35,429 nucleotides of DNA, taken from positions 2,793,289 to 2,828,717 of the forward strand of contig CP070833.1 of assembly GCA_020341735.1 (NCBI GenBank). The letters are read 5' to 3'. The notes below the pieces were generated by a model. The model made no database searches. It saw only the letters and a list, made by a program, of their open reading frames with translations, and was not told the origin of the DNA. This document shows, piece after piece, positions 1-35,429 of the stretch. The position numbers were made by a program, and so were the translations under genes. Position 1 is the first letter of the stretch, and each line of letters opens with the position of its first letter. The DNA is from Gammaproteobacteria bacterium. Lineage in GTDB: Bacteria > Pseudomonadota > Gammaproteobacteria > Steroidobacterales > XN24.

Positions 1-646
1 AAGCGGTTAGCCAGGACAGGGGCTCCGCCTGCAGGCGCCCCAGAGCCTCCCGCTGTGGCCCCAGATAGCGTCTTAACGCAATGGCATCGCGGCGCAGGTC
101 AGCGAGGTCAGCCCGCATGGAGACATCAGGCCCGTACAAAACGGCCGCCTCGAGCTTCGCTACGACTTCATCCATGTCATCGATCACGTCACTCATACGG
201 TCAGTGAGCCGATCTGTCAGCCGGACCAGGAGGTCACCAGCGCACTCCAGCGGTTTTTCACCATGAGAAGCCACTACGTCCGCCACCGACAGCAGTCGGC
301 GTCGGCAAGTGCTGACGACACGATTCTGCTCGACCCAAAGCCTGACTGAGACCATGTCCTCAGGATTAGCACCGGGATTGAGATTGACGCCGCGCAGCAC
401 GAGCAGGAGTCCCTCCCCGATAGTGCTGCTCCGCGGCCGCGTCTCCTCGGCGAGCAGGGCAGACACGACGATCTTCTGAAGACCGGCCGTGTCTGTGAGC
501 CACTCCTGCGTCTGTTCCTGGGTCGCGTCCAGATGCACCCACAGCAATCCCTGCCCGGGCTGCCATGCGCGGACCTCGCCGCTGCTCAACGGTCGGTGAG
601 TGCCCGTTGACTCGAAGACGAGGGCGTGGATGAGTGCTTCACTCAT
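1..646 (-). CDS. zntB: ZntB/CorA-family metal ion transporter, 5' part only (runs off the left edge)
   Basis: Reading the minus strand from an ATG at 646 gives 215 codons open to the window edge. The ATG is preceded by GGGAGA with about 10 bases of spacing. The protein starts MSEALIHALVFES and contains VLRGVNLNPGANPEDM, followed by a V-x-L-W-V-x-x-x-R-V-V-S-T-x-R-R-R strand. That is the cytoplasmic N-terminal domain pattern of ZntB-type members of the CorA superfamily. A long helical stretch (LTDRLTDRMSDVIDDMDE) follows, as in the stalk helix leading to the membrane. The two C-terminal transmembrane helices and the GMN-type pore motif lie outside the window, so transport function and ion (zinc in ZntB, magnesium in CorA) are inferred from the N-terminal half only. 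It is divergent from the alcohol dehydrogenase at 972, with a perfect TATAAT upstream at 702-707. Confidence 0.8.
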   Translation of the reverse strand, partial: MSEALIHALVFESTGTHRPLSSGEVRAWQPGQGLLWVHLDATQEQTQEWLTDTAGLQKIVVSALLAEETRPRSSTIGEGLLLVLRGVNLNPGANPEDMVSVRLWVEQNRVVSTCRRRLLSVADVVASHGEKPLECAGDLLVRLTDRLTDRMSDVIDDMDEVVAKLEAAVLYGPDVSMRADLADLRRDAIALRRYLGPQREALGRLQAEPLSWLTA

Positions 647-971
647 TTGACATCGTTCTCCCGATGTAAGTGCAACGTCAGTACATTCCGCTGCCGCTCC
701 GATTATATTCGTCCTGCCACCTGCTTGAACACGAATTCACATCACGGCGTGGCCGGTGCCGGCGACCCACCTTTTGTCGTCGGCGAATACTGCCAACGGC
801 GTGCTATAAGAAAGTTCATGGTGTTAAAAATTTGAGTGGTTGCTTTCCTCGACCATGTTCGGAGAATAGGTCGGCGACAAGGTGGCCGGCTTCCTTGCGT
901 CGTCCTGCAACCATCGTGTGTGATCATGCGCAACCTTGATACTCGATTCCGAAGTACACAGGAGGTACCCG
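647..971. other. Divergent intergenic region
   Basis: This 325-base gap separates two divergently transcribed genes. It holds the candidate zntB promoter and, at its right end, the AGGAGG ribosome binding site of the alcohol dehydrogenase. The stretch around 800-835 is AT-rich compared with its surroundings and could carry the plus-strand promoter, but no well-spaced -35/-10 pair is visible. Short open frames here look like no known protein. Confidence 0.5.
702..729 (-). promoter_or_regulatory. Candidate sigma70 promoter of the zntB-like gene
   Basis: On the minus strand there is a perfect TATAAT (plus-strand 702-707). A weak -35 candidate, TTCAAG (724-729), lies 16 bases upstream. Transcription would start near 695 and give a leader of about 50 bases before the ATG at 646. 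The -10 is convincing; the -35 matches only about half of the consensus. Confidence 0.4.
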
Positions 972-1979
972 ATGACGACCGTAAATGCCTATGCCGCCAC
1001 GGAGAAGAACGGCAAGCTAGCCGCCTTCGAGTACCAGCTCGGCGAGCTCGATGCCCATGATGTCGATATCGCGGTCGAGCACTGCGGAATCTGCCACAGC
1101 GATCTCAGCATGCTCGAGAACGCCTGGGGGATGACGACCTATCCTTTCGTGCCGGGACACGAAGTCGTAGGGACCGTTGCGGCCATGGGAACGCGGGTGC
1201 GTGATCTGGCGGTCGGTGACCGGGTGGGCCTCGGCTGGCACTCCGGCTACTGCATGACCTGCGACCAGTGCATGGGTGGCGACCACAACATGTGCGGCAC
1301 CGCCGGCATGACAATCGTCGCGCGTCACGGCGGGTTTTCTGACCGCGTCAGGGCCCAGGACGCCAGTGTTATGAAGCTGCCCGAAGGTCTCGATGCGGCA
1401 GCGGCCGGGCCGCTGCTGTGCGCAGGCATCACCGTATTCAATCCGCTGGTGCAGTTCGACGTGCCGCCGACGGCCCACGTCGGCGTCATCGGCATCGGTG
1501 GCCTCGGTCACTTGGCTGTCCAGTTCGCACGAGCCTGGGGCTGCCACGTCACTGCCATCACCTCACGGGACTCGAAGCGCCAGGAAGCGCTGGATCTGGG
1601 CGCCCACGAGACTATTGTCTCGCGCAATGCGGAAGAGGTCGCCGCCGCGGCGGGCCGATTCGATCTGCTGCTCTCCACCGTCAACGTAAAGTTGGACTGG
1701 GACGCTTTCATGACAACGCTGAAGCCGCGTGGGCGGCTGCATGTACTGGGAGCGATTCTCGAGCCGCTCGACCTGAACTCGATGCCGATGCTTTTCGGCC
1801 AGCACTCCGTATCGGGCTCACCGGTCGGAAGTCCAGCGACGATCCGCAAGATGCTGGAGTTCGCGGCGCGCCACGGCATCAATCCGATGACCGAGCATTT
1901 CCCTTTGAGCCAGGTGAACGAGGCCCTCGACCATCTGCGTGCAGGCAAGGCCCGCTTCCGCATCGTCCTGGACGTATAG
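972..1979 (+). CDS. Zinc-dependent NAD(P) alcohol dehydrogenase (cinnamyl-alcohol dehydrogenase/YahK-Ahr type)
   Basis: This 335-residue medium-chain dehydrogenase would interconvert alcohols and aldehydes with NAD(P)(H) in the cytoplasm. The ATG at 972 is chosen because AGGAGG sits 5 bases upstream; the frame is open further 5' but has no comparable site. CGICHSD (residues 38-44) supplies the catalytic-zinc cysteine C41, and GHE (62-64) the zinc histidine. The [15 protein letters not shown] lobe carries four cysteines for the structural zinc. [17 protein letters not shown] is the Rossmann dinucleotide-binding loop. Length and motif order fit the CAD/ELI3 subgroup that includes YahK and Ahr, which are broad-range aldehyde reductases. 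Cofactor preference and substrate cannot be read from the sequence. The gene stands alone. Confidence 0.92.
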
Positions 1980-2225
1980 AGTTCGACCCCGACGGGGGGC
2001 AACGCGGGGGCTTCAAGTCAGAAGAACGGGGTCGCGAGACCGATTAGGCTGGCGGACGCCGCCCGATCCGGATCCCGTCCGGTTATCCTAGGCAGCAGTC
2101 GTGAATTAGGTGGCCCGAGCACGGGCCGGCCTCGCTGAAAGAGTATCGATCCGCTGGCCAGGACGCGCAGGAAAAAAACAGGCAACCGCATTCGCCGCTG
2201 GCTGCTGCAGGCAGCGGCCGTCGCC

Positions 2226-2843
2226 GTGCTCGTTTCGCTGGCCCTGGTCGTGCCGCTGCGCTGGATCGACCCACCCACCAGCGCTTTCATGCTGCGGGAT
2301 CGCCTGACGGGTGTGGACGTCAACCAGCGCTGGATCGATTGGGAAGAGCTCGGCGTATCGCTTCCGATCGCCGTCATCGCCAGCGAAGATCAGAAGTTTC
2401 CGGTCCATCACGGGTTCGACCTGACGTCCATGCAGGACGCGTTGGCGGGAGGGGCCAGTCGTGGTGCCTCGACGATCAGCCAACAGGTCGCCAAGAACCT
2501 CTACCTGTGGCCGGGTCGGAACTGGATTCGAAAGGGCATCGAGGCTTGGCTTACGCTGTTGATCGAGGCTACCTGGAGCAAGCGCCGGATCCTGGAGATC
2601 TATCTCAACATCGCGCAGTTCGGTCCGGGACTGTACGGTGCGCAAGCCGCCACCCGGCACTACTATGGCCGATCGCCCGATCGCATCACTCTCGCCGAGG
2701 CAGCACGACTCGCCACGGTCCTGCCGAGTCCGTCGCGCATCGATCCGAGGGACCAATCTGCCTATGTCGACAAGCGAGCGGCATGGATCCTGGAACAGGT
2801 ACGTGGGCTCGGCGGTCCCGCCTACCTCGGCCGGCTGGATTAG
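2226..2843 (+). CDS. mtgA: Monofunctional biosynthetic peptidoglycan transglycosylase (GT51)
   Basis: The protein polymerises lipid II into glycan strands at the outer face of the inner membrane. GT51 motifs are all present (numbering from 2226): EDQKFPVHHGFD with catalytic Glu54, GASTISQQVAKNLYL (80-94), and RRILEIYLN (120-128) with the second conserved Glu125. The GTG at 2226 is the only ATG/GTG/TTG in frame after the stop at 2136, but it cuts the membrane anchor in half. The in-frame codons upstream read RRKKTGNRIRRWLLQAAAVA, a typical basic segment and first half of the MtgA transmembrane helix. The true start therefore probably lies upstream: CTG at 2154 with GAAAGAG about 10 bases before it, or a frame entering through the A7 run at 2172-2178. 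Function is secure; the N-terminus is not. Confidence 0.9.
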   Translation: MLVSLALVVPLRWIDPPTSAFMLRDRLTGVDVNQRWIDWEELGVSLPIAVIASEDQKFPVHHGFDLTSMQDALAGGASRGASTISQQVAKNLYLWPGRNWIRKGIEAWLTLLIEATWSKRRILEIYLNIAQFGPGLYGAQAATRHYYGRSPDRITLAEAARLATVLPSPSRIDPRDQSAYVDKRAAWILEQVRGLGGPAYLGRLD

Positions 2844-2962
2844 TCGTCACGCACACTTTTGCTGCGACGATGGATCGCCGTCAGGCAGGTCTGGCCGGAC
2901 CCGCTCGCATTGACTGGTTGTCCAGTTGGCAGGGTGCCGCCCACCGGGACACGCGCCCGCGC

Positions 2963-3808
2963 CTACAGGCGTTCCGCCTCGAAGGTATTGCAGGCGTCGA
3001 AGCGGCCCGACGTCATGCCCTGTTTGAACCACCGCACCCGCTGGGCAGAACTGCCATGCGTGAATGACTCCGGCACGACGTAGCCGCCAGCCTGTTTCTG
3101 CAGGCGGTCGTCGCCGATTGCGCTGGCCGCGTTTAGCGCCTCCTCGATATCCCCGGTCTCGAGGATCTGCCGCGAGCGGTCCGCATGATTGGCCCAGATG
3201 CCGGCCAGGCAGTCGGCCTGCAGTTCCAGCCGCACCGATAGCTGGTTGGACTCCGTCTCGCTGACGCGACGACGCATGGACTGGACCTCGCCGGAGATGC
3301 CGGTCAGGTTCTGGACGTGGTGGCCGATCTCGTGAGCGATGACATAGGCTTGGGCGAAGTCCCCCGGGGCATTGTGCCTACTCCTGAGATCGTCGTAGAA
3401 ACTCAGGTCGATATAAACTTTCTGGTCGGCCGGGCAGTAGAAGGGCCCCATCGCCGCCTGCGCGAACCCACAGGCCGACTGGACGGCGCCGGTAAACAGC
3501 ACGAGTGTCGGTTCCTGGTAGCGCTGACCCGACTGCTGGAAGATCGCGTGCCAGGTATCTTCGGTGTCGGCCAGCACGACCGAGACGAAATCGGCCAGTT
3601 CCTGTTGCTCCGGAGAGGGCGGTGTGGTTTCCGTCGTGTAGGTTTGCGACGGCACGCCTTGCATCAATACCCCCGGATCTACGCCAAAATACAGAGCGAT
3701 AAGCACGATCACCACTGTACCGAAGCCACCGCCTGCGACTCCGCGCGAGACACGCCGGCCGCGTCTGTCATCGATGTTGCTACTACGCCTGCCTGTCCGC
3801 CAACGCAT
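2963..3808 (-). CDS. ypfJ: YpfJ-family neutral zinc metallopeptidase
   Basis: This 281-residue protein belongs to the putative neutral zinc metallopeptidase family (PF04228, YpfJ). A basic N-terminus with several Arg is followed by one transmembrane segment (about 29-42, GTVVIVLIALYFG). The C-terminal catalytic part should therefore lie in the periplasm. HEIGHH (159-164) is the zinc-binding HExxH motif. ELQADCLAGIWANHAD downstream supplies the usual third-ligand Glu and conserved Cys. The family N-terminal marker MRWRTGRRSSNIDDRRG is also present. The ATG at 3808 has a GGAG upstream. The physiological substrate is unknown for the family. The gene is convergent with mtgA. Confidence 0.92.
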   Translation of the reverse strand: MRWRTGRRSSNIDDRRGRRVSRGVAGGGFGTVVIVLIALYFGVDPGVLMQGVPSQTYTTETTPPSPEQQELADFVSVVLADTEDTWHAIFQQSGQRYQEPTLVLFTGAVQSACGFAQAAMGPFYCPADQKVYIDLSFYDDLRSRHNAPGDFAQAYVIAHEIGHHVQNLTGISGEVQSMRRRVSETESNQLSVRLELQADCLAGIWANHADRSRQILETGDIEEALNAASAIGDDRLQKQAGGYVVPESFTHGSSAQRVRWFKQGMTSGRFDACNTFEAERL

Positions 3809-3972
3809 CTCCGCTCCAGCCGCAAATGGGTCTACCGAGCCAGGATTGCATCATGCCGATGGACACGCGCTGTGTGCAACCAAGTTGTGAGCCGGAGGCC
3901 GCTCGGCATGCCGCCCGGAGTGGTTTACAATGCTTTTTTCAGCCGTCGCGTGCATGGATTTCGAGCATCAGG

Positions 3973-4341
3973 ATGACCAAAGTACTGCTTGTTGAAGACA
4001 ACGAAATGAACCGGGATATGCTCTCGCGCCGCCTGCAGCGCAAAGGCTTCGAGGTCGCTATCGCCGTAGACGGCCAGGCCGGCGTGGACATGGCCACATC
4101 CGAGAATCCTGACATTATCCTCATGGATCTGAGTCTGCCGGTCATGGACGGATGGGAGGCTACCCGCCGGATCAAGTCGGATGGGACGATCAGCGCAATC
4201 CCCGTCATCGCGCTCACCGCCCATGCCATGCAGGGGGACGAAGAGAAAGCGCTGGAGGCCGGGTGTGACGACTATGACACCAAGCCCGTCAACTTCAAGC
4301 GTCTGCTGGAAAAGATGCAGAAGCTGCTCGACGGATCCTGA
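3973..4341 (+). CDS. Single-domain response regulator (CheY/DivK-like receiver)
   Basis: This 122-residue receiver domain has no output domain. It carries acidic pocket E8/D9, phospho-acceptor D52 (MDLSLP), switch T82 and conserved K104 (KP), so it should be phosphorylatable. The ATG at 3973 is chosen because the domain begins immediately (MTKVLLVEDNEMNRD); the longer upstream frame adds no recognisable sequence. The N-x-x-N/M-R-D start resembles receivers that partner hybrid or orphan histidine kinases. No kinase is in the window, so its partner and target are unknown. A 7-bp hairpin lies about 50 bases beyond the stop. Confidence 0.9.
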   Translation: MTKVLLVEDNEMNRDMLSRRLQRKGFEVAIAVDGQAGVDMATSENPDIILMDLSLPVMDGWEATRRIKSDGTISAIPVIALTAHAMQGDEEKALEAGCDDYDTKPVNFKRLLEKMQKLLDGS

Positions 4342-4389
4342 TTCGCCCTTCCGCAGTGGCGAAGGTAAGCACTGGTGACGAGGTGATGT

Positions 4390-4411
4390 CGGCGCTAAAG
4401 GCTCAGCGCCG
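4390..4411 (+). terminator. GC-rich hairpin downstream of the response regulator
   Basis: Perfect 7-bp stem CGGCGCT (4390-4396) / AGCGCCG (4405-4411) with an 8-base loop, 48 bases past the response regulator stop. No T-tract follows, so it is at best a weak intrinsic terminator. A smaller 6-bp stem, TTCGCC/GGCGAA, lies at 4342-4363 directly after the stop. Confidence 0.3.
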
Positions 4412-4512
4412 GTCGCCCCCCGGTTCACTCGGCAATCCCGGGAGCATCACAGAGTGGGCGCGCCCCGACCCGCTGCCCGCCGTATGAAACCGGGCAACGG
4501 ACTTCAGAAACC

Positions 4513-4872
4513 ATGGTGATTCTCAGTATCGTTCCTATCGTACTCAGCCTGCTGGTGCTCGGCGCTCATTTCCTGCGCTTCGGGCAAATGCCTGCGGTCT
4601 TCGGCACGCTGGTTCTCATCGGCCTCCTGTTCGTGCGCCGACCTTGGGCGGCCCGCATCGTTCAGGTAGCGCTGGTTTTTGCCACCGTGGAGTGGCTGCG
4701 GACCTTGATGCAGCTGACGTTAGAGCGGATGCATGCCGGTCAGCCCTACATGCGCATGGCAGCGATCATCGGAATCGTCGCCGCAGTGACGCTACTGTCG
4801 GCGCTACTGTTCCAGACCCGGCGCCTCGGGAGTACGTATGGGCTCCGGCCGAAGGGCCAACCGACCCGGTAG
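4513..4872 (+). CDS. Small conserved integral membrane protein, function unknown
   Basis: This 119-residue hydrophobic protein has about four predicted membrane helices (roughly 2-20, 27-44, 47-66 and 80-101) and a short basic C-terminal tail. The internal motif FVRRPWAARIVQ followed by VEWLRTLM resembles a group of unnamed small membrane proteins in Proteobacteria, but I cannot assign a domain or role. The ATG at 4513 begins directly with the first helix. The next gene follows on the same strand after about 100 bases, so the two could be co-transcribed. Confidence 0.7.
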   Translation: MVILSIVPIVLSLLVLGAHFLRFGQMPAVFGTLVLIGLLFVRRPWAARIVQVALVFATVEWLRTLMQLTLERMHAGQPYMRMAAIIGIVAAVTLLSALLFQTRRLGSTYGLRPKGQPTR

Positions 4873-4973
4873 CCGCCGCACCGCTGGCGCGTCCCCATGC
4901 TTATCAATCCTTCGTGGGGCCGAGGAGGCGAGAAAGACATCTGCCCGATCCCGGATGGGCATATGCTGAGCGT

Positions 4974-5327
4974 ATGAATCGCGACGTATTCGAGCGGGTT
5001 GTGCACGAGGTGCTTGAGGAACTGCCGGAGTGGGCCATCGAGCAGGTAAACAACTTGCGGGTGATAGTCGAGGAATGCCCGACGCCTGATCAGGATCCAG
5101 ATAACGTAGGACTCCTCGGTTTCTACGAAGGCATCCCATTGCATGAGCGAGGAGCCGAGTATCTCGCCGAGTTGCCGGACACCATTTATATCTTCCGCCG
5201 ATCGCATCTGCAGTTAAGCCTGCCGGAGGACGAACTGGTTGAGGAGATACGCCGGACAGTGCTGCACGAGCTGGCTCATTATTTCGGTATGGACGACGAC
5301 CATCTGGAGGACATTGGCTGGGGTTGA
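4974..5327 (+). CDS. Metallopeptidase family protein (minimal zincin, PF06262/DUF1025)
   Basis: This 117-residue cytoplasmic protein has HELAH at residues 98-102 followed by the family signature FGMDDDHLEDIG. That is the zinc-binding motif and downstream acidic ligand region of the small zincin-like family. The N-terminal half (FERVVHEVLEELPEW, then EECP and LLGFYEGIPL) matches the usual layout of this family, whose length is about 110-140 residues. No signal peptide or membrane segment is seen. The ATG at 4974 is chosen because homologous sequence begins there; the frame is open much further upstream without meaningful content. The substrate is unknown for the family, and proteolytic activity is inferred from the motif. 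Confidence 0.88.
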   Translation: MNRDVFERVVHEVLEELPEWAIEQVNNLRVIVEECPTPDQDPDNVGLLGFYEGIPLHERGAEYLAELPDTIYIFRRSHLQLSLPEDELVEEIRRTVLHELAHYFGMDDDHLEDIGWG

Positions 5328-5575
5328 GTCACTACCGCAACTCATTCGAACCGGCGCATGCGGTTCTTGCTCGCGCCCAAGAAGGCCGCTGAGACATTCA
5401 AGGGCCCGTTCGGAGTCAAGCTCGGGGAATTCCCGCCCTGACACGAATGCGCTATGTTACCCATGCCATGCAGATGGCCGGTGGCGCGCCCGCAAACGAA
5501 GCGCAGGGATTTTGGGGGACGTCCTGGCTTCGTGACAAGCGATCCCGGTCCGTCGGTACTGAGAGGACATTAAGA

Positions 5576-6004
5576 ATGAAGACCATCGAGCAATTGTTGG
5601 GCGCCAAGAACACCGATATCTGGAGTATCGATCCTGACGGACTGATATTCGACGCCATCACGCTGATGGCGGAGAAGGAGATCGGTGCGCTTTTGGTGAT
5701 AGAGGATGAGCGCGTCGTCGGGATCCTGTCCGAACGTGATTACGCTCGCAAGGTTCTGCTCAGGGGGCGGTCTTCCCGTGAGACGCCGGTTCGGGAAATC
5801 ATGACGTCCGACGTGATCTTCGCGACTCCCGATCAGACGGTCGAAGACTGCATGACCCTGATGACCCACAAACGCATCCGCCACCTGCCAGTATTATCCA
5901 ACGGCAGGCTGGTCGGCGTGATCTCCATCGGCGACCTGGTCAAGGCGGTCATCGCCGACCAGCAGGAGACCATCGAGCAGCTGGAGAGCTACATCCGGGG
6001 TTAG
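5576..6004 (+). CDS. Twin CBS-domain protein
   Basis: This 142-residue protein consists of two CBS domains: about 8-60, ending GILSERDYARKVLLRG, and 72-130, ending GVISIGDLVKAVI. It should form a Bateman module that binds an adenine nucleotide or S-adenosyl compound. No catalytic or channel domain is attached, so it probably acts as a stand-alone energy or ligand sensor. The short tail QQETIEQLESYIRG is a typical C-terminal helix for this single-Bateman family. The ATG at 5576 has GAGAGG nine bases upstream, favouring it over the in-frame ATG at 5447. It converges on the aldo/keto reductase. Confidence 0.9.
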   Translation: MKTIEQLLGAKNTDIWSIDPDGLIFDAITLMAEKEIGALLVIEDERVVGILSERDYARKVLLRGRSSRETPVREIMTSDVIFATPDQTVEDCMTLMTHKRIRHLPVLSNGRLVGVISIGDLVKAVIADQQETIEQLESYIRG

Positions 6005-6038
6005 TCGTCGTGACCCGCTCCCGAGTCTGCCCAACGAA

Positions 6039-6992
6039 TCACTCGTCCCATAGATTTTCTAGCGTGTAGGGAGAGCCCTCGGGGCACCAGAAGCTGCCGT
6101 CGACGAAACGGTAGTGGCGATCCATGCCGTCGATGACCGACATATCCGTCTCGTCAAGCGTGATCTGGGCGGCGGCAAAGTTTTCCCTAAGCCTTCCCGG
6201 GTCGGTCGATTTCGGTATGACGCTGGTGCCGCGCTGAAGTGCCCAAGCGAGAATCACCTGGCCTGCCGTGAAACCATGCTTGCCAGCGATTTCGCGGATG
6301 ACAGGGCTATCCAGAAGTCTCGGTTCGTCTTCGTGCTTGACGAAGTCCGGCCGGTCTTTCGAGCCGAGCGGTGAATAAGCGGTCAGCACGATGTTCTGGT
6401 CGTTGCAGTATTCGAGCAGATCCCGCTGTGCCAGGAACGGGTGGCACTCCACTTGATTGGCGACGGGCCTGACCATCGCACTGGCCAGGAGTGCCTGGAT
6501 CTTCTTGCGACTGAAGTTCGATACGCCGATGTGTCTGCACAGACCCGAACCAAGCGCTTCCTCCATGCCTGCCCAGGTCTCCGCGATCGGCGCATCGTCC
6601 AGGGTAAGGAATTCGTCCGGGTTCTCGGGGAAGCCGACTCCCGGACGGTGAGCCACCGGCCAGTGGACCAGGTAGAGGTCCAGGTAATCCAGCCTGAGAT
6701 CCTCCAGCGTGCGTTTGAGCGCCGGCATCACGTCAGCGCGCAGATGGTCGCTGTTCCAGAGCTTCGAGGTGACCCAGAAGTCTTCTCGTCTCAGCTGTCC
6801 GGCATCCATCGCCGCGTTGAATGCTTGCCCGATCTCCGCCTCGTTGCCATAGATCGGTGAGCAGTCGAAGTGACGATAGCCGATCTCGATCGCCTCGCCG
6901 ACGGCATCTGCAACCTCGCCGGGTGCGGATTTCCATGTGCCCAGCCCCAGTGCCGGCCAGCGAGCGCCAGTCTCGAGTTCGAAGAATCTCAC
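6039..6992 (-). CDS. Aldo/keto reductase (AKR1-like aldehyde reductase)
   Basis: This 317-residue TIM-barrel oxidoreductase would reduce aldehydes or ketones with NADPH. The complete catalytic tetrad is visible: D43, Y48 (FDCSPIYGNE), K77 (VTSKLWN) and H110 (LYLVHWP). Family signatures GVSNF and the C-terminal cofactor-binding IPKSTDPGRLRENF are also present, the latter with the Lys and Arg that select NADPH. The start is GTG at 6992, supported by GAGGAGA about 8 bases upstream. The length fits the AKR1 group better than the shorter bacterial AKR5 enzymes. Substrate cannot be predicted. Confidence 0.94.
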   Translation of the reverse strand: MRFFELETGARWPALGLGTWKSAPGEVADAVGEAIEIGYRHFDCSPIYGNEAEIGQAFNAAMDAGQLRREDFWVTSKLWNSDHLRADVMPALKRTLEDLRLDYLDLYLVHWPVAHRPGVGFPENPDEFLTLDDAPIAETWAGMEEALGSGLCRHIGVSNFSRKKIQALLASAMVRPVANQVECHPFLAQRDLLEYCNDQNIVLTAYSPLGSKDRPDFVKHEDEPRLLDSPVIREIAGKHGFTAGQVILAWALQRGTSVIPKSTDPGRLRENFAAAQITLDETDMSVIDGMDRHYRFVDGSFWCPEGSPYTLENLWDE

Positions 6993-7268
6993 GGTACTGT
7001 CTCCTCAGACGTTTCCTAAGGCTGCCGAACTTCTATTTTGAAGCAAGCATCCTGCTTTGCGAACTTGATGCAGAGTACACGAACAGATGCATCGAAGTCC
7101 GGCGACCGCACGGCATGGTGCCGGCCGGTTTTCGCGGCGGTCCCCGGGTTGCTGGATATCCGAGATTAGCCGGACGTGCCTTCCGAACTGCCGAAAGACA
7201 GCGTAATGCCGCACAATGGGATCCGTGGCCTACGGGCCGATATGCACTGCGTGCGCGGGAGGATGTCC

Positions 7269-7646
7269 ATGAATGCGAGACAGATTTATCTGCTGGTTTC
7301 TGCGGTAGGGATCATTCCCATCGCGCTTAGCTATGGCCTCGTTCCGCAAGCCAGCCTGAATTTCCTGTTCGGCGTGGACGTGCCGGCACCGAACGGTGTG
7401 CATATCTTCCGCGCAGTGATGGGTCTTTACCTCGCGCTCGCGGCCTTCTGGTTCGTCGGATTCCGCAGCGTTGCGGTTCGGCAGGCCGCGATCTGGAGCG
7501 CGGTCGTATTTATGCTCGGGCTGGCGGCCGGTCGCGTGCTGAGCCTGCTTGTGGACGGACCGGCCAATTGGCTCCTGGAATTCTACCTGCTGCTGGAAGT
7601 GGTCTTCGGCGGGATCGGGGTTCTCATGCTAACGCGACACGACTGA
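7269..7646 (+). CDS. DUF4345-type small membrane protein
   Basis: This 125-residue protein has about four transmembrane helices (4-24, 42-62, 72-90 and 96-118). The N-terminal LLVSAVGIIPIALSYGLVP, then RAVMGLYLALAAFWF and LLLEVVFGGIG, match my recollection of the DUF4345 pattern; function is unknown. The ATG at 7269 is chosen over the in-frame ATG at 7263 because GGGAGG (7257-7262) then has ideal 6-base spacing. It is divergent from the aldo/keto reductase and convergent with the hydrolase at 7700. Confidence 0.8.
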   Translation: MNARQIYLLVSAVGIIPIALSYGLVPQASLNFLFGVDVPAPNGVHIFRAVMGLYLALAAFWFVGFRSVAVRQAAIWSAVVFMLGLAAGRVLSLLVDGPANWLLEFYLLLEVVFGGIGVLMLTRHD

Positions 7647-7699
7647 GCGGGCGTCCGCAAGAAATCACTCTCACCGTCGGAGTCGGACAGACTCGGTCG

Positions 7700-9028
7700 T
7701 CAGACCATCCCCGTCGTGACCAGCTGCTCCTGCTGATCCTTTTCCGACAGCTTGGGGCAGTGTTTCGAGATGCGGTAGAGCAGGTTGAGCAGATAGGGAG
7801 CATGCAGCCCGAGTACGAGCTTGCCGGTGGTCAACAAGGCGACAGACGTTGCGCGCTCTGGGTCAGCCCACAGGAAGTTGTTGGTGAAGCCGAGATGGCC
7901 GAAGGCTTTACTCGTATCCGGTCCGAACAGCCCCCACGGCGTGTCGCCCAGCATCATGCCGGCCGAGTAGCGCAAAGGCACCAACAAGGATCGATCAAAC
8001 TCCGGTTTGCCGACCTCCGCCACTGCGCGCCGGACCGTTAGCGGATCCAGCACCCGCGTCCCTTCAAGCTGGCCCCCGTTCAGCAGGCACTGGAAGAAGC
8101 GGGCGCACTCGTCTGCAGTGCCCACACCGTTGCCCGCCGGGATCACGGCCCGATAGAAACGCGGATCGTTGGACACCTCGACCGCATGTTGCAGGCTGGT
8201 CCCGATGGCGCGTTTGAGATACAGGTTGACGGGAAGACTGACCTTGAATCCGGAGACGTAGTTTCTCGCCAGTTTGTTCAGGACCGCCCCGCGGGCGCCG
8301 AAGTCGATCGTCTTCAGGCCGAGCGGTGCGGTGATGTTGTCGCGGAAAAATGATCTGAAACTCTGGCCGGAAACCCGCTCCACGAGATCGGCCACGACGA
8401 AGCCGGCGGTCAGTGCGTGGTAGGCATGGTGCTGTCCGGGCTTCTCAGGTTCGGACGAGTACAGGAGCCTGAGGACTTCCTTGCTGTCCAGCAGGAGCTC
8501 CGCAACGTCGACACCGTCAGCTCTGATCGTCGGGATGCCCGCCTTGTGGCAGAGCAGCTGGTAGATAGTGATGTCCTGCTTGCCTTTCTGGCCGAACTCC
8601 GGGATGTAGTGGCTGACCGGATCGAGCAGGCTAAATTGCTTGCGTTCAGAGAGCAGATGCACCGGGATAGCAGCCATGGCCTTGCTGGCCGAATACAGGC
8701 ACACCGGCGTGTCCGGCGTCATCGGCACCGAATCGCTATCGCGATCATCCGGCCCGTTGCCGCGGGCGTGCCCGATGGCTCGCTTCAGGACGATCTGGTC
8801 ATGGCGGCGGACGACGAGCGAAATACCGGGATGCATGCCGGTGGCATACATGCTCCGGACGGCTTCCCAGATGGCGTCGACACCCGGCTGTGTCATGTCT
8901 ACGGACCCGGGCTCGACTTCCTCGGCTTCGGCGACGGAGGTCACACTCGCCAGGTCACCGGGAACATCGGCCCCGTCGAGAACCAGTCGTCGAAGTGATC
9001 CGGGAAGGTATCGGATGTTGGTCAGCAA
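7700..9028 (-). CDS. Serine hydrolase of the beta-lactamase/class C (EstB-like) family
   Basis: This 442-residue protein has the penicillin-binding-protein/beta-lactamase fold signatures of EstB-like esterases. They are S113-A-S-K116 (nucleophile and general base), Y203 in HAYHALTAG (the usual Y-x-N position, here Y-H-A as in esterases), and H378-L-G in FGHLGFTN in place of KTG. These changes favour an esterase or amidase over a true beta-lactamase. No classical signal peptide is visible, suggesting a cytoplasmic enzyme. The start at 9028 is TTG with AGGA 6 bases upstream; an internal ATG at 8896 would still leave the whole domain. A distinctive AT-rich palindromic leader precedes it. Confidence 0.88.
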   Translation of the reverse strand: MLTNIRYLPGSLRRLVLDGADVPGDLASVTSVAEAEEVEPGSVDMTQPGVDAIWEAVRSMYATGMHPGISLVVRRHDQIVLKRAIGHARGNGPDDRDSDSVPMTPDTPVCLYSASKAMAAIPVHLLSERKQFSLLDPVSHYIPEFGQKGKQDITIYQLLCHKAGIPTIRADGVDVAELLLDSKEVLRLLYSSEPEKPGQHHAYHALTAGFVVADLVERVSGQSFRSFFRDNITAPLGLKTIDFGARGAVLNKLARNYVSGFKVSLPVNLYLKRAIGTSLQHAVEVSNDPRFYRAVIPAGNGVGTADECARFFQCLLNGGQLEGTRVLDPLTVRRAVAEVGKPEFDRSLLVPLRYSAGMMLGDTPWGLFGPDTSKAFGHLGFTNNFLWADPERATSVALLTTGKLVLGLHAPYLLNLLYRISKHCPKLSEKDQQEQLVTTGMV

Positions 9029-9055
9029 AATAATCCTGAGACTAAGAAGTCAAAG

Positions 9056-9095
9056 CTATCTATTTGATAGATGTATAGTTTATAGCATTCTCAGC
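9056..9095 (-). promoter_or_regulatory. AT-rich palindromic leader/promoter of the serine hydrolase
   Basis: This short AT-rich island lies 28-67 bases upstream of the hydrolase start. It contains CTATC-TATTT-GATAG (9056-9070), a 5-bp inverted repeat with a 5-base spacer. On the minus strand it also carries TATAAACTATACAT, which offers overlapping -10-like hexamers. Its composition stands out from the GC-rich surroundings. A promoter with an operator is likely; the regulator is unknown. Confidence 0.4.
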
Positions 9096-9293
9096 CTGAT
9101 TTCCGAGAACCCGGGGCTTATTGCGGCAACCGCTTCAGGCCGCCCCCCCGGGTCTGCCTGAACAACTCGCGATGAGCACGCTGGCCCGCGATTCGTGAGA
9201 GAGCACGGTATCGGTCGCAGGCAAATCTCAGGCGCCTTTTCCCAAGCCCTTTTCAGGACTTGCGCGGGCCGGAGAGCTTCTTAATCAGCGGGT

Positions 9294-10427
9294 TCAATCG
9301 AAGATCAGGACGATGTATGCAAAGAACAGGGCCATGTGGACGAACCCGTGCATCACGTTGGTGCGGGCGCCGCTAAGATTATGAACGGCGCAGATGAGTG
9401 TGATCAGCAGCAGGTAAATCTCCGGTTCCTCCAGACCAAGCTCGATCGTACGGCCGGTAACGATACTGATACCCAGCACGGCAGGGATTGTCATGCCGAT
9501 GGTCGCCAGCGCAGAGCCCAGGGAAATATTGATGGTGCGTTGCAGGCGATCGGCCCAGGCAGATTTGAGTGCGACCACGACTTCCGGCGTCAGGACCAGC
9601 GTCGCCACGAAGAAGCCGCCGAGTGCCTCCGGTGCGCCGAGGCTGGAGATACCGTGGTAGACGAGCACCGCCATCTTTTTTGACAGCAGCACGATTGGCA
9701 ACATGCACAGGATCAGAAACGCAGCGTGGAAGCGCGTGGAGCGGACAACGAAGCCATGATGATCGTCGCCTGATTCCGGATCACCGGCGATCTCGAGTTC
9801 CGGCTGCTTGAAATAGGCCTGGTGCCGCGTCGTCTGGATCCAGAGGAACGCGCCGTAGAGGATCGCGGAACTCAGTACCAGGAAAACGGCCATCAGCGGG
9901 CCCGCCTCTCCGCCCGGCGCTGATGTCATGTATCGGGGCAGGATCATGCCCAGCCCCGCCACCGGGATAATGACGCCTAAATAAGAGGCCGCGCCCTGCG
10001 TGTTGTAATACTGCTCCTTGTGCCTGAGGCCGCCGATGAGAAGCGTCACGCCCAGTAGCCCGTTCACTACGATCATAAGCACCGAGAAGATGGTGTCGCG
10101 GGCCAGCGTCGGATTGTTTTCTCCAGTTACCATCACCGCCGAGATCATGATCACCTCGATGCTGATGACCGCGATCGTGAGGATCAAGGTGCCGTAGGGC
10201 TCGCCCAGCTTGATCGCCAGACAGTCGGCGTGGCGCACGACCGCGAAGGCCAACAACAGCATAACTACGAAGAGCCAACCGAAAAGCACGGAGTAGCGGG
10301 GACCGTCTGACAGATCGGCCAGCCACGCGTCGCCGAAAACCGTGAAGATGGCAGTGGTGGCGATTCCCAGCCAGAGAGACCATTCGCACTTCAATATTCC
10401 TGCGGTCTGAGAACTGCTAGCAGACAC
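9294..10427 (-). CDS. chaA: Ca2+(Na+,K+)/H+ antiporter, ChaA family
   Basis: This 377-residue polytopic protein has about eleven predicted membrane helices and two copies of the cation-exchanger core. The first alpha repeat carries GEPYGTLILTIAVISIEVIM with the conserved acidic residues. The second has VLTPEVVVALKSAWADRLQRT (conserved Glu) followed by NISLGSALATIGMTIPAV. Between them is an acidic, His-containing hydrophilic loop (DPESGDDHH), a usual ChaA feature. It should exchange Ca2+ or monovalent cations for protons in alkaline or salt stress. The start is GTG at 10427 with AAAGGAG upstream. The ChaA assignment is by motif; actual ion specificity is not visible. Confidence 0.92.
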   Translation of the reverse strand: MSASSSQTAGILKCEWSLWLGIATTAIFTVFGDAWLADLSDGPRYSVLFGWLFVVMLLLAFAVVRHADCLAIKLGEPYGTLILTIAVISIEVIMISAVMVTGENNPTLARDTIFSVLMIVVNGLLGVTLLIGGLRHKEQYYNTQGAASYLGVIIPVAGLGMILPRYMTSAPGGEAGPLMAVFLVLSSAILYGAFLWIQTTRHQAYFKQPELEIAGDPESGDDHHGFVVRSTRFHAAFLILCMLPIVLLSKKMAVLVYHGISSLGAPEALGGFFVATLVLTPEVVVALKSAWADRLQRTINISLGSALATIGMTIPAVLGISIVTGRTIELGLEEPEIYLLLITLICAVHNLSGARTNVMHGFVHMALFFAYIVLIFD

Positions 10428-10756
10428 GTGTCACTCCTTTACGGACACTCGGAGTGCAACAGGCGTTGACTATACTTCACAATCCGAGCGACGAGGAGGT
10501 GACCCGGCAATTCTCCCGGAGCCGTTTCGGCGTCTCGGTCGGGAGGCGATACGTGCAAGTATTGTCGTCAGTGGTCGATGAGATCCCGGGTGCAGGAGGT
10601 CTGAACTCGACATACGACCGTCCAATGAGTGCTCGTAGGCAGGGCATCGGAAACGCGTATCCCGCCGAACAATAGGGCACGAAAAACTGATCTGGCTGCG
10701 GGGTGGACGCTTCGTCTTGCCCGTCATCACAACATCAGACAAGGAGACACTGCACG
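10428..10756. other. Divergent intergenic region between chaA and the GST-type reductase
   Basis: A 329-base gap. Around 10466-10477 it reads TTGACTATACTT, in which -35-like and -10-like hexamers overlap rather than being spaced, so a standard promoter is not supported. The AAGGAGA at 10741-10747 is the ribosome binding site of the next gene. Short open frames here look non-coding. Confidence 0.4.
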
Positions 10757-11719
10757 ATGAGTGCCGAAGACAAGAGCGTGCGGGGGGGGAATACCTGGGA
10801 GCGAGAGGTCGACGACGATGGCGAGTTCGTCCGCAGGCCGACCACGTTCCGATCCTGGATCAGGGCTGATGGCAGCGGCGAGTTCCAGCCGGAGCGGGGC
10901 CGCTATCATCTTTACGTCTCCTATGCTTGTCCCTGGGCCCACAGGACCTTGATCTTCCGTAAGCTCAAGGGCCTGGAGGACGCCATCAGTTTCGATGTGG
11001 TTGATGCGTTTCTCCCGGCCGTCGGCTGGACGTTCGAGCAGACCGTGCCTGGTGCGACTGGCGATTCGGTCCACGGCTATCACCTGCTGCGCGAAGTCTA
11101 CAAGGGCGCGAGCCCCGATTTCGACGGCACGATCACTGTGCCCGTCCTGTACGACAAGAAGCAGAAAGCAATCGTCAACAACGAGTCGGCGGACATCATA
11201 AGGATGCTGAATTCCGAGTTCCAGGAAATGGCAGGTCATCCGGAAGTCGATTTGTACCCGGAGCCGCTGCGCGATCGCATCGACGAGCTGAATGACTGGA
11301 TTTACCCGAACATCAACAACGGCGTCTACCGGTCCGGTTTTGCGCGCAAGCAGGCCGCCTACAGTAAGGCGGTCAACGGGCTGTTCGCGGCCCTCGATCG
11401 AGTGGAGTTGATCCTGGGTGAGTCCCGTTACCTGTGCGGGGATCGGCTGACCGAAGCGGACATCCGCCTGTTCACGACACTGATCCGTTTCGATGCGGTT
11501 TACGTGACCCATTTCAAGTGCAACATCCGCAGGATCATCGACTACCCGAACCTGTGGGCTTACACGCGGGAGATCTACCAGATGCCGGGGATTGCCGAGA
11601 CGATCAACATGGAGCACATCAAGCGCCACTACTTCGAGTCACACAGATCGATCAATCCTCTGGGTATCGTACCCTTGGGACCGGATCTGGATTTCGATGC
11701 GCCGCACGGGCGCGGCTAG
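10757..11719 (+). CDS. yqjG: Glutathionyl-hydroquinone reductase (Xi-class GST, YqjG/EcM4 type)
   Basis: This 320-residue cytoplasmic enzyme reduces glutathionyl-hydroquinones with glutathione. The catalytic cysteine C58 sits in SYACPWAHR, the signature of Xi-class GSTs. It is followed by TITVPVLYDKK (cis-Pro of the thioredoxin fold) and IVNNESADIIRM (glutathione gamma-Glu binding E-S pair). The C-terminal helical domain has LCGDRLTEADIRLFTTLIRFD and ends with the family-typical HYFESHRSINPLGIVPLGP. The ATG at 10757 has AAGGAGA 9 bases upstream and is preferred over the in-frame GTG/ATG further up. Length matches the roughly 320-residue family norm. The enzyme likely takes part in quinone or xenobiotic detoxification. 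Confidence 0.94.
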   Translation: MSAEDKSVRGGNTWEREVDDDGEFVRRPTTFRSWIRADGSGEFQPERGRYHLYVSYACPWAHRTLIFRKLKGLEDAISFDVVDAFLPAVGWTFEQTVPGATGDSVHGYHLLREVYKGASPDFDGTITVPVLYDKKQKAIVNNESADIIRMLNSEFQEMAGHPEVDLYPEPLRDRIDELNDWIYPNINNGVYRSGFARKQAAYSKAVNGLFAALDRVELILGESRYLCGDRLTEADIRLFTTLIRFDAVYVTHFKCNIRRIIDYPNLWAYTREIYQMPGIAETINMEHIKRHYFESHRSINPLGIVPLGPDLDFDAPHGRG

Positions 11720-11785
11720 AAGACAGAGTCCCAAGTCACTTTTTCCATGCCGAGCTGACCGGCAACGCAGGTGGCAAGCCGACCC

Positions 11786-12106
11786 CTAGACGGACGCTTT
11801 TTTTTGCGAGTCTCCAAATGCCGCGATCTGTTCCGGCGTCGCCTCGTTCTGATATCGGGACTTGTAGTCACCATAGGGCATCCCGTAGACGATCTCCCGG
11901 GCCTGGTCGTAATCGATCTCGATTCCGCGCTCGGCCGCCGCCGCCCGGTACCACTTGGAGATGCAGTTGCGGCAGAAGTAGCCGAGATTCATAAGGTCGA
12001 TATTCTGCACTTCCGGATACTTCTGCAGGTGCTCGATCAGCCTGCGGAATACTTGCGACTCGATCTCGACCCGTGTGGCGCCGTCCACTTCGGTGATGTC
12101 TGACAT
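11786..12106 (-). CDS. DUF1244 domain protein
   Basis: This 106-residue cytoplasmic protein has the strongly conserved DUF1244 block VQNIDLMNLGYFCRNCISKW followed by YRAAAAERGIE and EIVYGMPYGDYKSRYQ. The C-x-x-C pair could bind a metal or be redox-active, but the function of this widespread proteobacterial family is not known to me. The ATG at 12106 has CGGAG 8 bases upstream. It converges with the hydroquinone reductase gene; the 66-base gap contains a T8 run (about 11798-11805) without a clear hairpin. Confidence 0.92.
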   Translation of the reverse strand: MSDITEVDGATRVEIESQVFRRLIEHLQKYPEVQNIDLMNLGYFCRNCISKWYRAAAAERGIEIDYDQAREIVYGMPYGDYKSRYQNEATPEQIAAFGDSQKKASV

Positions 12107-12439
12107 ACTTGATACTCCGAAATAAATGCTGATGGCCCTCAGTCATACGGGGCCTGCCGGTAGATGTCCATACGTCGCGGCCCGAAAGGCTCTACCGGTC
12201 CGCCGCGAGGGAGCGACTTTCAGGCCTGAGTTCTCTCGACCGCCTGGGAGCCGATTTGGTCACGCCGTCCCTGCGAACGGAACCTCGGGCTGTCGGTGCC
12301 GCAGAGTCCCGCGCTTCGTCCATAGCGCCCCGGCAGGCGGTCTGCCTTGACGCGCCCAGGCATGGTAGTACCCTGACCCCTCAAAGATCCTGGCGTTTCC
12401 CGCCAACCGGCCGCACACCGGCCGCAGAGTATCAACACC
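12107..12439. other. Divergent intergenic region upstream of the hemolysin III gene
   Basis: A 333-base gap between DUF1244 (leftward) and the hemolysin III homologue (rightward). It should contain both promoters, but I found no convincing -35/-10 pair, no RNA gene and no coding frame with a recognisable product. The ATG at 12440 has no good Shine-Dalgarno sequence. Confidence 0.4.
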
Positions 12440-13111
12440 ATGCGCAAACAAACGGGTGATTACACCCTGATCGAGGAGGTCCTCCACGCAGTGACGCATG
12501 GTGTCGGCGTCATCCTGAGCATCGCGGGCCTGTCCTGGATGCTCTACCTGTCCATCGGCGCCTCCGACCCCTGGCGGATCGTCGCCAGCCTGGTGTATGG
12601 AGGCAGCCTGATCACGCTGTTCCTCGCGTCCACGCTGTACCACGCGTGGCCAGTGTCGCCGAGAAAACACTTGTTCAAGCTTCTGGACCATTGCGCCATC
12701 TATCTGCTGATCGCCGGGTCCTACACGCCGTTCCTGTTGGTCGCAATGCGGAATAGCACGGGCTGGTGGCTGTTCGGTGCCATATGGACGCTGGCGACCG
12801 CCGGGATCCTGACGAAGCTGTGGCTGCGGCATCGTTATCCGAAGGTATCGCTGGCCAGTTATCTGGTGATGGGTTGGCTGGTGGTGATTGCGGCGCCCCA
12901 GGTGGCCAACGCGATCGGCGCTAACGCCATGATGTGGGTGGTCGCCGGCGGGCTGAGTTACACGGTCGGTGCCGTCTTCTACGCGGTAAAGTGGTTGCCT
13001 TTCAATCATGCCGTTTGGCATGTGTTCGTACTTGTCGGCGGTGTCTGTCATTTCCTCGCCGTCGTCTGGTACGTACTTCCGGTCATGCCCGTCGTCCCGC
13101 CGAGCGGATAG
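12440..13111 (+). CDS. Hemolysin III family membrane protein (PAQR/YqfA-TrhA)
   Basis: This 223-residue protein has about seven transmembrane helices. PAQR-superfamily hallmarks are present: EEVLHAVTHGVG in the first helix region, STLYHAW (H68), KLLDHCAIYLLIAGSYTPF, and a C-terminal H-x-x-x-H motif within NHAVWHVFVLVGGVCHF. These His and Asp residues form the intramembrane zinc site known for this superfamily. Despite the family name, bacterial members are thought to act in membrane-energy or lipid homeostasis rather than in haemolysis. The frame starts at the ATG 12440, consistent with the family N-terminus (T-L-I-E-E-V-L-H). Confidence 0.92.
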   Translation: MRKQTGDYTLIEEVLHAVTHGVGVILSIAGLSWMLYLSIGASDPWRIVASLVYGGSLITLFLASTLYHAWPVSPRKHLFKLLDHCAIYLLIAGSYTPFLLVAMRNSTGWWLFGAIWTLATAGILTKLWLRHRYPKVSLASYLVMGWLVVIAAPQVANAIGANAMMWVVAGGLSYTVGAVFYAVKWLPFNHAVWHVFVLVGGVCHFLAVVWYVLPVMPVVPPSG

Positions 13112-13197
13112 CCCGTTCCGGAACAGCAAGCTCCCGGTCGGCCGATGCCGTCAGATGACATCCCAATCGGAGGCCGTGAGACCGCTCTATTTATTCA

Positions 13198-14394
13198 TTA
13201 GCGGCCGCGGGTCAGGATCCAGTACACCTGTTCTTCAGGGGTCTCGATACGGTACAGCAGCCGGCTGTAAGGGGTAAATTGGTTACCCAATCTTAGATAG
13301 AGATCATCGAAGAACTCAGGCGTTTCCAGGCTGAAATTGTGGAAATTCCGCGTCCGGTTCACGGGCGTAACGTCCACCAGGGTGATCAGGTCGCTGTCGG
13401 GCTCTATCAGTTCGGAGATTCGGGCGGCTTCCTCGAGCTGGTCGGGACTGAGTGAGCTTTCGCCTCTGCGCCGACCCCGATTGACTAGTCGGCTGATAAG
13501 CAGGGCGCGATCATTGGACGAGACGTAGACGGTCAGGTTCTTCGCCAGGGCAATGATCTCCTGTTTGAATTGTTGATCGAACTCGTCATGGTCCACGTCG
13601 GGCGCCGTCAGCACGACGTCCTCGATCTCGGTTTCGGCATCCGCCAGGTCGGGCTGCTGATAAAGGATGCTGAACGCATCGGCGACGACCTGCGCGCCCA
13701 TGCTGTTCGCGACCAGCCATACTCTTTCCGGCGCTATCTCGCGGATTATCAGTTCGAGAGTCGCCGCCAACTCGCCGCCCGACTCCCTCGCAACCTGGTG
13801 GGCGCGCCGGTAGCCGGCCAGCGAGGATCCCTGATCGCCAGGCCAGTCGAACAGAAGAACCGGGGCATTGATGTCCAGAATATGGCCGAGGAACGCGGTC
13901 TTGCGCAGGGCCGTCGGGAAGCGTTCGCGGAAGCCGTGGACCACGACGAGCAGAGACCGGAACGGAGACTGGTCGACGAGGCTCCCGATCCTCTCGACGA
14001 ACTGTTGCTCATCCAAAGGCTCCACGTTGCGTATCTGGATCTCCTCGTTCTGGAACCAGTCGGTAGGGTTGATCAGCATGCCGAGCCCCAGCGACGGCTC
14101 GATTTCGGTATCGAAGGAGCCGAATCGCAGCTCTTCTCCGCGTGCGCTGTCAAACCGCTCCTCGAGAGGGCCCTGCTGATTAACCGGGCGCCGATTGGTC
14201 GTGTAGAAATACCGATAACTCCCGCGTTCACCGAGCTGGGCCACCGTCATCCTCCGAAACAGGAAGCTCTCCGCCCGATGGAGGGCGGCACCGGTGGAAC
14301 CGAGATAGACGAAGTAGAACCACGCGCCTGCGGCGGTCAGTAGCACGGCGAGCACTGTGCCCCCGATGATTAGTCTGCGTCTGAAGCGGCTCAC
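13198..14394 (-). CDS. Membrane-anchored alpha/beta hydrolase (DUF900 family)
   Basis: This 398-residue protein has an N-terminal membrane anchor (about 8-30, LIIGGTVLAVLLTAAGAWFY) and a C-terminal alpha/beta-hydrolase domain. VVHGF (151-155) is the oxyanion-hole strand. FDWPGDQGS (182-190) is the usual DUF900 motif after the next strand. VANSMGAQ contains the nucleophile S231. LTAPDVDHDEF is a likely acid site and NFHNF a likely catalytic histidine. The nucleophile elbow is A-N-S-M-G rather than the usual G-H-S-M-G. The catalytic domain would face the periplasm. The start is GTG at 14394 with no strong ribosome binding site. Substrate is unknown; esterase or lipase activity is inferred. Confidence 0.87.
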   Translation of the reverse strand: MSRFRRRLIIGGTVLAVLLTAAGAWFYFVYLGSTGAALHRAESFLFRRMTVAQLGERGSYRYFYTTNRRPVNQQGPLEERFDSARGEELRFGSFDTEIEPSLGLGMLINPTDWFQNEEIQIRNVEPLDEQQFVERIGSLVDQSPFRSLLVVVHGFRERFPTALRKTAFLGHILDINAPVLLFDWPGDQGSSLAGYRRAHQVARESGGELAATLELIIREIAPERVWLVANSMGAQVVADAFSILYQQPDLADAETEIEDVVLTAPDVDHDEFDQQFKQEIIALAKNLTVYVSSNDRALLISRLVNRGRRRGESSLSPDQLEEAARISELIEPDSDLITLVDVTPVNRTRNFHNFSLETPEFFDDLYLRLGNQFTPYSRLLYRIETPEEQVYWILTRGR

Positions 14395-14467
14395 AGAACT
14401 CGCTGCCGGTGGTCAGTCAGTCGACGCCGGGGGTGGTCCGCCCGACGTCTAGGGGCTGGGATCAGGT

Positions 14468-15124
14468 TCATGATGGCAGATGCCCTGTTTTGACGTAAAT
14501 CAGGCAGCCTTCGGTAGAGAAGGGCTTATGTGAGCTGCCGGGCGGATTCCGCAGCCAGGAGCCTGCCGGATATCGGCCGTGCTCGTCCTCGAACACCCCT
14601 TCGATGACGAAGATCTCCTCACCCTGCGGGTGGCTATGACGATCGAACACCGTGCCAGCCGCCCATCGGACGAGAGCAACTTCCTCGGTGCCGAAGCTGT
14701 GCAATGGAAGGACCTCCAGTCCTGACATCAGCCCCGGCGACCAGGCTGCCGCCGTCGTGTCGATGACGACGCGGGTTGCGTCATCCGGATCGAATTGACG
14801 GAGTTTCACGAATATGGTGCACCCTGGCTCGCTACCCGGCGAATGGGAGGACCCGGGCGGATTGCGGACGTAGGTCCCCCGACCAAAGTCACCGTGCTCA
14901 TCGGAGAATGTGCCCTCGAGAACGAAAAACTCCTCACCCTCATCGTGGACGTGTTCCGGGAAGATGCTTCCGGGCGCATACCGGACCACGGAGGTAGCGC
15001 GCGCCTTCTCGCCGCCGATGCGATCGAGCATCAGCCGGTCCACACCGGGCATGGGCGACGCCGTCCACTTTTCCTCGCCGGCGATCACGACGGCACGCTG
15101 CTGGAAGTCGCTTCGAAGTTCCAT
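14468..15124 (-). CDS. Double ChrR-like cupin protein
   Basis: This 218-residue protein is made of two tandem cupin domains that resemble each other closely, an internal duplication. Cupin 1 has H58, H60, E64 and H94; cupin 2 has H163, H165, E169 and H199. Each is therefore a complete three-His, one-Glu metal site. Shared sequence includes the GEE-F/I-FV block and NPPGSSH in both halves. The fold matches the C-terminal cupin of ChrR-type anti-sigma factors, but there is no N-terminal zinc-finger anti-sigma domain and no ECF sigma gene nearby. A metal-dependent enzyme or small-molecule sensor is more likely than an anti-sigma factor. It lies 47 bases downstream of the lipoprotein gene on the same strand and could share its transcript. 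Confidence 0.88.
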   Translation of the reverse strand: MELRSDFQQRAVVIAGEEKWTASPMPGVDRLMLDRIGGEKARATSVVRYAPGSIFPEHVHDEGEEFFVLEGTFSDEHGDFGRGTYVRNPPGSSHSPGSEPGCTIFVKLRQFDPDDATRVVIDTTAAAWSPGLMSGLEVLPLHSFGTEEVALVRWAAGTVFDRHSHPQGEEIFVIEGVFEDEHGRYPAGSWLRNPPGSSHKPFSTEGCLIYVKTGHLPS

Positions 15125-15171
15125 CGGCTCATTCCGTATTATGCGGGCGTCCTTAACGCCTCAGTCGCTGG

Positions 15172-15759
15172 TCAATGCTCGCAGAATGCACGCATCTTCT
15201 TGTAGGCGAGATCAGCCTCCTGCTCGGTCGTGGCGGCCAACAGCGCCTGCTTGGTAGCCAGGCATTCCTCGGACTCTTCGACGTTGGCCTCATGCATCTC
15301 CTGATAGTCCGGGTGAGACTGCGGCGAGCCGCACATGATCGGCGAGACGCGTCGGATGTTGGCGTGCTTACCCTGCTCGACCGAGACACAGTCACCCGAT
15401 TCTATGTCGTGGTGCTCCGTCACCATCTGGATCGTTCCGCCGTTGTTGAGGCGCACGGTGTACTTGTCCGCCGTGCCGGCCTTGGATTTCTGGATCATTG
15501 CGCCGATAAGAGCACCCGCGATCGCGGCGCCTGCCTGGGTCGTGCCCGAGCGACGACTGGCGGCCGCCAGACCCAGGCCACCACCGACCAGCGCCCCGGT
15601 CCCGTATTTGGGGTCCATCTGAACCTGTTCAACCTGCATCACCGTGCCGTAGTCGACGGTGATTACCTCTCCGCGTGTAGAACCCGTTCCGGGATCAGTG
15701 GCGGCGCAACCGGCCAGCATCAGCGAAGTGAATGTCAGGAGGGCCTGTCTTGAGGTCAT
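15172..15759 (-). CDS. Glycine-zipper outer-membrane lipoprotein (SlyB/17 kDa antigen-like)
   Basis: This 195-residue protein starts at ATG 15759, supported by GGAGAT about 7 bases upstream; the frame is open 18 bases further. Residues 1-18 are a lipoprotein signal with lipobox LAGC (C18). After a short beta-type segment (GEVITVDYGTVMQVEQVQMD) comes a glycine-zipper region, GALVGGGLGLAAASRR and AGAAIAGALIGAMIQ. This arrangement is seen in SlyB/PcpY-type envelope lipoproteins. The extended C-terminal part has several Cys residues and a charged helix (YQEMHEANVEESEECLATKQ) not found in short SlyB proteins. A structural or envelope-stress role is likely. It is upstream of the double cupin on the same strand. 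Confidence 0.83.
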   Translation of the reverse strand: MTSRQALLTFTSLMLAGCAATDPGTGSTRGEVITVDYGTVMQVEQVQMDPKYGTGALVGGGLGLAAASRRSGTTQAGAAIAGALIGAMIQKSKAGTADKYTVRLNNGGTIQMVTEHHDIESGDCVSVEQGKHANIRRVSPIMCGSPQSHPDYQEMHEANVEESEECLATKQALLAATTEQEADLAYKKMRAFCEH

Positions 15760-16040
15760 CGTGGTATCTCCAAACAAGCTGGCCGCGCGCTAGTGAGGTC
15801 GGAGCTGCCTTGGTAACCCGAACTGCGCAACGGAACTTTGAGGATTCTGTCAAACAGATGTTAGCAGCTCCGGTCGAATGTGGCTGGACTGCCAGCCAGC
15901 TGCCCGGTGCCAGACGGAGAGGCACGGGTCGGGAAGAGATTCGTGGTCTCGCCGAATGGGCGCAGCCTGGTGGCATTCCGAGTGTCGATGCGCCGCAATA
16001 CCGCCGCCTGTCCATCCAGGAAAGTGATTAAGGCCGGTCG

Positions 16041-16979
16041 TCAGCCGATCGCAAACGGGGCTAGCTGGTCGATGCCGCTCTCCGTGGTGTCCCTGCCCAG
16101 GAAAACGTGCTGTCGGTGATAATCCAGGTAAGGAAGATGCTCTTCTTTAAGATGTTCCAGCCATCCCTTTCGTCGAAGTCCCACCAGGTCCCACTGGAAA
16201 GAGCTGATGGCTGAACTCAGGATCAGTCCGCCCGTATTGTCGAATGAGATCAGTCCGTTGGAGAATGCGGCGTCGTAAAGCGGCGACAACAGCAACCCGT
16301 TGTAGGGATCCAGCCGCTCTTCGTTGTTAGAGTCCCGCCAGGGTTTAATGTGTCTCGCCCGAAGGAGTTCGGCCATTGTGCTGCGGCTGATCGCACACTG
16401 GCCTTCCCAGAGCCTGAACACGCTCTTCCGGAACTGCCCCATCCCGAGGCGGCTACCGGCGAGGTCGCGACGCTCCTCCATGTCCTTACCGCTGAACAGC
16501 ACTACGGCTGAGATTGCCTCGTCGCCGGTCTGCCCAACCGGGCTGCCGATGTAATCCAGCAGCAGGCGCCCGGCGCGGCCGCCCAACGCGAACAGGTAGC
16601 CTTGATAGTCGCTGCCGTCGGGGTAGAGCGGAGAATGTTTTCCAGGCAGGTAGGGCGCCAGCATCTCTCGGACGCCGTCAAGGGTCAGAGGGGGCACGAC
16701 GTCCCTGTAGTTGAGATCGATCTTGACGCCGTCCCGGGTGCTCTCGGGGAACTCCAGCCCCGTGGGGCGGACGGCGTCATAGGGTTCCGACCGGGCGATG
16801 GATACTGCCGGAAACGCTCTATGAGCGTACGAGAAAATCACGTCGCCCGGCCGGACGTCTGCCATGTTCCGCCAGTGAAAGTAGCTCTGGCGGGACGCAT
16901 TGTGTTTCGGCGCCCATAGGTAGTGCCCCTGACGCTGATGCCCGTGCATTTCGCCCTGGCTAACCCACCAATAGGCCAT
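16041..16979 (-). CDS. Probable EVE-HNH modification-dependent restriction endonuclease
   Basis: This 312-residue protein has an N-terminal EVE-like (PUA superfamily) domain, about 1-95, beginning MAYWWVSQGE and with MADVRPGDVIFSYAH. The C-terminal HNH nuclease domain (HNH_2, PF13391 type) spans about 180-250 and carries C195, H210 in RARHIKPW, N227 in YNGLLLSP and D236. EVE domains read modified bases such as 5-methyl- or 5-hydroxymethylcytosine. EVE-HNH proteins such as VcaM4I cut modified DNA, so the likely role is type IV-style defence against phage with modified genomes. No methyltransferase or other defence gene is adjacent. The usual Asp in the F-D-x-x-L/I-I-S-F segment is replaced by S240 (AFSNGLISF). 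The EVE assignment rests on pattern recall. Confidence 0.78.
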   Translation of the reverse strand: MAYWWVSQGEMHGHQRQGHYLWAPKHNASRQSYFHWRNMADVRPGDVIFSYAHRAFPAVSIARSEPYDAVRPTGLEFPESTRDGVKIDLNYRDVVPPLTLDGVREMLAPYLPGKHSPLYPDGSDYQGYLFALGGRAGRLLLDYIGSPVGQTGDEAISAVVLFSGKDMEERRDLAGSRLGMGQFRKSVFRLWEGQCAISRSTMAELLRARHIKPWRDSNNEERLDPYNGLLLSPLYDAAFSNGLISFDNTGGLILSSAISSFQWDLVGLRRKGWLEHLKEEHLPYLDYHRQHVFLGRDTTESGIDQLAPFAIG

Positions 16980-17484
16980 AAATCTTGCCCCAATCTAGTT
17001 GCTGTCGAGCGGTTCCGCCCTTCGGAAGTAAAGACTCCTGCGGACCAACAAGCTTCGCCTCAGGCCGGAGAAACCTATTATCTGACCATCTTCAACCAGT
17101 CAGTTCGGGGAGGGGACGGCGAGCTTGCCCCCAGCGGTTCCCCCCAGCCTCGGCGCATCATCGACAAATATTCTACGTCTTCTTCCTCTGCAAAGACCTT
17201 GAAGCATTTCACAGTCCCGGGCACCCGAGTCCGAATCGGAAATGCCCATGATTGATTGCACTACCCGGTCTGATCTGACTCCGAGAAGCATGCGATGCAG
17301 TCGTCTTCGGCACTGACACCATGACCGACGACACCCGAACGTCTTGGTCTCGGCCGCATATCGCGAGACCGCCCCGCGCCGATCCCGGGCCCCCACGGAC
17401 GTGCCGAATAGTATCCGAATACATTGCCGCTCCGGAAGGTCATACTATAGTCATTCGATCCCTTTGCAGCGAGTTCTCCAAGTT
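16980..17484. other. 505-base divergent intergenic region
   Basis: The largest gap in the window, between the EVE-HNH gene (leftward) and DUF3014 (rightward). Several overlapping short open frames exist on both strands, but none resembles a known protein or has a convincing ribosome binding site. A TACTAT at 17443-17448 could be the -10 of the DUF3014 gene, with no -35 at the right distance. No tRNA, repeat or mobile-element end was seen. Confidence 0.45.
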
Positions 17485-18303
17485 ATGAACCGTAACTCGA
17501 TTATCGCCGTCGCGCTGGCGCTCCTATTGGTCATTGGGGTGGCGGTTTTCAATCCCCGGAAGCCGGCGCCTCCAGCCCCCGCGACGGAAGAACCGGTCAT
17601 CACCAGGCCTGAGCCTGCGCCCGAACCCCAGCCGAGCCCGGAGCCTGTCCCGATGGCGCCCAGCGTGCCCGTGCCACCGGTTGAGCCGGAGCCGCTCCTT
17701 CCCGGTCTGGACGACAGTGACGCCGAGGTCCTGGGTGCGTTGACCGATAGCCTGGGGCGAGAGGCTGTCGAAGGTTTCCTGGTGTCCGACCAGGTGGTCC
17801 GCAAGGGCGTGGTGACCACGGACAATCTACCTGGCGAGATCGTGGCGACCCGCATCCGGGCGGTCAGGCCGACCGGTGGCAGTTTCAAGGTGTCGGTAGA
17901 CGACGGGCGATTCACCTTGAGTCCCGACAACTACGCCCGCTACGGGGAGTTCGTTCGCGTCGTCAGATCGATCGACGTCGAACAGGCGATGGGTGTCTAC
18001 GCTCGGTACTACCCTCTGTTGCAAGAGGCCTACGCGGAGCTAGGCTACCCGTCGCGGCAGTTCAACGACCGTGTCATCCAGGTGATCGACGACCTGCTTG
18101 GTGCGCCGGAGCCGCGACCACCTATCGATCTGGTCCGCCCGCGCGCCCTCTATCAGTTCGCTGATCCCGGTTTGGAGGCGCTTTCTGCCGGACAGAAGAT
18201 CCTCATCCGCATGGGTCCCGAGAACGCCCGGGTCATCAAGGCCAAGCTGCGGGAGATCCGCCAGGCGCTTGTCGATCGTTCCCGGACTCTTGCGACTGAA
18301 TGA
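17485..18303 (+). CDS. DUF3014 domain envelope protein
   Basis: This 272-residue protein has an N-terminal membrane anchor (5-22, SIIAVALALLLVIGVAVF) followed by a Pro/Glu-rich linker (about 26-72, repeated P-E-P). A globular domain (about 75-265) follows with LTDSLGREAVEGFLVSDQVV and YARYYPLLQEAYAELGYP. The layout matches DUF3014, a proteobacterial family of unknown function whose globular part should sit in the periplasm. The ATG at 17485 is chosen because it begins immediately before the anchor; the frame is open to 17344 with unrelated sequence. Confidence 0.87.
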   Translation: MNRNSIIAVALALLLVIGVAVFNPRKPAPPAPATEEPVITRPEPAPEPQPSPEPVPMAPSVPVPPVEPEPLLPGLDDSDAEVLGALTDSLGREAVEGFLVSDQVVRKGVVTTDNLPGEIVATRIRAVRPTGGSFKVSVDDGRFTLSPDNYARYGEFVRVVRSIDVEQAMGVYARYYPLLQEAYAELGYPSRQFNDRVIQVIDDLLGAPEPRPPIDLVRPRALYQFADPGLEALSAGQKILIRMGPENARVIKAKLREIRQALVDRSRTLATE

Positions 18304-18344
18304 GTCGCGGGGACAGGCCCGGCATTTGCCGGATCATCCCGGGC

Positions 18345-18683
18345 TCAGCTAATGGTTGAGCACTCCGTACCCGTGTAGTCCACCGGCGCAGCCGCATCCC
18401 CCTCCGCGATGTGGCGGTCGACGTACTTCTGGAAGTCGTCGCTGAACCAGTCTGAACGCACCGACCACCACTGCTGAACACCAGGCAGCAGCGAGATTTC
18501 CCTGATCTGGCGGACGTCCAATGCCCGCTCGTACTCGCTCACCAGGGTCTGCGTGGCGGTCACGCGCTGGATCTTCGTGTTCTGGTTCAGTTCGTAGCCG
18601 ACGAAGATCAGGCCGATCACCACGGTGATCGCTCCGATGATTTCTGCGATTTCGGAGACCCTGAGTCCCTGGTGCTGACTCAT
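18345..18683 (-). CDS. Short membrane-anchored protein, possibly an internally shortened family member
   Basis: This 112-residue protein has one membrane helix (about 12-30, AEIIGAITVVIGLIFVGYE) followed by LNQNTKIQRVTATQ. That pattern is common at the start of an unnamed family of about 160-200-residue proteins. Its C-terminal part, PGVQQWWSVRSDWFSDDFQKY, resembles the C-terminal end of the same family. The roughly 90-residue central region those proteins usually have appears absent, with the two ends joined in frame near residues 55-65. The start overlaps the stop of the upstream NTF2-like gene (ATGA at 18680-18683), indicating translational coupling. Function is unknown; the shortening is an inference from memory of the family. 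Confidence 0.65.
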   Translation of the reverse strand: MSQHQGLRVSEIAEIIGAITVVIGLIFVGYELNQNTKIQRVTATQTLVSEYERALDVRQIREISLLPGVQQWWSVRSDWFSDDFQKYVDRHIAEGDAAAPVDYTGTECSTIS

Positions 18684-19096
18684 GAATCGACTGCTCGCTC
18701 GAGACCGTGCTCGAGCTGGCGCTGGTACTCATCGTTGTCGAAGTTGCCCTCGGACGCGGCGATTAGGCCGTCAGCGCCGAACCGCCAGATTTCGAAACCA
18801 CCTATCCGCACGCGGTGGCCGGTGCCTCCCGGACCTGAGTTAGTGCCCACCAGTGTCCAGCGGTAGACGGCCCGGTCCGGATGTTCCTCCACGTCGTCCA
18901 TCATCACTTCCAGGTCGGGGAATGCGCTCATGAACCCTTGCGCGATTGCGGCAATGGCGGGACGCCCCACTGCCGGAACGCCGTCGTTGACGCTCAAGGA
19001 GCCATGTTCGGAAAAGAAGGCGGCGACGCTCGCCGCGTCCCGGCTACACCAGGCCTGTGTGTAACGTCTCGCGAAGTCTTCCAGTTCAGTCAACAT
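18680..19096 (-). CDS. SnoaL/NTF2-like family protein
   Basis: This 138-residue alpha+beta-barrel protein shows the SnoaL-like pattern: RRYTQAWCSRDAASVAAFFS, then FMSAFPDLEVMMDDV and RWTLVGTNSG, ending with a GFEIWRFGADGLIAASEGNFD segment. Members include ester cyclases, hydrolases and ligand-binding proteins, so the exact activity cannot be assigned. The ATG at 19096 is preferred to the GTG at 19099 because AGAGGG then has 6-base spacing. The stop overlaps the next start by 4 bases, so this and the 112-residue membrane protein form a two-gene unit. Confidence 0.85.
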   Translation of the reverse strand: MLTELEDFARRYTQAWCSRDAASVAAFFSEHGSLSVNDGVPAVGRPAIAAIAQGFMSAFPDLEVMMDDVEEHPDRAVYRWTLVGTNSGPGGTGHRVRIGGFEIWRFGADGLIAASEGNFDNDEYQRQLEHGLERAVDS

Positions 19097-19294
19097 CACT
19101 TACCCTCTCAGCCTGAAGCGGTACCCGGCGTTCGTGCGGTTCCCCGCGATTCCGTCGATGATCCCGTGACCTTACTACGATTGGGCGACCGATTCGCATC
19201 TGCTGAGTATGGTGAGAGGCTGGTTCTGCAGAACGACATCGGGTGGTTGCAACTCGCCCTCATTATGCTAATGAAGCCTTATGGGAGGTTGATC

Positions 19295-21430
19295 ATGCCC
19301 AGAGGCCGTCTATTTTCGAGATCGACCGGTTACTGCGGCTCTGCGGTCCGTGTCGCGGTGACTCTTGTCATCGCCATCACCGGGGCGTGCGCCCGCCAGG
19401 TAGAACACTCCGGTCCACCGGGTCCGTCCGCGCAGATCCCCGCTAGCGGGGAAGATCAGATCATCCGACACGTCAGCTTCCCCATTGCGAGAGAAGCGTT
19501 CTGGGGCGCGGACGGAAATACCATCTTCATCCGGTACGAGGCCGATGGGCGATTCTTCTTCGCCATGGCTGATCGCCTCCACGAACAGAATGTGTCACCC
19601 CACGGACAGTGGGAGAGCGTGGTCTACGCTCAACCCAGCGACGCGCAGGCATTCGCCAAGCGCCAGCCGGCGGCAAGGCCGCTAAGCATCCTTGGCGTCC
19701 AGTACTACCGCGAATTCGTGCTTCGCGTAGCCGACCGACTCGTCCCTCCGGAGCCAGAGGCAGGTGTGCTCCTCAACCGGGCCGACAAGGAGTTCTTCTT
19801 CTACCGTGACCAAGCGGGCTCGTTGCAGCTGGTGACGGGCATGGTCAACAAACCAGCGAAGGTCCCGCTGATCGCCAGTTATCGCATCGAGACGCTCAGC
19901 GATCTGGTAGCAGGCGAGGCCGACGCATATCTCATGGACCTGGGTATCGAAGACGATCGCGTACTGATCTCTACCGGCGAGTCCGGTCCCTATGCGCGTC
20001 CCTTCGCAATCTTCGACCGGACGAGCGGCCAACGAATCTTCATCTCACTCGAGCCATTCCGCTTCGGCACCGTGGAGACCAATATCGTCGAGCAGACCGG
20101 AAAGACAGCCTGGAACGTGGGCCGAAGCTATTGGTGGGATTTCTGGAATCGCCCGGTCAGCCACATCTCGCGCGGTGTTATCTTCGCGCTCGACACGGTC
20201 CGGGATGCGGGCCGTGACGTCACCATCAGACTCTTGCAATTCCCCGAGCTCGATGACGACCCCATCTTGCCTCTGGAACAAGGGCCCGGGATGGATATAG
20301 CCGCTTGGGAGCGTTTCCTGGACGAGACCTTCGGCGAACAGACTTACGCCGGCCAGGCACAAATTCTGATAGACGGAGACCAGTTCTTTCCCCGCTTGAT
20401 CGACTCCATTCAGAATGCCGACAGGTCCATAAAGATTCGAACCTATATCTTCGACAATGACGATTTTGCACTCGGTATTGCCGACCTGCTCCGGCAGCGT
20501 TCCGCAGACTTGAAAGTGCAGGTCATGCTCGACAGCCTCGGCACGCAATTCGCCCAGACCGAGTCACCGGCCACGTTGCCCGAGGGAGCAGAAACGGCGG
20601 CCGCGATAATGCATCACCTGGAGCTTGGATCGAAGGTAAACGTCCGGCCACTCACTAATCCCTGGCTGACAGGCGATCACAGCAAGAGCATGACTATCGA
20701 CGGCCGGGTCGCTTACGTCGGTGGTATGAATATCGGTCGCGAATATCGTTGGGAGTGGCACGATCTCATGGTCAAGCTGACCGGTAGGGTAGCGGCGGCG
20801 GTCGATTACGAATTCGACAAGACCTGGGCCCACGCGACGATGGCCGGCGACCTTGTTTATCCGGCGTTCCTGGCGACGTCGGAGATGGATCAGCTACCGC
20901 TCCGGGAGGGCGATTACCCTATACGGATTCTCACGACCCTGCCCATGGAGTCGCAGATCCTGCGCGCCCAGATCCACGCGATTCGTCGGGCCAAGAGCGC
21001 CATATGGGTGGAGAATGCCTATTTCTCTTCCACCCGGGTGCTCTTCGAACTGGCGAAAGCACGGCACCGAGGCGTAGATGTCAGGGTCATCCTTCCGGTG
21101 GAGGGCGACAACGGCATCATGGACAAGAACAACGTCCAGGCCGCCAATACGCTGCTAAAGCACGGTGCCAGGGTGTTCATCTATCCCGGTATGTCGCACG
21201 TCAAGGCAGCGATCTACGACGACTGGGCGTGTCTCGGGTCGGCAAACTTCGACAAGCTCAGCTTCCGGGTCAACAAGGAGCTGAACCTGGGCATATCGCA
21301 TGCCGGATTCGTCGACAGACTGCGAGAGGAGGTATTCGAGGCCGACATGGCGCGGTCGCTGGAACTGACCGAACCGCTGCCCGAAGATTTCTCGCACACG
21401 CTCGCCTCTATTTTCGCCAGTCAGCTGTGA
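19295..21430 (+). CDS. Phospholipase D/cardiolipin synthase-family protein with a large unassigned N-terminal region
   Basis: This 711-residue protein has two PLD catalytic motifs: H462-S-K464-SMTI-D469 followed by GRVAYVGGMN, and H635-V-K637-AAIY-D642 followed by GSANFD. The GG-x-N and GS-x-N tails are normal for active HKD enzymes. The PLD module begins near residue 350 (QILIDGDQFFPRLIDSIQNA). The first 345 residues hold an N-terminal hydrophobic segment (about 11-28) ending ITGAC, an imperfect lipobox. A long region with alternating beta-like patterns that I cannot assign follows. Phosphatidyl transfer or hydrolysis at the envelope is inferred. The ATG at 19295 has GGGAGG with 6-base spacing, clearly better than the many upstream codons of the longer frame. 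Confidence 0.87.
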   Translation: MPRGRLFSRSTGYCGSAVRVAVTLVIAITGACARQVEHSGPPGPSAQIPASGEDQIIRHVSFPIAREAFWGADGNTIFIRYEADGRFFFAMADRLHEQNVSPHGQWESVVYAQPSDAQAFAKRQPAARPLSILGVQYYREFVLRVADRLVPPEPEAGVLLNRADKEFFFYRDQAGSLQLVTGMVNKPAKVPLIASYRIETLSDLVAGEADAYLMDLGIEDDRVLISTGESGPYARPFAIFDRTSGQRIFISLEPFRFGTVETNIVEQTGKTAWNVGRSYWWDFWNRPVSHISRGVIFALDTVRDAGRDVTIRLLQFPELDDDPILPLEQGPGMDIAAWERFLDETFGEQTYAGQAQILIDGDQFFPRLIDSIQNADRSIKIRTYIFDNDDFALGIADLLRQRSADLKVQVMLDSLGTQFAQTESPATLPEGAETAAAIMHHLELGSKVNVRPLTNPWLTGDHSKSMTIDGRVAYVGGMNIGREYRWEWHDLMVKLTGRVAAAVDYEFDKTWAHATMAGDLVYPAFLATSEMDQLPLREGDYPIRILTTLPMESQILRAQIHAIRRAKSAIWVENAYFSSTRVLFELAKARHRGVDVRVILPVEGDNGIMDKNNVQAANTLLKHGARVFIYPGMSHVKAAIYDDWACLGSANFDKLSFRVNKELNLGISHAGFVDRLREEVFEADMARSLELTEPLPEDFSHTLASIFASQL

Positions 21431-21549
21431 CCAGGCAAGATCGACAACGCCGTTGGCATGACCGTCGACGCAGAACAGACCTTTCAGGAAAGGCGATGTT
21501 GTTTAGCAAGGGCATCTGCCCGGCCGACTTGACCCGCAGAGGGGTATCT

Positions 21550-23427
21550 CTAGTCAACTGATCGCGGAATCCACTCCGGTACAGTGAACTCGATCGCGTC
21601 CAGCCGCGTCGCCGACATGTTCATCCTCGCCCGAAACGCGTCCCAGCGCGGATCGTCGTGCAGGTTCCGCCAGATCGGTAGGTACATGATGCGGTGGAAC
21701 CAGTACCCCTGCAGGCCGTAACGCTCGTCCATTGAATAGGCTGTCTCCAGCCATTGGAACGCCGCGTCGATCTGCCCGGTCCAGGCGTAGGCCTCGGCGA
21801 CGAGGTAAGCCTGGTCGCGGAACCGATCCTCGATCTGCGCCACGACCCGATTTAGCGCCGCCGCGGATGCTTCCTGTCGCCCGAGGTCGTGCATGATCAT
21901 GGCGCGGGCGGCGGTCGGCTGCGGATGATCCACCATGTCTTCCGGGAACGACTCGAGTTCCGCGAGCGCCGCCTCCGGGTCCCCCTGAAGCAGCAGGCTC
22001 AGCATAAGATAGTAGGCGTTTCCCGGATTACCCGTCACCACTTGCGTTCTGCGATGGGCCTTGACCGCCTCCTCGAATCGACCGCCCCAAAGGTACGACT
22101 GGGCCAGGTGAAAATGGCAGCCCGCGTTCTTCGGGTCGGCGGCCACACAGCGCTCGAGAAGCGCGATCGATTCAGCGTGTCGACCGATGGAGCGTGCGAA
22201 TATCCCCGCGGCCCTCGTTAGCTCCAGGTCACCCGGCGCCGTGCGGAGAGCATCCGAGAACTGATTCGCCGCCGACTCCAGGTCGAATCTGGCCTCCCAG
22301 GCGTCCCACGCCAGTCCCGCGAGAGCGGTCCCGTTGCCCGGGTCGATGGCCAGCACACGTTCGATCATCGCATCGGCGTGACGGTCCTGTTCCTCGTCGC
22401 TGATCAGTCCCAGCCTCAAGAGGCTGTAGCTGGAATAGGCTGATAGCAGCAGCGCTGGCACGTACTCGGGGTCGATTGCCAGTGCCTGGTCGAGCAGTTC
22501 GAACGCTTGCTTGTCGGCGTCATCACCCTTGCCCCAGGCGTTCATCAGGTACCTTGCTTGCAGCGTCAGGTCATAGACCTCCGGATCGGTCCTGAGACTC
22601 GCCTGCTCGAGCCGCTCGAACTCGATGGTCAGCCTGTCAAAGACCGTCAGGGCGATCTCGTCCCGGGTTTCGAAGACGTCGGCCAGGGTGCGGTCGAAGG
22701 TCTCCGACCACAGGTTAGTGTCCGTTCGCGTGTCGGTGAGCTGCACCGAGATGCGCACCCGGTCGCCGGCCTTGCTGACGGCACCGTCGAGCACGTGGGC
22801 GACGTTCAGGGCCTCCCCGATCTCGGGGATCGTTGCGTCCTTGCCCTTGAAAGAGAAGGCCGAGGTCCTGCCGGTCACCCGGAGCGCCGGCACGTTGCCG
22901 AGCTGGTTGATGAGGTCCACCGCGAGCCCCTCGGCGAAATACGCCTGGTCGCTGCCGGGAGACAGGTCCTGGAATGCCAGGACGGCGACGGAGGCATCCC
23001 GGACCTCTTCCCTGGCCTCGATGCGACCTTCCTCTCTGGCCTGTTCCACCGCGGTGGCCAACTGCTCCGCATCCCGGGCCGGATCCAGTACGAACTTGTC
23101 GAGTGCGAAGAGCCCTAGCGCCAGGGCGAGCGCCACGATGAATAGCCGATCCAGTCGCCGGGTCATCCGCCGGCTGACCGCCGAGTCGTGATCGACCTCG
23201 GCCTCGCGCTTGAAACCCTCGGGCGTCAGTTCGAACGCCCAGGCCGAGATGAGTGCGGGGACAAAACCGATAGCGAGGACGATAACAACGACGCGGATGG
23301 CGGCGTCGCTCAACTCGAAAACCGGGAACAGAGTTTCTACGACCTGAATGATCAGCCAAGAAACAGCCACGTAGGCCGCGCCTACGCGGAAGACGTTGCG
23401 ACGTTTAAGTTCAGCGAAGACTGACAA
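21550..23427 (-). CDS. TolB-like/TPR membrane protein with ELKRRNV N-terminus (paralogue 1)
   Basis: This 625-residue protein starts with FAELKRRNVFRVGAAYVAVS. Three membrane helices follow (about 17-33, 43-65 and 92-110), with the family motif FELTPEGFKREAEVD between the second and third. A TolB N-terminal/FlgO-like domain spans about 140-270 (VAVLAFQDLSPGSDQAYFAE, RTSAFSFKG, GAVSKAGDRVRISVQLTDT). Tetratricopeptide-like repeats occupy about 290-600. Similar proteins often sit behind adenylate cyclase or winged-helix domains, but this one has neither. It is probably an envelope scaffold or signalling protein. The start is TTG at 23427, supported by the fixed family N-terminus and AGGAAG just upstream. 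A second copy is at 32406-34271. Confidence 0.88.
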   Translation of the reverse strand: MSVFAELKRRNVFRVGAAYVAVSWLIIQVVETLFPVFELSDAAIRVVVIVLAIGFVPALISAWAFELTPEGFKREAEVDHDSAVSRRMTRRLDRLFIVALALALGLFALDKFVLDPARDAEQLATAVEQAREEGRIEAREEVRDASVAVLAFQDLSPGSDQAYFAEGLAVDLINQLGNVPALRVTGRTSAFSFKGKDATIPEIGEALNVAHVLDGAVSKAGDRVRISVQLTDTRTDTNLWSETFDRTLADVFETRDEIALTVFDRLTIEFERLEQASLRTDPEVYDLTLQARYLMNAWGKGDDADKQAFELLDQALAIDPEYVPALLLSAYSSYSLLRLGLISDEEQDRHADAMIERVLAIDPGNGTALAGLAWDAWEARFDLESAANQFSDALRTAPGDLELTRAAGIFARSIGRHAESIALLERCVAADPKNAGCHFHLAQSYLWGGRFEEAVKAHRRTQVVTGNPGNAYYLMLSLLLQGDPEAALAELESFPEDMVDHPQPTAARAMIMHDLGRQEASAAALNRVVAQIEDRFRDQAYLVAEAYAWTGQIDAAFQWLETAYSMDERYGLQGYWFHRIMYLPIWRNLHDDPRWDAFRARMNMSATRLDAIEFTVPEWIPRSVD

Positions 23428-23563
23428 TTGTCTTCCTATCGGCTGCTCTCCGCCCTATAAATCATGGGGCATTAAGCGGGGATTGTCGATCCGGGGCAGA
23501 ATGCGATCTTCGCTTGGCGGGAGAGGGTGCCCCGGAGCAGATTGGTGTGCGAACATTGCGACG

Positions 23564-24703
23564 ATGACCTCAGAACAAGCTTCTGCACTCACGGCTCGGC
23601 GACGCTACGCGAGCATCGACTGGATGCGCGGCATCGTCATGCTGCTGATGGTCGTCGATCATGCCTCGCTGGCCTTCAATGGCAACCGCTTCGCGCTGGA
23701 TTCCGCAGGCTCCTGGACGCCGGGGACCGCACTCCCGCCGCTGGAGTTCAGCGTCCGCTGGCTGACCCATCTGTGCGCGCCGACTTTCGTCTTTCTCGCC
23801 GGTACCGCTCTGGCAATCATGGTCGAGCGGCGGCTCGCCAAGGGGATGGACCCGGGCCAGGTGGATCGCGACATCGTGATCCGTGGTGTCATCATCCTGC
23901 TGGTAGACCCGGTCCTGATCTCGTTCGGGGTGCGTCAGTTAACTTTCCAGGTGATGTACGCCATAGGTGCGGCGATGATCCTGATGGCTTTGCTCCGCAA
24001 GCTGCCGTCCAGCGCCCTGGTGGCGCTCTCACTGGCGTGGATCGTGTTGGGAGAAATTCCGACCGGGATGATGTGGGATCCAACCCAGGGATCGTCCAGT
24101 ATCCCGGCGGCCTTCGTCACGGCGTGGTACCTGACGCCCGATCTCAAAGTGCTGTATCCGCTGTTCCCCTGGCTCGCCATGATGATGCTGGGCTGGGTTT
24201 TCGGCCGTCATCTGCTCGATGCAAGAGAGGGCAAGGCGCGTGTCAGCCCGGCGGTTACGATGCTGATCTGGGGCGGAATCGCGCTGAGCGTTTTCCTTGT
24301 TGTCCGCTACGCGAACGTTTACGGCAACATGTTCCTCTACCGTGAGGGCGTGTCGATACTGCAGTGGCTGCACGTGAGCAAGTACCCGCCGTCGTTATCG
24401 TTCATGGGCCTGGAACTGGGCGTCTTGTTCGTCACGCTCGGGGTTCTGATGCTGATCGAGCCGCTGGTCACGATTCGCCAGAACGGCGCGCTGCTGGTAT
24501 TCGGTCAGACCGCGTTCTTCTTCTATGTCGTCCACCGATTTGTCTTCGATGTCTCGGCTCACTGGTTTGGGCTACAGGGTTTCGGTGACCTCACCACGAC
24601 AATGATCGTGTCGCTGCTCATGCTTGTCGCGCTGTATCCGTGCTGCCTGTGGTATCGCTCGTACAAGAGAGCACACCCGGATAGCGTGCTCCGATTTTTC
24701 TGA
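23564..24703 (+). CDS. DUF1624/heparan-alpha-glucosaminide N-acetyltransferase-like membrane protein
   Basis: This 379-residue polytopic protein has about ten helices. The family signature RYASIDWMRGIVMLLMVVDH is at residues 14-33, with the conserved Asp-x-x-R-G and D-H residues. LTHLCAPTFVFLAGTALAI and FPWLAMMMLGWVFGR are also typical of the HGSNAT/DUF1624 acyltransferase-like family. Members are thought to transfer acyl groups across the membrane to sugars or other acceptors; the acceptor here is unknown. The ATG at 23564 is chosen because the conserved region starts shortly after it. The longer frame back to 23396 overlaps the start of the TPR gene and adds no recognisable sequence. Confidence 0.88.
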   Translation: MTSEQASALTARRRYASIDWMRGIVMLLMVVDHASLAFNGNRFALDSAGSWTPGTALPPLEFSVRWLTHLCAPTFVFLAGTALAIMVERRLAKGMDPGQVDRDIVIRGVIILLVDPVLISFGVRQLTFQVMYAIGAAMILMALLRKLPSSALVALSLAWIVLGEIPTGMMWDPTQGSSSIPAAFVTAWYLTPDLKVLYPLFPWLAMMMLGWVFGRHLLDAREGKARVSPAVTMLIWGGIALSVFLVVRYANVYGNMFLYREGVSILQWLHVSKYPPSLSFMGLELGVLFVTLGVLMLIEPLVTIRQNGALLVFGQTAFFFYVVHRFVFDVSAHWFGLQGFGDLTTTMIVSLLMLVALYPCCLWYRSYKRAHPDSVLRFF

Positions 24704-24870
24704 GGCGAGATCACATATCCGACTGCGGATACTGCAGCTGGGGGCCATCCTGTCACTGGTCTCGCTATTCGAAGAGATGCTCCCGAAGTCCACGACCACT
24801 CCCGGGGGAACATCAACTGGCGATGGCAGGTCAGAAAATAGCAGGCACGAAGCAAGTTGGGGAAATCGCG

Positions 24871-25779
24871 ATGGTGGGAAAAACAGCTCTTATAACAGTC
24901 ATGGCGGCGATCCTGGCTACGGCAGGGCGGGCACAGGATTCACTTTTAGAGGACGCGGAGGATAGCCCGGGAAATCCGTTAGAACAGGTGTTGCAGGCTG
25001 AAACGGTCAATGAGTCCCCGGAGCTGTTGTCCGGATTTAAAGATGCGTTTGTCACGCTCGCGGTGACGCCACGTTATCCGAAGCGAGCTTTGAGGAAGAA
25101 AATCGACGGAGAGGTGACGCTGGAATTCGATATCAGCAAACATGGTCGTGCGGAGAACATTACTGTGGTGGCTGAGAGCCCGCCCGGCGTATTCAAAAAG
25201 GAGGCCGCAGATGCGTTGCAGTACTGGGCCTTTTCGCCTGCCCGACTTGCCACTTGCGGCACCCTTGCTCAAAGAGCCCGCCAGACATTGCGATTCGATC
25301 ACGGCGGCGATCCGCAGATCCGGTTCGCCCCACTTATGATCAATGATATTCCACAGCCCCCGCAAGCAATGGAAGAGACAACGCTACAGCGGTTCCGGCA
25401 GGAGCAGGTCTGGGCTCGGCAAGCGAGCGGGATATTTGACTCGAGAAATTTTGTTACGACCAAAAGGGTGGAGCCGGATTACCCGCTAAAGGCTTTGGAG
25501 CGGCGGAAAGAAGGCATGGTTGCTATCGCGTTCATCATCGAGACTGACGGCAGCGTAGCCGATGTTGAAGTTGTTGATTCTGTCGCCGCGACATATTTCC
25601 AGCGGTCCTCGCTAACGGCGATCCGCCAGTGGACATTCAGACCGAAACTTCGCGACGGTAAACCGATCGCTTCAGCCGCGTGCCATGAGTTCATCTTCCA
25701 TGCTGACGAGTACGCGCGATCCGGCAAACTCTCGCGTGCCCGGGAAGACGCGAATATCCGCACCTACACAGTGGACTAA
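24871..25779 (+). CDS. Exported protein with two TonB C-terminal domains
   Basis: This 302-residue protein has a signal peptide (1-21, ending TAGRA before QDS) and two TonB C-terminal domains. One is at about 62-142 (TPRYPKRALRKKIDGEVTLE, ending W-A-F-S-P-A). The other is at 197-277 (VEPDYPLKALERRKEGMVAI, ending W-T-F-R-P-K). The domains match energy transducer TonB C-termini. However, there is no uncleaved N-terminal helix and no proline-rich spacer, so it is unlikely to couple to ExbB/ExbD as a normal TonB. A free periplasmic TonB-domain protein is more likely. The ATG at 24871 has GGGGAA about 7 bases upstream; an ATG at 24823 is in frame but lacks a site. The gene looks somewhat more AT-rich than its neighbours. 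Confidence 0.86.
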   Translation: MVGKTALITVMAAILATAGRAQDSLLEDAEDSPGNPLEQVLQAETVNESPELLSGFKDAFVTLAVTPRYPKRALRKKIDGEVTLEFDISKHGRAENITVVAESPPGVFKKEAADALQYWAFSPARLATCGTLAQRARQTLRFDHGGDPQIRFAPLMINDIPQPPQAMEETTLQRFRQEQVWARQASGIFDSRNFVTTKRVEPDYPLKALERRKEGMVAIAFIIETDGSVADVEVVDSVAATYFQRSSLTAIRQWTFRPKLRDGKPIASAACHEFIFHADEYARSGKLSRAREDANIRTYTVD

Positions 25780-25885
25780 GCTGCCGGAGCGGGGAGTTAA
25801 GCGCCGGACCCTCGCCGCGAATATCGACCCATCGCCGGCAGCGGAGCAGCGATTTGCTCCGGGTTGAGTCCGTCGGGTCCGGCTC

Positions 25886-26998
25886 TCAGCCCGGGGCCGT
25901 CAACACGACTATGGCTATCAGCGTGGCGTAGCTGAGCGGGAAAACCCATCGGGCAGCGCGATCGATACTGTGCGCCCGCTCAGGATTGTCCGCCTGATAG
26001 CGGGACACGATGTAACTCTCCAGCACGGTGACGCCCAGCAGCAGGAAGCTGATCACCATGATCTTGTCCATCAGGGTGAGATAACCGACGCGTGGCAGGT
26101 TCTGGGAGGCGACAAACTGGTACGCGACGATGGTGAGAATACCGGTCGCAGACGTGCGTACCCGGATGCCGAACTTCTCGTCGAGCATCCAGAAGATGGA
26201 CCAGGACAGGGCGACGATGATGAGCAGGGGAAGCATTACCTTCCACAGATAGAAGCCCGACTTGCGTTCGATGTCGATGGTCAGCACGAACTGGGAGAAG
26301 GGCTTGGTGCTGCGAATCACGTCGACCCGCTCCTCGTGTGCGTGGACTCCGGTGATCGTCCACTCGGGAATTTCAAAGTCCTCCGCAAAACCCGTCTTCG
26401 AGGCATCGGCGACCATGACCACCTGTTCGGCATCCCAGGTGAACGACTGGATCTCCAGCGTCAGTTGCTGGCTGTCGAAGGGGAATCGTCGCAGGTTGAA
26501 GTTGGCAGACAACCGGACACTGATATTGAGATCGCCGCTCACCGTGCCGTCGGCTTGGACCCGTATCACCCGCTCAGTGATCTTGAGCTCGTCCACCTGG
26601 TTGACCGGAAACCCCCTGGCCGTCCAACCCTGGTCGATTTGTTCTGCCGCCTCCGGTCCATAGAAGACTTTCTCATCGACACCTTCGACGCGAGGGTCGA
26701 AAGCATGTCTGGGATCGCACCAGCTTACGGTGACAATGCCACGGAACTGATACGAGGACTGGACCGGGTCGATGTCCCGCAACTCGTCCACGAACAGCCC
26801 GGCGCGGACCTCCGTGGGACCGTTGTTGTTGGGCGGTGTCTTCAGGTCGACCTCAGACGAGCGCGGGGCTATCGACAGCGGCTCACCGCTGCAGGTCACC
26901 GGTGCAGCAGCCGCTGAGGCGGGCAGTGCCGCCAGGCCGTAGATGACCACGATCGAGGCGAGCGAGAGAAATCCGGACAAACGCGATAAAACAAGCAT
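25886..26998 (-). CDS. Pentameric ligand-gated ion channel homologue (prokaryotic Cys-loop receptor family, ELIC/GLIC-like)
   Basis: This 370-residue protein has a signal peptide (ending PASA), a beta-rich extracellular ligand-binding domain (about 40-248) and four membrane helices. M1 begins GFYLWKVMLPLLIIVALSWS. M2 is about 281-300 (RTSATGILTIVAYQFVASQ) followed by NLPRVGYLTLMDK. M3 follows, and M4 runs to near the C-terminus. The Cys-loop region reads NLRRFPFDSQQL without the flanking disulfide cysteines, as in GLIC and ELIC. The M1 tryptophan motif and the L-P after M2 are pLGIC hallmarks. It should form a homopentameric channel gated by an unknown ligand or protons. The ATG at 26998 is chosen over the GTG at 27007 because GAGGT has 9-base spacing. 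Confidence 0.9.
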   Translation of the reverse strand: MLVLSRLSGFLSLASIVVIYGLAALPASAAAAPVTCSGEPLSIAPRSSEVDLKTPPNNNGPTEVRAGLFVDELRDIDPVQSSYQFRGIVTVSWCDPRHAFDPRVEGVDEKVFYGPEAAEQIDQGWTARGFPVNQVDELKITERVIRVQADGTVSGDLNISVRLSANFNLRRFPFDSQQLTLEIQSFTWDAEQVVMVADASKTGFAEDFEIPEWTITGVHAHEERVDVIRSTKPFSQFVLTIDIERKSGFYLWKVMLPLLIIVALSWSIFWMLDEKFGIRVRTSATGILTIVAYQFVASQNLPRVGYLTLMDKIMVISFLLLGVTVLESYIVSRYQADNPERAHSIDRAARWVFPLSYATLIAIVVLTAPG

Positions 26999-27146
26999 CC
27001 TTGGCACACCTCAGCGAGCGACTGATACGGTGGTATTGGGATCGGCCGCTATCTTACGCGGTTATCATGGATTCGGCGAAGCCCTCCAGGGCGGCGCAGC
27101 CTGCCCCTGCACCGCTACAGACAACGTTGTCCCCGAAGATCTGAAC

Positions 27147-28481
27147 ATGCCGCCGACGAGTGACCGAATCGCTACCCCGTTGCTGATAATCTTTGGGCTC
27201 GTCAATTTGCCGCTGTCCATGCTCTTGTCGCCGACGGCGGCCATGCTGCCGAATTTCTATCTCGAGTACAGCGCCGTCACCCTGGCGGGCCTCGCGACCG
27301 CCACGCTTGTGGCGCGGCTGTTCGATGGCATTACCGACCCGCTTATCGGCTACCTGTCTGACCGGGCCGGAAACCGCAAGCCGTGGATGATTGGCGGGGC
27401 GCTGCTGGTCTCTGCCAGCGCGTGGTTCTTGTACAACCCAGGCCCGGACACCGGTCTGATGCACCTGCTTGTCTGGTACCTCGCCGTCACTCTGGGGTGG
27501 ACGCTTGTGGAAATCCCGCATACGGCCATGGCGGCGGAATTGTCCGGCGGCTATCACGAACGGTCTCGGATCGCGCTCTACCGGCAGTTCCTTGGCTTTG
27601 TGGGTGGCATCCTGTTCATGGCCTCCCCGATGTTGTTGGTAGGCGGCACGACCGCATTCACGCCGGATGTCTTCCGGGTGTTGTCCATGTTCATCATGGT
27701 CGCGTTGCCCTTGACCGTCATACTCATGTGCAGGCTGGTCCCGGAGCCGCGGCGCGGGCTGCGGACCGTGAAGGTTCGGCCGGGCGACCTGTGGCTGGCG
27801 CTGAAACACACGCCGCCGCTGCAGTACTTTCTCGTCACGCAGGTTCTGTTCGGCCTGGCCACGGGCGCGGTCATGAGCCTGTTCGTGATCTTTGCCAGTC
27901 AATACCTGGGACTGGCCGAGAACATTCCCCATATCGCCATGCCCATGACCCTGGCGATGGCGCTGGGGATGCCGCTGTGGTTGCAAGTGATGAAGCGCGT
28001 AGACAAGCACCGCGCGTGGGCCGCGGCTGGCGTGGGCATGATCGCGACTCTGGGATGTGTCTTGCTACTAGAGCCGGGGACCGGCGCCTTGATACCGATG
28101 ATCACGGTCATGTCCGCTTTCGGATTTTTCCTGGGGCTTTCATCGATCGCGCTGCCGTCGTTGCTGGCAGACTTGGTGGACTACGACATATGGAAGAATG
28201 GCAAGGATCGAGCCGCTATCTTCTTTTCCTTCCAGGCGCTGGTAACAAAACTCAACCAGGGCGTCGGTGGTGCGATCGCGCTGTTCATTCCCACTCTGTT
28301 CGGGTTCTCTGGCAAGGGTGAGCTGACCTCGCCGGCGGTGCTGGGCCTCAAGACCGCGTTTGTGGGCTGGCCGTGTCTGCTGCTGCTGCCCATGATTTGG
28401 CTGGCCTGGCGCTATCCATTAGACCGCCGGGCGCACAGCATACTGGCTCGTCGGCTCGGGTCCCGACCCGCCGGCCGATAG
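27147..28481 (+). CDS. GPH/MelB-type sugar or glycoside:cation symporter (MFS_2)
   Basis: This 444-residue transporter has about twelve membrane helices. GPH signatures are present: LFDGITDPLIGYLSDRAGNR with the D-x-x-x-D-P pattern in the first half and R-K-P-W following, then VEIPHTAMAAELS, and SLLADLVDYDIWKNGKDRAA in the second half. These place it in the glycoside-pentoside-hexuronide:cation symporter family (PF13347). The substrate could be a sugar or glycoside; no sugar-utilisation gene is nearby to indicate which. The ATG at 27147 is chosen since the upstream frame is non-hydrophobic and unlike the family. It is divergent from the pLGIC gene across 148 bases. Confidence 0.9.
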   Translation: MPPTSDRIATPLLIIFGLVNLPLSMLLSPTAAMLPNFYLEYSAVTLAGLATATLVARLFDGITDPLIGYLSDRAGNRKPWMIGGALLVSASAWFLYNPGPDTGLMHLLVWYLAVTLGWTLVEIPHTAMAAELSGGYHERSRIALYRQFLGFVGGILFMASPMLLVGGTTAFTPDVFRVLSMFIMVALPLTVILMCRLVPEPRRGLRTVKVRPGDLWLALKHTPPLQYFLVTQVLFGLATGAVMSLFVIFASQYLGLAENIPHIAMPMTLAMALGMPLWLQVMKRVDKHRAWAAAGVGMIATLGCVLLLEPGTGALIPMITVMSAFGFFLGLSSIALPSLLADLVDYDIWKNGKDRAAIFFSFQALVTKLNQGVGGAIALFIPTLFGFSGKGELTSPAVLGLKTAFVGWPCLLLLPMIWLAWRYPLDRRAHSILARRLGSRPAGR

Positions 28482-28623
28482 CCCCCGAACGTGGGGCAAG
28501 GCCGCGAAGTCATTCCGATTCAGGGCGCCGGCGTGGCCCCGGAATCTGCGTTACGGTGGATGGTTTGACCGAGTCCCGGCGGATGCTATGGTGGGGTATT
28601 GAATGTCGCCCGGGGTAGGGTGA

Positions 28624-30810
28624 ATGCGTTTCCTAAAGATATTGACCTGGATCGCCGTGCTGCTGTTGGTGCTCGTCGGCGCAAGCGTCATCGTCATCCA
28701 GAATACTGACTGGAACCTCCGTCGCGCACGGCTGGAGCAGGCCGTCACGGAGCTTGCCGGGCGCGAGTTGAAGCTGACGGGCGACCTGGACTTCACGCTG
28801 TTCCCCCGACCCACCCTGACCGCCGGCGGCCTCGCACTCGCCAATGTCGATTGGGCCTCGGATCCAAAAATGCTCGAGGCGGATGCGGTCACCTTCGTTT
28901 TCAAACCGCTGTCGCTGCTCACCGGATCCCCACGGACCAAATACATCGGCATGCGCGGCGTCAAGCTGACCCTGGAGGAAAACGACGACGGGCAAGACAA
29001 CTGGGCATTCGGAGACGGTTCTGGCAGCGGGTTTGGTTGGGGCGATGTTCTGCCCTACCTCAAGACCATCGAGGTCGAGGATGCCTTGATCAACTACGCG
29101 GTAGCGGGTGAGGAACCACTACAGATCGGGCTGCACAAGGCGCTACTCCATGAGAAAGCGATCGGAAGCGTATTGGATGTCGATGTGGAGGGGAGTCTCA
29201 ACGACAAGGCGTTCACGGTAACCGGCGAGACAAGCTACCTGAACGAATATCTTCTCGGAGGCAGCTTTGGGGGTGATTTGCACGTCACGCGGCCGGGGTA
29301 TGAGTACGACGTAGTCGGGAAGTATGGGCGATTCACCGGCCTGGAGGGCGTTGACCTGCATTTCAAGGGGAAGGGCACCCGCCTGCCCACGATCGCACAG
29401 CTTGCAGAGATTCCCGACAAATATCGTGGCGAGTGGGAAGCCGATTTCAAGCTTTCCGGAGACAAGGCCGGCTACCGGATCACCGATGCCGACATCCAGA
29501 TGGCCGAGCGTTCTTTCAAAGGAAGTCTGGCCTTCAATGACGCCTCCGGCTACAGCGGCAAATTCGGCGTTGTTACGCCGGATTATCAATTCGATGCGGA
29601 TGGCAATTTCGGCACGCTGAGGGATGCAGAGGGGATCGATGCCACGATCAACGGCCACGGCACCCGATTCCCGGGTATTGGGGTACTTGCTTCGATCCCG
29701 GAGAACTTGAGGGAGGACTGGCAGGCCGCCCTGCACGTGAAGTCCGCGCAGGACAAGATCCTCGGCGAGGACGTGAAGCTCAGGATCGGGGAAAGCGATC
29801 TCGCAGGAACGATCACTGTCGATCGCGCGGGATCACGGCCCATGATACATGGGGATCTGACCTCAAAATTTCTCGACGTCGGGCTCATTCGTCGCTCCTA
29901 TACGGACGCGGCGACGGACGACGACAAGGGCCCGATGACGCCGTCCGAAAAGATATTCAGTTCCAGCAAGTTCTCGTTGGAGTGGCTGCGGGATTTCGAT
30001 GCGTCATTGCAGATCGCGGCGGATCGGCTGCAGATGACCTTCTTCACTTATCTTGATGCAGTCATGCGGGTGAATCTCGACCTGGGGCGACTGGAATTCA
30101 AGGGGGAGAAAGGTTCGATCTATGGCGCCGATTCCCTGGGCACTCTGGTCGTGGACGCCAGCGTCCAGCCGCCGACTTATACGATGGACGTCATCGCGAA
30201 GGGGGCCGATGTCAAGAAGGTCATCGGCGATTGGACAGATCCACCCTTCTTGTCCGGGCAGGGGGACTTCGACCTCAAGCTGAATGCCCGTGGTGACTCC
30301 ATCGCCGCAGTCATGGGCAGTATGTCGGGCCAGGTCAGGTTACTGGTGGGTGAAGGCGAGGCGATGGTCGGCATCCTCGAGCGCATGGTCAAAACCGTCG
30401 GCCTGAAGCAACTCGAGACGCTGTTCGGCGATGAGAAAGTCGATTCGGTCCCGATGAATTGCCTGGCGGCAGACCTGGTTGCCGAAGATGGTGTCGTGAC
30501 GGCCGAAGTCTTCATCCTGGATACCGAACGAGCCACGATCCGCGCCAAGGGAGACGTCGACCTGGGCAAGGAGGAATGGGACCTGGTCCTAAAGCCCAAG
30601 CCGAAAGTGGCCTCGTTGTCGACGGCGGTGCCGATCCACGTTGGCGGCCCGCTGAATGATCCGAATTTTTCGCCCGCCGCAGTCGGGACGCTCAGAAAGC
30701 TGGCCGGTATCGCCAGCCTGTTCGTGTTCCCGCCGGCGGCGGTCGCCGGACTCGCCGACGTCGGATCCGGACACAATATCTGTGTCGAGCTCGCCGCGGA
30801 GAAAGATTAG
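28624..30810 (+). CDS. asmA: AsmA family protein
   Basis: This 728-residue protein has an N-terminal membrane helix (5-26, KILTWIAVLLLVLVGASVIV) and the AsmA start pattern: ELAGRELKLTGDLDFTLFPRPTL followed by VDWASDPKMLEADAVTF. A long beta-rich periplasmic region and the AsmA C-terminal domain follow, with GEGEAMVGILERMVKTVGLK and the VPIHVGGPLNDPNFSP motif. AsmA-like proteins span the periplasm and are implicated in lipid transport and outer-membrane homeostasis. An internal duplication is visible at about 238-275 and 337-375, each with GTR-x-P and a following I-P-x-x-x-R-x-x-W. The ATG at 28624 lies just after GGTAGGGTGA. The symbol denotes family membership. Confidence 0.9.
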   Translation: MRFLKILTWIAVLLLVLVGASVIVIQNTDWNLRRARLEQAVTELAGRELKLTGDLDFTLFPRPTLTAGGLALANVDWASDPKMLEADAVTFVFKPLSLLTGSPRTKYIGMRGVKLTLEENDDGQDNWAFGDGSGSGFGWGDVLPYLKTIEVEDALINYAVAGEEPLQIGLHKALLHEKAIGSVLDVDVEGSLNDKAFTVTGETSYLNEYLLGGSFGGDLHVTRPGYEYDVVGKYGRFTGLEGVDLHFKGKGTRLPTIAQLAEIPDKYRGEWEADFKLSGDKAGYRITDADIQMAERSFKGSLAFNDASGYSGKFGVVTPDYQFDADGNFGTLRDAEGIDATINGHGTRFPGIGVLASIPENLREDWQAALHVKSAQDKILGEDVKLRIGESDLAGTITVDRAGSRPMIHGDLTSKFLDVGLIRRSYTDAATDDDKGPMTPSEKIFSSSKFSLEWLRDFDASLQIAADRLQMTFFTYLDAVMRVNLDLGRLEFKGEKGSIYGADSLGTLVVDASVQPPTYTMDVIAKGADVKKVIGDWTDPPFLSGQGDFDLKLNARGDSIAAVMGSMSGQVRLLVGEGEAMVGILERMVKTVGLKQLETLFGDEKVDSVPMNCLAADLVAEDGVVTAEVFILDTERATIRAKGDVDLGKEEWDLVLKPKPKVASLSTAVPIHVGGPLNDPNFSPAAVGTLRKLAGIASLFVFPPAAVAGLADVGSGHNICVELAAEKD

Positions 30811-30996
30811 CTCCGCAGCGAAGACCACCGATGCCGACGGGGACTTACCGCAGGCGTTGAGGTCCAGGCCGCGCGGCAGTAGTCTAAAATCTCGGGAGGC
30901 GTCGCCGGCGATCCGCCTGACTCCGGATCCCGACGCGATAATGCCGCGCAAGGCAACAACAGATCGAGGACGATCCGTCCTCGCGGAGGGGAAGAG

Positions 30997-31596
30997 ATGA
31001 ATAAAATGAGAATGGGGAAGACGATTTCGACTGTGGGTCTTTTGTTGATCGCGGCCCACGCTTTTGGCGGACATCACGAGGGCAGCATGAAAGCCACTGC
31101 GGAGATCAAGGGCTGCACCGATCCGAATATTTCCGGTATGGCGACGCTGACCGAGCAGGTCACCGCCGAGGGCATCAAGGAAGTCAAGGTCGAGATGAAG
31201 GTCAAAGGCCTGTCGGACGGCGATCATGCCGTTCACATCCACGAGGTCGGCGCATGCGAGCCCTGCGGGGCGGCCAAGGGCCATCACGATCCCGGTCCGT
31301 TTGGCCAGTCGCGGCCAGACAGCGCCGGCACCGATACCCCGGCGAAAGATATCAATCACCCATACCACATGGGCGATCTGATTAACCTGAACGTCAAGGA
31401 CGGCGTGGGCACCATGGAGCACACGACCAACCGCGTCACCTTGTCGCCCGGGCGCCTGACCATCATGGATGACAATGGCAGCGCATTCATTATCCACACC
31501 AACCCGGACACTTACTGTGATGAGGAAACCGACCTCAAGAAGGGGTGTGCCGGAGGCTCGAGAGACGCCTGCGGAATTATACGGGCGGCGAAATAG
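30997..31596 (+). CDS. sodC: Cu/Zn superoxide dismutase family protein, Cys-rich variant
   Basis: This 199-residue protein has a signal peptide (1-24, ending AHAFG) and a Cu/Zn SOD domain. Copper ligands H80 and H82 are in HAVHIHEVG, the bridging His is H96 in KGHHDP, the zinc-site H124 and D127 are in HMGDL, and the last copper His is H167 in FIIHTNPD. The conserved R-D-A-C-G-I-I end includes C192. Six cysteines are present in the mature chain instead of the usual two, including C87-E-P-C90 and C174/C184. The usual His eight to nine residues before the GDL histidine is missing; H121 is only three before it. It would detoxify periplasmic superoxide if the metal site is functional. GGAGGGG precedes the ATG at 30997. 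Confidence 0.85.
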   Translation: MNKMRMGKTISTVGLLLIAAHAFGGHHEGSMKATAEIKGCTDPNISGMATLTEQVTAEGIKEVKVEMKVKGLSDGDHAVHIHEVGACEPCGAAKGHHDPGPFGQSRPDSAGTDTPAKDINHPYHMGDLINLNVKDGVGTMEHTTNRVTLSPGRLTIMDDNGSAFIIHTNPDTYCDEETDLKKGCAGGSRDACGIIRAAK

Positions 31597-31655
31597 AGCG
31601 CTAACCGGCGGTCGGAGCCCAAAACGCGACTTCCGTCCGTCATCCGCGAGAGACA

Positions 31656-31685
31656 AGAAGGGCGTCCCGGTCGGGACGCCCTTCT
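31656..31685. terminator. Strong hairpin between convergent genes (probable bidirectional terminator)
   Basis: Perfect 13-bp inverted repeat AGAAGGGCGTCCC / GGGACGCCCTTCT around a GGTC loop. It lies 60 bases past the SOD stop and 27 bases before the stop of the oppositely oriented DUF4136 gene. The stem starts and ends with A/T pairs, so it offers short T-rich 3' edges in both directions, but there is no long T-tract. Confidence 0.75.
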
Positions 31686-31711
31686 CATATGGGTGATCTG
31701 CAAAAAGCGCC

Positions 31712-32254
31712 CTAGCTCGTTGGCAGTCTCGCCATCATCTGCGAAACCGCGTAATTCAGCCGTGCTCGCGCTTCGTCCTGGCTCCGCCTGCCCTCGACCT
31801 CGCCGGTGGCCAGAGCTCCCCAAACTGCCCGGCCAGTGCCGGCATCGATCAGGAGGATCACAAGAGCCCCCTGTGGGGAACTCTTCATCATTTCCAGATC
31901 AGACTCAGGGTCGTCTTCGAGCTCCAGGGCTTGCATATCGACACCCGCGATATAGGCGACGAACAGGTCCGGATTCGCCGAAACTTCCGTGGCGCCGTGC
32001 TGGCGTAGCTCACGATCGATAAGAAACTGAATCTCCGCATCGGCGTCGAAGCCGCGCGGCTCCCACTGGCCATCCGGGTCATTGAGGATCTGCGCCGCGG
32101 CTAGCCATTTATAGCTCGCGTTGGATGAGAGCGTGAATCCCGGTGCAGCCTGGGAGTCCACATTGATGTCACTCGTTACGGGGCTCGCGCAGCCGAAGAG
32201 CGTGGCGGCTGTTGCGACGACCGCCAGCAGCGTGGCCAGTCGGTTCCTGATCAC
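31712..32254 (-). CDS. DUF4136-type lipoprotein
   Basis: This 180-residue protein has a lipoprotein signal with lipobox LFGC (C22). The DUF4136 pattern follows: an early SYKWLAAAQ segment, FDADAEIQFLIDRELRQHGA, NPDLFVAYIAG, then a late LVILLIDAGTGRAVWGALATG and a final helix with A-V-x-x-M. Such proteins are small envelope lipoproteins of unknown role. The start is GTG at 32254, with GGGAG six to seven bases upstream. It converges with sodC across the strong hairpin at 31656-31685. Confidence 0.88.
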   Translation of the reverse strand: MIRNRLATLLAVVATAATLFGCASPVTSDINVDSQAAPGFTLSSNASYKWLAAAQILNDPDGQWEPRGFDADAEIQFLIDRELRQHGATEVSANPDLFVAYIAGVDMQALELEDDPESDLEMMKSSPQGALVILLIDAGTGRAVWGALATGEVEGRRSQDEARARLNYAVSQMMARLPTS

Positions 32255-32318
32255 TGTTTTCTCCCTCTGGTCTGTTCGGACGAGCAGGCGTCGTAACGCA
32301 TGAAGCTCTGTAGTCTAG

Positions 32319-32405
32319 CGGGCCCGGAACGGCCCGTCATCGTGGTTACCGGGTTGCAGCCTGCTCCCGGGCGTTGGTTAGACCAGGCTGGACCGCTCGC
32401 CCGGG
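32319..32405 (-). terminator. Tandem hairpins directly downstream of TolB-like/TPR paralogue 2
   Basis: Immediately after the stop, an 8-bp GC stem pairs 32398-32405 with 32366-32373 (CCCGGGCG/CGCCCGGG) around a 24-base loop that itself contains TGGT-TAG-ACCA. Further downstream a 6-bp stem, CGGGCC/GGCCCG, spans 32319-32336. No T-tract follows, so termination strength is uncertain. Confidence 0.3.
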
Positions 32406-34271
32406 CTAGGGCTGCGGGGGATTCCTGATCACCGTCGGTGGCGGCCAGTCGAATCCGGCCTCTTCGAGCCGCTGGCGGAACACGGGCGTCGCCTCCAGGT
32501 CGAAGGGCGCGCCGCACATGCACTCCATGGTCGCCGCCGCCAGCATCGTTTGCCCCGCGGGCAGAGCATCGACCCACGCCGCCGCTTCGTTAGCCGCCTC
32601 TCGATCGCCGACAATCGCGTAGAGCTCGATGGCGATATATCGCTTCAGCCATGGACTGATCCCGTCCAGAGCGATATCTACCTGCTTCCTGGCCTGCCCC
32701 ATATCGCCGATGGCAACGCTCGCGGAAACCAGCATCGTGTCCCGGTTCCAGGCGGTCGTCGAGGCCGCGGTGTCGTAAGCCTCTTGCGGTCTGTTGAGCG
32801 CGATCAGGGCACCGACCAGCAGCGCCCTCAGGAACGGGTTGTCGGGCTCAATCTCCAGTCCCCTGTGCACGAGCGCCAGCGCCTCATCCGGCTTGCCGGC
32901 CCACATCGCGGCCTGCGCGGCCGAGTAGAAGTTGTAGAAGTTCAGGGGATCACACTCTATCAACCGGTTCCTGTAGACCAGAGACTGCGCTGCGAAGCCG
33001 AATGCCGGCGCCACCTCCAGCCACACCGGGTCGGCACAGCTGCTGGACTCCAGAGCCGTCTCGAATCGATCCGGCAGAGATCTCCAATTGGTCGAGGCCA
33101 GGGTGCGGTCTACTTCGATCAAGGCGCGTTCGCCCGGGTCCGACGTGTACTCGCTAGCCGCCGAGAGGTCGCGCAGATAGCTCGCGTATGCAGCCTGACG
33201 TTGCTCATCCGTGGCTTCATAGGTAGTTGTGGAGTGAGCATAGAAGTCGCTGCGGATGAAGTAGGCGCTCGCGAATCGCGGCTCAAGACCGATGGCCTTG
33301 GTCAACCACTCGGCGGATTCGGCCAGCATGCCCATATCCACCTCGTTGGAATGGGCTTGGATATACATGGCTCGACCTTTCTGAAAGGCGATGAAGGCCT
33401 CGACGTCGCGGACGCCGGCAGCCAGCATCCGCTGGCGCTGCGCCTCGTCCATGACCACTCCCAGGGCGCGGGTGACGCTCTCGGCAATATCGGTCTGGAC
33501 CTCGAAGACGTCTTCAAGCGTGCGGTCGTAGCTCTCCGACCACAGGTGGTAGCCATCCGAGGTGCGGATGAGCTGAGCCGTGATGCGGGCCCGGTCGCCA
33601 GCTCGGCGGACGCTACCCTCGAGCAGATGAGCGACATTCAACGCAGACCCGACCTCTCTGAGGTCTGCCGTTTTATCCTTGAACTGGAACGAAGAGGTGC
33701 GCGCTGTCACCTGCAGATCGGGAACGCCTGCCAGGAAGTTAAGGATCTCCTCGGACAAGCCGTCGGCGAAGTACTCGTTCTCTTCGTCGCCGCTCATGTT
33801 GACGAACGGCAGCACGGCAATAGATCGATCCGGCGGCGGCGCGAATTTCTCGGCCACCAGGGCGCTCGGATCGGCGGTCGCCTCGGGTTCGGCGGATTCC
33901 ATGACCGGCTCTGCCGGCGCGGGCGCCTCCGGGATCAGGCGATCGACCACCACGACGCCGATCGCCAGGACGAGCAGGACGATGATCAATACGTTGATTT
34001 TCCTGCCCGTGTGCGCCGTCACGGACGCCGAGCGATCGATGTCACGTTCCCGCTTCAGACCCTCGGGGGTCATTTCGAAGACCCATGAGAAAATGAGTGC
34101 CAGCGGGAAGCCGAGTATCAGCAGGGCGAGCACCAGCCGGAGCCCCGACGACGGTAGCTCCATCGCCTCGAACAGCACGTCGGCCACCTGAAGCAACAAC
34201 CAGCTGGCCACCACATAGAGCATGGCGACCTTGATGACGTTGCGCCGCTTGAGTTCGTCGAGAAAGGGCAT
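32406..34271 (-). CDS. TolB-like/TPR membrane protein with ELKRRNV N-terminus (paralogue 2)
   Basis: This 621-residue protein has the same architecture as the protein at 21550-23427. It starts MPFLDELKRRNVIKVAMLYV, has membrane helices at about 17-36, 45-65 and 88-107, and the motif FEMTPEGLKRERDID. A TolB/FlgO-like domain (about 150-270) carries IAVLPFVNMSGDEENEYFAD, RTSSFQFKD, GSVRRAGDRARITAQL and HLWSESYDRTLEDVFE. The C-terminal half is helical with weak TPR-like repeats and several cysteines (MECMCGAPF near the end). The ATG at 34271 is preferred over the ATG at 34307 because it matches the family start; AGGAGAG lies about 13 bases upstream. The periplasmic or cytoplasmic partner is unknown. 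Confidence 0.88.
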   Translation of the reverse strand: MPFLDELKRRNVIKVAMLYVVASWLLLQVADVLFEAMELPSSGLRLVLALLILGFPLALIFSWVFEMTPEGLKRERDIDRSASVTAHTGRKINVLIIVLLVLAIGVVVVDRLIPEAPAPAEPVMESAEPEATADPSALVAEKFAPPPDRSIAVLPFVNMSGDEENEYFADGLSEEILNFLAGVPDLQVTARTSSFQFKDKTADLREVGSALNVAHLLEGSVRRAGDRARITAQLIRTSDGYHLWSESYDRTLEDVFEVQTDIAESVTRALGVVMDEAQRQRMLAAGVRDVEAFIAFQKGRAMYIQAHSNEVDMGMLAESAEWLTKAIGLEPRFASAYFIRSDFYAHSTTTYEATDEQRQAAYASYLRDLSAASEYTSDPGERALIEVDRTLASTNWRSLPDRFETALESSSCADPVWLEVAPAFGFAAQSLVYRNRLIECDPLNFYNFYSAAQAAMWAGKPDEALALVHRGLEIEPDNPFLRALLVGALIALNRPQEAYDTAASTTAWNRDTMLVSASVAIGDMGQARKQVDIALDGISPWLKRYIAIELYAIVGDREAANEAAAWVDALPAGQTMLAAATMECMCGAPFDLEATPVFRQRLEEAGFDWPPPTVIRNPPQP

Positions 34272-34357
34272 TTTTTGGCGTTGGCTCTCCTCAGGTGCGC
34301 CGATCATGAAACAACGACAGTGATTTGTCGATCAGAAGTCCGCGCGCCTGCGCGTCT

Positions 34358-34786
34358 TCAGCAATATGATTCGATCGAGTCCAGAGGCACCTGGCTGCGC
34401 ACAAAACTTCCGCTACCGCGCGCGACCACACGGTCATCATCGAGATACAACACGGCATCCGCAACAAACAGGTTCTTTGTCTCGGACGTAACGAAACCTT
34501 CGGATCTCAAGACGCCGGCCTGTACCGGCCGCAGCAGGTACAGGTTGAAGGACACGGTGACCACGAAGTGCTCGGGCACCAGCGAGTTCACTGCGAAAAA
34601 GGCCACGTCGTCCAGCGCTTTGAAGTAAACCGACCCGTGCAGTGCTCCCGCGGCGTGAAAGAATTTCTCTTGCGCCTGCATGGTCAGCGTCGCCTTGCCT
34701 CGTGACACTTCCAGGTGCGGCGAGTAGAGCGAATTCACCGGCGCCGAGTGATACATGTTCTCCAGTTTTCGGAAATGTTCAGACAT
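34358..34786 (-). CDS. PaaI-family hotdog thioesterase
   Basis: This 142-residue single hotdog-fold protein shows LHGSVYFKALDDVAFFAVNS, the H-G-x-x-x-x-x-x-D motif of PaaI-type acyl-CoA thioesterases. VSFNLYLLRPVQAG follows, then a terminal strand with DDRVVARGSGSFV. The usual N-terminal half (NSLYSPHLEVSRGKATL) fits. It would hydrolyse an acyl-CoA in the cytoplasm. The stop of the upstream short-chain dehydrogenase is only 13 bases away on the same strand, so the two are probably co-transcribed and may act on one pathway. Confidence 0.88.
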   Translation of the reverse strand: MSEHFRKLENMYHSAPVNSLYSPHLEVSRGKATLTMQAQEKFFHAAGALHGSVYFKALDDVAFFAVNSLVPEHFVVTVSFNLYLLRPVQAGVLRSEGFVTSETKNLFVADAVLYLDDDRVVARGSGSFVRSQVPLDSIESYC

Positions 34787-34799
34787 GGAGGCTCGACGA

Positions 34800-35429
34800 T
34801 CAGCCCTCCGGCAGGTTGGTCTCTATCACGGTACCCGCAAAACTGGCATAAGCGCCGCCTAGCTGTTTCGCCACCGAGTCCGGGAAGACGTGGAACTCTC
34901 CGACGCGCAGCGCAGCGATGATGGCATCGGCTACCAGTGAGGCCGGCTCTGCAATCTCGGTCAGTCCTGCCGCATCGCCCATGTCGGTCGCGATCGGACC
35001 CGGGTGGACGCTCAGCACGATCGTCCCCTGCCCGGCGAGAATCTCCCGCAGCGACTGGGTGATGGAATAGGCGGCCGCCTTGGAGGCGCAGTAAGTCGAG
35101 AAGTCCGGGAATGACTTCAGGGAGGCGACGGAGTTCAATTGGGCGAACACGCCGCCGCCGTTGGCCTTGAGCACCGGGGCGAAAGCCTGCGCCATGCGCA
35201 TCAGGCCATAGACGTTGATGTCCATCTCATAGGCGAGGGATTCGAGCGCGTCGTCCGCAAGCGGCGTGGACGTCGTCAGTACGCCGGCATTGTTGACAAC
35301 GACCTCGGTATCGCCGGCGGCTGCCGCCGCAGCCTCGATCGACTCGGCATCGCTCAGGTCAATAAGGACCGGAACGACATTGTCGCCGTATTTATCGACC
35401 AGCGGCGCCGCGCTGTCCAGTGTACGCAC
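34800..35429 (-). CDS. Short-chain dehydrogenase/reductase, 3' part (N-terminus beyond the right edge)
   Basis: There are 209 residues of an SDR, open at the window edge. Missing is the N-terminal T-G-x-x-x-G-x-G cofactor loop, about 30 residues. Visible are the D-L-S-D adenine-pocket region, VVNNAGV, catalytic Ser in [10 protein letters not shown], the Y-x-x-x-K active site in [10 protein letters not shown], and HPGPIATDM after it. These define a classical SDR, probably NAD(P)-dependent, acting on an unknown carbonyl or alcohol. The GTG at the very edge is an artefact of the cut rather than a start. The gene precedes the PaaI thioesterase by 13 bases. Confidence 0.9.

Follow-up and report, generated by a model that had tools for sequence, protein, structure and literature searches.

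The window analysed here, a 35,429-nucleotide stretch of gammaproteobacterial DNA, encodes what is almost certainly a prokaryotic pentameric ligand-gated ion channel (pLGIC), related to the receptor channels of nerve cells for acetylcholine, GABA and glycine, and its pore mouth appears to carry a second ring of arginines. Judged from sequence, what is new here is an arginine at position 2' of the M2 helix together with a matching cysteine pair, both in a rare four-member group of a known channel superfamily. ELIC and GLIC, the best-studied bacterial relatives, are both cation channels. The protein described here may be an anion-preferring or non-cation-selective channel, and the chances of this combined reading seem evenly balanced. 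The original prediction, which had recognised the gene as a pLGIC homologue, overlooked Arg 2', the confinement of this residue to a single clade, and the cysteine pair. The features of the gene and its surroundings are collected in Table 1.

Table 1. Positions in the window of the channel gene, its sequence parts and the adjoining genes.
Feature	Position	Strand	Remarks
TonB-C protein	24823-25779	+	converges on channel gene
pLGIC gene	25886..26998	-	370 aa, uninterrupted ATG-to-stop frame, ATG at 26998
M3 + short linker + M4	25895..26071	-	M3 ~residues 310-336; M4 ~346-368
M2 + M2-M3 loop	26054..26164	-	residues 279-315; gap-free alignment to ELIC
Arg281 (M2 2')	26156..26158	-	Gln in ELIC, Thr in GLIC
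Arg279 (M2 0')	26162..26164	-	basic residue common to most pLGICs (PMC4795631)
M1	26189..26248	-	~residues 251-270; conserved Pro257
Extracellular ligand-binding beta-sandwich domain	26258..26815	-	~residues 62-247; PF02931 match at 55-246
Pro-loop RFPFDSQ	26468..26488	-	residues 171-177; Cys-loop equivalent without cysteines
Cys94, WCDPR motif at end of strand beta2	26717..26719	-	invariant in clade
Cys36, N-terminal extension	26891..26893	-	invariant in four-member clade; proposed partner of Cys94
Predicted signal peptide	26906..26998	-	~residues 1-31; cleavage region ASA-A, judged by eye
Intergenic region, channel to divergent GPH symporter	26999..27143	.	145 bp
GPH/MFS_2 symporter	27144..28481	+	PF13347 2.3e-67; probably outside the system

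Both Pfam profiles of the superfamily score above their curated cut-offs, which excludes a protein without any hit to the neurotransmitter-gated channel profiles. PF02931 (ligand-binding domain) matches at 2e-17 with 63.8 bits against a cut-off of 26, and PF02932 (transmembrane domain) matches from residue 255 at 1.9e-7 with 32.1 bits against 28.1; the latter match spans M1-M3, and M4 was aligned via ELIC. The best match among all solved structures is ELIC (E 2.3e-33, channel residues 59-366), a full-length homologue with an overall identity of only about 26%, and the same search gives full-length matches to GLIC and GLIC-based chains with E values of about 1e-29 to 1e-30. The seven most conserved residues of the superfamily comprise the F/Y-P-x-D of the Pro-loop, the beta9 Trp, the pre-M1 Arg, the M1 Pro and the M2-M3 Pro (PMC4795631), and all seven are found in the channel (F172, P173, D175, W213, R245, P257, and P302). 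Profiles, full-length structure alignment and hallmark residues together thus bear out the assignment to the prokaryotic pLGICs. Within this superfamily the protein is a homologue outside the narrow NF033918 and TIGR00860 subfamilies, scoring 187.9 bits for the former NCBIfam model (cut-off 500, though E is 2.7e-55) and 132.7 bits for the latter (cut-off 280.2, though E is 1.5e-38). Prokaryotic pLGICs lack the Cys-loop cysteines. The stretch R171-F-P-F-D-S-Q177, already noticed as cysteine-free, likewise has none of the two flanking cysteines of metazoan receptors, and the sole cysteines of the mature protein are C36 and C94. An AlphaFold2 model made from an alignment of two sequences only reproduced the expected order of strands and helices, but at a pLDDT of 38 is too poor for use, so that homology is the basis for the fold, the pentamer and the geometry of the pore.

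A ribosome-binding (Shine-Dalgarno-like) motif, GAGGTG, lies 8 nt upstream of the ATG at 26998, and this start is therefore favoured over the GTG that lies further upstream (27007). The signal peptide proposed originally is plausible, given a hydrophobic N-terminus (residues 1-36) with its ASA-A region. Further hydrophobic segments lie near residues 246-276, 303-334, and 347-370, while M2 is more polar than these because of its arginines. By analogy with the family, the protein would form a homopentameric ligand-gated ion channel in the bacterial inner membrane, with the beta-sandwich domain exported to the periplasm, where a small ligand would bind to it and open a pore lined by the five M2 helices. 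We infer pentamer formation, gating and inner-membrane location from the family.

The M2-M3 block of 37 residues aligns without gaps and is nearer to ELIC (17/37 identical) than to GLIC (8/37), in agreement with the resemblance first seen by eye. The ELIC sequence used for alignment is consistent with that of the solved structure, and the GLIC sequence is assumed to be correct. Because the block is gap-free and holds 17 identities to ELIC, the prime numbering is secure, with R279 at 0' and R281 at 2'. The Glu at -1' and the Gln at 2' of ELIC correspond to Ile278 and Arg in the channel. It had been noted correctly that the residues F-G-I-R before M2 include no Glu, and an acidic ring of the ELIC type is absent from both -1' and -2', these positions being occupied by I278 and G277 in the channel and by T, M or G in its close relatives, which leaves all four clade members without an acid at either. 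GLIC, in the sequence used here, differs by Glu at -2', Asn at 0' and Thr at 2', while its beta2 motif WKDRRLAFDP is similar to WCDPRHAFDP of the channel. In animals, glycine and GABA-A receptors bear an anion signature that consists of P-A-R at -2' to 0' followed by a small residue at 2'. This metazoan motif is also absent here, with G-I-R in its place. The channel shares with those receptors the superfamily fold, a basic 0' residue and the lack of an acid at -1', but has neither Cys-loop cysteines nor P-A-R nor an intracellular domain, and differs further in having Arg instead of a small residue at 2' and a hydrophobic 13'.

Arginine at 0' is common, being present in 56 aligned sequences. 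A basic residue at 2' occurs in only four of the 67 aligned homologues that can be read at this position, namely the query and its three close relatives, in a sample drawn mostly from one phylum, so that it may occur elsewhere. The relatives are L007, from an uncultured Pseudomonadales MAG (CAKZWF010000001.1; 62% identical), L002 (57%) and L008 (39%), and all share R2', the lack of an acid at -2' and -1', and the pair C36/C94. In a tree calculated with the trait columns removed, the query and these three sequences form a single clade (support 98/94), across which Arg 2' is invariant at identities of 39-62%. The clade is not specifically grouped with ELIC; the resemblance to ELIC is a matter of the transmembrane part. 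Of these close relatives, the one at 57% comes from genome G004 (same family) and the one at 39% from G325 (same order). The gene was found in two of the seven sampled genomes of its own family, and as a single copy, without paralogues, in its own genome. A profile built from the four-sequence alignment returned no further members from the same order and class, many of whose genomes were already in the homologue search. Viral contigs and phages yielded no relatives, and plasmids only distant ones, from Azospirillum and Legionella.

At the cytoplasmic mouth of the pore, Ile stands where ELIC has its selectivity Glu (-1'), and a second ring of arginines would lie at 2', above the usual ring at 0'. 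The most likely effect would be that cation selectivity is lost and anions, for instance chloride or small organic acids, are preferred. Removal of the -1' Glu in ELIC (E229A) lets small anions pass (PMC3119659), which counts in favour of this reading; the selectivity of other pLGICs frequently changes when the charge at -1' is neutralised or reversed, though E-1'A alone produced no inversion in alpha7 experiments (PMC8011927). The lateral cation pathway of ELIC depends on acids at positions 30, 36, 113, and 158 (PMC12637682), and the four counterparts mapped in the channel, Q80, R86, N166, and P211, are neutral or basic. A glycine receptor concentrates chloride by means of basic residues in the same lateral region (PMC9565810). 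However, acidic residues outnumber basic ones in the extracellular domain (19 K/R vs. 32 D/E, with net charges from -4 to -13 across the clade), which would repel anions, and anion channels tend to have a polar upper pore (PMC8011927), whereas A13' and F16' are hydrophobic, as in the cation-selective ELIC. Owing to these two features, a weak or clear preference for anions is put at an even chance. The remark that ion selectivity may differ from that of GLIC is sensible, and Arg 2' strengthens it.

The cation reading is rather unlikely but has several points in its favour. The protein would then be a bacterial pLGIC of the usual kind, either cation-selective or of poor selectivity, with Arg281 turned from the pore axis, partly deprotonated or paired with Glu274, and with an acidic vestibule setting the cation preference as in ELIC. 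This would suit the net acidic extracellular domain and the ELIC-like hydrophobic upper pore, and also the conserved acid E274 at about -5', which is invariant in the clade and might offset the positive charge of the mouth. The -1' acid, moreover, is missing in most sampled bacterial homologues too, so its absence alone tells little. Against this reading, position 2' lines the pore in both ELIC and GLIC, the doubled arginine ring is unusual, and the lateral-pathway acids of ELIC have been replaced. As for the residues preceding M2, in prokaryotic members these are poor predictors and insufficient to assign selectivity (PMC4795631).

A third reading, which we consider improbable, is that of a receptor with little or no conduction, in which the pore is blocked by the double arginine ring, or the ring retains a bound anion or phosphate, and the protein serves as a ligand sensor or scaffold. 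With ten positive charges close together where the pore is narrowest, a multivalent anion might be bound tightly, and the patchy distribution and unconserved gene context would fit such a role. By contrast, the coupling residues (Pro-loop, R245, P257, and P302) and the gate residues T6', L9', A13', and F16', the latter identical to those of ELIC, have been kept by each of the four members, a point in favour of a functional gated pore. That the channel conducts is very probable.

Returning to the anion preference, the positive mouth is proposed to have been reached by a route other than P-A-R. The chance is somewhat short of even that the clade represents a natural bacterial anion-selective ligand-gated channel, whose selectivity would arise from arginine rings at both 0' and 2' and would owe nothing to the P-A-R motif of glycine and GABA-A receptors in animals. 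The open literature searched contained no characterised anion-selective bacterial pLGIC; according to PMC4795631, unicellular members have no known biological role and ion selectivity within the group defies prediction. If it does pass anions, the channel would differ from those bacterial members that have been studied. With its natural 2' Arg, a small single-gene homopentamer that has few cysteines would directly test how charge at the pore mouth determines ion selectivity, and would offer a simple model for anion selectivity arising outside animals.

The second trait of the clade lies in the extracellular domain. Cysteines number exactly two in each of the four mature proteins; they align with C36 and C94 and are 58-60 residues apart, and the position of C94 is not Cys in the other aligned homologues, nor is the pair found in ELIC. 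At the end of strand beta2, C94 comes directly after a conserved Trp, in a region that we take, from the family, to be the periplasmic apex of the domain, near to where the N-terminal extension should lie. The simplest reading is a structural intrasubunit disulfide, unrelated to the Cys-loop, which probably joins C36 to C94 and would pin the N-terminal extension to the extracellular domain. It is very unlikely that Cys36 is instead a lipid-anchored N-terminal cysteine, unpaired with Cys94. Its location near the predicted signal-peptide cleavage site and the lipobox-like LIAC of L002 would suit that reading, but the other three members read PVTC, PETC and ELTC, which are no lipobox, C94 is conserved along with C36, and further cysteines are absent. 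With a lipobox-like sequence in only one of four members, the lipoprotein reading was rejected.

The ligand site is conserved in part. Of the ELIC site, F19 is kept as F69, and F133 and F188 are kept as F186 and F234. Other positions of the site are changed, Y38 to Ile, E77 to Phe and E131 to Gln, the last being Glu in the three relatives. Loop C is shorter than in ELIC and has no counterpart of the aromatic Y175, while Arg229 in this loop is invariant in the clade. Given these changes, primary amines of the ELIC type are no safe guess as ligands, and acidic or zwitterionic ligands may be candidates worth testing.

Outside the clade, searching through the order, class and phylum of the query yielded about 60 more distant pLGICs, most of them at approximately 30% identity or less. 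Three from the same order, L020:1338-2424, L027, and L015, have P-A-R at -2' to 0' (PARMG, PARTG, and PARIS), with Gly at 2' in L020 and L027, and are possible further bacterial anion channels. Some homologues of the same order look broken, with a split frame or an in-match stop: L022/L030 (G327:C236), L019 and L027 (G197), and L025 (G233). In others from the same phylum (L038, L049, L051, L053, L061-L070) the pLGIC domain forms the C-terminal end of frames of ~640-780 aa, implying extra N-terminal domains.

With regard to gene neighbourhood, the GPH symporter is indeed transcribed divergently from the channel gene, as first described. A functional link between the two was rejected: in G004 the symporter orthologue is on contig C10 and the channel on C31, and the channel is missing from four genomes that do carry the symporter (G002, G003, G005, and G006). 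The MFS transporter beside the channel in G004 is a different one, with no significant similarity to the symporter of the window. A conserved operon was likewise rejected, as the neighbours are a patatin/Omp85 protein in L007, a HAD hydrolase and ArgR in L008, and a TIR-TPR protein and an MFS transporter in L002. In its behaviour the channel gene resembles an accessory gene that stands alone and is patchily distributed. In G001, of the same genus, orthologues of the TPR and TonB proteins are adjacent, and the remaining 0.8 kb of the contig contains no channel sequence. The TIR-domain and TPR protein of G004 (L077:4405-6102, + strand) is convergent with the channel gene. The window itself encodes two TPR proteins of similar size (21550-23427 and 32406-34307, both on the - strand), which are probably paralogues because a single G001 locus is matched by the two of them, at 37 and 42% identity. 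It also encodes a multi-pass acetyltransferase homologue of the HGSNAT_cat type (23396-24703, + strand; PF07786, 1.7e-16) and an HNH endonuclease-like protein (16044-16979, - strand; PF13391).
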